Origin: an uncultured SAR86 cluster bacterium
GTDB lineage: Bacteria; Pseudomonadota; Gammaproteobacteria; Magnimaribacterales; D2472
DNA length: 64,000 bases
Assembly: GCA_902518715.1 (NCBI GenBank)
Contig: CABYHU010000001.1
Coordinates: forward strand, 124,001 to 188,000
Reading direction: 5' to 3'
Shown: piece by piece, positions 1-64,000 of the stretch
Position numbering within the stretch: the stretch's first letter is position 1
Layout: the number at the start of each line of letters is the position of its first letter
Notes under the pieces: model-generated
Databases searched by the model: none
The model's input: the letters and a program-made list of their open reading frames with translations, nothing else
What the model was told of the DNA's origin: nothing
Program-made: the position numbers and the translations under genes

Positions 1-839
1 TATCTCCATTTTTTGTTCCAGGATCGATAATTAATATGACACCTGGATACTTAAGTATTATTAAAGGATATACAGGTCCAAATTTATCTATCGTGACTGC
101 GTGCGCATCAAGTAATCATGCTATTGGAACTAGTGCAAGATTAATAGCTTATGGAGATGCAGATGTTATGGTTACAGGAGGTTCTGAAATGGCAACTACA
201 CCGTTGGGGGTTTCAGGTTTTCTTGCATCAAGAGCTTTAAGTAAATCCGATGATCCAAAAACAGCAAGTAGGCCATGGGACAAAGATCGTGATGGTTTTG
301 TATTGTCAGATGGAGCCGCAATTCTAATATTAGAAGAATATGAACATGCAAAAAAAAGATCAGCGAATATTTATGCAGAAGTTATTGGTTTTGGCATGAG
401 TTCGGATGCTTATCATATGACTGCACCATCAGAAGATGGAACCGGAGCTTCATTATCAATTTCTAGGGCAATATCAGATGCAGGCATTTCAACAAATGAT
501 ATTGATTATATAAATGCTCATGCAACATCAACACCTCTGGGTGATCTTGCAGAATGTAATGCAGTTAAATCTATTTTTGATTCACCTCCGCCCATTAGTT
601 CAACTAAATCGATGACGGGCCACACCCTGGGTGCTGCTGGAGCAGTAGAATCAATATTTTCAATTTTATCTATTGTTAATAATATTTCTCCACCAACAAT
701 TAATTTAAATAATCCTGATGATGGCTGTGATTTAGATTTCATTCCAAAAGAAGCCAGAGATATGAAAATAGATGTTTCGTTAAATAATTCATTTGGTTTT
801 GGTGGAACTAACTCAACTCTTATTTTTAAGTCCGTCTAA
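1..839 (+). CDS. fabF: 3-oxoacyl-[acyl-carrier-protein] synthase II (5' truncated by window edge)
   Basis: Frame is open upstream of the listed ATG ([12 protein letters not shown]...); thiolase-fold motifs [46 protein letters not shown]. Confidence 0.95.
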
Positions 840-1799
840 TTGATAAAATATCTACCAAGATTATCCGCTATTTTTCTCATAGCATTATTTACACTCTATG
901 GATCATTAAAAAGCTTTTATAACAATAAAATAACAATTGAATCATTCACATATGAAGTAAAACCTAACTCCTCGGTATTAGATTTGTATAACGGAATATA
1001 TGATCCTAATAATTTCTTTGAAAAATCATTATTTTTAATTGGAATTTACTTATTTGATTTACGTACTATTCAGGCTGGAGAATATCTAATAGATGATAGT
1101 CTCTACAAGGTACTTACTAAGATGAAGTTAGGCGAAACCATTACTTATAAATTTGTTATAAGTGATGGGACGAACAAGTTTGATTTAGGTTCATATATAA
1201 ATACCTTAAAACTAAATAATGATTGTAAAGATTTTTCATGCATTGATTTAATTAATAATTCAATTGAAGGTCTTCTTTTACCAGATACATATTTTTATAA
1301 AAAGAATACAAATTTATCTTTGCTACTGAATAAATCATCAGCAGAATTAAAAAATTATGTAGACATTATCTGGAAAGATAAACCAATAGATAATCCCCTA
1401 AAGACTAAATATGAAGGAATCATCCTTGCATCAATCATTGAAAAAGAATCATCAAGCTTAGAAGAAAAAATGAAAATTGGAGGAGTGTTTTTAAATAGAC
1501 TTAAAATAAAAATGAAACTTCAGGCTGATCCAACAATAATTTATGGATTAATGCCAGATTTTAATGGTGATATAACAAAAAAGGACCTTAGGGATAAGAG
1601 TAATTTATACAACACCTATGTAATCAAAAGCCTTCCACCAACACCCATCTCAATGCCAACAAAATCATCACTTGATGCAGCAATAATGAATTCTCCAAAT
1701 GAATACTTATTTTTTGTGGCAGATGGAGAAGGTAAACATATTTTTACCAAAACTTACAATGAGCATTTAGAATATGTAAATCTTTATCAAAAAAAATGA
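840..1799 (+). CDS. mltG: Endolytic murein transglycosylase MltG (YceG-like), TTG start
   Basis: N-terminal TM; IIEKESSSLEEK...VFLNRLKIKMKLQADPTIIYG motif; position between fabF and tmk. Confidence 0.93.
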   Translation: MIKYLPRLSAIFLIALFTLYGSLKSFYNNKITIESFTYEVKPNSSVLDLYNGIYDPNNFFEKSLFLIGIYLFDLRTIQAGEYLIDDSLYKVLTKMKLGETITYKFVISDGTNKFDLGSYINTLKLNNDCKDFSCIDLINNSIEGLLLPDTYFYKKNTNLSLLLNKSSAELKNYVDIIWKDKPIDNPLKTKYEGIILASIIEKESSSLEEKMKIGGVFLNRLKIKMKLQADPTIIYGLMPDFNGDITKKDLRDKSNLYNTYVIKSLPPTPISMPTKSSLDAAIMNSPNEYLFFVADGEGKHIFTKTYNEHLEYVNLYQKK

Positions 1800-2386
1800 A
1801 AATTATTAGCTTTGAAGGTATTGAAGGAGTAGGGAAGTCTACACAAATAGATTTACTTCATGATTATCTATTGAAAGAAGGAAAAAGTGTTAAAAAGTTC
1901 CGTGAACCTGGATCCACTATTCCAAGTGAGAGAATTAGAAATATTTTACTTGATGCCAATCTAACTTTAACGAGCCAAACTGAGCTGCTGTTAATGTATG
2001 CAAGTAGATCGGAGTTGGTTGCAAATGAGATCCTATCAAATCAACATGATTTTATTTTATTAGATAGATATTTTGATGCCTCAATGGCTTATCAAGGATA
2101 TGGGAGAAATCTTGATAAAGATTTTATAAACTCTTTAAAAACTTTTATTAATGCCCCTGATCCAGACTTAACAATCCTACTAGATATTGATCCAGTAAAA
2201 GGTTTTGAAAGAAAATTGGGAGATTCTATGGATAGAATTGAGTCATCTGGCTTGAAGTTCTTTAATGATGTAAGGAGTGGGTATTTAGAATTAGCTAATC
2301 AATATCCTAGGATAAAGTGTATAGATGCAGAAAAGGATGCAAATACTATTAGTTTGGAAATTATAAATCTGGTAAAAAACTTATAA
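1796..2386 (+). CDS. tmk: Thymidylate kinase
   Basis: FEGIEGVGKSTQ P-loop, REPGST, DRYFDASMAYQGYGR motifs. Confidence 0.96.
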   Translation: MKIISFEGIEGVGKSTQIDLLHDYLLKEGKSVKKFREPGSTIPSERIRNILLDANLTLTSQTELLLMYASRSELVANEILSNQHDFILLDRYFDASMAYQGYGRNLDKDFINSLKTFINAPDPDLTILLDIDPVKGFERKLGDSMDRIESSGLKFFNDVRSGYLELANQYPRIKCIDAEKDANTISLEIINLVKNL

Positions 2387-2387
2387 G

Positions 2388-3299
2388 ATGAAAAATTTTC
2401 CTTGGATTGAAAAAAAAATCTCATCAATTGATTTAAATAACCTTTCACATGCATTAATTGTAGAGGGACAAGAGGGAGTTGGTAAAAATCAAATATGTCA
2501 GTATTTAATAAATGGACTTTTAAATGAGAAAAATAGCTATAATCTAATTAAAAATAATTCACATCCTGATTTATTTTGCATAAATAATGAAACATTAATT
2601 TCATATTTTCAAAGAGAGGATAAAGATAAATTAAAAAATAAAACAAAAAAAATTCCAGTAGGTTTTATTAGGGAAGCAATTGACTTCGTAATGTTAAAGT
2701 CTGGTTTAAGTAAAAATAAGATTCTTTTTATTGATGGAGCAGAAAATCTAACAATAAGTTCTCAAAATGCTCTTTTAAAAACTTTAGAAGAACCACCTCA
2801 AAATACTTACATAATTATTCAATCAAATAGATTTAAGTGCCTAAATCAAACAATCTATAGCAGATGTCAACTTATACATTTTAATAATCTTTCACAAGAT
2901 GAACTTTATAGCTGGGCAGAGGAGATTCTTCAAAATAAAAATGACAAATCTATAATACCAAGTTATATGACTCCAAAAAAAGTATCGCAACTCATAGAAG
3001 ATGGCTCATTCGAAGATCTAAAAATATTAAATAATCATTTATATACCTTATTTAACAAAGGAATTGATGGAAAAATAATAAGCGATGTAATTGATTTAAA
3101 TATAGATTTTAATGAAAAACTTAATTACATAATAGATTTTGCTTTATCTTCATCAAAGGAGGGTAACTCAAATATTCATCCTGTAAGGCTATCTGATTTT
3201 ATACAAGAACTTTCAAGCTTTAGGGAGAATTTATTTGAGATAAATTCTTTAAATCAAAGATACTCACTCCATCATCTACTCTTAAGAATACCCTGCTAG
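2388..3299 (+). CDS. holB: DNA polymerase III delta' subunit
   Basis: VEGQEGVGKNQ Walker A, NALLKTLEEPPQNTYIIIQSNRF (RFC box); downstream of tmk. Confidence 0.9.
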   Translation: MKNFPWIEKKISSIDLNNLSHALIVEGQEGVGKNQICQYLINGLLNEKNSYNLIKNNSHPDLFCINNETLISYFQREDKDKLKNKTKKIPVGFIREAIDFVMLKSGLSKNKILFIDGAENLTISSQNALLKTLEEPPQNTYIIIQSNRFKCLNQTIYSRCQLIHFNNLSQDELYSWAEEILQNKNDKSIIPSYMTPKKVSQLIEDGSFEDLKILNNHLYTLFNKGIDGKIISDVIDLNIDFNEKLNYIIDFALSSSKEGNSNIHPVRLSDFIQELSSFRENLFEINSLNQRYSLHHLLLRIPC

Positions 3300-3302
3300 A
3301 TT

Positions 3303-3527
3303 ATGAAATTTTTAATTTTTACTAAATATCGATGTTCGTATTGTGATCGAGCAAAAACCTTGATTGAGCAAAAGGGTTTTGAGTATGAATCAATTAATAT
3401 AGAGGAAGATAACAATATAGAAATTCTCCTTGAAAAGAATAAATATGCTAGAACAATGCCACAAATTTTTATTAATGATAAGCTTATTGGCGGTTACACA
3501 GATTTGGTCAAATATTTTGAGGAATAG
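3303..3527 (+). CDS. Glutaredoxin (GrxC-type, CSYC active site)
   Basis: 74 aa, YRCSYCDRAK, TMPQIFIN, GGYTDL. Confidence 0.93.
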   Translation: MKFLIFTKYRCSYCDRAKTLIEQKGFEYESINIEEDNNIEILLEKNKYARTMPQIFINDKLIGGYTDLVKYFEE

Positions 3528-3529
3528 AT

Positions 3530-5188
3530 ATGGTTCAATTTAATGATTTTTTAATAACTCTTGATGGATATCTTAGTGGTTCATGGTGGTTCCCAGTATT
3601 ATTAGTCGGAACAGGTATATTTTTTACAATCTATCTTGGCTTTCCCCAATTTAAGTTTTTTGGAAAAGCTTGGAATCTAGTTTCAGGTAAGAATCAAAAA
3701 GATGATGCAGAAGGAGAGACTTCTGGTTTTGAAGCTCTTACAACAGCCATGTCAGGTGCTGTTGGAACAGGAAATATAGGAGGGGTTGCATTAGCTATAT
3801 GGACAGGTGGTCCTGCGGCAATATTCTGGATGTGGATAACAGCAATTTTTGGAATGACAACCAAGTTTGTTGAAGTGACTATGGGGCATAAATATAGAAC
3901 AAAACTTGATGATGGTTCGATATCAGGTGGTCCAATGTATTACATTGAGCATGCATTAAATATGAAATGGGCAGGAATACTTTTTGCATTTCTTATGATG
4001 ATTACCGCAATCGGTTCAGGAAACATGCCTCAAATTAATAATATTGCTCTTGTAATGAGTACTGAATTTTCAGTTCCAAAAATATTCACTGGCTTATTTT
4101 TGGGTGCTTTGCTCTGGATAATTATTATTGGTGGTATAAAAAGAATAGCATCAGTAGCAAGTAAGATTATTCCAATTATGGGTTTAATATATTTTGGTGG
4201 AGCCCTAGTAATACTTGCAGAAAATTATCAGAATATTATTCCTTCATTTAATGCAATATTTGCTCAAGTATTTACTGGATCAGCAGCAGTAGGAGGATTT
4301 TTGGGAGCAAGTTTTGCAATGAGTTTAAAATATGGTGTAGCAAGGGGCTTATACTCAAATGAAGCTGGTCAAGGCTCATCACCAATTGCTCATGCCTCAT
4401 CAAAAAATACATCCATCGATCAAGGTATTGTTTCAATACTAGAACCTTTTATAGATACTATTGTTGTTTGTAGTGTTACTGCTCTTGTAATTCTTTCAAG
4501 TGGAGTTTGGACTGAAAAATTTGATACTACTTTTTCTAAAACGGATATGGTAATTCTTGAGGGTACTTATAGTGATGAAGAAAATAATGATGGTACATAT
4601 AAATATCCTGATCATATGTCCCAACTAACAAACTATGTTCAGTCATTGAATTCTGATGTAAATGAATTTTCAGGAACTATAGAAGTCATAGATGGTAAAT
4701 TGACAGACACAGAAATTACAGTCTTACACTCAAGATCAATTGCCGAAAATATTGTCATTAAAGATGGAAATAATCTTTATTCAGGTGAATTAAATATTTC
4801 CCAAGGAAAAATTACTGAAGCTGTTGTAGTTGAAGGTAAATCCTTGGTAAGTTCAGCTGAACTAACTGCGAAGGCTTTCTCTCAAGGTACTTTTGGTGAA
4901 TACGGAGGTAAACTGGTAGCAATTTCTTTACTTTTATTTGCTTTTTCTACTGCTATAACCTGGTGTTATTATGGTGATAGATCAACAGCATATATTTTCG
5001 GTGAAAAGGCAGTTTTTTGGTATAGAAACTTCTATGTTTTATGCTTTGTTTTAGCTGCAGTTATTGATACAACAATTGTATGGAATATTGCATATGTAAG
5101 TGTAGCTTTAGTTTCGATACCTAACTTGATTGCACTATTTTTCTTAAGGAAAGAAGTTAAAGAGCTTTCTGACGAATACAAAGTTTAA
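3530..5188 (+). CDS. Sodium:alanine/glycine symporter (AGCS family) with an internal hydrophilic insertion
   Basis: AMSGAVGTGNIGGVALAIWTGGPAAIFWMW, SNEAGQGSSPIAHA, FAFSTAITWCYYGDRSTAYIFG; about 110 aa insertion before the last TM block. Confidence 0.93.
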   Translation: MVQFNDFLITLDGYLSGSWWFPVLLVGTGIFFTIYLGFPQFKFFGKAWNLVSGKNQKDDAEGETSGFEALTTAMSGAVGTGNIGGVALAIWTGGPAAIFWMWITAIFGMTTKFVEVTMGHKYRTKLDDGSISGGPMYYIEHALNMKWAGILFAFLMMITAIGSGNMPQINNIALVMSTEFSVPKIFTGLFLGALLWIIIIGGIKRIASVASKIIPIMGLIYFGGALVILAENYQNIIPSFNAIFAQVFTGSAAVGGFLGASFAMSLKYGVARGLYSNEAGQGSSPIAHASSKNTSIDQGIVSILEPFIDTIVVCSVTALVILSSGVWTEKFDTTFSKTDMVILEGTYSDEENNDGTYKYPDHMSQLTNYVQSLNSDVNEFSGTIEVIDGKLTDTEITVLHSRSIAENIVIKDGNNLYSGELNISQGKITEAVVVEGKSLVSSAELTAKAFSQGTFGEYGGKLVAISLLLFAFSTAITWCYYGDRSTAYIFGEKAVFWYRNFYVLCFVLAAVIDTTIVWNIAYVSVALVSIPNLIALFFLRKEVKELSDEYKV

Positions 5189-5193
5189 ATTTA

Positions 5194-6105
5194 ATGAAGC
5201 TAAAATATCTATGTTTGATATTTTTTATTAGCTCCTGCGGTGGTGGAGGTTCATCAGCAGTTTTAGTTCCTGATATTCAGCCTCCAACAAATTCGTATCA
5301 GGCAACTACATGCCTTAATTATGATGGCCCTACAGATAAGATAATTTGGATTGATGATTTTCTAGAGCTTTCATATCTCGATAATTGGTCACCAATGCTT
5401 GGTAATGGAGCTGAATATGGCATTCCAGGTTGGGGTAATAATGAAAGGCAGTTTTATACAGATGATGTTAAAAATTCCAATATTATTAATGGATGTTTAA
5501 GAATTACTCCATTAAATGAATCAAAGGAAGGATTTAACTATACATCGGCAAAACTTATAACTGAGAACAAAGTAGATTTTACACATCCAGGGAAAATAAC
5601 AGTAAGATTTAAATCTCCTGAGGGTGTTGGTATGTGGCCTGCAATCTGGATGTTGCCATCTGAATCCATTTTTGGTGGATGGCCTGCTAGTGGGGAAATA
5701 GATCTTGTTGAAGTACGAGGCGATAATATGCAGGAAATTTTATCTACAGTTCATTACGGTGCAGATCCTGCAAATCACAAATATCAAGGTGGGACCTATC
5801 TTTTAAGTCAATCTAATAACTTAAATGAGGTATTTCATGAGCTTGCTTTTATTTGGGAAGAGAATTCTATGCAATTTATTCTTGATAATGAATATACCGT
5901 ATTTGAAATAACTTCTAACCAGATAGGTTTTGGAGAGAATTATCCATTTAATGAAGTTTTTTATTTGATAATAAATGTTGCAGTTGGTGGGAATTTTGTT
6001 GGTAATTACGTCAATAATAATGACCTTTGTTATGCGGCTAATGCAGCTAGTTGTCCTGATGATAAGAGATTTCTTATAGATTGGGTAAAATATGAAACGC
6101 TTTAA
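5194..6105 (+). CDS. Glycoside hydrolase family 16 lipoprotein (laminarinase/beta-glucanase-like)
   Basis: Lipobox ISSCGGGGSS; GH16 catalytic signature GEIDLVEVRG; MWPAIWMLP; C-terminal NVAVGGNFVG. Confidence 0.92.
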   Translation: MKLKYLCLIFFISSCGGGGSSAVLVPDIQPPTNSYQATTCLNYDGPTDKIIWIDDFLELSYLDNWSPMLGNGAEYGIPGWGNNERQFYTDDVKNSNIINGCLRITPLNESKEGFNYTSAKLITENKVDFTHPGKITVRFKSPEGVGMWPAIWMLPSESIFGGWPASGEIDLVEVRGDNMQEILSTVHYGADPANHKYQGGTYLLSQSNNLNEVFHELAFIWEENSMQFILDNEYTVFEITSNQIGFGENYPFNEVFYLIINVAVGGNFVGNYVNNNDLCYAANAASCPDDKRFLIDWVKYETL

Positions 6106-6154
6106 AATTGAACGTTTTAATTTGCTGAAAACTCACTTAAAATAGAAACTCATT

Positions 6155-9100
6155 ATGTACCGCCATCTATATATATATTTTTCTTTATTATTTATCATTG
6201 CAAGTTGTGGCGGCGGTGGTGGTGGAGGAAGTACTCCTGAACCTCCAGTTCCAGGTGCAAGTATTACATTATCAATTTCTGATAATCAGATATATTTAGG
6301 TAATACAGTAACTCTAACTTGGACAACATCTAATGCATCTTCTTGCACAGCTTCAGGATCTTGGTCTGGCTCAAAAGCCTTATCAGGTTCCGAAACTATT
6401 ACGCCAGATTCAGAAGGTCAAAAAAGCTATACTTTAACTTGCTCTAATTCAGCAGGCACTTCAACGTCTAGAACAGTATCAACTAATGTTATTGGAAATT
6501 CCCAAGGTGTTGTAGTCGGTGCTAATTATATTTCTTCACCAACAGTAATTTTAGATATAAATTCAAACTACCAATCAGATGACGATGAACCATCAACTTC
6601 AGCAGATACTAATGGTATTTTCGAGCTACCTAATGACCCTCAAGATATTATTTCTTTTGGTGGTTCTGATAATTCATCTGGAGTTGACTTAACAAATCTA
6701 TCACTTTCTTATAAAGCATCATCAAGTACTTCGAGGGTTGTTTCGGCTCTAACATCACTAGACTATGCAAATACTGGAAGCACAGATATAAATACTCTAT
6801 TGAATTTAGATTCAAGTATTGATATTTACTCTGATAATCCAGTAACCGGAGTAAATTCAAGTTCAGCTGCAAATAAATACTATGAAGCAAATGCTCAGAT
6901 TTTTGTATTAGCATATGCTTTGCAAGCTTTTGTTAATGAAACAAACACATCATCAAACAATACAAAAACCTTTTTTGAAAGCTTGTATACATCTATTCAA
7001 CAAAATTTTGATTCAGGAGTCATTAATTTATCTGAGTTTATAGAAACAAGTAGCTTTATCGATGGATATATTGATAGTGTACTTAGCGCAAATAATATTT
7101 CTTTAAGTTCTTCAGCGTCGGATGATATTTCAAGTTCTGTATCAAGTGATCTTAAGTCTATTGTTAAATCAGTTGTAGAGAAGATATCTGTAAGAAATGA
7201 TTCCACTGCTACATCTGCAATCACTAATTATGCAACAGGTACTTTTTTAAATGATGTTATTGCATTAGCAAATGGAACAGCTGATGCAGTTCGAATTGCT
7301 TCTTATTCATCAAATTTAAATTCGCTTATTGCATCAGACCAAAATATTGATGAATCAAGTCTTGATCAAGTCTTAACGTTAACTGATGACTCAGTTTCAA
7401 CTGACGAAGATAACAGCTTAGAACTTACACCTTTAGAAAATGATGTTATTGATGCTGGAAGTGACTATTATGGATTATCTGTATCAATTTCTTCTCCATC
7501 AAATGGAACTGCATCACTAGATGCGACTAATAACATTACTTATTCACCAAATGAAAACTATTTTGGTTCTGATTCATTTACATACACAGTTAATATAGAT
7601 GGCACATCTGCATCAGCAAATATTGATGTTGATGTTATTAGTGTAAATGATCCGCCAATTTTTAAAGATTTTATTTCCACATCATCAATTGATGAAAATA
7701 TATTAAATGTTTTATCAGTAACTGTTGAAGATATTGAAAATGATGTTATTGGATATTCTTTATCAGGAAATGATGCGGAAAAACTTTCTATTTCAACTTC
7801 TGGCGCAATTACTTTTAAAACAAATCCAGATTTTGAAAATCCAGCAGATGCTAACTCAGATAACTCATATGAAATAACCGTTGAAGCTTCAGATGGAACA
7901 GATACTGTTAGCGACGATCTTGTTATAACAATTTTAAATGTGGAGAATGAGGGTAATCCAATTATTGAGGGTTTATCCTCTCAATCTGTTGATGAAAACG
8001 AATCTATTGGCATTTCATTTACAGTAACTGATCCACAAAATGACACAATAACTTACTCACTAAGTGGGGTAGATAAAGATTTATTTACATTAACTTTTGA
8101 TGGATTAAATGCATCGTTGACGTCATCTAGTAAAGATTATGAATTACCAGAAGATTCAGATTCAAATAATGTTTATCTGGTAAGTGTTAATTTTAGCGAC
8201 GAGTTAAATACAACATCTCAAGAGGTAGAAGTATCAATAAATAATACTAATGATAACGACCCAGTGCTTACTTCTAGTGAATCATTTACTGTTCCTGAAA
8301 ATCAACAGGCAGTTACCACACTTACCGCTACAGATGCTGATAATGATGATCTAACTTTTTCAATAAGTGGAGGCGATTCCTCTGATCTTGAAATTACAAA
8401 TTCAGGAATTTTAACGCTAAAAAGTAGTGCTAATTTTGAAGTTAAAAATAGTTATTCTCTTATTGCTATGGTAACAGATGGTATTAATAGCTCTTCTTCA
8501 TCAATTACAGTAAATATTTCTGATGTTAACGAACCTCCTGTATGGAATAATGCACTACAAACCGTTTTTGATTATCCTGAAAATACCACTGCAGTAGAAA
8601 CAATTGATATACCTGAAGATATAGCTGATGAAGATGGAGATGCATTGTCATACTCATTATCTGGAACAGATGGATCTTTATTTTCAATTTCAGGAAATGC
8701 AGTATCTTTTGTAGGAGCCCCTGATTATGAAAATCCATCTGATACAAATGGTGACAATATTTACAATTTAAATGTCATTGCTTCAGATGGTGAATTGTCA
8801 GCAACATCGCCAGAATTCACTCTCACGATAACTAACTTAAATGATAACGCCCCAACATTTGTTGATTTGGCTACAAATATAGAGGTAACAAATGGTCAAT
8901 CTAATGTTGTAGATATATCAACAATTGATGCTGATGGCGATGATGTAACTTTGTCTAAAAGCGGAATAGACAGTTCTTTATTTACCATCTCTGATTCTGG
9001 AAACTTATCATTTGCTTCAGCTCCTGACTTTGCAAATCCTGGTGATAGCAATGGGGATAATATTTATAAATTAAATGTATCAGTATCTGATGGATCATTT

Positions 9101-12100
9101 ACAACTACAAGTGATGAAATAAGTATCACGGTTCTCGAAGTAAATAATCCACCAGTCATAAGTGATTTACAAACATCCTATACTTTAGATGAAAATATTG
9201 CTGAAATTGCAACTTTCTCAGTAACAGATCCTGAAAGCAATCAACTTACCATAGGCGTAAGCGGTGATGATTCAGCTGGCTTTAGTGTTGTTAGCAATTT
9301 ATTGTATTTTGAGGGTGGACTGAATTATGAAAGTCCATCAGACTCAGATGGAGATAATGTTTATACGATAACTGTTTTTGCTGACGATGGTTTCAATAGA
9401 ACTACACAGGATGTTCAAATTACTGTTACAGATGTTCCCGAAGCTCCTGAATTTGTAGGTTTAACATCTCAAGTTTCTGTTGATGAAAATGTAAGAATTG
9501 TTGCGGCACTCAATGTGGTCGATCCAGAAGGCGGCCCTGTAACATTTGGAATTAATGGTGGTGATGATTCAGCCTTATTCAGAATTTTTAGCATTGATAG
9601 TTCAAATGGAAATTTAGCTTTTAATGCTTTTGAAGGTGTTGATTATGAAACACCTGAGGATGCAAATGGTGATAATGTATATGAGGTTCAGCTTATTGCT
9701 GCTGAAGATGCTGCAGGAGGTCTTGAAACCACATTCGATTTATCAATCACAATTAATGACATAAAAGATACTTATACAATTAATGGAACACTATACTCTA
9801 ATAGATATACCGAAGTTGATGGCGATGTACAAAATACATTGAAATATACTGTAAGAGATAACAATTCACTATCAAATGCTCAAGTTCTTCAAAATCCAAC
9901 TGATGTAATTGGACATATTGGTGATAATACAGTTGATATCGTTATTGTAGAGAATGGTTTCTGTTTTGATAATGATGATGACGGAGCGTGTGATACTCAA
10001 ACACTCGAAAATTTTGATACTGAAGATTGGTACAAAGTTACTGCTGCTCCAAATTTAACAGTTACTTTACAAAATGAAGGTCTCATATATGAAGATCTAC
10101 CAGATAATCCAGGCTCCTTTTATTGTTGTGAATATGACAGTATGGATTTAGATTTACTTCTTTATAATGAAGATGGTTCACTAGCGAATTACTCATATAC
10201 AGATTCTTCTACATCAACTAGAAAAATTATTGCACTACCAGATTCGGGTACTTATTATGCTGTTGTAAAAGCTAACTCAGGTCATGCAAAGTATGTCTTG
10301 ACATTTGGATCTAACGTTGAAGGTGCCTCAGCTGCATATTTCAACCCTGATGATAATTTTGCAAAAGATAGATTTATTTCCTATATTCCATTTGGACCTG
10401 AATTTGTTGCAAATGGTAATGAAACATATCCTGTAGATATTTATCCAGATTCAGACATAGCAACAAAATTTATTCAAGCAGATCAAGATGATAGGAAAGG
10501 CTTGAGGAGATTTAATCTTTCAGTTGAATCCGAATTTAGAAGAATATTTGGTGAGAGTCATCTTGATAATATTCAAGGAAATCCAGAACAAGTTGAGTAT
10601 TTAAAACATTGGAAAGTCTTACAACATTATAAAGATCTCCATCCAAGACTTAATCTAGAGCTTGATTTAAAAGCTAAACTTACAAACTTCACAAGAGATC
10701 CTAGGTGGAATCTTCAGTGGAATCTACAGCAAATTGGTCTAGAAACTGCATTGACTGCAATAGGTCAAGGAACTAAGGATGTTGCTGTGGCTGTTCTTGA
10801 TGGAGGAGGTCCTTTAGCTGACACTACAGCTGATACAACTTCCGCTTTCTTACCTGGAGGTTTTGACTTTGTAGATTTCGATAATGATCCTACAGATCCA
10901 CAGTCATCAAGTGGATCACATGGTATTCATGTAGGATCTACTATTGCAGCTCTAAATGATGGTAATAATATTAATGGATTTGGAATAGGGGTTGTTTCAA
11001 TGCGTGTTATGGGCACAAGTGGAACTGGATTTACCAGTGATATTATACAAGGGTTGCTTTTTGCTGGAGGTCTTCCAAACTCGACCGGTTCAGTCTATCA
11101 AGGTGCCACACCTATCAAAGTTATGAACCTAAGTCTTGGAAGTACAGGAGGAGGTTGTTCAAATTCTTATCAAGGTGTATTCAATGATCTATATGATAGA
11201 AATATATCTGTAGTTTCATCATCTGGTAATGAAGCACAAGAAGCTCCTGGAGTTTATGGATATCCTGCATCATGTGAAAATGTTATTTCAGTTGCAGCGA
11301 CTGCTGCCACAGGCTTAAGAGCATATTATTCTACATATAATGATGCAGTTGATATTGCAGCTCCTGGAGGCGATGTTGGTGCTGATGTGAATGCAGATGG
11401 CTATAGTGATGGTGTTTTAGCTTTCGATTCTGATGAGGATTTAGCATTTTATCAGGGAACATCTATGGCATCACCACATGTAGCTGGAGCAATTGGTATT
11501 CTTTATGCACTGGTACCAGAGTTATTAGCATCTCAAGTTGATGCGTTAATCATAGATGGTCATTTAGTTGACGATATTGGCCCAGAAGGTAAAGATGATG
11601 ATTATGGTTATGGTCTCTTGAATATTAATAAGGCTGTCGCAAGAATTATTGATGAAGAAGGCTTAGACTTTACTTATGGTTCAATTGATCCAGGTACAGC
11701 AAATCTTGGTCTTGAGTTTAATTCCTATGATATTACTGTCACTAAGGTTGGTGAAGGTGAGTTATCAGTATCAAGCATTACTAATGATTTACCCTCTGCT
11801 GTAACAATTTCAGAGATTGATGTTGACGAGAGTGGTTTTGGAACATACAGGCTTACTTTTGACAGATCATCACTTCCTGATGGTCTTTATAGAACAAATA
11901 CAAGAGTTACTTTTTCAAATGAAAATATACAGTCATCAGTTGCTACTTTCCAAGTTGGACCTGAAAGAGATAGACCATATGTTGAATTTGTATCTACTTA
12001 TTTATATCAAGTTGATGAAGTGGGAGGAACTATTTCGCTTGTATTTGGTAATGATGGTGAAATGGTGGATGGCGAAGTAGCATTTACAGCTGAAAATCTT

Positions 12101-12352
12101 CCAGATGGTCAATATTATTTTAGTTACTTTAGTTTTATTGACAATTTTATTAGAGATGTTGGAGAGTTTGAAGCTAGGTATCCTGATGCGGGAAGCGGAC
12201 TCCAGTATATGAATTTAGCTGGATCTGATTTGAGCACATCTGTTACTTTAGGTGTTAATAAATCAGCCTCTTTTAACTCACTTAACACAAACAACAATAA
12301 GAAAAAATACAGAGTTTATAAAATAAATCCACCAATTAAAAAAGATAATTAA
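6155..12352 (+). CDS. Giant (2065 aa) lipoprotein: Ig-like domain, cadherin/tandem-95-like repeats, PPC-like domain and subtilisin-like S8 peptidase domain
   Basis: Lipobox ASCGGGGGGG; repeated DYENPxDxNGDNxY motif; S8 triad context VAVLDGGG, SGSHGIHVGSTIAA, GTSMASPHVAGA. Confidence 0.9.
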   Translation: MYRHLYIYFSLLFIIASCGGGGGGGSTPEPPVPGASITLSISDNQIYLGNTVTLTWTTSNASSCTASGSWSGSKALSGSETITPDSEGQKSYTLTCSNSAGTSTSRTVSTNVIGNSQGVVVGANYISSPTVILDINSNYQSDDDEPSTSADTNGIFELPNDPQDIISFGGSDNSSGVDLTNLSLSYKASSSTSRVVSALTSLDYANTGSTDINTLLNLDSSIDIYSDNPVTGVNSSSAANKYYEANAQIFVLAYALQAFVNETNTSSNNTKTFFESLYTSIQQNFDSGVINLSEFIETSSFIDGYIDSVLSANNISLSSSASDDISSSVSSDLKSIVKSVVEKISVRNDSTATSAITNYATGTFLNDVIALANGTADAVRIASYSSNLNSLIASDQNIDESSLDQVLTLTDDSVSTDEDNSLELTPLENDVIDAGSDYYGLSVSISSPSNGTASLDATNNITYSPNENYFGSDSFTYTVNIDGTSASANIDVDVISVNDPPIFKDFISTSSIDENILNVLSVTVEDIENDVIGYSLSGNDAEKLSISTSGAITFKTNPDFENPADANSDNSYEITVEASDGTDTVSDDLVITILNVENEGNPIIEGLSSQSVDENESIGISFTVTDPQNDTITYSLSGVDKDLFTLTFDGLNASLTSSSKDYELPEDSDSNNVYLVSVNFSDELNTTSQEVEVSINNTNDNDPVLTSSESFTVPENQQAVTTLTATDADNDDLTFSISGGDSSDLEITNSGILTLKSSANFEVKNSYSLIAMVTDGINSSSSSITVNISDVNEPPVWNNALQTVFDYPENTTAVETIDIPEDIADEDGDALSYSLSGTDGSLFSISGNAVSFVGAPDYENPSDTNGDNIYNLNVIASDGELSATSPEFTLTITNLNDNAPTFVDLATNIEVTNGQSNVVDISTIDADGDDVTLSKSGIDSSLFTISDSGNLSFASAPDFANPGDSNGDNIYKLNVSVSDGSFTTTSDEISITVLEVNNPPVISDLQTSYTLDENIAEIATFSVTDPESNQLTIGVSGDDSAGFSVVSNLLYFEGGLNYESPSDSDGDNVYTITVFADDGFNRTTQDVQITVTDVPEAPEFVGLTSQVSVDENVRIVAALNVVDPEGGPVTFGINGGDDSALFRIFSIDSSNGNLAFNAFEGVDYETPEDANGDNVYEVQLIAAEDAAGGLETTFDLSITINDIKDTYTINGTLYSNRYTEVDGDVQNTLKYTVRDNNSLSNAQVLQNPTDVIGHIGDNTVDIVIVENGFCFDNDDDGACDTQTLENFDTEDWYKVTAAPNLTVTLQNEGLIYEDLPDNPGSFYCCEYDSMDLDLLLYNEDGSLANYSYTDSSTSTRKIIALPDSGTYYAVVKANSGHAKYVLTFGSNVEGASAAYFNPDDNFAKDRFISYIPFGPEFVANGNETYPVDIYPDSDIATKFIQADQDDRKGLRRFNLSVESEFRRIFGESHLDNIQGNPEQVEYLKHWKVLQHYKDLHPRLNLELDLKAKLTNFTRDPRWNLQWNLQQIGLETALTAIGQGTKDVAVAVLDGGGPLADTTADTTSAFLPGGFDFVDFDNDPTDPQSSSGSHGIHVGSTIAALNDGNNINGFGIGVVSMRVMGTSGTGFTSDIIQGLLFAGGLPNSTGSVYQGATPIKVMNLSLGSTGGGCSNSYQGVFNDLYDRNISVVSSSGNEAQEAPGVYGYPASCENVISVAATAATGLRAYYSTYNDAVDIAAPGGDVGADVNADGYSDGVLAFDSDEDLAFYQGTSMASPHVAGAIGILYALVPELLASQVDALIIDGHLVDDIGPEGKDDDYGYGLLNINKAVARIIDEEGLDFTYGSIDPGTANLGLEFNSYDITVTKVGEGELSVSSITNDLPSAVTISEIDVDESGFGTYRLTFDRSSLPDGLYRTNTRVTFSNENIQSSVATFQVGPERDRPYVEFVSTYLYQVDEVGGTISLVFGNDGEMVDGEVAFTAENLPDGQYYFSYFSFIDNFIRDVGEFEARYPDAGSGLQYMNLAGSDLSTSVTLGVNKSASFNSLNTNNNKKKYRVYKINPPIKKDN
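7829..9700 (+). repeat. Cadherin-like protein repeat units with about 300 bp period, within the S8 lipoprotein gene
   Basis: Six copies of (D/N)(Y/F)(E/A)xPxDxxxDNxY near 7829, 8134, 8723, 9026, 9323, 9641; a degenerate unit near 8430. Confidence 0.8.
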
Positions 12353-14478
12353 ATTTGATTATTTAAGATATTTAAAATAAAAGAATAATCAAGAGCAGTT
12401 TCATTTAAAGACTCTAATCTTCCGCTTTTTCCTCCATGCCCACCTACAAGATTAATATTTAAGAAAACTGGATTATTTGAAGTACTAAATTCTCTTAGTT
12501 TAGGTACATATTTTGCAGGTTCAAAGTATTGAACCTGGGAATCATATAAACTTGTGGTGACTAGAACAGCAGGATAATTCTGTTTCTTAATATTGTCATA
12601 GGGTGAATATGTTTTCATATAAAAATATTCATCTTTATTTGCTGGATTTCCCCACTCATCATATTCAAATGTTGTTAAAGGAATGGACTCATCTGACATT
12701 GTTGTAAGAACATCAACGAATGGAACAGCACTTACAATTCCTGAATATAGTTCTGGTTCATAATTTATAACAGCACCCATCAGTAAGCCACCAGCACTTC
12801 CTCCCATAGCAAAGATTTTATCTTTATGTCCGATATTATTTTTAGTAAGAAATTTAGTAGCATCTATAAAATCATAAAATGTATTATTTTTATTGAGCAT
12901 TCGACCATCTTCGTACCAATATCTTCCCATATCAGCACCACCTCTTATTTGAGCAATAGCGAATATAAAACCTCGATTTAAAAGTGGTGCGATAGTTGAT
13001 CTAAAACCTGAATCCATATTAATTCCATATGATCCATATCCATAAATTAACATAGGTGCATTTTTAAGATCTAAGCCTTTTTTATAAACAATTGAAACAG
13101 GCACATTAGTATCATCTCTTGCAAGTGTCTTGATTCTCTTTATTTCATAATCAGTATCTATAAAGTTATTTACTTGTTTTTTCCATATGACGTTATTGGT
13201 GTTGTCATACAAATCATATTTTAATATTTGAGGTGAGGTTTTTAATGATGAGTAAGAATATCTAAAGAAGCTTGAATCAAAATTATTGTTATAAACTAAA
13301 CCCAGATCATATACCTCATCCTTCATATCGATTTGATTAAGGGAATTATTAGCGAAGTTAAAGACTTCAATTATTGGTATGCCATCATATCTAGATTGAA
13401 TAACTATAAATTCATTAAAAGTTAACATATCCTCAATATAGTGAGTATCTCGAACTTCAATAACATCTTCCCAATTATTAATATTTTGAAAATCATCTTT
13501 TTCTAAGCGCATTACTTTAAAGTTTTTTGAATCATCATAGTTTGAAAGGGCATAAAAATAATCACCGCCATCCTCAATTGAATAAAGATGATTCTCTGAT
13601 CTCTTTAAAACCAATTCAAGATTTCCTAGAGGATTATCTTTATCTAAAAGCCATACTTCACTTGAATCTGTTTTTTCTATATATATGTAAATATATTTTT
13701 TTGTTCTAGATTCTGATAGCCAGATATTAAATTCATTATCATCTTCTTTATAAATTAATTTATCTTCAGATTGATCAGTACCTATCTCATGAACATATAT
13801 TTGATTTTGTATAAGTGTCTCCTCATCCTTTTTTGCATACACAATATATTTTGAATCACTAGACCATATAGCATTAGGAGATACTTTTACTATCTCATCA
13901 TCGAGTAATTTATTTTTATGTAAATCTTTTATTCGTAATGTGTATTCTCGTCTTCCAGTGAAATCTTCTCCGTAAATCAATAAGTTCTCATCCGGAGAAA
14001 TATTTAAGCCTGCCACACTGTAAAATTCTCGTCCGATAGCTTCATTATTTGCATCAAGAAGCACCTCCTCATTTGCATTATTTCGAAAGTAGGTTGAATA
14101 TTGTTGATCAGCTTTAATCCTGCTGTAGTAAAAATATGACCCATCCTTAACCCTGAGTGTTTCCTCTTCAGATGGGATCATTTTTTTTAGTTCATTAAAA
14201 ATTTCACTTTGATAGTCAATATGTTCGTCTCTCCATTTTTTAAAATATTCATTTTCTGATTCTAAATAACTAATCAATTCTTGATCTGATCTTGAATCAT
14301 CTCTCATCCAATAGTAGTTATCTATTCTTAAATCTCCATGTGCCTTAAGTTCGTATGGGATTTTTTTTGGATTTGGAGGTGTGTTCGAAGTCATAGGAAT
14401 GCAGCCTGATAAAATAATTATAGATAATAAAATATTTAAATATTTATTCATATAGGAAATTACAAAGAATACTATCAT
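12349..14478 (-). CDS. S9 family prolyl oligopeptidase / oligopeptidase B-like, lipoprotein-type N-terminus
   Basis: YYWMRDD, GYGSYG, RGGADMGRYWYEDGR, GGSAGGLLMGA nucleophile elbow, GGHGGKSGR; N-terminal IIILSGC lipobox. Confidence 0.92.
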   Translation of the reverse strand: MIVFFVISYMNKYLNILLSIIILSGCIPMTSNTPPNPKKIPYELKAHGDLRIDNYYWMRDDSRSDQELISYLESENEYFKKWRDEHIDYQSEIFNELKKMIPSEEETLRVKDGSYFYYSRIKADQQYSTYFRNNANEEVLLDANNEAIGREFYSVAGLNISPDENLLIYGEDFTGRREYTLRIKDLHKNKLLDDEIVKVSPNAIWSSDSKYIVYAKKDEETLIQNQIYVHEIGTDQSEDKLIYKEDDNEFNIWLSESRTKKYIYIYIEKTDSSEVWLLDKDNPLGNLELVLKRSENHLYSIEDGGDYFYALSNYDDSKNFKVMRLEKDDFQNINNWEDVIEVRDTHYIEDMLTFNEFIVIQSRYDGIPIIEVFNFANNSLNQIDMKDEVYDLGLVYNNNFDSSFFRYSYSSLKTSPQILKYDLYDNTNNVIWKKQVNNFIDTDYEIKRIKTLARDDTNVPVSIVYKKGLDLKNAPMLIYGYGSYGINMDSGFRSTIAPLLNRGFIFAIAQIRGGADMGRYWYEDGRMLNKNNTFYDFIDATKFLTKNNIGHKDKIFAMGGSAGGLLMGAVINYEPELYSGIVSAVPFVDVLTTMSDESIPLTTFEYDEWGNPANKDEYFYMKTYSPYDNIKKQNYPAVLVTTSLYDSQVQYFEPAKYVPKLREFSTSNNPVFLNINLVGGHGGKSGRLESLNETALDYSFILNILNNQI

Positions 14479-14591
14479 GGTTATAGTATTTCTGAATATT
14501 AGATTTAATCCTTTTAATAGAAAAATCCTATTACCAATCTTTTCTTATTTTTTAAAAAACAGTTAAAATCAATTTTTTATCTCATTAAAAC

Positions 14592-15197
14592 ATGAAAAAT
14601 AATATAGAAATTACTAATTCCGCAGAAGTTTACTTAAAAAAACTTATCGATGGTAAAGATGAGGATAACCTTGGTATAAGAATCTTCATAGATAGACCGG
14701 GCACACCAAAAGCTGAAACATGCCTAGCTTTTTGTAATATAGATGAGGTTTCAAAAGATGATGAGGTAATGCATCTTGAATTAATAGATGTTTATATTGA
14801 TTCAAAAAGTATAGATTTTCTTAAAGATGCAATTGTAAATTTTGATGAAGATAATTTTGATGGTCAGTTAACTATTAAAGCTCCCAATGCCAAAATGCCT
14901 AATATTGGAGAAAATAGCACGATTGAAGACAAGATTAATTTTATTTTATATAACGAAATCAATCCGATGCTAGCATCGCATGGTGGTGAAGTTTCTCTCG
15001 TTGAATTTACTGAGGATTCAGATGTAATTCTTCAATTTGGCGGCGGCTGTCAGGGATGTGGAATGATTGATGTGACACTAAAAGATGGTATTGAAACAAC
15101 TTTAATAGAACAAATACCAGAGATAAGATCTGTAAAAGATATCACCGATCATTCAATTAATGAGAACGCTTATTATCCTCAAGAACAAGAGTCCTAA
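14592..15197 (+). CDS. nfuA: Fe/S biogenesis protein NfuA
   Basis: A-type-like N-domain plus NifU-like domain with GGGCQGCGMIDVTLKDGIE. Confidence 0.93.
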   Translation: MKNNIEITNSAEVYLKKLIDGKDEDNLGIRIFIDRPGTPKAETCLAFCNIDEVSKDDEVMHLELIDVYIDSKSIDFLKDAIVNFDEDNFDGQLTIKAPNAKMPNIGENSTIEDKINFILYNEINPMLASHGGEVSLVEFTEDSDVILQFGGGCQGCGMIDVTLKDGIETTLIEQIPEIRSVKDITDHSINENAYYPQEQES

Positions 15198-15847
15198 AAT
15201 TTATCAATTTTGATAATTAGACCCATATTTGGATGATCAAAATAATTTATTTCAGAATTCTTAACTCTTCTGTCTTCGTCAATAAACTCAGTTATAGTCT
15301 CATCAAAATCTAATTGACCAACAAATGCTTTCAGATTTAAGTGAAGATACCTAGATTCATAGATATTTAAATATAAACTTAAATTGTTTTCCTGATCATA
15401 GTGGTAGGTGTATTCATCTTGGTCTTTTAGTGGTTGATACCAAGAGAGTGAATCTAAAATTTCGATATTTTCTCTCCATCTTAACCTGCCTATAAGGAAA
15501 TTAAGATTTTCTAAATCTAAATATTCATATAATTCAAAATATTTCTTTATTTCGGTTACATCATTAGAGCTATTATCATTTTCGATTGCTTCAATTTCTA
15601 TATCTAAAAGATCTGATGATATGAGTGCATTGTCTATAAATTTTTCTGGTATTAGTATTATTTCATTTTCTTTTAACTTGGTTATCGCAGTAGGTGAAAA
15701 ATCTAAATTATTGTTAAATTTCTCATCTACTGTTACGTCATTAAACTTAATTATTATTACTTCAACTTTATAAATATCCTCTGCTTCGATTGTATAAATG
15801 AAGAATGAGAGAAAAATTAATATTTTATGAAAATTTTTGAATAGCAT
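15194..15847 (-). CDS. CsiV-like protein (secreted, short)
   Basis: Signal peptide, YKVEVIIIKF, beta-rich C-term; immediately downstream of mfd as csiV is in other gammaproteobacteria. Confidence 0.6.
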   Translation of the reverse strand: MLFKNFHKILIFLSFFIYTIEAEDIYKVEVIIIKFNDVTVDEKFNNNLDFSPTAITKLKENEIILIPEKFIDNALISSDLLDIEIEAIENDNSSNDVTEIKKYFELYEYLDLENLNFLIGRLRWRENIEILDSLSWYQPLKDQDEYTYHYDQENNLSLYLNIYESRYLHLNLKAFVGQLDFDETITEFIDEDRRVKNSEINYFDHPNMGLIIKIDKF

Positions 15848-18815
15848 TATCTACTAAATTTAACACATCTTGGCCATTAAAATTTATCCAAAGCTCACCA
15901 TTTTTTTTGATTTCATATATTTCAGGACTTTCATTAGTGATACTCAATATTTTTGATAATGTTTTATCTTTTAAAGTCTTGTTGAATTTAAATTTTAGAT
16001 ATTTAGATGATTGAACAATTTTTGAAATATCTAAAGATTTAGCCTTAATGCTAATTTCAGTAATCTTAAATAAATTTTCTAATTCAACCGGATGTTTTCC
16101 ACATCTATCTAATAAATCAATCTTAATTTCAGTTAAAGTTTTAGAATCAGCTCCTGAAAGCTTTCTATAAATTTTTAGTCTCTCTGTCGGAGAGGGCAAG
16201 TAATATTCCGGTATGAGACTAGTTACAGAAACTTTTATCTCGCATGATGGGTTCATTTCTATATGATCATTGTTTAAGGCTGTTTTGAGCATAGACATAT
16301 ATAGTGACATGCCAATAGTATCAATATGACCTGATTGCTTTACACCCAGTATTTCACCAGCCCCCCTAATCTCTAAATCTTCATTAGCTATATTAAAACC
16401 AGCTCCAAGATGCGAGTTATTCACAAAACTCTGTAACCTAGATTTAGATTTATTATTTATATCAGATGATGGTATGAGAACAAAGCAATAACCTTGTTTT
16501 GAAGATCTTCCAATACGTCCTCTAAGTTGATGAAGCTGTGATAAACCAAAATTTTGCGCATTATTGATGATAATAGTATTTGCTTCTGGGATATCCAATC
16601 CCATTTCAACAATTGTTGTGCATATCAAGACATTAATTTTTCTTTTTCTAAAATCATTTAAACGTTTATCAATAAGTTTTTTATTTAAACTTGCATGAAC
16701 AATATCAATCTTTTGATTTGGTACAAGAGCTTCGAGGTTACTTTTTAGCTTATCCATTTTCTGAATATCATTTTCTATAACAAAGGTGCATCCATTCCTA
16801 TTAAATTCTCTTGTAAGAGATTCTTTTATAATCATGTTGTTTGAAACTTCTAAAAAAGTCTTTATTGAAAGTCTTTTGGGCGGAGGTGTTGATAAAAAAG
16901 AAAAATCTTTTAACCCTGAGAATGCCATATTCATAGTTTTTGGTATTGGTGTTGCAGACATAAATAGTATATGAGTCGAAAGTTGTTTATTTTTAATTAA
17001 ATTCTTTTGTTTAGCACCAAACCTGTGTTCTTCATCAACCACCAAAAGTCCAACATTTTTAAAGGATAAATCTTCATTAAATAAAGCATGAGTTCCAATC
17101 AATATATCAATTTTTTTATCTTTGAAATTTTTATAAAGTTTTTCTTTTACTTTAAGAGATGTATTTCTAGATAGTTTCTCGATTGTAATAGGGAAATTTT
17201 TAAATCTTTTAGAAAAAGATTCAAAGTGTTGGTCAGTCAAAACAGTACTTGGACTTAAAATAATGGTTTGTTTACCTGATAGGGCTGAAATAAATGATGC
17301 TCTCATTGCAATCTCTGTTTTACCAAAACCAACATCGCCACATAACAATCTATTCATAGGCTTAATTAATGAAAGATCTTTTCTAATATCCCTTGAAACA
17401 ATTTCTTGATCCTCGGTGTCATCAAATGGGAAGTCATTAATAAATGATTTGTATTCATCATCAGAAACCTTCAAGGCAGCTGATGTTGCTTTTAATCTAT
17501 CAGATTCTATTTTTAAGATTTCTGATGCATGATCATATATTCTTGCTTTAGCTTTTTCTTTTTTGGATGACCAATTTGTATTAGACAGTGAGTCAAGACT
17601 CGTATCATCTGTTTTTTTATGAAACTTAGATAATAAATTAAAGTTAAAAGTAGGAACATAAAGTAATTCATCATCTTTATATCTTATACATAGATATTCA
17701 TTTTCTTTACTAGAGGTTTTAATTGTCTTCAAGCCTTCAAATTTTCCTAAACCATAGTCCTCGTGAATGACTAAATCATTAATATTTAAGGAATTATCAT
17801 AAATTAGATGGTTAGAAACTTTATTTTTAGTAACATTAAAGTGTTTGTATTTAGATTTACTTTCATAAATTTTGGGATTAGAAATAATTTTTATAGGATT
17901 CTCTTCCTTAATCTTATTTATAACATCAAAGAAAAGTTTTTCTGGTGAAATAAGTTCTCTTGTTCCATTATTTTCATCATTAAATCGATTAATAATAAAT
18001 TGCTTGTAATCATCAATATGTGAATCACTGGTAATGTAAGTTGAATCACACTCAACAAGTTCGAAGAAATTAATAGGATTATTAATTAATATTGATAGGT
18101 AGTTTTCATAACCTTCTGGAAGTTTATTCTTTGCTAAGCTATTAAAAAAATTAGAATCCCTTTCATCTAATAGTGGAAATTCGTTTCTCCATTTATCCTT
18201 AAATTCATTAATAATTTCATCATCTAAAGGTATTTCGTAACCAGAATTTAATTTAAATGATTTAATTTCATTAATAGATCTTTGTGTTTTAATATCGAAT
18301 TCTCTTATTGATTCAATGCAATCACCAAAAAAATCAAGCCTAATAGGATTTTTATACCTACTAGAATTTATATCTACAATTCCACCTCTGTTCGAGTATT
18401 CATTTAAGCTTGAAACTCTATCTACTCTTTTATAATTTATTGATTCTAGAATTTCTTTTATTTTACTAATTGATATTTCGTCATTAGTTTTAAATTCTTT
18501 TAGTGACTTATAAAAATTATGGTTTGGATAGACTTCAAAAAGATTTTTTAAAGACGATATAATCAAATGTGCATCATAAATATTTTGAATTTCATCAAAA
18601 CGTTTTTTTATAACATCATCCGGAGTTGAGAAGTGATCATAGGGAAGAATTTCTCTATCATAAAATCGAACAATTCTTTTTTTATTTACATAATCAATTA
18701 ATTCTTCGTATAGATCTTCAATTTCTGAATTTGACGAGCAAATTATCAATATTTTGCTATTTTTTTCTAAAGAGCTTTTAAGGGATTTAAAGGTTTCTTT
18801 GTTCTGTTTTTTCAA
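15825..18815 (-). CDS. mfd: Transcription-repair coupling factor
   Basis: CarD-like domain HEDYGLGKFEGL, LLCGDVGFGKTEIAMRA, DEEHRFG, MSATPIPKTMNMAFSGLKD, QLRGRIGRS. Confidence 0.96.
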   Translation of the reverse strand: MKKQNKETFKSLKSSLEKNSKILIICSSNSEIEDLYEELIDYVNKKRIVRFYDREILPYDHFSTPDDVIKKRFDEIQNIYDAHLIISSLKNLFEVYPNHNFYKSLKEFKTNDEISISKIKEILESINYKRVDRVSSLNEYSNRGGIVDINSSRYKNPIRLDFFGDCIESIREFDIKTQRSINEIKSFKLNSGYEIPLDDEIINEFKDKWRNEFPLLDERDSNFFNSLAKNKLPEGYENYLSILINNPINFFELVECDSTYITSDSHIDDYKQFIINRFNDENNGTRELISPEKLFFDVINKIKEENPIKIISNPKIYESKSKYKHFNVTKNKVSNHLIYDNSLNINDLVIHEDYGLGKFEGLKTIKTSSKENEYLCIRYKDDELLYVPTFNFNLLSKFHKKTDDTSLDSLSNTNWSSKKEKAKARIYDHASEILKIESDRLKATSAALKVSDDEYKSFINDFPFDDTEDQEIVSRDIRKDLSLIKPMNRLLCGDVGFGKTEIAMRASFISALSGKQTIILSPSTVLTDQHFESFSKRFKNFPITIEKLSRNTSLKVKEKLYKNFKDKKIDILIGTHALFNEDLSFKNVGLLVVDEEHRFGAKQKNLIKNKQLSTHILFMSATPIPKTMNMAFSGLKDFSFLSTPPPKRLSIKTFLEVSNNMIIKESLTREFNRNGCTFVIENDIQKMDKLKSNLEALVPNQKIDIVHASLNKKLIDKRLNDFRKRKINVLICTTIVEMGLDIPEANTIIINNAQNFGLSQLHQLRGRIGRSSKQGYCFVLIPSSDINNKSKSRLQSFVNNSHLGAGFNIANEDLEIRGAGEILGVKQSGHIDTIGMSLYMSMLKTALNNDHIEMNPSCEIKVSVTSLIPEYYLPSPTERLKIYRKLSGADSKTLTEIKIDLLDRCGKHPVELENLFKITEISIKAKSLDISKIVQSSKYLKFKFNKTLKDKTLSKILSITNESPEIYEIKKNGELWINFNGQDVLNLVDNAIQKFS

Positions 18816-18872
18816 TCTAGTGTCTTGTATAATAAGTGCACATTATAAGTAACTATTTATAGGAAATATATT

Positions 18873-20054
18873 ATGGAATTAAGCTTTTCTTCAAAGGACT
18901 TAGAATTCAGAGATGAGGTTAGAGACTTTTTAGCAAACGAATACCCAAAACATGTTAAAGAGAAAATAGAAAATGGTGAACCATTAACTAGAGAGGACAT
19001 AGTTGATTGGCACAAATCACTTTCTGCAAAAGGTTGGATGGGCTTTAATTGGCCTGTCGAATATGGCGGTACTGGTTGGTCACCAGCACAAATTTATATT
19101 TTCCAAAATGAGCTTGGACTCGCAGGATGCCCGCCACTTATTCCTTTTGGTGTAAGTATGGTTGGACCTGTTATCTATACATTTGGAAATCAAGAGCAGA
19201 AAGATAGATTCTTACCAGATATACTTAATTTTGATACATGGTGGTGTCAGGGTTATTCTGAGCCTGGATCTGGTTCAGATTTAGCTTCCTTAAAAACAAA
19301 AGCAGAACTTATTAATGAAGATGGAAAGGATTATTACATTATTAATGGTTCAAAAACATGGACTACACTTGCACAAAATGCTGATTGGATTTTTTGCTTA
19401 GTAAGAACTGATTCTTCTGGAAAGAAACAAGAAGGTATTTCATTTTTACTAATCGATATGAAGTCTCCTGGTATTGAAGTTAAACCAATCATTACAATTG
19501 ATGGTGATCACGAAGTTAATTCAGTATTTTTTACTGACGTTAAAGTGCCTGCAGAAAACCTTATTGGGGAAGAGGGCAAAGGTTGGACATATGCAAAATT
19601 CCTTTTAGCTCATGAGCGTTTTGGTATTGCGGGTGTTGGTGCTTCTAAAAGACAACTTGAAAGACTTAAAGAAATTTCTAAAGATTTAGGAGATGATGAT
19701 CTCATTGCTAAAGTTTCACAATTAGAAATTGATATTATGGCTCTTGAGTTTACAGAACTTAGACTTCTTTCAGCTTTAGAAGGTGGAGGAAATCCTGGAG
19801 CTGAATCTTCTATATTGAAAATTAAAGGAACAGAGATACAACAGCGTCTGACAGAATTATATGTAGAAGCTGCAGGAGAATTTGCAATTCCTTATGGAGG
19901 ACCTGATGGCTATGGATCAAATGTTAAGCCAAATGGACCAGAGTACACCAATGATGCTTTATCAAAATATTTAAATATGAGAAAAGTAACCATATATGGT
20001 GGTAGTAATGAAATTCAAAAGAATATTATTTCTAAGTTTGTACTGGGAGTCTAA
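18873..20054 (+). CDS. Acyl-CoA dehydrogenase
   Basis: GWMGFNWPVEYGG, CQGYSEPGSGSDLASLKTKA, MRKVTIYGGSNEIQKNII. Confidence 0.94.
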   Translation: MELSFSSKDLEFRDEVRDFLANEYPKHVKEKIENGEPLTREDIVDWHKSLSAKGWMGFNWPVEYGGTGWSPAQIYIFQNELGLAGCPPLIPFGVSMVGPVIYTFGNQEQKDRFLPDILNFDTWWCQGYSEPGSGSDLASLKTKAELINEDGKDYYIINGSKTWTTLAQNADWIFCLVRTDSSGKKQEGISFLLIDMKSPGIEVKPIITIDGDHEVNSVFFTDVKVPAENLIGEEGKGWTYAKFLLAHERFGIAGVGASKRQLERLKEISKDLGDDDLIAKVSQLEIDIMALEFTELRLLSALEGGGNPGAESSILKIKGTEIQQRLTELYVEAAGEFAIPYGGPDGYGSNVKPNGPEYTNDALSKYLNMRKVTIYGGSNEIQKNIISKFVLGV

Positions 20055-21157
20055 TGAATCTAAATTTCTCCGATGAACAAAACCTTCTAAGAGAGCAAAT
20101 TCAGAAGTTTTGTAATTCTGACTATGATTTTTATGATAGAGAGAATTTCATTAATACTGAATCTGGCTTTGATCCTGAAAAATGGAAACTTTTTGCAGAT
20201 CAAGGTTGGCTTGCTATGCCATTTTCCAGTGAATCCGGAGGTTTTGATTTTGGACCCATAGAGTTATCTATACTTTTTGAGGAATTTGGTAAATTTCTAG
20301 TACTAGAACCATATCTTAGTAATGTTGTTCTTTCTGGATATATTCTTGATAATTCTTCCTTTGATAAAAAGAATGACTTTATTTCAAAACTTATTTCAGG
20401 TGAAGAGCAAATATCTCTTGCATACATGGAACAAAATCGTAATTATGAATTTAAAGACATTACATGTCTTCTAGAAGGTACTGATTCGCTAACTTTAAAT
20501 GGGACTAAAAACCTTGTTTTAAATGGTTCAAATGCCGATCATTACTTAGTTACGGTTAATCATAATGATGTGACTACAATAGTTCTTGTAAGCAAAGATA
20601 CTGATGGATTATCAATCAATAACTTTAAAACTGTTGATGACAGACGTATATCTCAACTTAATTTTGAAAATGTTGGAATTAATGCTGATCAAATAGTTGC
20701 AACAGGTGATGAGGCAGAACAACTGATCAAAGATGCAATTAATTATGGAACATTATGTGTATCAGCAGAGGCTGTTGGATGCATGGAATCTTGTTACCTT
20801 AAAACTGTTGAATACACAAAGAGTAGGGAACAATTTGGTCAACCAATAAGTAACTTTCAAGTTTTACAACATAAAATGGTTGATATGTTTATAGAGGCTG
20901 AACTCTGCAAATCTCTTTTATACAAATCTATGATTGATATGCATGAAAATAATGATTCTAAATATAGATCAGTTTCCGCCTTAAAATCTCAAGTTGGCTT
21001 ATCGGGGAAGAAAGTTGGTGAGGATGCAGTTCAACTCCACGGAGGTATGGGCGTTAGTGAAGAAATGTCCATAGGCCATTATTTAAAAAGATTTATTTCA
21101 ATTGATTCGCAATTTGGTAATTCACATTTTCATCTGAAAAAATTTAATAATTCCTAA
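20054..21157 (+). CDS. Acyl-CoA dehydrogenase (second paralogue of the pair)
   Basis: GWLAMPFSSESGGFDFG, VEYTKSREQFGQPISNFQVLQHKMVDM, QLHGGMGVSEE. Confidence 0.93.
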   Translation: MNLNFSDEQNLLREQIQKFCNSDYDFYDRENFINTESGFDPEKWKLFADQGWLAMPFSSESGGFDFGPIELSILFEEFGKFLVLEPYLSNVVLSGYILDNSSFDKKNDFISKLISGEEQISLAYMEQNRNYEFKDITCLLEGTDSLTLNGTKNLVLNGSNADHYLVTVNHNDVTTIVLVSKDTDGLSINNFKTVDDRRISQLNFENVGINADQIVATGDEAEQLIKDAINYGTLCVSAEAVGCMESCYLKTVEYTKSREQFGQPISNFQVLQHKMVDMFIEAELCKSLLYKSMIDMHENNDSKYRSVSALKSQVGLSGKKVGEDAVQLHGGMGVSEEMSIGHYLKRFISIDSQFGNSHFHLKKFNNS

Positions 21158-22650
21158 TGACTGATCTCACAAAAAATCCAGATCTCAGGTTAAGAGACAA
21201 ACCAGATGATTTTTTTGGTGACTGGAAATGGCGTGAAGGTTTAGCAGAATTGATGGTTCCTATAATAGGAAGACTTTATAGAAATGGTGTAAACGTTCTC
21301 ATGTACGGACATTCATTAATAAATCAATCTCCTATTGAAATAATGAAGTCACATAGATTTATAAGAAGAGTTGAAGATACTGAGATTTCTGAACTCGAGA
21401 CCTATCCCTTTTTACAAAGAATTGAACTCCAAGATATAAAAGATTGTGAGATTGATCTAGGAGAGATAGTAGTGGATTTCATGAAAGAGAATAAATCTTT
21501 AGATGATTCAGAAATTGACTCTCACATTAAATCATATATTTTAGATCCACTAGATAAAGTTGATCAGCACAGACCTTCAAAACCCCAGGACATAGTTTTG
21601 TATGGGTTTGGTCGAATCGGTAGGTTAGTTTCACGCATTATGGCTCAAATGACAGGCCCAGGTAATTATTATAGACTCAGAGCAATTGTCGTGAGAAAAG
21701 GATCAGATACAAACGATCTTCTTAAACGAGCTAGTTTGTTGAGACGTGATTCTGTTCACGGTTCATTTCATGGAACTATTAGAGTCGATAATGAGACGGA
21801 AACTTTAGTAATAAATGGAAATCCTGTAAAGATCATCTATGCAAATGGACCAAAAGACTTTAATTATTCCGATTACGATATAGATAATCCAATTGTTATT
21901 GATAACACAGGCGTCTGGAGAGAGGAGAAAGATTTATCTCTTCATCTAGAATCTGGCGCTAGCAAAGTTGTTCTAACTGCACCTGGGAAGGGTCAAATAA
22001 AGAATATTGTTAACGGTATTAATAACGACATATTGAATGAATCTGATAACGTAATCTCAGCTGCTTCTTGCACGACTAATGCAATTGTTCCGGTTTTAGA
22101 CATTTTAAATAAAGAATATTCAATAACATCAGGACATATCGAAACTGTTCATGCATATACGAATGATCAAAATCTAATCGATAATTATCATAAGAAAGAT
22201 AGAAGAGGAAGAAGTGCCGCTTTAAATATGGTTATAACATCTACAGGAGCAGTAAAAGCAGTTTCTAAAGCATTACCTGAACTCGATGGAAAATTAACTG
22301 GTAATGCTATTAGAGTTCCGACTCCAAATGTAAGTTTGGCTGTAATGTCACTTACAGTAGATAAGAATGATCTAAATAAAGATGATGTTAATGAATTTCT
22401 CAGGAAGACAGCCTTTAACTCTAAATATAGAGAAATTGTTGGTTTTGTTAACTCCACTGAGATTGTCTCTTCTGACTTTTACTCAAGTCCTTTTGCTTCC
22501 GTAATTGATTCACAAGCAACCATAGTTTCTGACAATAAAATTACCTTATATTGTTGGTATGACAATGAGTATGGTTATTCAGTCCAAGTTGTTAATTTAG
22601 TTAAAAATATTGCTGGCATAAATCTCATTAGATTGCCCGTAAAGGTTTGA
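21157..22650 (+). CDS. Glyceraldehyde-3-phosphate dehydrogenase, long form with about 145-aa N-terminal extension
   Basis: YGFGRIGRLVSRI, SAASCTTNAIVPVLDIL active site, WYDNEYGYSVQVVNL. Confidence 0.94.
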   Translation: MTDLTKNPDLRLRDKPDDFFGDWKWREGLAELMVPIIGRLYRNGVNVLMYGHSLINQSPIEIMKSHRFIRRVEDTEISELETYPFLQRIELQDIKDCEIDLGEIVVDFMKENKSLDDSEIDSHIKSYILDPLDKVDQHRPSKPQDIVLYGFGRIGRLVSRIMAQMTGPGNYYRLRAIVVRKGSDTNDLLKRASLLRRDSVHGSFHGTIRVDNETETLVINGNPVKIIYANGPKDFNYSDYDIDNPIVIDNTGVWREEKDLSLHLESGASKVVLTAPGKGQIKNIVNGINNDILNESDNVISAASCTTNAIVPVLDILNKEYSITSGHIETVHAYTNDQNLIDNYHKKDRRGRSAALNMVITSTGAVKAVSKALPELDGKLTGNAIRVPTPNVSLAVMSLTVDKNDLNKDDVNEFLRKTAFNSKYREIVGFVNSTEIVSSDFYSSPFASVIDSQATIVSDNKITLYCWYDNEYGYSVQVVNLVKNIAGINLIRLPVKV

Positions 22651-22717
22651 TATTAGTAGTATATAGAGGCTTTAAATACTATAATTCAAACGTTTTTTTA
22701 AGATAGGAAGTTAAAAG

Positions 22718-24034
22718 TTGTATAACTTAAAAAAAGGCTTAAATATACCTATTTCAGGGTCACCTGAGGGTGCTGTCTCCGACTCAACAAAAATATCTCA
22801 TGTTGGCATTCTTGGACCAGATTATATTGGTATGAAACCAACAATGATGGTTGAAGTTGGTGACCAGGTAAAAATTGGTTCAGTTTTATTCGAGGACAAA
22901 AAAAATCCAGGTGTATTTTTCACTTCTCCAGCTGGAGGGTTAATAAAATCTATTAACAGAGGTGAAAAGAGACGTTTCATAAGTTTAGAGATTGAGGTTG
23001 CTGACCAAGAGAATCAAGTTGAAATTTTAAATGACAGTGATGAGATTCTTCTCAAAAATCTATCAAAATATGGAATCATTAATAATTTTAGAACAAGACC
23101 TTTTAACAAAACACCAAAACTCAATGATATTCCTAATGATATATTTGTAAATGTTTGTGATACAAACCCTTTATCGGTTGATCCATATATTTATCTTCAA
23201 CATGAAATAGATTTATTCAATAGATCGTTGATAAAATTGAAAGAAATTTTTAACTGTAATATACACGTTTGCTATCAAAATAATGACTTTAATAATTTTA
23301 TAGATGGAATAAATTACTATAATTTTAAGGGTCCACATCCTGCAGGTCTCTCAGGAACACATATACATTTTATAAAACCTGTAGATATAAACTCTAAGTG
23401 TTGGTACATAGATGGGCAGGGCATTCTTTCATTTGGTGACTTTGCTCTTAATAATAAGATAAGAACCACTAGATATGTATCTATCGGTGGACCTTCAATC
23501 ATTGAACCAAAAATTGTTAAAGCTAGAATTGGATCTGATTGCAGAGAACTTGTTGCAGGTAATTTAAAAGATAATTCTCGATTAATATCTGGATCCGTTC
23601 TAAATGGATATGAAATTACTGATTCATTAACATTTTTAGGCTTTTATCATAATCAGATTTCCGCTATTTCAGATGAAGTACCTGATACTTTTCTTAATTG
23701 GCTTATGCCAGGATCAAAACTGCATTCTAAGCTTGGTGCTTTTATATCAAGCTGGGTAAAACCCGAAGAGTTTGAGTTCAATACCGCTCTTAATGGCAGT
23801 AATAGAGGAATAGTTCCTGTTGCTGCTTATGAGGAGGTTATGCCCTTAAATATAATGTCACTCCAGTTATTAAAATCTATTGTTGTAAAAGACATTGAAA
23901 ATGCTATTAAACTTGGTGTTTTAGAGTTGGCTCCTGAAGATTTATCCCTATGTAGTTATGTATGTCCTAGTAAATATGATTACTGCTCAATTTTGGATGA
24001 AAACTTAGAATTAATATATAAAGAATTGCAATGA
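22718..24034 (+). CDS. nqrA: Na+-translocating NADH:quinone reductase subunit A, TTG start
   Basis: LKKGLNIPISGSPEG, PHPAGLSGTHIHFI, C-term LCSYVCPSKYDYCSIL; operon context. Confidence 0.96.
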   Translation: MYNLKKGLNIPISGSPEGAVSDSTKISHVGILGPDYIGMKPTMMVEVGDQVKIGSVLFEDKKNPGVFFTSPAGGLIKSINRGEKRRFISLEIEVADQENQVEILNDSDEILLKNLSKYGIINNFRTRPFNKTPKLNDIPNDIFVNVCDTNPLSVDPYIYLQHEIDLFNRSLIKLKEIFNCNIHVCYQNNDFNNFIDGINYYNFKGPHPAGLSGTHIHFIKPVDINSKCWYIDGQGILSFGDFALNNKIRTTRYVSIGGPSIIEPKIVKARIGSDCRELVAGNLKDNSRLISGSVLNGYEITDSLTFLGFYHNQISAISDEVPDTFLNWLMPGSKLHSKLGAFISSWVKPEEFEFNTALNGSNRGIVPVAAYEEVMPLNIMSLQLLKSIVVKDIENAIKLGVLELAPEDLSLCSYVCPSKYDYCSILDENLELIYKELQ

Positions 24035-25263
24035 AATTTCTTAGAAATCTTTTTGATGAAGCGAAACCTTCTTTTTCAAAAGGTGGAACAGCTGAAAAAT
24101 ATTTCCCAATTTATGATATCTTCGAAAACTTATTTTTTCTCTCAAGAAATAAAACCAAAAATCCAATTCATATAAGAGACGCACTAGATATTCAACGAAT
24201 GATGGTCATAGTCTGGCTATCCACATTTCCAGCAATGTTTTTTGGTATGTACAACATTGGAAACCAGTCTCTTGAATATTTAGCGCTCATTGATACACCT
24301 AATACTGGTGACTGGCATCATTATCTTGTAAATATTTTTGGGTATGAACCAAATAGTTTTATAAATAAAATGTGGTTCGGTGCAGTCTATTTTATTCCTA
24401 TTTATGCAACAACATTTTTAGTAGGTATTTCATGGGAAATTTTATTCGCAATTATTAGAAAACATGAGGTTAATGAAGGTTTTTTTGTATCTTCAGTTCT
24501 TTTTGCTTTAAGTTGTCCACCAGATCTTCCTTTATGGCAAGCCGCATTAGGTATAACATTTGGAATTGTTATTGGAAAAGAGATTTTTGGAGGAACTGGT
24601 AAAAACTTCCTCAATCCTGCTTTAACTGGTAGAGCTTTCCTTTATTTTGCATATCCATCTGATATTTCTGGTGATAAAGTTTGGATTTCTGGACTAGGAG
24701 ATCAAATGATTATTCCACAGGGTTATTCAGGCGCTACACCTCTTGGTGTTGCTGCAGAATCTGGTGTCCCTGGACTGACAGACAAATTTAGTTGGTTTGA
24801 TGCTTTTGCTGGAAATATTCCTGGTTCAATAGGGGAGACATCTATTATCGCGATTTCAATTGCTGCAGTAATTCTTTTGATGACAAGAATTGCCTCCTAC
24901 AGAATCATGCTCGGAACACTTTTAGGGATGTTTGTTACAAGTTCGCTATTCAATATTATTGGTTCAGAAACTAACCCAATGTTCAATGTTCCATTTTACT
25001 GGCATCTTGTTATTGGTAGTTTTGCATTTGGTTTGGTTTTCATGGCTACCGAACCAGTTTCAGGCTCAGGAACAAATAAAGGTAGATGGATATATGGAAT
25101 TGTCATAGGAGTTACAGTAGTCCTTATACGCGTTGTAAATCCAGCATTCCCTGAAGGAATGATGCTTGCTATACTTTTTGCTAACCTGTTAGCACCCGTT
25201 ATAGATCACTTAGTTGTAAATAATAATATTCAAAAGAAACTTAAATACAGAGAAGCATTATGA
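24031..25263 (+). CDS. nqrB: Na+-NQR subunit B
   Basis: Polytopic; FMN-attachment motif GYSGATPLG; operon context. Confidence 0.96.
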   Translation: MKFLRNLFDEAKPSFSKGGTAEKYFPIYDIFENLFFLSRNKTKNPIHIRDALDIQRMMVIVWLSTFPAMFFGMYNIGNQSLEYLALIDTPNTGDWHHYLVNIFGYEPNSFINKMWFGAVYFIPIYATTFLVGISWEILFAIIRKHEVNEGFFVSSVLFALSCPPDLPLWQAALGITFGIVIGKEIFGGTGKNFLNPALTGRAFLYFAYPSDISGDKVWISGLGDQMIIPQGYSGATPLGVAAESGVPGLTDKFSWFDAFAGNIPGSIGETSIIAISIAAVILLMTRIASYRIMLGTLLGMFVTSSLFNIIGSETNPMFNVPFYWHLVIGSFAFGLVFMATEPVSGSGTNKGRWIYGIVIGVTVVLIRVVNPAFPEGMMLAILFANLLAPVIDHLVVNNNIQKKLKYREAL

Positions 25264-26030
25264 ATGAAACAATTATGAAGACTTTAGGCGTAACCCTTGG
25301 TGTTTGCTTACTATGCTCTCTATTTGTTTCTTTTACCGCCGTATCTCTCAGAGACCAACAGAATACAAATAAACTTAATGATAAAAGAGTTAAGATTCTT
25401 GAAGCTGCAAATATTTACGATGAATCAATGTCAGTTGAAGATCAATTTAAAAACCTTGAGATTCGTTTCTTAGATTTTGACACCGGAGAAACATATAGGG
25501 AGTATAAAGATTTTGATATAGATAAATATGATCAACTACAATCATTGAGATTCTCAGATCAGTCTAAACCTGTTCCAGCTGATAAAGATATTGCAATTAT
25601 TAAAAATAGAGAAAATATTGGAAAAATTTATTTTTCAACTAAAGATAATCAAATAGATAAATTAATTCTTCCAATCCGCGGCTATGGTTTATGGGGAACT
25701 CTTTATGGTTATATTGCTATAGAAAATGATTTTAATACTGTTGTAGGTATTGAATTTTATGAGCATAAGGAAACACCAGGTCTTGGTGGAGAGGTTGATA
25801 ATCCTAATTGGAAGAATATTTGGGTTGGAAAAGAGATTTATCAATCTGGAGATGTAAAACTACAAGTAATAAAAGGTGCTGTTGATCAGAACATGAATGA
25901 TGCTAAATATATGGTTGACGGTCTTTCTGGAGCAACTCTGACGAGTAGGGGTGTTTCTAATATGATTGAATACTGGTTTAGTGACTCAGGTTATTTAAAA
26001 CTTTTAGAAAATTTTGATTATGAGTCTTAA
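25260..26030 (+). CDS. nqrC: Na+-NQR subunit C
   Basis: N-terminal TM; FMN-attachment motif [34 protein letters not shown]. Confidence 0.96.
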
Positions 26031-26691
26031 GCAATATAAAGAAGTTCTAGTAAATCCTCTAATAAAGGAGAATCCAATAACGCTCCAAATTTTAGGAATT
26101 TGCTCAGCTTTAGCTGTAACAAGTAATTTAAATGTCACATTGATAATGTGTATTGCTCTAACATCTGTTGTTTCACTCTCAAATCTATTTATTTCAATCA
26201 TTAGAAACTACATACCTTCATCTGTCCGTATTATTGTTCAAATGACTATCATTGCTACACTGGTTATTTTGGTTGACGAACTTCTTAAGGCCTATGATTA
26301 TGAAACAAGCAAAAAACTATCAGTATTTGTTGGTCTGATCATTACCAATTGTATTGTAATGGGAAGAGCTGAAGCTTTTGCAATGAAAGAAAAACCTTTT
26401 GTAAGTTTCTTAGATGGCCTTGGTAATGGCATTGGCTATAGTTTAATACTTATTGGTGTTGCATTCATTCGTGAGCTTTTCGGTGCAGGAACTTTGTTTG
26501 GTATTCCAGTTTTTGGTGATTGGTACCCAACTAATAATCTCCTTCTGTTGCCACCAAGTTCATTTATTATTATTGGTTTATTTATTTGGTTAATTAGGGG
26601 CTATAACAATGATCAGATTGAAGAGGATGAGTTTGATTTATCAAAACATTCCGTTGCACCAAATTTAAATAAAAGAGAGTTAAATGTTTGA
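26014..26691 (+). CDS. nqrD: Na+-NQR subunit D
   Basis: [35 protein letters not shown]; operon context. Confidence 0.96.
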
Positions 26692-27295
26692 ACATTATCT
26701 AAATATATTCATCAATACTGTCTTTATTGAAAATATAGCCTTATCTTTGTTTTTAGGCATGTGTACTTTTTTAGCTATATCTAAAAAGATTGATGCAGCA
26801 TTTGGTTTAGGAATAGCCGTTATAGTAGTTTGCGCTATCACAGTACCTTTAAATAACTTAATTTATAACTATGTATTAAGAGAGGGTGCTCTTACTTGGG
26901 CCGGCCTTCCAAATACAAACTTAGAGTTTGTAGAACTAATTAGTTACATTGGCGTGATTGCTGCTGCAGTTCAAATTTTAGAAATGTTTTTAGATAAATA
27001 TATACCAGCTTTATATAATGCCCTTGGGGTATTCTTACCTTTAATCACTGTTAATTGTGCAATATTAGGTGCTTCTTTATTTATGGTAGAAAAAGACTTA
27101 ATGTTCACTGAAAGTATTGCTTATGGTCTTGGTGCTGGTGTTGGTTGGGCTATGGCAATTGTAATACTTGCAGGGATCAGAGAAAAATTAAAGTACTCAG
27201 ATATTCCTGAAGGTCTAAAAGGTCTTGGTATGACTTTTATTATTGTTGGGTTAATGAGCTTTGGTTTTATGTCATTTGGTGGAATATCTTTATAG
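26684..27295 (+). CDS. nqrE: Na+-NQR subunit E
   Basis: [38 protein letters not shown]; operon context. Confidence 0.96.
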
Positions 27296-27305
27296 GAGAT
27301 TTTAA

Positions 27306-28526
27306 ATGGATTTAGTATTAGGAGTTGTTTCATTTACAGGAATAGTTTTACTGCTTGTAGTTGTAATTCTTCTTGCAAGAAGTCAATTAGTTGCTTCAGG
27401 GAATGTTTCAATAACAATCAACGGAGATGAAGAAAATAAACTTGAAGTACAAACAGGATCAAAACTGCTACAAACATTAGCAGATAACAAAATCTTCCTT
27501 TCTTCAGCTTGTGGTGGTGGTGGAACATGTAGTCAATGTAAATGCCAAATTCTTGAAGGTGGAGGATCAATCCTTCCAACTGAAGAAAGTCATTTTAATG
27601 CAAAAGAAAAGAATGAAGGTTGGAGATTGTCATGTCAGGTTGCAGTTAAAAATGATTTAAAAATAACAGTTCCAGATGATGTTTTTGGAGTTAAAGAGTG
27701 GGAATGTGAGGTAGTTTCTAATGACAATGTTGCAACCTTTATTAAGGAATTAATTTTAAAATTACCAGAGGGTGAAAATGTGGACTTTAGGGCTGGTGGA
27801 TATGTCCAACTGGAAGCTCCTGAATATAAAATAGATTACAAGGATTTTGATATTGAAGATGAATATCATGAAGATTGGGATAGATTTAAGATTTGGGATA
27901 ATAAAGCTGTAAATAACGAACCAGTTGTAAGAGCCTACTCGATGGCAAATTATCCTGAAGAGAAAGGAGTCCTTAAATTTAATATTAGAATAGCTTCACC
28001 ACCTCCTGGTAGTGATTTTCCTCCGGGTTTAATGTCTTCCTGGGTTTTTAACTTGAAACCCGGAGATAAAGTTAAGGTATTTGGCCCATTTGGTGAGTTC
28101 TTTGCAAAAGAAACTCCTAACGAAATGGTATTTGTCGGTGGTGGTGCCGGTATGGCTCCAATGAGAGCACATATTTTTGATCAACTTCTTCGAATTAACA
28201 CCGATAGAAAAATAACATTTTGGTATGGAGCAAGAAGTTTAAAAGAGATGTTCTATGTTGATGAGTTTGATAAATTAGATAATGAAAATAATAATTTTTC
28301 ATGGCATGTAGCTCTTTCAGATCCTCTACCAGAGGATAATTGGAGTGGTGATACAGGATTTATTCATCAGGTTTTATTTGATAATTATTTAAAAAATCAC
28401 CCAGCACCTGAAGATTGTGAGTACTACTTGTGTGGACCACCAATGATGAATAAAGCTGTTATAGATATGCTTTTAGATCTTGGAGTTGAAAGGGAAAACA
28501 TCGCACTAGATGATTTCGGTGGCTAG
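27306..28526 (+). CDS. nqrF: Na+-NQR subunit F (2Fe-2S/FAD)
   Basis: [14 protein letters not shown] ferredoxin motif, [23 protein letters not shown]. Confidence 0.97.
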
Positions 28527-28528
28527 TT

Positions 28529-29530
28529 ATTATTACAAGACCAAATATTTCTAAGTTTATAGCCCTTGTTGTTGGTTTAGTCTGCATCGTTTTTGCTTAC
28601 GACTACAATCAAAAGAATAATTATATCTATCAGGGAGAGATCTATGGCACTTATTGGAAAATATCCTCTAAAGAATTTATAAATCAGCAATATATCGATG
28701 AAATAGAAGATATTCTCAATGATATTGATTTAATTGCATCAAACTATAAGCAAGATTCTGAAGTTAATAAGTTAAATTTTTACGATATCGACAATGAGTT
28801 TTTTCTTTCAGATGAATTGTATGAAATTATTAAGATTGCATTGGATGTATCAGATAAAACTAATGGTGTATACGACATAACAGTAGGTTCTCTTGTAAAT
28901 AACCTTGGATTTGGTCCTAATTTATTTCTTGATAATCAGTATGTATTTGAACCCTATTCCTTAAAGTTTTTTATTAATGATAAAAATAAAAGTATTTCTA
29001 AATACAAAGATGTTGTTTTTGATCTATCATCAGTAGCTAAGGGTTATGCTGTAGATGCAATTTCTGATTACCTCTTAGCAAATAATTTTAATAATTATTT
29101 AATTGATATTGGTGGTGAGATTGCAGCTAATGGATCATCTAAAAATGGTGTTTGGACTATTGGTATTCAAGACCCTCAATCTTTGCAGCAAAATGTTTCA
29201 TTTACGGTGGCTAACTCTGGTAAATTCATCGGTGTTGCAACTTCTGGTGATTATTTAAATTTCAAGTATCTTGATGGTGAGCTTGTATCTCATTCTATAG
29301 ATCCAAGAATCACTAAATCTAAAGATAATAATGTACTTTCCGTAACTGTTTTAGATGAATCGTCAGTTAGTAGAGCTGATGCATTTGCAACAGCATTTAA
29401 CATTATGTCTCTTGATGAGTCTGTAGAGTTATCAGAATCATTAGGTATAAAAGTTAAGATTATTTATATTAGTGATGGCTTAATTAAGTATTTTGAATCA
29501 AAATCATGGCAAAATATGAATTATGAGTGA
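28529..29530 (+). CDS. apbE: FAD:protein FMN transferase ApbE; start proposed upstream of the listed ORF at a non-canonical ATT codon
   Basis: Frame is open from the TGA at 28511 and encodes a TM (FIALVVGLVCIVFAY) and ApbE N-terminal features (GTYWKI...DILNDIDLIASNYKQDSEVNKLN) before the first TTG at 28817; later DLSSVAKGYAVDAIS, LIDIGGEI. Confidence 0.85.
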   Translation: MITRPNISKFIALVVGLVCIVFAYDYNQKNNYIYQGEIYGTYWKISSKEFINQQYIDEIEDILNDIDLIASNYKQDSEVNKLNFYDIDNEFFLSDELYEIIKIALDVSDKTNGVYDITVGSLVNNLGFGPNLFLDNQYVFEPYSLKFFINDKNKSISKYKDVVFDLSSVAKGYAVDAISDYLLANNFNNYLIDIGGEIAANGSSKNGVWTIGIQDPQSLQQNVSFTVANSGKFIGVATSGDYLNFKYLDGELVSHSIDPRITKSKDNNVLSVTVLDESSVSRADAFATAFNIMSLDESVELSESLGIKVKIIYISDGLIKYFESKSWQNMNYE

Positions 29531-29705
29531 GATATTAATCGCATCTTTAGTTTTTGCGCTTGCAATTTGTGGCCTTGCTGCTGGTTTTATTCTTAATAAT
29601 AAACCTTTGCAAGGTTCATGCGGTGGCCTCTCAACCTTTGAGGAAGGTGCACCATGCGAGTTTTGTGGAAAAGAGCAGGGTGATTGTATTAAAACTGATT
29701 CATAG
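29523..29705 (+). CDS. nqrM: Na+-NQR maturation protein NqrM (DUF539-like)
   Basis: 60 aa, single TM plus Cys-rich GSCGGLSTFEEGAPCEFCGKEQGDC; follows apbE. Confidence 0.9.
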   Translation: MSEILIASLVFALAICGLAAGFILNNKPLQGSCGGLSTFEEGAPCEFCGKEQGDCIKTDS

Positions 29706-31272
29706 TATTATCTTTACCGGCAGCTTTTAGAGCAGCCTCACCAGCAAAATATTCTTTATGATCATCGCCCATATCTGATCCAGCCATATTTTGATGCTTG
29801 ACGCAGGCAATACCTTGTCTGATCTCTTGCCTTTGAACATTTTTAACATAACCTAACATTCCGTCATCACCAAAATATGCTTTAGCTAGATTATCTGTAG
29901 AAAGGGCAGCAGTATGATATGTAGGAAGCGTTATTAGATGATGAAAGATACCTGCTTCTTTTGCAGCATCAGCCTGAAATGTTCTTATTTTTTCATCGGC
30001 TTCAATTGCTAGTTCTGTAGAATCATATTTTTCAGCCATCAAATCATCTTTTTCATATTGAGTTACGTCCTTACCTTCTTGTTCCCATGCTTCAAAGACT
30101 TGTTGTCTAAAATTAAGAGTCCAATTGAATGACGGACTGTTGTTATAAACAAGCTTTGCATTAGGTACAACTTTCTTAATTTCATTCATCATCTCTGCAA
30201 TTTGTCCTATATGTGGTTTTTCTGTTTCAATCCAAATTAAATCAGCACCGCTTTGCAGGCTTGTAATCGAATCCAAAATACACCTAGCTTCACCTGTACC
30301 TTCTTTAAATTTATAAAGATTCGAAGGCAATCTTTTTGGTCTAACAATTTTTCCATGATGATTAATCATCACATCTCCATGTTTAATATCTGTTTCATTA
30401 ACTTCCTCTGTATCCAAGAAAGAGTTATATTGGTCACCCAAATCACCAACTTCTTTTGTTATTGCAATTTTTGCGGTTAATCCAGCTCCAAGAGAGTCTG
30501 TTCTAGCTACTATAACTCCATCATCAACACCAAGCTCAAGAAATGCATATCTAACAGCATTAATTTTTGCTAAAAATTCAGCATGAGGAACAGTTACTTT
30601 CCCATCTTGATGACCACATTGCTTTTCATCTGATACCTGATTTTCTATTTGAATCGCACATGCGCCAGCTTCTATCATTTGTTTTGCCATTAAGTATGTA
30701 GCTTCTTCATTACCAAATCCTGCATCTATATCTGCAATGATAGGAACAACATGAGTTTGATAATTATCTATTTTGTTGATAATTTCTTTTCTATCATTTT
30801 CATCACTTGCTTCATCTAACTCTCTAAAGAGCCCACCAAGCTCTCTTGCATCAGCCTGTCTCAAGAATGTATAGAGCTCGTTTATCAAACTAGCAACAGA
30901 AGTTTTCTCATGCATCGATTGATCCGGTAGAGGTCCAAATTGTGATCTAAGAGCCGCTATCATCCAACCTGAAAGATAAAGATATTTCTTATCGTTAGTA
31001 TCAAAATGTTTTTTGATTGATATTAGTTTTTGTTGCCCTATAAAGCCATGCCAACAACCAAGAGACTGAGTATATTTTGAAGAATCACTATCATAATCAT
31101 CCATATCTTTTCTCATGATCGCAGCATTATATTTAGCTATTTCAATTCCAGACTTAAATCTGTTTTGAAGTTGCATCCTTGCTACATATTCAGGATTAAT
31201 AGATTCCCATGAAGAATTTTTAAAATTTTCAGAATTCTTAATCTCTTTAATAAGATCGCTATATTTTTTCAT
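29689..31272 (-). CDS. aceA: Isocitrate lyase (long form)
   Basis: PIIADIDAGFGNEEATYLMAKQMIEAGACAIQIENQVSDEKQCGHQDGKV (KKCGH-type active site region). Confidence 0.95.
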   Translation of the reverse strand: MKKYSDLIKEIKNSENFKNSSWESINPEYVARMQLQNRFKSGIEIAKYNAAIMRKDMDDYDSDSSKYTQSLGCWHGFIGQQKLISIKKHFDTNDKKYLYLSGWMIAALRSQFGPLPDQSMHEKTSVASLINELYTFLRQADARELGGLFRELDEASDENDRKEIINKIDNYQTHVVPIIADIDAGFGNEEATYLMAKQMIEAGACAIQIENQVSDEKQCGHQDGKVTVPHAEFLAKINAVRYAFLELGVDDGVIVARTDSLGAGLTAKIAITKEVGDLGDQYNSFLDTEEVNETDIKHGDVMINHHGKIVRPKRLPSNLYKFKEGTGEARCILDSITSLQSGADLIWIETEKPHIGQIAEMMNEIKKVVPNAKLVYNNSPSFNWTLNFRQQVFEAWEQEGKDVTQYEKDDLMAEKYDSTELAIEADEKIRTFQADAAKEAGIFHHLITLPTYHTAALSTDNLAKAYFGDDGMLGYVKNVQRQEIRQGIACVKHQNMAGSDMGDDHKEYFAGEAALKAAGKDNTMNQF

Positions 31273-31327
31273 ATTGATACCTCAAAAGGTTTTCCATAAT
31301 AGTATTTTATGCTCTAAATATAAACAT

Positions 31328-32674
31328 TTATTTAAGTTTTGGAGCAACTCCAATGTAGTTTCTCGGATTTAAACTTTTTAAATAGTCTTTATTCTTTTGT
31401 GTAACATCCAAATTTTCAATAAATTCAAGATATTGCTCCTTATTAAGATTTTTACCTCTTGTTAAATCTTTAAGTTTTTCATATGCATTCTCTATATTTT
31501 CTAGGCGCATTATTGTTTGCACAGCTTCACTTAAAACAATCCAGTTATTATCTAGCTCTTCATTTATTTTATTTTTATTTGGAGTTATTTTTTGTAATCC
31601 TTTTAAAGTTGACTTATAAGAAATTACAGAATATCCAAAAGCAACGCCTATATTTCTCAATGTAGTTGAATCACTTAAATCTCTTTGCAATCTAGATATT
31701 GGAAGTTTTTCAGCAAAAAAATTAAGCATAGAGTTTGCAAGGCCTATATTTCCCTCAGAGTTTTCAAAATCTATTGGATTGACTTTGTGTGGCATTGTTG
31801 ATGATCCAACCTCATCTTTTATTGTTTTTAAGCTAAAAATGTCATTAGCAATATACATCCACATATCATTATTTAGATCATTTACAATATTATTAACCCT
31901 GATAAGCGCATGACATGTTTCAGATATCCAATCATGTGGTTCAATTTGTGTTGTAACAATATTATGTTCAACTTTAAATTTCCTAATAAATTTTGTTGCT
32001 ATCCTAACTGGATCTTTATTTTTATTAGCTAAAAGAATTGTATGATAGTTTCCTGTAGCTCCTCCCCATTTCGCCATAGGCTTAATACTTTTTAACTGAT
32101 CTGTCTGTCTTTCTAGTCTTTTATGAAATACAAGTATTTCTTTACCAAGTGTAGAAGGAGACGCAGGTTGACCATGAGTTCGTGCTAAAAATGATATTTT
32201 CTTATATTTAGTTGCTAAAGATTTTAACTGTTTGTTAAGAATATTAATTGAAATGATAGTTTCATTTTTTATTTCTCTTATCATTAGCGCATAAGCAAGA
32301 GAATTAACATCCTCTGAAGTTAAACCTAAATGAACATAAGGAATAAATTTTTTTAGGTTATTTTTCTTAAAATGATCATTAATAAAATATTCAACAGCTT
32401 TAACATCATGATTCGTTTTATTTTCAATAGATTTTATTTTTCTTGCATATGAATGATCAAAATTATTTTTAAATTTATTTATCTTATTGATATCAACCTT
32501 TGATATTTTGATAGTTTTATAAAAACTTTCATTCAAAACAAATAGCAACCATTCAATTTCAATAATAAATCTTTTCTGGATAAGTGCTTTTTCACTAAAA
32601 AGCTCAGTAATTTCAGATACTTTATTGGAATATCTTCCGTCTAAAGGGGATAAATTATTAATGGAGTTATTCAT
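31328..32674 (-). CDS. purB: Adenylosuccinate lyase
   Basis: LSPLDGRYSNKV, HLGLTSEDVNSLAY, GSSTMPHKVNPIDFENSEGN. Confidence 0.96.
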   Translation of the reverse strand: MNNSINNLSPLDGRYSNKVSEITELFSEKALIQKRFIIEIEWLLFVLNESFYKTIKISKVDINKINKFKNNFDHSYARKIKSIENKTNHDVKAVEYFINDHFKKNNLKKFIPYVHLGLTSEDVNSLAYALMIREIKNETIISINILNKQLKSLATKYKKISFLARTHGQPASPSTLGKEILVFHKRLERQTDQLKSIKPMAKWGGATGNYHTILLANKNKDPVRIATKFIRKFKVEHNIVTTQIEPHDWISETCHALIRVNNIVNDLNNDMWMYIANDIFSLKTIKDEVGSSTMPHKVNPIDFENSEGNIGLANSMLNFFAEKLPISRLQRDLSDSTTLRNIGVAFGYSVISYKSTLKGLQKITPNKNKINEELDNNWIVLSEAVQTIMRLENIENAYEKLKDLTRGKNLNKEQYLEFIENLDVTQKNKDYLKSLNPRNYIGVAPKLK

Positions 32675-32682
32675 ATTTAGAA

Positions 32683-33768
32683 TTATAAATCATTATTTCT
32701 TGCTTCAATAACACCACCACCCAAACATAAATTATCTTTATAAAAGACAGCTGATTGACCAGGTGCTACACCTCGGATTTCTTCATCAAAGGTAACTCTA
32801 AATCCTTCATTAAATTCAAGATTGCATTTTACTGGCTTATGGCGATGCCTAATCTGAACTAAGCAATCTAAATTTTTAAACTTTTTTAATTTATTAATCC
32901 AATGAATATTATCTAATGTGATATTTTCAGTATAGAGAAGTTGGTTATCTACACCCTGGCATACATATATTTCATTTTTACTTATATTCTTTCCATAAAC
33001 ATACCAAGGCAGTTCATCTTTATCTTTGATCCCGCCGATACCTAACCCTTGTCTTTGTCCAATTGTATATAGAATAGATCCTTTATGCTCACCGATAATC
33101 TCATTATCAGTATTTAAGATATTACCTTTCTTAAATTTAATAAATCTATTCAAGAAATCTCTTAAATTCTTTTCGCCTACGAAACATATTCCTACAGAAT
33201 CTTTTTTTGAATGAATATTCAAGTTTAGTTCTTTAGCGATATCCCTTACTTCAGATTTATAGATATCAGAAAGAGGGAATATAGATTTACTAAATTCTTT
33301 TGAACTAACTTCATGCAAAAAATATGTTTGATCTTTATCAATATCTTTAGACCTATATAGCTTTGCTTCTCCATCATCATTTTCAACTTTTGCATAATGA
33401 CCAGTAGCTATGAAGTCAGCACCTATCTTTAAAGCATAATCATAAAAAGATTTAAACTTTATTTCTCTGTTGCATAGAATATCTGGATTAGGAGTTCGTC
33501 CTTTTTCATGCTCTGAAAGAAATTGCTTAAAAACTCTATTCCAGTAATCATCCGAAAAGTTAGCTTTGTGAAGGGGAATATCAAGCATATCGCAAACTTC
33601 TGAGGCATCCTTGAAATCAACTTCAGATGTGCAAACTTCTCCTGGTTCAGATTGCCAATTTTTCATAAATAATCCAATTACATTAAATCCCTGTTTTTTT
33701 AATAGATATGCCGAAACAGATGAATCTACTCCACCAGACATACCTACAACTACTGTTTTATTGGACAT
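32683..33768 (-). CDS. mnmA: tRNA-specific 2-thiouridylase MnmA (listed ORF extends to 33825; likely start at MSNKTVVVGMSGG)
   Basis: VVGMSGGVDSSVSAYLLKKQGF PP-loop, PNPDILCNREIKF, ATGHYAK, DSVGICFVGEKNLRDFL, GVAPGQSAVFY. Confidence 0.96.
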   Translation of the reverse strand: MSNKTVVVGMSGGVDSSVSAYLLKKQGFNVIGLFMKNWQSEPGEVCTSEVDFKDASEVCDMLDIPLHKANFSDDYWNRVFKQFLSEHEKGRTPNPDILCNREIKFKSFYDYALKIGADFIATGHYAKVENDDGEAKLYRSKDIDKDQTYFLHEVSSKEFSKSIFPLSDIYKSEVRDIAKELNLNIHSKKDSVGICFVGEKNLRDFLNRFIKFKKGNILNTDNEIIGEHKGSILYTIGQRQGLGIGGIKDKDELPWYVYGKNISKNEIYVCQGVDNQLLYTENITLDNIHWINKLKKFKNLDCLVQIRHRHKPVKCNLEFNEGFRVTFDEEIRGVAPGQSAVFYKDNLCLGGGVIEARNNDL

Positions 33769-33854
33769 ATTTATTTTTTTATTATCTATTAAAATAATTT
33801 TTATAAGGAGTATAATTTGCAACACAAAATTTGTTAAATATTAAAGGATATAAA

Positions 33855-35108
33855 TTGAGTTACAAAAATATAAAAATTCCTGAATCAGGTGAAAAAATTA
33901 CATTAAAAGATGGAGTCTTGACAGTTCCTAATAATCCAATAATTCCATTTATAGAGGGGGATGGTATTGGTTCAGATATAACACCGGCTATGATTAATGT
34001 TGTTAATGCTGCCGTTGAAAAAGCTTATGGAGAGGAAAAATCTATATCTTGGATGGAAATATATTGCGGTGAAAAATCTACTAAAGTATATGGTAAAGAT
34101 GAATGGTTACCAGATGAGACCTTAGATGCTCTTCGTGAGTATGTTGTAAGTATTAAAGGACCTTTAACAACGCCTGTTGGTGGAGGCATAAGGTCATTAA
34201 ATGTTTCACTAAGACAAATTCTTGATTTGTATGTATGTTTACGTCCAGTTAGATGGTTTACTGGTGTTCCTAGCCCAGTAAAGATTCCAGGTGATGTTGA
34301 TATGGTAATCTTTAGAGAAAACTCAGAAGATATTTATGCTGGTGTAGAGTTTGCGTCTGACTCAAATGAATCTGCAGAATTAGTGAAAATACTTCAAGAT
34401 AAATTCAATGTCGATCAGATAAGATTTCCACAAAATGTTGGATTGGGTGTAAAACCAATATCAGAAGAGGGAACAAAAAGGCTTGTAAAAAGAGCATTTG
34501 AATATGCTATCGAACAAGATAGATCCTCTGTCACTCTAGTACACAAAGGAAATATTATGAAATTTACTGAAGGCGCATTCAGAGATTGGGGGTATGAGCT
34601 TTGTAGAGAAGAATTCGATGGTGATGATCTCGATGGAGGACCATGGCATTACTTTATTAATCCCAACAACGGAAGAAAAATAATAGTAAAAGATGTTATA
34701 TGCGATGCTTTTTTACAGCAAATACTATTAAGACCAAGAGAATATGATGTTATTGCAACAATGAATTTAAATGGTGATTACCTTTCAGATGCACTAGCGG
34801 CAATGGTAGGTGGTATAGGTATTGCTCCTGGTGCAAATATTGGTGATGAAGCTGCGATGTTTGAAGCTACACATGGAACTGCACCAAAATATGCTGGCCT
34901 AGATAAAGTTAATCCATTATCTTTAATTCTCTCCGCTGAAATGATGCTTAGACATATAAACTGGAATGAAGCCGCAGATCTTTTAATAAACTCAATTGAA
35001 AAAACTATTCAAGATAGATACGTAACTTATGATTTTGAAAGGTTAATGGATAACGCCACACTTGTTTCTTGCTCAGGTTTTGCAAAAGAGATGATCAAAA
35101 GAATGTAA
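33855..35108 (+). CDS. icd: NADP-dependent isocitrate dehydrogenase (TTG start at 33855 proposed; ORF listed from 33831)
   Basis: [87 protein letters not shown] 5' of 33855. Confidence 0.95.
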
Positions 35109-35117
35109 AAGGATTTA

Positions 35118-35432
35118 ATGTCTGAGATCGCATCGTTTGAAAATAAAGTCCAAGAGCTAAAACCTAAAACAAAAAAACCACCTATGTTTGATGTCATTTT
35201 ACTAAATGATGATTTTACTCCTATGGATTTTGTTGTTTATGTTTTAAAAGAAATTTTTAATCATACTGATCAGCAAGCAAATGAAATTATGCTTAAGGTT
35301 CATAACGAAGGTGAAGCATCATGTGGAATATTCACTAAGGACTTAGCAGAAACAAAATCTTATGAAGTTAATAACCTTGCTAAAATTTATGATCATCCAT
35401 TGATTAGTATAGTAAAACCAATTTATGATTAG
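35118..35432 (+). CDS. clpS: ATP-dependent Clp protease adaptor ClpS
   Basis: PPMFDVILLNDDFTPMDFVVYVLKEIF; directly 5' of clpA. Confidence 0.97.
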   Translation: MSEIASFENKVQELKPKTKKPPMFDVILLNDDFTPMDFVVYVLKEIFNHTDQQANEIMLKVHNEGEASCGIFTKDLAETKSYEVNNLAKIYDHPLISIVKPIYD

Positions 35433-35434
35433 GT

Positions 35435-37678
35435 ATGTTTAGTAAAGAGCTAGAAAATTCAATTTCATCATTATTTGATCAGGCTACAAAAACTGGTCTT
35501 CAGTATATTACAGTAGAGCATCTACTTTTAATGATTATGGATGATTTTGAAGTAAGAGATGCTTTAAAAGCTTCTAACTGCAATATTTCGGCTTTAAATA
35601 ATGATGTAAAAGAGTTTCTTCAAGATACTGCTATTACAAAAGGTGAAAATGCAAAATCATCACAACCAACCTTGGGATTTCAAAGAGTCCTGCAAAGATC
35701 TGTTTTTCATGTTCAATCATCTGGAAAAGGATTGGTTAAGCATATAAACATTCTCGTAGCTATTTTTTCTGAAAAGGAATCACATGCTGTTTACCTGCTA
35801 ACTAAGCATGGAGTTAGCAGACTAGATGTCGTGACTTTTATCTCTCATGGAAAAAAATCTAAGAAAGAGGATGTAGGTGTAATAAGTGATACAGAATTAA
35901 CAGATAACAAATCAGACGAAACTTCAAACCATCTGATAGATTTAAAAACACTTGCTGAAAATAATAAATTAGACACTTTAATAGGTAGAGAAGAAGAACT
36001 TAATAGATTAGTACAAATTCTCTCAAGAAAAAATAAAAACAATCCTATACTTGTTGGAGAATCAGGTGTTGGAAAGACAGCTCTTGTTGAAGGTCTTGCT
36101 CAGAAAATCTATGACGGCTCAATACCTAAATCTGTTCAAAGCTTTTCCATATTTTCACTTGATATTGCTTCATTAATAGCAGGAACCAAATATAGAGGTG
36201 ATTTTGAGAAGAGAATAAAAGAAGTTATTAATTACCTAAATTCTCAAAAAAATCCAATCTTATTTATAGATGAGATCCATACAATTATAGGTGCTGGCTC
36301 AGCTGGAGGAGGGTCTCTAGACGTATCAAATCTTCTTAAGCCTGAATTAGCAAAAGGAAATATTAGATGTATAGGATCAACAACTTTCCAGGAATATCGT
36401 AATGTATTCTCAAAAAATCAAGCTTTAGCTAGAAGATTTCAAAAAATAGATGTAAATGAACCTTCGGTAGATGAATGTATAACAATTATTAATGGCGTAA
36501 TAAAAGAATTTGAAAAATACCATAATGTAAAATTTTCAAATGATTCAATCATTGCTGCGGTTAAGCTTTCAGATAAATTTATTAATGATAAATATCTACC
36601 AGATAAGGCCTTTGATGTTATTGATGAGACTGGAGCATCAAAAAATCTTTATAGAGATAACGATGACCCAATTAAAATAAGCACACATGATATTGAAAAT
36701 ACAATTTCATTCATTACTCAAATTCCTAAAAAGAATCTCAGCACAACAGATGTTGAAAATCTTAAAGATATAGAAACTAAATTAAAAACAGTTATTTTTG
36801 GTCAAGATAAAGCTATAAAAGTATTATCAAATGCTATTAAGCTTTCAAGAGTTGGCCTAAGAGATGAAAATAAAACAATTGGTTCATTTTTATTTACTGG
36901 TCCAACTGGTGTAGGTAAAACAGAAATTTCAAAACAGCTATCAACAATACTAGGTGTTCCATTATTGAGATTTGATATGTCTGAATATATGGAGAGACAC
37001 GCGGTATCTAGATTGATAGGTGCACCTCCAGGATATGTAGGATCAGATCAAGGCGGTTTACTTACAGACTCTGTAACAAAAAGTCCAAACAGCGTAATCC
37101 TCTTAGATGAAATTGAAAAGGCACATCCAGATATATTCAACATATTACTTCAAGTAATGGATGCTGGGGTTCTTACTGATAATAATGGTAGAAAAGCTGA
37201 TTTCAGAAATTGTGTTCTTATTATGACTACAAATGTAGGAGCTCAATTGCTATCAAAAAGAAATATTGGCTTTAATGAACAATCTAATCAATCAGATGCT
37301 ATGGAATCATTAAAACGACTATTTTCACCCGAGTTTAGAAATCGCCTTGATGAAATAATTGAATTTAATTCACTTGATATAGAAGTTATATTGTCAGTGG
37401 CTGATAAATTCATGACAAAACTTCAAGCACAGCTTGATGAAAGAAATATAGAGATAGTCTACAAAAAAGATCTACTTAAGTGGATTGCTGAAAAGAGTTT
37501 TAATAAAGAAATGGGTGCAAGACCAATGGAGAGATTTATTACTGATAATATCAAAAAACCACTTGTTGATAAGATCCTAGATAAAGATTTAAAAGAGGGT
37601 GGAGTTATAAATATTTCTATAAAGAGTGAAAAGATAAGTTTTAGTAAAAAGAAGGTTACTGCAAAGATTAAAAAATAA
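35435..37678 (+). CDS. clpA: ATP-dependent Clp protease ATP-binding subunit ClpA
   Basis: GESGVGKTALVEGLA, FIDEIHTIIGAGSAGGGSLD, FTGPTGVGKTEISKQL, GAPPGYVGSDQGG. Confidence 0.97.
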   Translation: MFSKELENSISSLFDQATKTGLQYITVEHLLLMIMDDFEVRDALKASNCNISALNNDVKEFLQDTAITKGENAKSSQPTLGFQRVLQRSVFHVQSSGKGLVKHINILVAIFSEKESHAVYLLTKHGVSRLDVVTFISHGKKSKKEDVGVISDTELTDNKSDETSNHLIDLKTLAENNKLDTLIGREEELNRLVQILSRKNKNNPILVGESGVGKTALVEGLAQKIYDGSIPKSVQSFSIFSLDIASLIAGTKYRGDFEKRIKEVINYLNSQKNPILFIDEIHTIIGAGSAGGGSLDVSNLLKPELAKGNIRCIGSTTFQEYRNVFSKNQALARRFQKIDVNEPSVDECITIINGVIKEFEKYHNVKFSNDSIIAAVKLSDKFINDKYLPDKAFDVIDETGASKNLYRDNDDPIKISTHDIENTISFITQIPKKNLSTTDVENLKDIETKLKTVIFGQDKAIKVLSNAIKLSRVGLRDENKTIGSFLFTGPTGVGKTEISKQLSTILGVPLLRFDMSEYMERHAVSRLIGAPPGYVGSDQGGLLTDSVTKSPNSVILLDEIEKAHPDIFNILLQVMDAGVLTDNNGRKADFRNCVLIMTTNVGAQLLSKRNIGFNEQSNQSDAMESLKRLFSPEFRNRLDEIIEFNSLDIEVILSVADKFMTKLQAQLDERNIEIVYKKDLLKWIAEKSFNKEMGARPMERFITDNIKKPLVDKILDKDLKEGGVINISIKSEKISFSKKKVTAKIKK

Positions 37679-37897
37679 TTATCTTCCTCTAAAAGTAATT
37701 CTGCCTTTTGTCAGATCATATGGAGACATTTCCACTTTAACCTTATCTCCAGTAAGAATCCTGATATAATTTTTTCTCATTTTTCCCGAGATATGAGCGG
37801 TAATAATATGATCGTTTTCTAGCTTTACCTTGAAAGTGGTATTAGGAAGGGTCTCAACAACTAAACCCTCTAATTCAATATTATCTTCTTTTGCCAT
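37679..37897 (-). CDS. infA: Translation initiation factor IF-1
   Basis: 72 aa, [72 protein letters not shown]. Confidence 0.98.
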
Positions 37898-37926
37898 CTG
37901 GGCTATAATACATTAAGAGGTCAGAT

Positions 37927-40572
37927 ATGAAAAATAATTCAATACAATTTTTGCTTCTATCAATATTTCTAGCATCTTGCGGCGGCGGAGGCGGTGGTTC
38001 GAGTCTAGAACTTACCGTTCAACAATTTAACTCTTTTTCAGTAAATGAAGATGACATCTATGAAACTATTATTTCATCCTCTACAAATAAGCCAGCTACT
38101 ATTACATATACCATATCTAAACCCTCAGCTAATGCTAATGTATCCATATCTAATTCAGGAGCTTTGTTCTATTCGCCTAAACCTAATTATTTTGGCAATG
38201 ACACATTTTCAATTACCGTTATAGCAACCCCAGAAGGACAAACTGGATCATATGAAAGCAGAACGTTAAATGTTAACGCTAATGTAATATCGGTTAATGA
38301 TCCACCAACAATAATAGTTAATGATGATCTATCTTCATATAATGAAAGCACACTAATTTTTGATGATATTTTGTCTTTAAATGTAACTATAACTGACGTA
38401 GATAATTCTCTCAGCCAAATTTCCGTTTATGGATCTATTGATGGAAGATCTTTTGATGGTTCATTTACCGAAGATTTATTAATTCCTGGATCCGGAACAG
38501 CAGATATAAATGTTTCTTCTAATCAATTAGCTGGTTTTCAGAAAATGGATATTTGTGTTTCAGATGGAACTGATTCTGTATGTGGTGGCGAGCTGGAAGC
38601 ATACTTTTTAGCAAATAGAGAAATAAAAACAATAGATTATTGCGATAGTACTGGAAATAATTGTAGTGTTAGCGATCAATACGTTTATTACCTGGTTGGT
38701 GGTGAAAATACTGATGCAAGAACAAATTATTTATTTATTGGTGATCAGCTAACTGGAGAAGGTCAAAGAGATTCCTTTCATGAGGCACTTCTTTCTTCAG
38801 TAAATCTACTTGTAAGTTCTGATGCAGCAGATTTAGTTAATGGTTATTTTAATATTATGGTACTCGAAGAAGTTGATCTTACCGGCGTATCATTGTTCGA
38901 TATAAGGACTGGATGTTATTCATTTGATGCAAATATTTATTGTATTGGAGAAGTTGATAGAAACTTTATGACTGATGTTGTTCCAGGTTGGACAGTAACC
39001 TCATTTTTAACAACCCTTGGTGGAAGGGGTGTTGCACAAGGTTCGGTAAATATTCAACCTATTTCTAGCAGATCAAGGAATGTTGTTATGCATGAGTTAG
39101 GTCACTCACATGGTTATATGGGTGATGAATACGATTCAGGAGGTGAAAGGACTGCTGGTAGCGAATGGTGGGGTGACTGGAGTATCAATACAACCACTGT
39201 AGTTAATCCAAACTTAGTTAAATGGAAACATCATATTGATTTTGATAATCCTATTCCTGGAATTGAATATGATACTTGTTATAACTACCCAAATGCTGGA
39301 ATCTATTACAGAGATCTTGACACACCTGGTGTACCAGATCAGCAGGATAATGTACTCGGTTATGATGATTGTGAATGTTTTATGAATCAGTGGCAAAACA
39401 CTGATGAAGATGCTCCGTATTATTTTACAACTGATGATTGGCCTGATGCAGATTTTGAAAGACTTGGTGAAAACTCAGATCCTGGATGCAAAAATAGGGT
39501 TGGTCTTGTTGAAGGTATTTATTATGCAGAACAAGGAGGCTATCGACCAAAGTGGTGGACTATCATGTGGTGTTGCACGCTTGAATATGGAGAAGTAAAT
39601 CTTGAGGGTTTTGCAATAGGTTCAATAATGAATCAAGGCTTCAGAGACTATTCTATTAATGGAGAATATGGCTTTGATAATTTATCAAGTCCTAATGGCC
39701 TTGAAAATAATATTACTCTTGCTGTAGATGCAGTTTATGATCAAACAAAACTTAAATTAAAATGGTTTGTTGATGGAATTGAACAGCCAGAACATGAAAA
39801 CAAACTATCTGTAAGTTTTGATAGACCCTCTACTAATTCGTGGGTTTCATACTCATACCAAGTCGAGGACTTAACAGGAAATTTAATTGCGCCAAATGAT
39901 CCTTTAAGTCCTGTAGATTTTTATGAAGGAAATTTTGAAAGATACTATTACTATGAACCAAATCCTGAACTTACACCCATATCTTCCCTGATGCCATATA
40001 TAGGATCATTTAGATGGTACGATCCTAACTCAGGTTGGTCAACTGATGAATCTGTAAATTCCTCAAATATGGATAACTATTTATTTGCTTTATCTTGTTG
40101 CTCTATGGGCTCTACTTTCAAGATTAATTGGGCTAATTATCAGCAAACATCGGCTCAAATGTCATCATCAAATGTAGTTAAAAAATATTTTTTTGAAAGA
40201 CCTGATTCCAATGCAAATCAGAGAATATTTAATCTTAATCTTTCAAAAGATACTGTGGAGGTTATTTCAACTACTATAGAGAGACCAAATCCAGAACTTA
40301 TTAGAGAGCCAGTGATTACAAAAAGTGATATTTATGGCTTAGAGTTTTATAACACAGAAAATGAGCTTGTATACAAAGTTGGAATAGGGGATCCATTTAT
40401 GGTAAGACTGCAACATATTGATATGGTAGATGAAGAGCATTATACATTTGAGGTTCCTATATCTAACTTTAATGTCGTAATCCCAATAGATATTAATCCA
40501 AGTTACGTTTCTTTAATTAGACGAAATAATGAAAATATTTATTCAGAAGTAAGCAGATACATATTAAATTAA
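37927..40572 (+). CDS. Lipoprotein with cadherin/tandem-95-like N-terminus and M64 (IgA peptidase)-like zinc metalloprotease domain
   Basis: Lipobox ASCGGGGGGSS; NYFGNDTFSITV repeat; FIGDQLTGEGQRDSF; VVMHELGHSHGYMGDEYD zinc motif. Confidence 0.82.
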   Translation: MKNNSIQFLLLSIFLASCGGGGGGSSLELTVQQFNSFSVNEDDIYETIISSSTNKPATITYTISKPSANANVSISNSGALFYSPKPNYFGNDTFSITVIATPEGQTGSYESRTLNVNANVISVNDPPTIIVNDDLSSYNESTLIFDDILSLNVTITDVDNSLSQISVYGSIDGRSFDGSFTEDLLIPGSGTADINVSSNQLAGFQKMDICVSDGTDSVCGGELEAYFLANREIKTIDYCDSTGNNCSVSDQYVYYLVGGENTDARTNYLFIGDQLTGEGQRDSFHEALLSSVNLLVSSDAADLVNGYFNIMVLEEVDLTGVSLFDIRTGCYSFDANIYCIGEVDRNFMTDVVPGWTVTSFLTTLGGRGVAQGSVNIQPISSRSRNVVMHELGHSHGYMGDEYDSGGERTAGSEWWGDWSINTTTVVNPNLVKWKHHIDFDNPIPGIEYDTCYNYPNAGIYYRDLDTPGVPDQQDNVLGYDDCECFMNQWQNTDEDAPYYFTTDDWPDADFERLGENSDPGCKNRVGLVEGIYYAEQGGYRPKWWTIMWCCTLEYGEVNLEGFAIGSIMNQGFRDYSINGEYGFDNLSSPNGLENNITLAVDAVYDQTKLKLKWFVDGIEQPEHENKLSVSFDRPSTNSWVSYSYQVEDLTGNLIAPNDPLSPVDFYEGNFERYYYYEPNPELTPISSLMPYIGSFRWYDPNSGWSTDESVNSSNMDNYLFALSCCSMGSTFKINWANYQQTSAQMSSSNVVKKYFFERPDSNANQRIFNLNLSKDTVEVISTTIERPNPELIREPVITKSDIYGLEFYNTENELVYKVGIGDPFMVRLQHIDMVDEEHYTFEVPISNFNVVIPIDINPSYVSLIRRNNENIYSEVSRYILN

Positions 40573-40576
40573 ATAT

Positions 40577-41062
40577 ATGTATGTTGAATCTAAGGTAGAA
40601 CTTAACTTACCTAAATCAAAAATATTAAATCTCATAAGGGAGCCGGGAAATCTAAATAAATATCATCCTTTTTGTAAAAAAAATGAAATTATTAACTGGC
40701 CTGGTAATGGGTCAGTAGATCATCTTGAATATCATAATGGCATGAAATTCAATAGAGAATTTTATAATTGGACTGATAATGGTTATGACTTAAGAATTGG
40801 TGGTAAACGAAATATGGCTATTGTTAATTGGGTTGTAGAGGGCGATGAAAGTAGATCATCTTTAAGGGTTAGAATAAATCCAAATATTAAAAACTATATT
40901 CCAATTGAAAATATACTTATACAAAGATTATTTTGGTTTTTGTATATAAAACCAATGCTTCAATCATATATTAATCATGTAATAAAGGGCTTTAATCATT
41001 ATATGAAAACAGAAACTAATGTTTTACAAAACCAATTTGGTACTCATAGGTGGTTTTCCTGA
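40577..41062 (+). CDS. SRPBCC-like (START/Bet v1 fold) protein
   Basis: Size and pattern (ESKVELNLPKSKILNLIREPGNLNKYHPFCKKNEII...). Confidence 0.6.
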   Translation: MYVESKVELNLPKSKILNLIREPGNLNKYHPFCKKNEIINWPGNGSVDHLEYHNGMKFNREFYNWTDNGYDLRIGGKRNMAIVNWVVEGDESRSSLRVRINPNIKNYIPIENILIQRLFWFLYIKPMLQSYINHVIKGFNHYMKTETNVLQNQFGTHRWFS

Positions 41063-41071
41063 TAGGTATAA

Positions 41072-42655
41072 ATGAATAGAAGATCTTTTTTAAAAGGATT
41101 ATTGTTCTTTTCGTCAATCTTTACCTTACAACTTAAAGCTTCTAAAAAAAATAATGTTTCTTTTAATTACGGTGTAGCAAGTGGTGACCCAACAAATACT
41201 AATATAATCTTATGGACAAAAGTTTCACCAACATTTAATAAAGATGTAACTGTTGAATGGCAATTATCAGCAGATAAAAATTTTAAGAATCTAATAAACT
41301 CAGGGAATGTTTTAGCTAAATATTCAAATGATTTTACTGTTAAAGTAGATGTTAATGTTCCAAAACCATTTAGAGGAAATAAAGTATTTTATAGATTCCT
41401 TTTTAACGATAACATCTCTGATACAGGAATTACCAATACACTTCCTCAGAATAATCCTGATAAATACAATATAGCTTTCTGTAGTTGCTCAAATCATCCA
41501 GCAGGATACTTTAATGCATATAGAGAGATAGCTAAAAATAATGATATAGACTTAGTATTGCATCTTGGTGATTATATTTATGAATATGATAAGGATGGAT
41601 ATGCCACAGAAGATTCTAAACGCTTTAATAGGGTAGTAGACCCAAAACATGAAATAGTAAGCTTAAATGATTACAGGAGGCGTCATGCTCAGTATAAAAG
41701 TGATTTAGACTTACAGGCACTGCATAAATCAAAACCAATGATAGCTGTTTGGGATGATCACGAATTCACTAATGATTCATGGAAGTATGGAGCAGAAAAC
41801 CATCAAAATGAAGAGGGTTTCTTTCAATCAAGGAAAGCTAATGCAATTAAAGCTTATTTAGAATGGATGCCAATTAGAGAGAATAAATCAAAACTTAAGA
41901 TATGGAGAAAGTTTGAAGTTGGCAACTTATTTCAATTATTGATGCTTGATACAAGGTCAATTTACAGGGACAAGCAGCTCAATATAGAGGATTATTTTGA
42001 TGGCAATTCAATAAATAAATCAAAATATAAAAGAGATTTATCAGTTGACAGAAAGTTAATTGGCCTTGAACAGATGCTATGGATTAAAAATAATTTAAAT
42101 AAAAAGTTTAAATGGTCAATTATTGGTCAACAGGTTTTAATGGCTCAAGTCTATCTGCCAACTATATTTGCCAATATGAATAAAAAGATACTTCCTGATT
42201 ATCTACATAAGTATTTAAAAATAGGTGGTGCAAATGTTCCATTTAACACCGATGCCTGGGACGGTTATCCAAAAGAACGAGAGAGACTATTTAAAGAATT
42301 AAAGAAGGTAAACTCGGTATTAGTCTTGACTGGAGATACTCATAATTCCTGGCTAAATAATTTATATGATGCAAATAATAACTTTATTGGTGTAGAGATT
42401 GGTACACCTTCAATATCTTCACCAAATACAATTGATACATTTGGATCATTGACAGATCGAATAGAAGAAGGATTTATAAAAGAAAATAAAAATGTTAAGT
42501 GGACAGAAGGTAAGCATAAAGGTTACACATTACTTAAATTAACCAAAGATAGATCTGAAGTTTGTTTCGTATACGTAAATACTGTTAAATCAAAGGTTTA
42601 TGAGGTTATAGACAATAATAAGTTTAACGTTAAACCTAATACACCAATTATTTAA
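41072..42655 (+). CDS. phoD: PhoD-family alkaline phosphatase with Tat signal
   Basis: NRRSFLKG twin-arginine N-terminus; GVASGDPTNTNIILWTKVSP; HLGDYIYEY; VWDDHEFTND; LTGDTHNSWLNNL. Confidence 0.93.
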   Translation: MNRRSFLKGLLFFSSIFTLQLKASKKNNVSFNYGVASGDPTNTNIILWTKVSPTFNKDVTVEWQLSADKNFKNLINSGNVLAKYSNDFTVKVDVNVPKPFRGNKVFYRFLFNDNISDTGITNTLPQNNPDKYNIAFCSCSNHPAGYFNAYREIAKNNDIDLVLHLGDYIYEYDKDGYATEDSKRFNRVVDPKHEIVSLNDYRRRHAQYKSDLDLQALHKSKPMIAVWDDHEFTNDSWKYGAENHQNEEGFFQSRKANAIKAYLEWMPIRENKSKLKIWRKFEVGNLFQLLMLDTRSIYRDKQLNIEDYFDGNSINKSKYKRDLSVDRKLIGLEQMLWIKNNLNKKFKWSIIGQQVLMAQVYLPTIFANMNKKILPDYLHKYLKIGGANVPFNTDAWDGYPKERERLFKELKKVNSVLVLTGDTHNSWLNNLYDANNNFIGVEIGTPSISSPNTIDTFGSLTDRIEEGFIKENKNVKWTEGKHKGYTLLKLTKDRSEVCFVYVNTVKSKVYEVIDNNKFNVKPNTPII

Positions 42656-42656
42656 C

Positions 42657-42729
42657 ATAATATATATTATGCGAATCTATATATATTGAACTTAATATAT
42701 CCCTATCCTATACTCAGTATATATAGATT
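42657..42729. repeat. AT-only palindrome and 12-bp inverted repeat downstream of phoD
   Basis: 42657-42670 ataatatatattat is a perfect palindrome; 42674-42685 aatctatatata pairs with 42718-42729 tatatatagatt. Confidence 0.7.
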
Positions 42730-42746
42730 TTAATAGTTAGATAAAT

Positions 42747-43013
42747 ATGGAAAACAATGAAATTATTTACCTTTGCATGGTTATATTCACATGTTATGGC
42801 TTTAATTTAGCTCAAGGATTAAGGGCTGCAATCAATAGAGGTGACACAGTAAGAATAACTCCGAAGATATTATGTTTTATTTTTTGTATATCTGTTTCAA
42901 TAATTGCAATAAATATTATGATAGATTCGCCCTTTTCTTCATTAATAATTTATCTACATGTACTAATAATGATTTTTCAATCTGCTATGATTTGGTACTC
43001 AAAACCAAACTAA
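42747..43013 (+). CDS. Small hypothetical membrane protein
   Basis: 88 aa with predicted TM segments; fills the gap between neighbours. Confidence 0.6.
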   Translation: MENNEIIYLCMVIFTCYGFNLAQGLRAAINRGDTVRITPKILCFIFCISVSIIAINIMIDSPFSSLIIYLHVLIMIFQSAMIWYSKPN

Positions 43014-43967
43014 CTATTCAACAGAACTTCTAATAATTTCTAAATCTTTTGTTAATACACTCCCTATTGCGGTATGAGAAAGATTTTCTCTAGGGATTCC
43101 AATAATCTCTGCTATTGTTTCAGCTGCATAAATACCTGTGCAATGTCCACCCATAAACTTTGTTAAACCATTATCCCCTAACCAGTTAGCTGTCTTAGAA
43201 ATGATTTCATTATCTGCTTTAAATAAATGAAATCCACCAATTGCTCCATAAACAGGAACATTTTTTATGGACTGAAGCTTTTTAGCTGTATTTATGATTC
43301 CAGAATGACCGCATCCAGACATCATAATCCAACCTTTATCGGTTAACATTCCAACTGATTGATCATCTTTTATAATATCTGGAATTGTCAATTGTTCATC
43401 AAGAAAGAAACCCATTGGCCCATTATATTTTTCAACAGTCCTTTCAACAGTTCCAGTTACATATAGATTTTCTGAAATCATCATATGATCATCTAAGATT
43501 ATAAATTTAATGCCCTCTTCTTCTGCTTTTTGTTTGAATTTTGATGAATCTTTAAAATTACCCGGACCCTCTTTGGAACCATCTTTATAAAATCTTTGAT
43601 CAAAAAAACCTCTTGCAACATAAACTTCTGAAAAAGCATTCTTATTAATATTTTTATAGGTCCTCCTTAATTTAATTAATCCTCCTGTATGATCACTGTG
43701 AAAATGACTAAGAACAACTTTATTAACTTTTGATAAGTCTTTTCCTAATATCTTGGCATTATGTAAAACAGTATCCTCATGAAATCCTGTATCAAACAAA
43801 ATTGATTCTTTGTCGCTCTCATATAATGCTGAAAAACTCCATTCACCGAAGCCTCCATAGTTTGAAATGTTTGTAGCCAATACAGTTATTTGATAATCAG
43901 CAAAAATATTACATGATATTAATAAAGTTAGGATTTTTATTTTATATGTCACTATGAGGAGCTCCAC
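43014..43967 (-). CDS. Secreted MBL-fold metallohydrolase (alternative GTG start near 43952)
   Basis: LSHFHSDHTGG, MMSGCGHSGIINTA, GGFHLF; N-terminal signal ILTLLISCNIFA. Confidence 0.87.
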   Translation of the reverse strand: MELLIVTYKIKILTLLISCNIFADYQITVLATNISNYGGFGEWSFSALYESDKESILFDTGFHEDTVLHNAKILGKDLSKVNKVVLSHFHSDHTGGLIKLRRTYKNINKNAFSEVYVARGFFDQRFYKDGSKEGPGNFKDSSKFKQKAEEEGIKFIILDDHMMISENLYVTGTVERTVEKYNGPMGFFLDEQLTIPDIIKDDQSVGMLTDKGWIMMSGCGHSGIINTAKKLQSIKNVPVYGAIGGFHLFKADNEIISKTANWLGDNGLTKFMGGHCTGIYAAETIAEIIGIPRENLSHTAIGSVLTKDLEIIRSSVE

Positions 43968-44247
43968 AAACTCTTGCCTTTAAACTAGCAGCCCCTTCTT
44001 CCAACAAGGGTTCTAAGATATCTAATAAACCAGTTTCAACTCTCCATTTTAAATAATCCGCCTGATGTTCTAAAGTTTCCCAGTCTTCGATTAAATGCAC
44101 TGTATTCGATGACTCTTCAATATAAGTATCAACTGATATACATCCATCAAATGATCTAGTGTCTGGTAAAGCATTTTTTAACATTTCTTTAAGATCATTC
44201 ATCATGCCCTCTTTTGCTGGAAATGAAACTATTACTAAATTTTTCAT
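43942..44247 (-). CDS. Antibiotic biosynthesis monooxygenase (ABM)-domain small protein
   Basis: About 100 aa ferredoxin-like pattern: VSFPAKEGMMNDLKEML...DGCISVDTYIEESSNTVHLIEDWETLEHQADYLKW. Confidence 0.8.
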   Translation of the reverse strand: MKNLVIVSFPAKEGMMNDLKEMLKNALPDTRSFDGCISVDTYIEESSNTVHLIEDWETLEHQADYLKWRVETGLLDILEPLLEEGAASLKARVCGAPHSDI

Positions 44248-44318
44248 ATTGCCTCCATTATTAGTTGTTTTTATTATATGATTTCTAAGAATTATTTATA
44301 TCTTTAAGGGAGAATTTC

Positions 44319-47165
44319 ATGCATAAATACGGTTTATTTATTTTAATTTTTGCTTTTAATGTTAATGCCAATACTTTAATGGAACCAACATCTTTATCAA
44401 AAGATCTATATAAAGAAGTTATTCTTGATGATAACTACATTGATTTAGTAGATCACCCTAGTAAATTCTTGGATTTTGATTATGCAACACGCGTGGCTTC
44501 TCCAGAGCAAATTACTTCTGCATTAATGACATGGGCAAATCAATCTAACAGATTAAAAGTTTTTGAATATGCTAGGTCTCATGAAAATAGACCTTTACAT
44601 GCAGTATTTATTTCTTCACCTAAAAACTTAAATAATCTAAGTTCAATAAAAGATAAGATTTCACAACTTGCTGACGCAAGAATAACAAATGATAGAAAAG
44701 CAAAGGCATTAATAGATGAGTTACCTGCAGTAGCCTGGATGGCCTACTCTATTCATGGAAATGAAACTTCAGGTGCTGATGCAGCTTTAGGTATTATCTA
44801 TCACCTAATAGCCAGTAAAGACGATGATATTTTAGAATTGCTTGATGATATGGTTATTATCGTTGATCCATTAATGAACCCCGATGGAAGAGCAAGATTT
44901 GCTAAGAATCTAGAACAATATAGAGGAACTGCTCCAAATTATGATGATCAATCACTTATTCATACAGGTGATTGGCCATATGGTAGAACAAATCATTATT
45001 ATTACGATTTAAATAGAGATTGGGTATATCTAACACAACCTGAAACCCAAGGAAGAGTTGCTCTTATTAATGAATGGAAACCTCAAATTTTAGTAGATGC
45101 CCATGAAATGGGGGCTCAAGACACCTTTATGACAGGACCTGCAAGAGAACCTATTAATAAAAATTTAGATTACGATCTTATTAAATGGGGTAATGTCTTT
45201 GCAAAAGATCAAGGTAATGAATTTGATAGAAGAAGCTGGCGATTTTATACCGGTGAATGGCATGAAGATCTTTATCCAGGATATTCTTTTTATGTTTCTT
45301 TTAGAGGGACATTAGGAATTCTTTATGAACAATCAAGAATGGCTGAGGATGGAGTAAGAAGGCCCGAAGGCACTATCCAATCATATAAAGAATCTGTGCA
45401 TCATCAGTTTGTAAGTACGATGATAAATCTAGATACATTAAAAAATAACTCAAAAGCTATGTATAAGGATTATTGGGATGGAAGAAAATATAATGTCTCA
45501 AATAATAGTAAGTATTCAAATAGAAGCTATGTTGTCTTAGCCACTGATAACAAAGGAAGATTGAATGCACTTTCTGAGAAATTAATAGCCCAAGATATTG
45601 AGATCTATAAAAATGAAAAACCAATAAATGTAACAAATGCATTAAAACAAAATGGTACTACTGTTAGTGAATATACCATTCCACCAGGAAGTATGATTAT
45701 TCCAAATAATCAACCAGAAGCCCCTCTTATTTCAGCAATTCTTGAATTTGATGCAGAGATTGATGATGAAGTATTAATTGAAGAAAAACAAAAAAGAATT
45801 AAAAATGGTTCATCAATTATGTATGACACCACTGCATTTAATTTCACAATGATGTTTGGGTTACCAGCCATAACTGTACCCCAAGAGCTAAAAGCTGGAT
45901 TAAAAGAATGGACACCCTCCCCTGAAATATTGGAAGTAAATGAAGATGCTGTTATTTGGGCGGTAGATGGTAAGGATGACCGATCTGTTGCTTTTGCAGC
46001 AAGATTATTAGAGCAAAATATTCAAGTTAGGGTAATAGATAAAAATTCAACTTTATCTGGTCATGTTTTGTCTAGAGGAAGTGTTGCAGTGATAGCTATG
46101 GATAACCCAACTTCCAATAATTTGCATGAAATTATTAAAACGGTAGCTACTGATCTGAATATATCTGTTGTATCAATAGAATCTGGCTTTGGACCAAAGG
46201 AATTACCAGATTGGGGCGGTAGACATTTTAGATTACTGAAAAAACCACAAATAGCAATATTGAGTCATGCGGGTTTCAGCTCGTATGATGTAGGTGTTAG
46301 TTGGTGGTCTTTAGATCATCATTTAGGTATAAGGCATAGCCAATTAAATTCATCACTCACAGGGTATGGAGATTTACGGAGATATAACACAATTGTTCTT
46401 CCTAGTGGCAATCCAGACTTAGGTGATTATGCCAAAAAAATGTTGATGGATTGGGTTAAACAAGGTGGAACATTAATAGCCAATAATAGGTCTACCAGGT
46501 CAATAATTTCAAATGATGGTATGGGTTCCGTTAAGAGCTTAAGTGTTACATTTGATAAAAGTAAATCTTATAACATTGATTTAATGAGAGAGATTTATTC
46601 AATTGAAGAAAACATTGATATATCAAATGCAAATGAAAACAAAGTGGATACTGAAATTAAATATCCATGGGAATCATCGGATGTTAACTATTCAAAAGAA
46701 CAACTAGAGATGAGAGATAAATGGCAGTCAACATTAATGCCATCAGGAGCAATTGTTTCAGCTAGAGCAGATACTGAACATTGGCTAACGTTTGGTGCTG
46801 AAGATGTGGTGCCTGTGCTTTATGGAAATTATCCAATACTTATGACTGGAGGAAATTCACAGGCTGCGTTAAGAATTGGTGAATTAATCCCAAATAAGGA
46901 TTCAGATACTAAAACCATTAATTGGTCTCAGATACCATCTGGTTATGATTTAAATGTCAGAATGAGTGGATTAGTCTGGCCAGAGGCTAGCCAAAGAATA
47001 GCTAATTCAGCTTATTTAACACGAGAAAAGGTTGGCAAAGGACAAATAATCTTATTTTCAGGTGAACCTAATTTTAGAGGTTCTGCCAGGGGAACTAATC
47101 GTTTATGGTTAAACGCTGTTATTTATGGCAGTGGACTTGGAACTGACGCGCTAGTAAATCCATAA
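44319..47165 (+). CDS. Secreted M14-family zinc carboxypeptidase-like protein
   Basis: Signal peptide; YSIHGNETSGADAAL (HxxE), IVDPLMNPDGRARF, DLNRDWVYLTQPETQGRVALINEWKPQILVDAHEMG. Confidence 0.9.
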   Translation: MHKYGLFILIFAFNVNANTLMEPTSLSKDLYKEVILDDNYIDLVDHPSKFLDFDYATRVASPEQITSALMTWANQSNRLKVFEYARSHENRPLHAVFISSPKNLNNLSSIKDKISQLADARITNDRKAKALIDELPAVAWMAYSIHGNETSGADAALGIIYHLIASKDDDILELLDDMVIIVDPLMNPDGRARFAKNLEQYRGTAPNYDDQSLIHTGDWPYGRTNHYYYDLNRDWVYLTQPETQGRVALINEWKPQILVDAHEMGAQDTFMTGPAREPINKNLDYDLIKWGNVFAKDQGNEFDRRSWRFYTGEWHEDLYPGYSFYVSFRGTLGILYEQSRMAEDGVRRPEGTIQSYKESVHHQFVSTMINLDTLKNNSKAMYKDYWDGRKYNVSNNSKYSNRSYVVLATDNKGRLNALSEKLIAQDIEIYKNEKPINVTNALKQNGTTVSEYTIPPGSMIIPNNQPEAPLISAILEFDAEIDDEVLIEEKQKRIKNGSSIMYDTTAFNFTMMFGLPAITVPQELKAGLKEWTPSPEILEVNEDAVIWAVDGKDDRSVAFAARLLEQNIQVRVIDKNSTLSGHVLSRGSVAVIAMDNPTSNNLHEIIKTVATDLNISVVSIESGFGPKELPDWGGRHFRLLKKPQIAILSHAGFSSYDVGVSWWSLDHHLGIRHSQLNSSLTGYGDLRRYNTIVLPSGNPDLGDYAKKMLMDWVKQGGTLIANNRSTRSIISNDGMGSVKSLSVTFDKSKSYNIDLMREIYSIEENIDISNANENKVDTEIKYPWESSDVNYSKEQLEMRDKWQSTLMPSGAIVSARADTEHWLTFGAEDVVPVLYGNYPILMTGGNSQAALRIGELIPNKDSDTKTINWSQIPSGYDLNVRMSGLVWPEASQRIANSAYLTREKVGKGQIILFSGEPNFRGSARGTNRLWLNAVIYGSGLGTDALVNP

Positions 47166-47194
47166 AAAAAGCTCTCTAAAAGAGAGCTTTTTTA
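47165..47194. terminator. Rho-independent (possibly bidirectional) terminator between convergent genes
   Basis: aaaaaa gctctct aaa agagagc ttttttt. Confidence 0.9.
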
Positions 47195-47201
47195 AAAAAT
47201 A

Positions 47202-47597
47202 CTAATCAATAAATACAGTGTGTTCTTTACCCTCTTCTGCAACTCTAACAACCAAAAGTTGTTGGCAAGTTCCTTCTGGTAATGATGGTGTATCTGCTTC
47301 ACCACCATGAACCCAGTCAGATCTTTCAAACCAGTACTCATTTTTGGAATAATTTTTCCAATTTCCAGAGGATTTGGATTGCGAAGTTCCGTCTAGAACA
47401 TATACAAGTGTACCTGCAGCCGGATGAAAATGTTTTGGTGTACCATCTTGATTACAAGAATTTCGTCTTTCAACATGCATCACCATACCATTGCCTAAGT
47501 TGAATACTTCACTTGAGACTAAACCTGGGAAAGTAGGTTCATCATCAGCGAAAATTGAAAAACTAATAAAAAATATTAATAAAAAATATTTATGCAT
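47202..47597 (-). CDS. Secreted cupin-domain protein
   Basis: Signal peptide; GNGMVMHVERRNSC...HFHPAAGTLVYVLDGTSQSKSSGNWKNYSKNEYWFERSDWVHGG. Confidence 0.75.
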   Translation of the reverse strand: MHKYFLLIFFISFSIFADDEPTFPGLVSSEVFNLGNGMVMHVERRNSCNQDGTPKHFHPAAGTLVYVLDGTSQSKSSGNWKNYSKNEYWFERSDWVHGGEADTPSLPEGTCQQLLVVRVAEEGKEHTVFID

Positions 47598-47606
47598 AGT
47601 TACCCC

Positions 47607-48287
47607 TTATTCTGATGAATATATTGTTTGACATTGCTCTACAGTTTCCTCAACAACTTCATCAACATATTGTTGTGCTTCATCCCATAGAGAACCCCAT
47701 GATGCTCCTGCTAGATATTCGTCAATAATTCTTCCAGCATCTGCACCGCTCTCATGGATTGTTCTTAAATGAAATGCTTCGGTTCCACCTCCAATTGGAG
47801 CAAAAACACCAATTTGGACATCATGACCAGCCTCTTGCTGTGCTTTCTCTAATTTTGTCATTGCTGCAACAAAAGACTTCCAATCATTTAGTCTAACTTT
47901 CCAGACTCTTTCAAAACCTGGATCAAGCTCAAATGCCTTTAAAGGAACAAAAGTAGCCGTAAACATTGGCTCTCTTAATCTCTGAAATGAAGAATTGGCT
48001 TTAAATGGATCATATAAGGTTGATGCATCCATTGCTACTTCAGTACTGGAAAAAGCATTCCATACAAACATTTGACCAGGATAAGATTGACCTGATGTGG
48101 TTACGCAAACTCCAGCAATATCAACTCCAGTTTGTTCAAATACAGCAGGGTTATTTTTCATATATGTTACATATCTATCAACATCAGCAGCTTTAACAAA
48201 TAAAGTGTTAAAAGCACCTTCAGGATGTCCATCAGATACTGAATAAATTGATAGGCTTAAAAGTGATAAAGTTAATAATTTTTTCAT
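47607..48287 (-). CDS. Hypothetical secreted protein (possible tandem ferredoxin-like fold)
   Basis: Signal-like N-terminus, 226 aa, no family motif recognised. Confidence 0.6.
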   Translation of the reverse strand: MKKLLTLSLLSLSIYSVSDGHPEGAFNTLFVKAADVDRYVTYMKNNPAVFEQTGVDIAGVCVTTSGQSYPGQMFVWNAFSSTEVAMDASTLYDPFKANSSFQRLREPMFTATFVPLKAFELDPGFERVWKVRLNDWKSFVAAMTKLEKAQQEAGHDVQIGVFAPIGGGTEAFHLRTIHESGADAGRIIDEYLAGASWGSLWDEAQQYVDEVVEETVEQCQTIYSSE

Positions 48288-48358
48288 AAAATTTCCTCCA
48301 ATATCTAAAATAATACAAAACTCTGATGAGTTAAATAGTTTAGAGAAAAAAATGTAAA

Positions 48359-49756
48359 TTAATCAGACATATAAAGACCAAAACCTTCTTGCAGCTCTAT
48401 AAGATCATTCATACTAATTACAGAAGATTTAGTATAGAAATCCTTTGATTCTTTTGTAAATAAAATATAGTTCAAAAGATCAGTGTCATTTTTATATAAT
48501 TTTTTAAGATTTTTTTCTTTACAAAAATCTTTAAAGTTTAATCTTGCTTTATCTACTGTTAACGACTCAAAATTTTGATCGTGAGATTTTGAATCAACTA
48601 TTTCTAGTAAAGAGTTATCTATATCACCAGGTATCTTCCCATAATCTCCTTTTACCAAATCTATAAATTCTTTATTTAGATTTTTATAACGCTCATTATC
48701 TAAAACATTTAAAAGTGCTTGTGCGCCAATAATTTGTGAAGTAGGTGTCACAAGTGGTATATATCCAACATCTTTTCGTATTCTTGGTATTTCTTTAACT
48801 AAATCATCTAACTTATCTGATTTATTAAGATCAAATAGTTGCTTCTCTAAAATACTTAACATACCACCAGGAACTTGATTGATAAGCATTTTTATATCAA
48901 CACCTTTCATCGATCCCTCATATTGACTATATTTATTTCTTATATTTTGAAAATAGTCAGATATTTCAGCTAATTCATTCATATCATAAGGATTATCACT
49001 ATCATCATAAATCATTGATATAAGGCTTTCTGTTGCTGTATGAGCATAAAGATTTGAGAATGAAGATATAGATGTATCAATGTTATCGACTCCTGCCTCA
49101 TAAGCTTTAAAATTTGTTGCATCAGACAATCCAGTTGTAGCATGTGTATGAAGATGTATTGGAATTTTTAAATTTTTCTTGAGTTTTTTTATCAAATTAT
49201 ATGCAGTTTTAGGCTTTAATAATCCAGCCATATCTTTTATTCCAAGAGATTTAGCGCCAGCATCTTCGATGTCTTTAGCTAATTTCAACCAGTATTTTTC
49301 ATTATGAACGGGACTTGTTGTGTACGATATAGTACCTTGAGAATTGGCACCATATTTATTCACACACTCTATTGAATAAACAATATTATTAATATCATTA
49401 AGAGCATCAAAGATACGGAAAATATCAATACCATTTTCAGAAGATTTCTTAATAAATAAATCTATTACAGTGTCATCATACTTTTTATAACCCACTAAAT
49501 TCTTACCACGAAGAAGCATTTGAAGCTGAGTCTTTGTAACATTGGACTTGATAACTTTTAGCCTTTCCCATGGGTCTTCATTTAGAAAGCGCAAACAACA
49601 ATCGTATGTTGCACCGCCCCACATCTCCAGAGAAGAAAATCCAATATTATCAAGTTTTGAAAGTATTGGTGTCATATCTGATAGACGCATTCTTGTAGCG
49701 ATTAAAGATTGTTGACCGTCTCTTAAAACAAGTTCGGTGATAGATGGATACTTCAT
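48359..49756 (-). CDS. Oxaloacetate decarboxylase alpha / pyruvate carboxylase B-like carboxyltransferase, without biotinyl domain
   Basis: ITELVLRDGQQSLIATRMR, LEMWGGATYDCCLRFLNEDPWERL, LHTHATTGLSDATNFKAYEAGVD; ends at 465 aa without an MKM biotin motif. Confidence 0.88.
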   Translation of the reverse strand: MKYPSITELVLRDGQQSLIATRMRLSDMTPILSKLDNIGFSSLEMWGGATYDCCLRFLNEDPWERLKVIKSNVTKTQLQMLLRGKNLVGYKKYDDTVIDLFIKKSSENGIDIFRIFDALNDINNIVYSIECVNKYGANSQGTISYTTSPVHNEKYWLKLAKDIEDAGAKSLGIKDMAGLLKPKTAYNLIKKLKKNLKIPIHLHTHATTGLSDATNFKAYEAGVDNIDTSISSFSNLYAHTATESLISMIYDDSDNPYDMNELAEISDYFQNIRNKYSQYEGSMKGVDIKMLINQVPGGMLSILEKQLFDLNKSDKLDDLVKEIPRIRKDVGYIPLVTPTSQIIGAQALLNVLDNERYKNLNKEFIDLVKGDYGKIPGDIDNSLLEIVDSKSHDQNFESLTVDKARLNFKDFCKEKNLKKLYKNDTDLLNYILFTKESKDFYTKSSVISMNDLIELQEGFGLYMSD

Positions 49757-49764
49757 TTATATAA

Positions 49765-50676
49765 TTATAAGCTTGTCACTGCCACAAATGATATTAAAAC
49801 TATAGTTAGCCATAAGAAAATTGGATAAATTAAGCTTGTTGAATTATTGATTTGCTCAGCCTTTGACTTGAGAGCAATAAAGAAAATCCCAATATTTATA
49901 AATACAATACTAAGTAATTTTGAAATTTCATAAATCTGACCAGGTAAAGTAAATATATTCGATATAAAAATTACTATAAAAAACAAAATTATAAATATTG
50001 GTAAATCTTTTAAATTTAATGATCTCTTTTCATTTTCTATAAAAGTAATTAAGGCAATCAACGGTACTATCCAGATTGTTCTTCCAACTTTCAAAGTAGT
50101 TGCAATTTCACCAGCTTCATCACTATATAAAAATCCAGAACCTACAACTGATGCTGTGTCATGAATAGCTAGCGCTGAAAATAAACCAAACTGAATATCG
50201 GTTAAGCCTAAGAATCTTCCAATAATTGGAAATAAAGCCAAAGCGATTGCATTCATTAAAAAGATTATAAAAACAGCAAGTGATATCTGATTAGGCTTAG
50301 CTTTAATGATAGATGATATAGCTAATGCAGCTGATGCTCCGCAAATAGCAGTTGCGGACGAAATTAAATATATAAACTTTTTATCTAAACTAAATAACCT
50401 CCCTATTAACAAACCTAAAAGAAAAGTAATTACTACAAAGATACTTATTATCGGAAAGTAATTGGTTAACAAATCAGTAAATGTTTTAAAACTAATTGAA
50501 AAGCCAATTAAAATAATACCAATTTGGAGAGGCATAGAGCCAACATTTGAAATAAATACTTTAAGATTGTCTTTAATTAAAAATCCTAGTATTAGGCCCA
50601 AACTTAAAGAAATAATTGGATTTTGAAAAAAAGCTACTAATATTAGTGAAACTGAGATTAACAACTTATACATCAT
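49765..50676 (-). CDS. YeiH-family (UPF0324) putative sulfate/anion exporter
   Basis: About 9-10 TM; LQIGIILIGFSIS, ATAICGASAALAISSIIKAK, AIHDTASVVGSG. Confidence 0.88.
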   Translation of the reverse strand: MMYKLLISVSLILVAFFQNPIISLSLGLILGFLIKDNLKVFISNVGSMPLQIGIILIGFSISFKTFTDLLTNYFPIISIFVVITFLLGLLIGRLFSLDKKFIYLISSATAICGASAALAISSIIKAKPNQISLAVFIIFLMNAIALALFPIIGRFLGLTDIQFGLFSALAIHDTASVVGSGFLYSDEAGEIATTLKVGRTIWIVPLIALITFIENEKRSLNLKDLPIFIILFFIVIFISNIFTLPGQIYEISKLLSIVFINIGIFFIALKSKAEQINNSTSLIYPIFLWLTIVLISFVAVTSL

Positions 50677-50715
50677 ATAATTTTAAATCATTTAATTTTT
50701 TATTATTATATAAAC

Positions 50716-52206
50716 ATGAAAAAGCTTAAGATTGCACTTCATTTCATTAAGATTAAACTTAAAAATATTGGATCAATTCTTATTAAAACATCTGCAGGAT
50801 ATGCAGTTGCTTCTTTTGGCTTAATTCAAGTTGCTAGTGTAGTTACAGATAACCTATCCACAGAATCAATATTTGGAATTTCTAGCGAATCTTTTATGCA
50901 AATCCTATTTATAGGTGTTTTAGTTTTATTTCCTATTGTTTTAATAATTTCATATATAACAAGGAAAAAAACAATTGATGGAGAGACGCTGAAAAATTTC
51001 GATGAGAACAATTCTACGATTGATGACTATAGACCAAAAATAGGTTTAATACCTTTTGAAAATTTAAATAATGATAATGATGGGGAGTTTCTAGTTGATG
51101 GAATTGTAGAAGACTTGATAACTGAGTTATCTATGATTAAAGAAATATCAGTCGCTACAAGAAAAACCTGTTTCGGATTTAGGGGTAAGGACTATACATC
51201 TGAATCATTTAAAGATGAGTGGGGTTTTGATTTTATCGTATCGGGATCCATAAGGTCTTCAAATGATAGATTGCGTATTTCAGTTGAATTAAGTGATATG
51301 AATGATGATAGAGTTATTTGGAGCAACAAATATGATCGAATAAATACTGATATATTTGAAATTCAGGATGAGATTGTTACAAAAATTATTCGATGTATAG
51401 TTGGTGAAATCGAAATAACAAGTTTGAAAAGAGCTCATAGAAAACCTACTGAGAATATGACATCTTATGAATATACTCTTAAAGGAAGAGCTCTTAATCA
51501 AAAATTTGATAAAGAGGCTAATGCCGAAGCTATAAAAATGCTTGATGCAGCAATTGAAGCTGATGATACTAATGCACTTCCCTATTCTTGGAAAGCTTGT
51601 ACTCTTGGTCAAGCTATGACACTTGGTTTTAGAGAAAGAAATGATGAAAACATGGAAGAATTTTTAGGGTCTTTAAGTAAAGCAAATGAACTCAATGATA
51701 ATGATTGGAACACAAATAGGATTTTGGGTGAAGCGAATCTAACACTACAAAATTTCCAACAGAGTAAAATCTATGCAACTAAGGCATATAACGCAAATCC
51801 AAATCATCCATTTGTATTATCAATCTATGGAGATGCTCTAATCAGAAACGGTGAAGTCGAGAGCGGAATTAAGGTATTTGAAAAAATGTATAAAATGGAA
51901 CCTATTCCTGCTATGGATAGTAATTCAGATAGGCCATTAAAGAAGTTATTTTTAGCATATTATTTAAATAACGATTACAAAAAATGTGATGAAATCTTTA
52001 ATCAGATAGAGGAGCATGATTTTCAAGATTGGTTTATTTACATGCACATTAAGACAAAACAAAATATTGAATACATAAAAGAAAGTTGGTATGAAATGGG
52101 TGCTGAGAAGTTTAAAGACCTAAATTGGAAAGATGAAATCTCATTATTTCATTTAAATGATAAAGAACTTAAATCAACTTTAGAAAGCTTTGCAGAATCT
52201 AATTAA
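50716..52206 (+). CDS. Membrane-anchored TolB/FlgO-like plus TPR protein (adenylate cyclase-associated type, no cyclase domain)
   Basis: TM region, then IGLIPFENLNNDNDGEFLVDGIVEDLITELS...FDFIVSGSIRSSNDRLRISVELSDMNDDRVIWSNKYDR, then TPR-like helices. Confidence 0.82.
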   Translation: MKKLKIALHFIKIKLKNIGSILIKTSAGYAVASFGLIQVASVVTDNLSTESIFGISSESFMQILFIGVLVLFPIVLIISYITRKKTIDGETLKNFDENNSTIDDYRPKIGLIPFENLNNDNDGEFLVDGIVEDLITELSMIKEISVATRKTCFGFRGKDYTSESFKDEWGFDFIVSGSIRSSNDRLRISVELSDMNDDRVIWSNKYDRINTDIFEIQDEIVTKIIRCIVGEIEITSLKRAHRKPTENMTSYEYTLKGRALNQKFDKEANAEAIKMLDAAIEADDTNALPYSWKACTLGQAMTLGFRERNDENMEEFLGSLSKANELNDNDWNTNRILGEANLTLQNFQQSKIYATKAYNANPNHPFVLSIYGDALIRNGEVESGIKVFEKMYKMEPIPAMDSNSDRPLKKLFLAYYLNNDYKKCDEIFNQIEEHDFQDWFIYMHIKTKQNIEYIKESWYEMGAEKFKDLNWKDEISLFHLNDKELKSTLESFAESN

Positions 52207-53059
52207 AACCAAATACGGAAGTCTTGCCTTAGTTTTTTTATACTATTTAATTTCTTTCTATCTAGCATTCCTGTTTACTAAAAACTTTGATCTTGATGGT
52301 TGGCTTCTAATATTGGTTTGGCACATAACTGCCACCTTAATTATTTTCTTATTTTCTAATATTCATAAAAATTCAAGTATTTATGATCCTTTTTGGCATG
52401 TAGCACCAATACCAATAGTCTTTTATATTGCTAATCAATCATCTTTGTCTAATCTAGAACAAGGTTTAGTGATATCGGCATTTCTATTTTGGGCAATTAG
52501 GTTAACTTATAACTGGTTTCTTAATTGGACTAATTTAGATCATGAAGATTTTAGATATATAGATTTAAAAAATAATAATAGACTCTTGGCGTTTATTAAT
52601 GATCTTTTTGGAATCCACCTTATCCCAACATTAATTGTAAACATAAGCCTCTACCCTATTTATGTAGCTTTAACTTCAGAAGACTTAAATAACCTTGTTT
52701 ATGTTGGTTTTATATTAATAGCAGTTGCGGTTATCGTTCAGTATATTTCAGATGATCAAATGAGAAATTTTAGAAAAGATATCAATAATTTGGGTAAAAC
52801 TATGAAATATGGATTGTGGAAATACTCAAGACATCCTAACTATCTTGGTGAAGTAAGTTTTTGGTTTGGTATATATATATTTGCTCTTGCTTCGGGGTCA
52901 ACACCTTTGTGGGTATTAGCTTGTCCATTAGTGATGTTAGCCTTATTTGTATTTATTTCATGCCCTATGATGGACAACAGAAGTCTTAAAAAAAGACCCG
53001 ACTACAAAGAATATATGGATAAAACACCGCAATTATTTTTTTGGTTTGTGAAAGATTAG
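52190..53059 (+). CDS. DUF1295 (steroid 5-alpha reductase-like) membrane protein
   Basis: Multi-TM, KYGLWKYSRHPNYLGEVSFWFGIYIFAL, C-term RPDYKEYMDKTPQLF. Confidence 0.88.
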   Translation: MQNLIKTKYGSLALVFLYYLISFYLAFLFTKNFDLDGWLLILVWHITATLIIFLFSNIHKNSSIYDPFWHVAPIPIVFYIANQSSLSNLEQGLVISAFLFWAIRLTYNWFLNWTNLDHEDFRYIDLKNNNRLLAFINDLFGIHLIPTLIVNISLYPIYVALTSEDLNNLVYVGFILIAVAVIVQYISDDQMRNFRKDINNLGKTMKYGLWKYSRHPNYLGEVSFWFGIYIFALASGSTPLWVLACPLVMLALFVFISCPMMDNRSLKKRPDYKEYMDKTPQLFFWFVKD

Positions 53060-53064
53060 TGTTT

Positions 53065-53592
53065 CTATCGAATACTGGCTTTAAATGAACCGCCTTTTGT
53101 TTGATCAAGCAATTCATCTGCATCGAGCTGACCTTCACCGTAAATTTCTGATTCAAACCAATCAATAAAATCTTGATCTCGAGTAGTTTTCCAAAAATCC
53201 CAAGCTGATCTAGCTTTATCAGTTTTCATAGTTCCAAACTTGAGTGCATTCATACGAATATCTAAATGTTTTTTATCAACAAAACCTTTTTTTACTTTTT
53301 CGTAGACATCGAAAATATCAACAAGACACATAATAATAAACATTGTTGATCTCCAAACTTCAGCGTCAGTTAGCTCGTCCGATGACCAGTCTTTAGATAG
53401 AAAATTTGCAAATTCACCATCTTTAGCCGTTGCAAAATATCTTTCATATTGTCTTTGTGTTAACGAGTGTCCGAATTGCGCTTTTGTGATTTCATTTTGT
53501 TGATGGATTTGTATTCCTAAATAAACAACTGATACAACTACCCCAAGTGCTGCTATTACCTGAACAATAAGAATAATTAAATCTGAATCCAT
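53065..53592 (-). CDS. Hypothetical protein with N-terminal TM
   Basis: IIQVIAALGVVVSVVYLGIQIHQQNE N-terminal TM and polar helical body. Confidence 0.6.
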   Translation of the reverse strand: MDSDLIILIVQVIAALGVVVSVVYLGIQIHQQNEITKAQFGHSLTQRQYERYFATAKDGEFANFLSKDWSSDELTDAEVWRSTMFIIMCLVDIFDVYEKVKKGFVDKKHLDIRMNALKFGTMKTDKARSAWDFWKTTRDQDFIDWFESEIYGEGQLDADELLDQTKGGSFKASIR

Positions 53593-53681
53593 AAGCCTAT
53601 GTTACTTTAATTTCACAAGATTTAAATATTAATTATTTATGTGTAGAATATGTACTTACTTCACATTTAAGGAGGATTAAA

Positions 53682-54119
53682 ATGGAAGAAGCTTTAGTTC
53701 AAAGCGCAATGGCTGAAATAGCTATGTGGAATACTTTTAATACTGGTAGAGCAGCAAATGCTACCGGATTTCTAGCTATTGTCTTAGCTGTATGGGTTGC
53801 AGCAAGATTTAGTAGTGTTTCATTAGAAAAGAATGTAAACCTTTTAGGAAAAGTATTTGTTACTGCATTTGCAGTTGGTGTTTTCCTTTCGGGTCTAGTT
53901 GTTTATGGCAACATCGGTGGATCATATGAAGCACAAGCTTCTGCATTAGCTGCATTAGATATGGCTAATGGTGATATAGATCTTGGTCCAGCATCACAAG
54001 CATTTTTATCACAAATGGCTGATGGTGGTAATCCAATAGGCAGAGTTGGCGGCATGTTAATGTTAGTAGCAGCTCTTGGTATTGCTGTCATTCCACTATG
54101 GGTTAAAACAAACGACTAA
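53682..54119 (+). CDS. Small Ala/Gly-rich hypothetical membrane protein
   Basis: 145 aa, three hydrophobic segments; perfect SD (aaggagg) before the ATG; own terminator downstream. Confidence 0.75.
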   Translation: MEEALVQSAMAEIAMWNTFNTGRAANATGFLAIVLAVWVAARFSSVSLEKNVNLLGKVFVTAFAVGVFLSGLVVYGNIGGSYEAQASALAALDMANGDIDLGPASQAFLSQMADGGNPIGRVGGMLMLVAALGIAVIPLWVKTND

Positions 54120-54138
54120 TTAGTTATAACAATCCATT

Positions 54139-54171
54139 AAACGCCTATCTTTCGATAGGCGTTTTTTTTAT
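54139..54171 (+). terminator. Rho-independent terminator
   Basis: aacgcctatc tttc gataggcgtt followed by a T run. Confidence 0.92.
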
Positions 54172-54180
54172 AATCACAAA

Positions 54181-54957
54181 GTGTCATTTATACCAAAAGT
54201 CCTTATTATTGCTGGATCAGATTCGGGTGGTGGTGCTGGAATTCAAGCAGATATTAAGGCAACTACATTTTTTAAAGGATATGCAATGACTGTGGTTACA
54301 GCTATTACTGCACAAAACACAATCGGCGTTCAATCAATATATCCATTACCAAAGCAAATAGTCATAGATCAAATTAATTCTATAAATAGTGACCTCTCGC
54401 CTGATGTTATAAAAATAGGAATGCTAGCTGATGAAGAAATTATTGAATATATAAGTATGAACATCTCTAACCACAAAATTATTTTAGATCCAGTTATGGT
54501 AGCTACATCAGGAGATGTTCTTGTAAGTGATGAAGTAATAACGTCAATTAAAAATAATCTTGTAAGTAAATCTTTTTTAATAACTCCCAACATACATGAA
54601 GCTGAAATACTTAATGAAAAGAAAATTAATAATCTTGAGGATCAGATAGATGCAGGAAAGAAATTATTAAAACTTGGATGTAAAAATGTATTAGTTAAAG
54701 GCGGTCATGGAAATTCAGACAATATAAGTGATGTCTTGATTACTTCTAATGGTGATGAACATATATTTGAATCTAAAAAAATTAATAGTACAAATACTCA
54801 TGGAACAGGCTGTTCTTTAGCATCAGCAATTGCCACAAACATAGGTTTAGGTATTAATTTAAAAGATTCAATAAGAATTTCTATTGAATATGTTCAAAAT
54901 GGTATTAAAAAAGCCCCTAATTTTGGTTCGGGTAATGGACCTATTCGTCATTTTTAA
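54181..54957 (+). CDS. thiD: Hydroxymethylpyrimidine/phosphomethylpyrimidine kinase, GTG start
   Basis: LIIAGSDSGGGAGIQADIKATTFF, VMVATSGD, NTHGTGCSLASAIATN. Confidence 0.95.
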   Translation: MSFIPKVLIIAGSDSGGGAGIQADIKATTFFKGYAMTVVTAITAQNTIGVQSIYPLPKQIVIDQINSINSDLSPDVIKIGMLADEEIIEYISMNISNHKIILDPVMVATSGDVLVSDEVITSIKNNLVSKSFLITPNIHEAEILNEKKINNLEDQIDAGKKLLKLGCKNVLVKGGHGNSDNISDVLITSNGDEHIFESKKINSTNTHGTGCSLASAIATNIGLGINLKDSIRISIEYVQNGIKKAPNFGSGNGPIRHF

Positions 54958-55675
54958 CTAACGGATTTATATTCCTAACGCCATAAATAAATATTGTATC
55001 TATCAACGCAATAAATATTTTAAAAATATATTTAGATAAAGCTATGTAAAAAGCCTCATATATACTCAAGTCTGTTGCTATCACCCAGGTAAAAGTATAA
55101 ATAAAGGTATCAAGTAATTGTGAAGTAATGGTTGAAAGATTATTCCTCAACCAAAGATATTTACCTTGTGTAATAGTTTTAAGATAATTGAAAAACCAAA
55201 CATCAAATTTTTGACTTATAAAGTAAGCAGTCAGAGAGCCTATTATAAAAGCTGGTGAATATGAGGCGATGACTGATAGAGCATTATGAACTTCTAATGC
55301 TGAACCAGTTAAATCAGAGGGTTTGAATAGTAAACTTAAAAGAAGTGTTAGTAGGACAGCAATGTTTGCAAAAAATCCAAGATTAACTGCCCTGTTGGCT
55401 TCAGTTTTACCATATTTTTCATTTAGAAGGTCTGTTGAAAAATAAATTCCTGAATAAAGAATTGCGCCCATACTTACAGTAAACGTAGCATCAAAAATAA
55501 CAAATTCAGAAACCTTACCACCTTGCAGATTGCCCAGAATAATGCCTAAAATTACAGCCGTATATAAACCATATTTTCCAAAAAATTTATAAAGAACTAC
55601 AACTAGTAACAAGTCATAAAAGACTACGACTAACCATAAGCTTTCTTGAGATAACCCCTGAAAGAGGAATTCCAT
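54941..55675 (-). CDS. VUT-family queuosine precursor transporter (YhhQ-like)
   Basis: TM-rich, YFSTDLLNEKYGKTEANRAVNLGF, LWLRNNLSTITSQLLDTFIYTF. Confidence 0.9.
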   Translation of the reverse strand: MEFLFQGLSQESLWLVVVFYDLLLVVVLYKFFGKYGLYTAVILGIILGNLQGGKVSEFVIFDATFTVSMGAILYSGIYFSTDLLNEKYGKTEANRAVNLGFFANIAVLLTLLLSLLFKPSDLTGSALEVHNALSVIASYSPAFIIGSLTAYFISQKFDVWFFNYLKTITQGKYLWLRNNLSTITSQLLDTFIYTFTWVIATDLSIYEAFYIALSKYIFKIFIALIDTIFIYGVRNINPLVKNDE

Positions 55676-55679
55676 CTAA

Positions 55680-56609
55680 TTATACAGAGTCAGTTAATTC
55701 AGGTACTGCTTCAAATAAATCACCGACAAGACCATAGTCTGCAACTTGAAAAATTGGTGCATCTTCATCTTTATTAATCGCAACTATTACCTTCGAGTCC
55801 TTCATTCCAGCTAAATGTTGAATAGCACCAGAAATACCAATAGCTATATATAAAGAAGGTGCAACTATTTTACCTGTTTGTCCAACTTGATAATCATTTG
55901 GAACATAGCCAGCATCAACAGCGGCCCTAGAGGCTCCAACTGCGGCGCCCAATTTATCAGCAAGTGCTTCGATGATTTTAAAATTTTCAGATGAGCCTAA
56001 TGCTCTTCCACCAGAAACAATTACATCAGCAGCTGTAAGTTCTGGTCTATCACTCTCGGCAATTTCGTCGCTAACAAACTTTGAATTATTTAAAGAATCA
56101 ACAACAGCACCAACATCAACATTTACTGATGAATCTACCATGGGTGATGCATCAAATGCTGTTGTTCTTACAGTTATTACCTTGACGGAATCAGTTGATT
56201 TAACAGTTGCAATGCAACTTCCTGCGTAAATTGGTCTTTTAAATGTGTCAGCATCTTCAACTGAAATAATATCTGATATCTGTTGAACGTCTAATTTAGC
56301 TGCTACTCTGGGAAGAAAATTCTTACCGAAAGTTGTTGCAGGTGCGAGTATGTAATTAAATCCGTCTGCAACAGAAACAACTAAGTTACCTAAATCTTCA
56401 GCTAAGAAGTTTTTATATATTGGATCGTCAACATGAATAACAGAACTAATACCAGAAATCTTCGCAGCTTGTTCTGCAACTGATGATGATTCTGATCCAG
56501 CAACTAATATTGATACATCTCCACCAATTTCTGATGCAGCTGTTACTGTGTTAAGGGTTGAACCTTTAATTTCACTATTATCGTGTTCTGCTACTACTAA
56601 TATACTCAT
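55680..56609 (-). CDS. etfA: Electron transfer flavoprotein alpha subunit
   Basis: [72 protein letters not shown]. Confidence 0.97.
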
Positions 56610-57358
56610 GTTATTACCTTTGCTTCATTTTTTAATTTTTCAACTAATTCATCAACCGTATCAACCATTACACCGGCTTCACGTACTGGTGGCAATTCAA
56701 CTGAAAGAATTGACGTTCTATTGGATACATCTAGGCCAAGATCAGAAACATTTTGAATGGAAAGTTCTTTTTTCTTTGCTTGCATAATATTTGGCAATGA
56801 TGCATATCTTGGCTCATTAAGCCTTAAATCCGTTGTAACAACTGCTGGAAGACTTACATTTATTGTTTGTAAACCACCATCAATTTCTCTAGTAACTAAT
56901 GCATTGTCCTCTTCAACTTTAAGTTCGGATGCAAAAGTAGCTTGGGGCATATCAAGCAATGAAGCTAGCATTTGACCAGTTTGGTTATTATCTCCGTCAA
57001 TTGCTTGCTTGCCTAAAATTATAAGATTAGGATTTTCAGATTCAACTATTTTGGTTAAAACTTTTGCAATAGCTAGTGGCTCTAGTAAACCCTCGGATTG
57101 AGCTAAAATTGCTCTATCTGCACCAAGTGCAAGACATGCTCTTAGCTGTTCTTGAGATTCATCACCCCCAACAGTTACAACAACTACTTCCGAAGCTTGA
57201 CCAGATTCCTTTAATCTAACTGCTTCTTCGACAGCAATTTCACAAAAGGGGTTAACTGACATCTTTACATTATTGAGATCAACATTTGAATTATCAGATA
57301 ATGGCCTTACCTTTACGTTATAGTCGACTACTCTTTTTATAGGTACTAGTATTTTCAT
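56606..57358 (-). CDS. etfB: Electron transfer flavoprotein beta subunit
   Basis: [67 protein letters not shown]. Confidence 0.97.
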
Positions 57359-57437
57359 AATATGTTAAGTTTAAAGGGTTTTGCGGCTATAATTGTAATG
57401 CTTTTTACACAATTTCTAAAGAGCTTAGGAAGTATTT

Positions 57438-59081
57438 ATGGAACGTGATGTAATGGAATATGATGTCCTTGTTGTGGGTGCTGGACCTGCAGGACTATCT
57501 ACAGCTATAAAATTTGCTCAATTAAATAAAAAAAATAATACAAATCATTCGATATGCGTTATTGAAAAGGGATCTGAGGTTGGCGCTCATATTTTATCTG
57601 GGAATGTATTTGAGCCTACAGCTCTCAATGAGCTTATACCAGATTGGAAGGATAAGGAGGCACCACTTGATACACCCGTAAAGAAAGATGTTGTTAAGTA
57701 CCTTGTAAATGAAAATATATCCATACCCGTTCCTCTGCCAGGATTTTTTATGCCAAATTTCAACAATCATGGTAATTACATTATGAGTCTTGCTAATTTT
57801 TGTAGATGGCTCGCAAAAGAAGCAGAGTCACTTGGAGTTGAAATATTTGCTGGCTTTACTGCTTCTGAAATAATTATTGAAAATGATCAGCTGAAGGGAA
57901 TTGTTACTGGTGAAATGGGTGTTAGTAAGGATGGTGAAAAAAAATCATCATACCAGCCTAGTATGGAGCTAAGAGCAAAATACACTGTCCTTTCTGAAGG
58001 TTGTAGAGGTCATCTTGGTAAGCAGATAATTAAAAAATTTAATTTAGATCAAGGTAAAGATCCACAACATTATGGGATAGGTTTTAAAGAAATATGGGAT
58101 ATCAAACCTGAATTACATAAAGAAGGGACCGTAATGCATACAGCAGGTTGGCCAGCTAAAGGTACAGCATCTGGATCTTATTGTTACCATGGTAAAAATA
58201 ATCAACTCTATATGGGTTACGTAGTTCCATTAGATTATAAGAATCCTTATCTAAGTCCTTATGATGAATTTCAACAATGGAAGCATAATTCTGGTATATC
58301 TAAGCTTCTAAAAGATGGAACCAGAGTGGCTTATGGTGCAAGAGCGCTCATAAAAGGTGGTTTCCAGTCACGGCCAAAAATGTCATTTAATGGTGGACTT
58401 ATTATTGGTGATAATGCGGGGACACTCAATTTCCCTAAAATTAAAGGTACTCATACAGCAATGAAATCCGGGATGATTGCTGCTGAAGTAATACATGATG
58501 CAATAGAAAACAATAATATTGGTTCAGATCTTGTTCTTTATGAAGATAGAATTCAAAAGTCCTGGCTTCAGAAAGAACTATACAAAGCAAGGAACTTTGG
58601 TCCGTTATTACATAAATTTGGTAATTTATTTGGCCCTATCTTAGCGGCTATAGATCAATTTATTTTTAGAGGCAATCTACCATTTACTTTAAATCACCCT
58701 ACTCCAGATTATGCTTGCTTAGAAGACGCATCTAAGATGCCTAAAATTAATTATCCCAAACCAGATGGGGTTATATCTTTTGATAAACTTAGTTCTGTCT
58801 ATCTATCGAATACTACACATGAGGAAGATCAGCCATGTCATTTAAAATTAAGAGATGAAAATATCCCAATAAGTGTAAATTTACCCAAATATGCTGAGCC
58901 GGCTCAGAGATATTGTCCTGCAGGAGTTTACGAGGTTGTTAATGAGAATAACCAAAATAAATTTGTTATTAATGCTCAAAATTGTGTTCATTGTAAAACA
59001 TGCGATATTAAGGACCCATCGCAGAATATTACTTGGGTAACACCTGAAGGTATGGGTGGTCCAAATTATCTTAATATGTAA
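57438..59081 (+). CDS. Electron transfer flavoprotein-ubiquinone oxidoreductase
   Basis: VVGAGPAGLSTAIKFAQ, GAHILSGNVFEPTAL, GGFQSRPKMSFNGGLIIGDNAG, C-term 4Fe-4S CPAGVYE...NCVHCKTCDIKDP. Confidence 0.96.
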   Translation: MERDVMEYDVLVVGAGPAGLSTAIKFAQLNKKNNTNHSICVIEKGSEVGAHILSGNVFEPTALNELIPDWKDKEAPLDTPVKKDVVKYLVNENISIPVPLPGFFMPNFNNHGNYIMSLANFCRWLAKEAESLGVEIFAGFTASEIIIENDQLKGIVTGEMGVSKDGEKKSSYQPSMELRAKYTVLSEGCRGHLGKQIIKKFNLDQGKDPQHYGIGFKEIWDIKPELHKEGTVMHTAGWPAKGTASGSYCYHGKNNQLYMGYVVPLDYKNPYLSPYDEFQQWKHNSGISKLLKDGTRVAYGARALIKGGFQSRPKMSFNGGLIIGDNAGTLNFPKIKGTHTAMKSGMIAAEVIHDAIENNNIGSDLVLYEDRIQKSWLQKELYKARNFGPLLHKFGNLFGPILAAIDQFIFRGNLPFTLNHPTPDYACLEDASKMPKINYPKPDGVISFDKLSSVYLSNTTHEEDQPCHLKLRDENIPISVNLPKYAEPAQRYCPAGVYEVVNENNQNKFVINAQNCVHCKTCDIKDPSQNITWVTPEGMGGPNYLNM

Positions 59082-60862
59082 TGTTTAAACTTAGATACAT
59101 TCTTTATACAGGATTGCTATCACTAGGTTTAATTGTTGCTTTTAATTTATCTCTGATACCAAATTTCTTTTCTAAAAATAATGATGAGCAAAAATTTTTA
59201 GAACTTCTAGATAAAGAATTTGCTAAATCAATAGAAGATAACCCTATCTATGCATCCTATATGGGAGATTTACGCTTTAACACACTATGGCCTGATTACT
59301 CAATTGAGAAAATAAATAAAGATCATGAACATACATTAAAAGTTATACAAGAGCTTGAGATGATGAGTGTTGATGATTTTTCAGATGAAAATAAATTAAA
59401 CTATCGATTATTTTTAGATGGTTACAAAAACTCTGCAGATAAACATCAATATCAAATACATTTATTACCATTCAGTCATAGAGGCGGTATTCAACTGCAA
59501 CACGAAACAGCAGAAACATTACCTCTTCGTAATTTTCAACAATATATGGATTGGATTACTCGTCTTGAAAAACTTGATGATGTAATAGATCAATATATTG
59601 CACTAGCAAACCGGGGTATTGAAAATCAAGTCATGCCGCCTAAAGTTTTAATGAGTAGAGTCTTAAATCAAATAAAATTACAAAATGTTGATTCTTATAT
59701 AAATAGTCCCTTCTATGATGCATTTGAGGTTTTACCAGATGAAATATCAAATCAAGAACAAGAACAAATAAGAGAACAAGCGCAAATTACTATAACCAAT
59801 GTCGTAATACCCTCTTATGTAAAGTTATTAAATTTCTTTGAAAATTCTTATTATCCCAATTGTAGAGACACAATAGGGATTAGTGATATTAAAAATGGTT
59901 CACAATACTATGAACTCATCGCTAGGCAATTTACAACTACCGATCTCACCCCAGATGAAATACATAATATTGGACTAAGTGAAGTAAAAAGGATAAAGAA
60001 TGAGATGTTTAAGATTATGGATCAAGTTCAATGGAATGGAAGTTTTGATGAATTCTTAAACTTTTTAAGGACAGATAGCCAGTTTTACTTTGAAACAGGT
60101 GAAGAGCTATTTACTGAATATCTTGCTACTTCTAAAAGAATAGATCCTTTGTTGGTTAAATTATTTAAAGACTTGCCTTCTATGCCATATGGATTAAAAC
60201 CTATACCAATGGAGAGTGCTCCTGATACTACAACAGCCTACTATCAAAGACCTGCTGCTGATGGTTCAAGAGCTGGATATTACTATGTAAACCTATATAT
60301 GCCTGAGGTTAGACCTAAATATGAAATAGAAGCGCTATCACTCCATGAGGCAATGCCAGGTCATCATTTACAAATTGCTTATACGATGGAATTAGATTTA
60401 CCGAACTTTAGAAAATATGGGGGCTATACTGCATTCGTTGAAGGATGGGGTTTATATGCTGAAAGTTTAGGTGAAGATTTAGGGATGTATAAAGATCCAT
60501 ATTCAAAATTTGGTCAGCTAACATATGAAATGTGGCGAGCAGTAAGACTTGTTGTTGATACAGGTATGCATTACAAAGGATGGTCAAGACAACAAGCAAT
60601 AGAATATTTCTTAGACAATGCAGCAAAAACAAAACAGGATGTCATAAATGAAATTGATAGGTATATTAATTGGCCTGGTCAAGCATTGGCATACAAAATT
60701 GGTGAACTTAAAATAAAGGAACTTAGAGCTATTTCTGAGAATAAGTTAGGTAATGAGTTTGATATTAAAGAATTCCATCATGAGGTTTTGAAACATGGAG
60801 GCATACCTCTTTATGTTCTTGAGGAAAATATAAATTCTTGGATCAATCAGCAAATAAATTAG
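59081..60862 (+). CDS. DUF885 family (putative metallo-)peptidase
   Basis: About 590 aa with N-terminal TM; LSLHEAMPGHHLQIAYTMEL; AFVEGWGLYAESLGEDLG; NWPGQALAYKIGELKI. Confidence 0.93.
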   Translation: MFKLRYILYTGLLSLGLIVAFNLSLIPNFFSKNNDEQKFLELLDKEFAKSIEDNPIYASYMGDLRFNTLWPDYSIEKINKDHEHTLKVIQELEMMSVDDFSDENKLNYRLFLDGYKNSADKHQYQIHLLPFSHRGGIQLQHETAETLPLRNFQQYMDWITRLEKLDDVIDQYIALANRGIENQVMPPKVLMSRVLNQIKLQNVDSYINSPFYDAFEVLPDEISNQEQEQIREQAQITITNVVIPSYVKLLNFFENSYYPNCRDTIGISDIKNGSQYYELIARQFTTTDLTPDEIHNIGLSEVKRIKNEMFKIMDQVQWNGSFDEFLNFLRTDSQFYFETGEELFTEYLATSKRIDPLLVKLFKDLPSMPYGLKPIPMESAPDTTTAYYQRPAADGSRAGYYYVNLYMPEVRPKYEIEALSLHEAMPGHHLQIAYTMELDLPNFRKYGGYTAFVEGWGLYAESLGEDLGMYKDPYSKFGQLTYEMWRAVRLVVDTGMHYKGWSRQQAIEYFLDNAAKTKQDVINEIDRYINWPGQALAYKIGELKIKELRAISENKLGNEFDIKEFHHEVLKHGGIPLYVLEENINSWINQQIN

Positions 60863-61707
60863 CTCTAGTTGAGCCATCAAATTTTAATTTTAATACAGAG
60901 ACGTTTGATACAAATGTTTTTCAAAATGATGTTCAATTTAATAAGTTAAAGATTTTTGAAGAGTTTGATAACTTAATAAGCACATTAGAAAAAAATAGAA
61001 TCTCATTTAATATTCTAAAGAGTCCAAAAAATTCACCTGATAGCATATATCCTAATAATTGGGTTGTAACTTTTGATGATGGAACTTATGACTTATTTAG
61101 TATGCAATCTCCTTATAGACGTCTAGAAAGATCAAACTCAAACATAAATTTTTTAAATACAAACTATTCACTTAAAAATGATTTAACTGAATATGAAGCA
61201 GAAAATGTTTTTTTAGAGGGAACGGGTTCTTTGGTTTTAGATAGAGTTAACAAAACCGCATATATGGCTGAATCAAAAAGATCAAACGTAAATTTAGCTT
61301 TAAAATGGTCTCAACTTAGAGGATATGATCTTGTTCATTTTAAAAGCTATATAGATAAAATACCCACTTACCATACAAATGTTCTGATGTTTATTACAAA
61401 TAAATTTGCTGGCATATGTTTTGATTCAATTTACGACTCTAAAAACTTACTATCTAATATTGAAAAAACTCATAAGATTCTCAATTTATCTATAGAGCAG
61501 GTCAAAAATTTTTCAGGGAATGCCATAGTAGTAAGAAATATTAATAACGAAGCTAAATTTTTAATATCTTCATCTGGTCTTAAAGCTTTCGATTTATTAC
61601 AAAAAAGATTTATTGAAAAATATTACGATATCGTAGACATAAATATTCCCACAATTGAAAAAATTGGTGGTGGTTCAGTTCGCTGCATGTTATTGGAGTT
61701 ATTCTAG
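60838..61707 (+). CDS. Amidinotransferase/arginine deiminase-superfamily protein, CtlX-like
   Basis: PDSIYPNNWVVTFDDGTYDLFSMQSPYRRLERS, FLEGTGSLVLDRVNKTAYMAESKRSN, YHTNVLMFI, GGGSVRCMLLELF. Confidence 0.88.
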   Translation: MDQSANKLALVEPSNFNFNTETFDTNVFQNDVQFNKLKIFEEFDNLISTLEKNRISFNILKSPKNSPDSIYPNNWVVTFDDGTYDLFSMQSPYRRLERSNSNINFLNTNYSLKNDLTEYEAENVFLEGTGSLVLDRVNKTAYMAESKRSNVNLALKWSQLRGYDLVHFKSYIDKIPTYHTNVLMFITNKFAGICFDSIYDSKNLLSNIEKTHKILNLSIEQVKNFSGNAIVVRNINNEAKFLISSSGLKAFDLLQKRFIEKYYDIVDINIPTIEKIGGGSVRCMLLELF

Positions 61708-62294
61708 AAAAATATATTTATCAGAATTAAACATCCAAGACCAATAAGGATAGATCCTGCAATCTTATTGATAATTTCTTGAACTGGCTCCCATCTCTTT
61801 TGAATATTCTCATGTGTAAGAACTATGGTTAAGAATGAAAACCATAAAGAAGTAGCTACTGCAAAGTAGATAGGAACAAAAATTTTTCCAATAGATGAAA
61901 TATCATCATTAAGAATGATTGAAAATAATGAAATAAAGAAAATAAAAGCTTTTATATTAAAAATGTTTGTAATAAATCCATTTATGAAGCTGCTAGACAT
62001 TAATTGGGATTTTTCAGATGTCTGCGATTCACTTTTAAATGATGAGATACCTATAAATATCAAGTAAAAAGACCCAAACATAGATATTAGATCACCAGCA
62101 ATATTATTTGAAACTAATAGAGTTGATATGCCAAATATTGCCAAGTAACAATGAATTAATATTCCAACTCCAATCCCAAAAGCACAGAATAATCCCCCCC
62201 TTCTTTTATTAAGTGAAACCTCTCTAATAATTATTGCTGTATCTGGTCCTGGACTCATAACAGCAAATAAATGAGCTAAAGCTGCATAAATCAT
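61704..62294 (-). CDS. LysE/RhtB-family amino acid exporter
   Basis: MSPGPDTAIIIREVSLNKRRGGLFCAFGIGVGILIHCYLAIFG. Confidence 0.93.
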   Translation of the reverse strand: MIYAALAHLFAVMSPGPDTAIIIREVSLNKRRGGLFCAFGIGVGILIHCYLAIFGISTLLVSNNIAGDLISMFGSFYLIFIGISSFKSESQTSEKSQLMSSSFINGFITNIFNIKAFIFFISLFSIILNDDISSIGKIFVPIYFAVATSLWFSFLTIVLTHENIQKRWEPVQEIINKIAGSILIGLGCLILINIFF

Positions 62295-62296
62295 TT

Positions 62297-63280
62297 CTAT
62301 ATAATCGTTGGTTCTATCTCTAAGAGAATATTAAACTCTTTATAGACTTTTGATTGAATGTCTTGAGAGATTTTTATTATGTCATCATAACTAATATTGT
62401 TTTTGTTGGTAATTATTAGTGCATGACTTGAATGTAAATTATCAATAGCTTCATGATTTAAAGTGCTTTTAATAAGCTCAATAAGTCTTCCTGCTCCAAC
62501 TTTTACATTTGGTTTATCATGATCCCATATTATTAAATCTTCTTTTTTAAAGTTATTGTATGAAATATCCTTTTCATTAATTATAGGATTTTTAAAAAAG
62601 CTTCCAGCATTTGGTACTACTTTAGGGTTAGGCAGCTTTGAATCCCGTAACTCACAGATAATCGCACCTAGTTCTTTTGAGGTTATAGATGTTATATCTT
62701 TTTCTTTACTATTAATAAGGTGTCTTATACCCTCATAATTCATATTCAGTTTTTCAATATGATTAAATTCAAAATCAATATCAATAATAAAATATGGTTT
62801 AGTTTGAAAAATTGAAGATCTGTAGCCAAAGTCACATTGATCTTTTAGAAGTTTTTTAAAAGTTTTATCTTCAAAGTCATAAACATTGATGCTTTTAATA
62901 AAATCAGAAACCTGAACTCCATATGCCCCTATGTTTTGGACTGGTGCTGCACCTACAGATCCAGGAATACCTATTAAATTTTCAATACCAAATCTATTAT
63001 CTTCAATAACACTTAATACAAAATCATTCCAATTTACTGCAGATCCAACTCTATACAAGGTTGATGATATTTTATTAACTTTTGTATTGTTTGATTTAAT
63101 TACCTTTTTATTTAGTTTTGTAGGAAGAACTAAATTTGTACATTCGCCTATAATCAATAATTCATCATATTTGTTGTAATCAACTTTAAGAAGATCTTCA
63201 GTTGATTCAATTTCATATAGCGTATTTGTGTGACAAGGAAGATTTAAAGAGTTTTTAATCTTTATTTCGTATTTAGTCAT
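62297..63280 (-). CDS. murB: UDP-N-acetylmuramate dehydrogenase
   Basis: GIENLIGIPGSVGAAPVQNIGAYGVQVSD, FGYRSSIFQ, PNAGSFFKNPI, KVGAGRLIE. Confidence 0.96.
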   Translation of the reverse strand: MTKYEIKIKNSLNLPCHTNTLYEIESTEDLLKVDYNKYDELLIIGECTNLVLPTKLNKKVIKSNNTKVNKISSTLYRVGSAVNWNDFVLSVIEDNRFGIENLIGIPGSVGAAPVQNIGAYGVQVSDFIKSINVYDFEDKTFKKLLKDQCDFGYRSSIFQTKPYFIIDIDFEFNHIEKLNMNYEGIRHLINSKEKDITSITSKELGAIICELRDSKLPNPKVVPNAGSFFKNPIINEKDISYNNFKKEDLIIWDHDKPNVKVGAGRLIELIKSTLNHEAIDNLHSSHALIITNKNNISYDDIIKISQDIQSKVYKEFNILLEIEPTII

Positions 63281-64000
63281 TATTATTAAGAATCTTTAAA
63301 GCTTTTTTGTAATCAGTCTCGGTATCAATTCCTATACTTAATTCTTCAATTTCAACTAAATAGATCTCATGTCCATTGTCTAAAAATCTCAATTGCTCAA
63401 GGCTTTCAGAAATCTCATTTTTAGATCTGGGTAATGAAACAAAAGTAGTTAAAGTTTCATAATTGTATGAATATATACCTACATGTTGAAAATACTTTGC
63501 TTTAATCTTCGAGAGATCGATTGAATCAACATTTCGTAAAAAATTTATAGCTCTATTTGAGTCTGATAAATAAACTTTTACATTATTAGGATCATTAAAA
63601 TCATTATCCTTGAACAACGTACATGCTGAACCAACAGATGCATTTTTATTTTTAAAAATTATATCTGCTGTTTTGTTTATTGTTTCTGGATCTATAAATG
63701 GTTCATCACCTTGAACATTAACAATGACCATGTCATCACTAATATCTAATTTTGCAGCACATTCATGAACTCTATCAGTTCCAGACTCATGATCTTTTGA
63801 GGTTAAAATGACATTAGGTGTAAATTTTTTTACGTGATCCTCAATCTTTTTTGAATCAGTTGCTATGAAAACTTTTTTAGCATTGCTCTGAATGGCTCTA
63901 AGATAAACTCTTTCAATCAAACTCTTTCCATTTAAGTCTAGAAGAGCTTTTTCTTTAAGTCTTGTGCTAGAAAGTCTTGAAGGAATTATTACGATAAAAT
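63273..64000 (-). CDS. kdsB: 3-deoxy-manno-octulosonate cytidylyltransferase (N-terminus cut by window edge)
   Basis: Reverse strand reads FIVIIPSRLSSTRLKEKALLDLNGKSLIERVY upstream of the listed start; VIVNVQGDEPFIDPETI; QHVGIYSYNYETL. Confidence 0.95.
   Translation of the reverse strand, partial: FIVIIPSRLSSTRLKEKALLDLNGKSLIERVYLRAIQSNAKKVFIATDSKKIEDHVKKFTPNVILTSKDHESGTDRVHECAAKLDISDDMVIVNVQGDEPFIDPETINKTADIIFKNKNASVGSACTLFKDNDFNDPNNVKVYLSDSNRAINFLRNVDSIDLSKIKAKYFQHVGIYSYNYETLTTFVSLPRSKNEISESLEQLRFLDNGHEIYLVEIEELSIGIDTETDYKKALKILNNND

Follow-up and report, generated by a model that had tools for sequence, protein, structure and literature searches.

The question raised by this locus is whether a very large lipoprotein of the SAR86 clade holds an active protease at the end of a stalk, or whether it is the precursor of an enzyme that parts from its own anchor. 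In the window (the whole stretch of 64,000 nucleotides analysed here), positions 6155-12352 of the plus strand form an intact ORF of 2065 aa, in which a lipobox is followed by seven Gly residues, one tandem-95/Big_9 unit, about seven cadherin-like units, a PPC domain, and an S8 domain. The protein is strongly acidic, with 9.9% Asp and 2.1% Lys. A sequence-only reading had described it as a surface-tethered protease on a Ca-binding stalk; the ORF, its length, and all the motifs quoted in that reading were found in the sequence. A literature search on SAR86 together with peptidase/lipoprotein or with cadherin found, by title and abstract, nothing on this protein. The features of the locus are collected in Table 1.

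Table 1. Features of the S8 gene, its neighbours, and the Cys-Gly4 lipoproteins of the same genome (nucleotide positions in the window).
Feature	Position	Strand	Basis
GH16 lipoprotein (Cys-Gly4), no spacer found; 49 bp upstream of the S8 gene, same strand	5194..6105	+	Pfam
Stalked S8 lipoprotein (Cys-Gly4), 2065 aa	6155..12352	+	
Lipoprotein signal peptide, lipobox IASC (Cys18)	6155..6208	+	sequence
Run of seven Gly following the lipobox Cys; candidate sorting motif for T2SS lipoproteins	6209..6229	+	sequence; motif class in PMC12802150
Ig-like segment, residues 26-110, Cys64/Cys96	6230..6484	+	also found N-terminally in other SAR86 lipoproteins
Segment 111-400, with no Pfam match; belongs to an N-terminal chassis common to several SAR86 cadherin lipoproteins	6485..7354	+	31-42% identity to other carriers over residues ~18-517
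Big_9/tandem-95 unit, residues ~409-500	7379..7654	+	Pfam Big_9 above cut-off; NF012211 below cut-off
About seven cadherin-like units, residues 502-1222	7658..9820	+	Pfam Cadherin; manual split
PPC domain, residues 1291-1372	10025..10270	+	PF04151; collinear with PPC of the gamma family
Putative intramolecular propeptide, residues ~1386-1510	10310..10684	+	position; end-to-end profile alignment with the gamma family
Predicted autoprocessing site T1510/N1511 (+/- few residues)	10682..10687	+	9rk9_B mature chain start maps to N1511
S8 subtilisin domain, residues 1515-1832; D1549, H1589, N1692, S1770	10697..11650	+	Pfam and PDB matches; catalytic residues invariant
C-terminal region, residues 1833-2065: Ig/BACON-type domain, then a second beta-rich segment	11651..12349	+	profile alignment to the A7 family
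S9 prolyl-oligopeptidase-family protein, lipobox LSGC, convergent with the S8 gene	12349..14478	-	Pfam, sequence
M64-like peptidase with Big_9 (Cys-Gly4 lipoprotein)	37927..40572		
Cadherin-like protein, 633 aa (Cys-Gly4 lipoprotein)			
Cadherin and esterase, 431 aa (Cys-Gly4 lipoprotein); adjoins a 315-aa relative that has no cadherin			
317-aa protein with weak Big_9 and weak nuclease-type matches (Cys-Gly4 lipoprotein)			

The lipobox Cys is followed by exactly seven Gly residues (C18-GGGGGGG-S), as had been read, and the lipobox with its Gly start is kept in all full-length orthologs. The Ig-like segment proposed next to it drew no Pfam match at residues 26-110; only its Cys64/Cys96 pair and its recurrence in other SAR86 lipoproteins speak for it. 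The tandem-95-like unit was recovered by Big_9 (PF17963, 76.2 bits, above the cut-off, five stretches), whereas the tandem-95 model NF012211 matched residues 415-504 (E=3e-16) at 59 bits against a curated cut-off of 90. The cadherin-like units were borne out by the Pfam domain search (PF00028, 68.8 bits, above the cut-off, three stretches). When these repeats were split manually, a DTNGDN-type (DxNxDN-type) loop was seen in six of the seven units, and on this motif evidence the stalk probably binds Ca. PPC (PF04151) fell below its cut-off of 25.9 bits in the window gene (residues 1291-1372, E=1.7e-4, 22.5 bits) but exceeded it at the equivalent place in the G002 ortholog (26.3 bits). The S8 domain was matched by PF00082 at residues 1541-1820 (E=7e-32, 111 bits, cut-off 21.8), with best PDB matches at E values of 2.4e-30 for the single sequence and 2e-53 for the profile. 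Its catalytic motifs are intact, as had been noticed, and D1549, H1589, the oxyanion N1692, and S1770 are invariant in 17 relatives.

Two statements about the C-terminus had to be corrected. The S8 domain ends at about residue 1820-1832, leaving some 233 residues instead of the approximately 350 claimed, and this stretch, called undefined, aligns with the C-terminal domains of a widespread gammaproteobacterial family. For the comparison, 18 stalkless gammaproteobacterial homologs of 870-960 aa from many families (e.g., L135, L136, and L142) were aligned (A7). The segment from residue 1229 to near the C-terminus matched this alignment over 754 profile columns in hhalign (100% probability, E 1e-110). 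The domain order in A7 is PPC, prodomain, S8, and BACON; PPC and the fervidolysin-type prodomain PF22148 were each recognised in 13 of the 18 sequences and BACON_2 in nine. Judged by these alignments, residues ~1226-2065 are the core of a gammaproteobacterial family (lipobox-PPC-propeptide-S8-BACON, ~870-960 aa), to which a stalk of ~1200 aa is an addition.

The place of the segment between PPC and S8 in this order is the place of the propeptide in the relatives. The best PDB match, 9rk9, consists of a 97-residue propeptide-like chain A and a mature enzyme, chain B, beginning with ATPNDTYYRYQW, the first residue of which aligns to N1511 of the window protein. The chains of AprV2, BprV, 5yl7, and thermitase start at the equivalent position. 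Few parts of the protein change as fast as the pre-S8 segment, whose identity to genus g8 is 33-36% where that of S8 is 60-62%; such rapid change is usual for propeptides and counts for one here. Intermediate forms were found as well: the sequence before S8 reads ...SLDKDVIFDFNYEFELASFSRDP in the g5 relative L173, and the pre-S8 forms ...RRKFPGYVIDLNHIYFPDADPEPFSPDP in L071 and ...KSLDKDVIFDFNYEFELASFSRDP in L173 can be set beside gammaproteobacterial forms such as ...ALRKRADVLYAEPNYIRQA. Meanwhile, the Pfam prodomain models, including PF22148, found no match in the SAR86 sequences; a profile comparison of the SAR86 and gammaproteobacterial propeptide segments alone was not significant (probability 0.6%), and the gammaproteobacterial propeptide profile gave only weak matches in the PDB, the best being 9rk9_A at E=0.014. 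The AlphaFold models of residues 1226-2065 and of propeptide plus S8, built on three-sequence alignments, had pLDDT values of 28.8 and 29.5 and were discarded. We therefore assign residues 1386-1510 as a putative propeptide by position and collinearity and infer self-cleavage near residue 1510.

The lipid anchor, the stalk, and the PPC domain all lie N-terminal to N1511. Autoprocessing there would part the protease from stalk and lipid, and the mature enzyme may then not deserve the description as a tethered protease; probably the stalk does not simply hold the protease but loses it by the cut. The lipid-anchored precursor, the probable Ca-binding of the cadherin-type stalk, and the intact subtilisin of the sequence-only reading are supported. 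The active protease held on the stalk is not supported in the form stated, since the segment between PPC and S8 occupies the propeptide position of the relatives, and cleavage of the closest enzyme of solved structure falls at the corresponding place.

The explanation that we favour, and hold to be reasonably probable, is that of a lipid-anchored subtilase zymogen: a common gammaproteobacterial type of protease that in one SAR86 lineage carries an acidic cadherin stalk of ~1200 residues between lipid anchor and PPC and is self-cleaved near residue 1510. After Sec export and lipidation, the precursor would be passed to the outer surface, with the type II secretion system (T2SS) as the probable route. 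The S8 domain would fold with the aid of the propeptide and then cut itself near residue 1510, and the S8-BACON part of ~60 kDa would be released or would stay non-covalently bound to the anchored propeptide/PPC/stalk. It could then degrade protein near the cell, with the S9 lipoprotein peptidase and the Na/Ala-type symporter encoded nearby helping to use the peptides.

As for the route to the surface, an operon of the gspC-M type was found in L088 of the same genome (secretin above the cut-off, operon by gene order and sequence). In Acinetobacter, T2SS lipoproteins have a motif rich in Gly/Ser or Asn/Asp behind the Cys and require GspN, as this route also does in Klebsiella (PMC12802150). The Gly residues that follow the lipobox Cys agree with the Gly/Ser-rich type of sorting motif (PMC12802150), and together with the operon it makes surface exposure of the 2065-aa lipoprotein plausible. 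GspN (PF01203) was detected in none of the 25 genomes of the SAR86 family holding the window and in seven genomes of two other SAR86 families. The family may have a GspN too diverged to be recognised, export by T2SS without this protein, or use a different route.

Cleavage need not mean departure. Within the favoured explanation, we give a lesser chance to the case in which the mature protease stays non-covalently bound to the anchored propeptide/PPC and so acts as a tethered enzyme, restrained for as long as the propeptide escapes degradation. The family appears to form complexes of this kind, 9rk9 being deposited as a propeptide-like plus a mature chain, and the case reconciles the cut with a conserved stalk; against it, most subtilases eventually digest the propeptide.

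It is unlikely that the cadherin stalk keeps the mature protease covalently attached to the outer membrane, with residues 1386-1510 a plain linker or left uncut. The divergence of this SAR86 segment beyond detection by prodomain models would suit such a tether, as would the total length, which is 2052-2079 aa in nine of the ten orthologs compared (window gene included; only L064 is longer) and suggests that distance from the membrane matters for the enzyme. However, a maturation cut at ~1510 is indicated by the position, by the collinear relatives that bear a prodomain, and by where the mature chains of solved homologs begin.

The nearly constant stalk length in most orthologs would be an odd investment if the enzyme simply left, and it counts against release.

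Other SAR86 lipoproteins share the N-terminal ~500 residues of the protein but end differently: a kexin-type S8 with P-domain (L059), a protein with a weak zinc-peptidase match (L094), and two whose C-termini have no recognised function (L090 and L093). The ortholog L064 of genome G016 (2668 aa) is mosaic. Its residues 101-1500 are closest, stepwise, to the non-protease L090, L091, L093, or L094, with small margins around residue 401; from residue 1501 it is closest to the congeneric subtilase L068 (44-77% identity), and the switch point lies among the cadherin repeats. On these sequence comparisons, which concern one draft genome, the L064 stalk was taken from a different cadherin lipoprotein, which makes it a clear example of surface proteins exchanging stalks. 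Exchange of this sort would be favoured by the gene order in G403, where a subtilase of the stalked type is followed or preceded directly by another cadherin lipoprotein that has the same chassis.

A search of the genome with a Cys-Gly4 DNA pattern gave seven matches and none for the control; shuffles of the window gave none either. The match at 27510 was rejected as a lipobox, being the ferredoxin-type Fe-S motif of NqrF. The other six are lipoproteins (Table 1), and the genome thus puts lipobox-polyGly-repeat modules on several unrelated hydrolases. We tentatively suggest that SAR86 possesses a recombining kit, made up of a lipid anchor, poly-Gly, and a cadherin spacer. The kit would display unrelated hydrolases (subtilase, kexin-type S8, M64-like peptidase, esterase, and nuclease-like), spacers would be swapped by recombination between cadherin repeats, and the subtilase would cut itself off the anchor after surface delivery, a tether followed by release.

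The locus is syntenic in the genus, with symporter, GH16, S8, S9 peptidase, and nfuA genes; the contig ends of the L062 locus show the synteny only in part. The GH16 gene adjoins the S8 gene in all seven same-genus relatives with an ortholog that were examined, and the S9 gene is its neighbour in the same seven. At the Pfam threshold, each genome of the genus has one S8 gene. These neighbours bear on the idea that the stalk is mainly an adhesin or particle binder and the S8 domain a secondary cargo, or a maturation protease for the stalk and neighbouring proteins instead of a nutrient scavenger. The presence of the same N-terminal chassis on proteins without a recognised protease (L090, L092, and L093) and on the kexin-type S8 with P-domain (L059) agrees with it. 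Nevertheless, we consider this idea improbable, as the conserved GH16 and S9 peptidase lipoproteins and the amino-acid symporter fit nutrition and no adhesin-specific domain was found.

Among 41 relatives, full-length matches were found in eight of the ten genomes of the genus (counting that of the window) and in genus g8, giving the same architecture in related genomes that the sequence-only reading had proposed to look for. The fusion of two genes in metagenome or single-cell assembly, conceivable for a draft of 24 contigs that is 85% complete, is ruled out by the same uninterrupted, syntenic architecture in seven other genomes of the genus and also in genus g8. In genomes G001 and G006, neither the GH16 nor the NfuA ortholog of the S8 locus was found; we make no claim that a kexin-type protein replaced the ortholog there, since these genomes are incomplete and the locus may simply be missing.

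A contig scan of named collections found two close relatives of the window, both SAR86 cluster bacteria. The core was matched in 32 of 203 SAR86 genomes, and among these 203 genomes ORFs of more than 2000 aa with a core match occur in g1 (eight), g8 (three, besides an additional broken copy in G374, a genome of low completeness), and g5 (G403, truncated at the contig end). Core-matching ORFs of genus g13 measure 861-1205 aa. Outside SAR86, those of the class and phylum samples (E<=1e-40) measure 469-1252 aa, and the long cadherin stalk on this core is thus confined to SAR86 in the samples searched. In the S8-domain tree, the stalked g1 and g8 proteins group together (99/97), apart from the g13 proteins and other gammaproteobacteria. 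This is consistent with a single stalk gain in the g1/g8 lineage, the root being arbitrary and stalk loss in g13 possible.

SAR86 is an abundant surface-ocean clade with genomes near 1 Mb, and 6.2 kb spent on one protease suggests a real pay-off from the degradation of particles or protein. An N-terminal lipid anchor beyond the maturation cut is a general puzzle, the order being shared by many stalkless gammaproteobacterial relatives, and the answer matters for plankton ecology, where enzymes of this sort may be private goods (tethered) or public ones (released).

Gram-positive cell-envelope proteinases such as lactococcal PrtP also space a subtilisin from the envelope by a long repeat region. 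In PrtP, the propeptide is N-terminal and the anchor C-terminal, and maturation leaves the enzyme anchored. The spacing by repeats is alike in the SAR86 protein, but the polarity is reversed, and the expected cut parts enzyme from anchor. The autotransporter lipoprotein subtilases NalP and SphB1 combine an N-terminal lipid anchor, a surface S8 domain, and a C-terminal beta-barrel. The SAR86 protein shares the anchor and an S8 domain that is probably on the surface, whereas no beta-barrel domain was matched in it by Pfam. With the extracellular subtilases of the Dichelobacter nodosus AprV2/BprV type, 9rk9, and 5yl7 it shares the S8 domain and the predicted position of the mature N-terminus; unlike it, their solved chains are mature enzymes without a stalk. 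The A7 lipoprotein subtilases are collinear with it from PPC to near the C-terminus, have a lipobox in most cases, and have the same catalytic residues, but at 870-960 aa they have no cadherin stalk, and their recognisable prodomain, ending in AEPNYIRxA, is degenerate in SAR86. The T2SS surface lipoproteins PulA and InvL share the lipobox, the Acinetobacter set has the Gly/Ser-rich motif after the Cys, and the SAR86 genome has a T2SS; in contrast, GspN was not detected in the SAR86 family, and the passenger domains are unrelated (PMC12802150). The 2065-aa protein is a real, conserved, and unusually large surface-enzyme precursor, each component of which was already known. What is new is their combination, the recombining stalk, and the expected cut, which would separate enzyme and anchor.

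No ortholog of the window S8 gene was detected in the same-genus genomes of L059 and L054 (L-handles denote pieces of SAR86 genomes); a kexin-like S8 protein is encoded in each of these pieces. In the L059 protein, the P-domain match is over the cut-off and the N-terminal chassis is the same as that of the window S8 protein. The first ~1500 residues of the L064 subtilase resemble non-protease cadherin lipoproteins and the remainder matches a congener; judged by its sequence, this protein is a mosaic. The S8 lipoproteins of L063, L065, and L069, from other genera of the same family, comprise 810–833 aa and carry the S8 domain close to the N-terminus. Those of L063 and L065 end in Phe. These lipoproteins are possibly of the autotransporter type.

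Features of the window and of other SAR86 genome pieces (coordinates count within each)
Piece	Position	Feature
L059	3850-7590	Cadherin-bearing kexin-like S8
L054	3634-6528	Cadherin-bearing kexin-like S8
L064 (genus g8)	3973-11979	Subtilase, 2668 aa
L173 (third genus)	3-11000	Tandem pair on one strand: stalked subtilase (2095 aa or longer) and another poly-Gly cadherin lipoprotein
L164	346-2595	Two adjoining esterase lipoproteins, with and without cadherin spacer
L165	750-1703	Poly-Gly lipoprotein; weak Big_9 and GmrSD_C (HNH-type) matches
L091	1-10180	Cadherin lipoprotein of 3393 aa or more, interrupted by the contig end
L088	4203-13454	T2SS operon
Window	12349-14478 (-)	S9 prolyl-oligopeptidase-family protein, lipobox LSGC
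Window	37927-40572 (+)	Lipoprotein, M64 (IgA peptidase) match

The esterase pair offers a natural comparison for testing the role of the cadherin spacer. The L165 product is possibly a surface nuclease. The L091 lipoprotein is very large relative to a ~1-Mb genome. In the T2SS operon of L088, gspN was not recognisable; two other families of SAR86 do have a detectable GspN.

The S9 gene keeps a conserved position adjoining the S8 gene, and its 3' end overlaps the S8 stop codon on the opposite strand. The M64-matching lipoprotein carries the motif SCGGGGGGSS and one Big_9 unit; it is alike in design to the 2065-aa S8 lipoprotein, but its peptidase family is unrelated.
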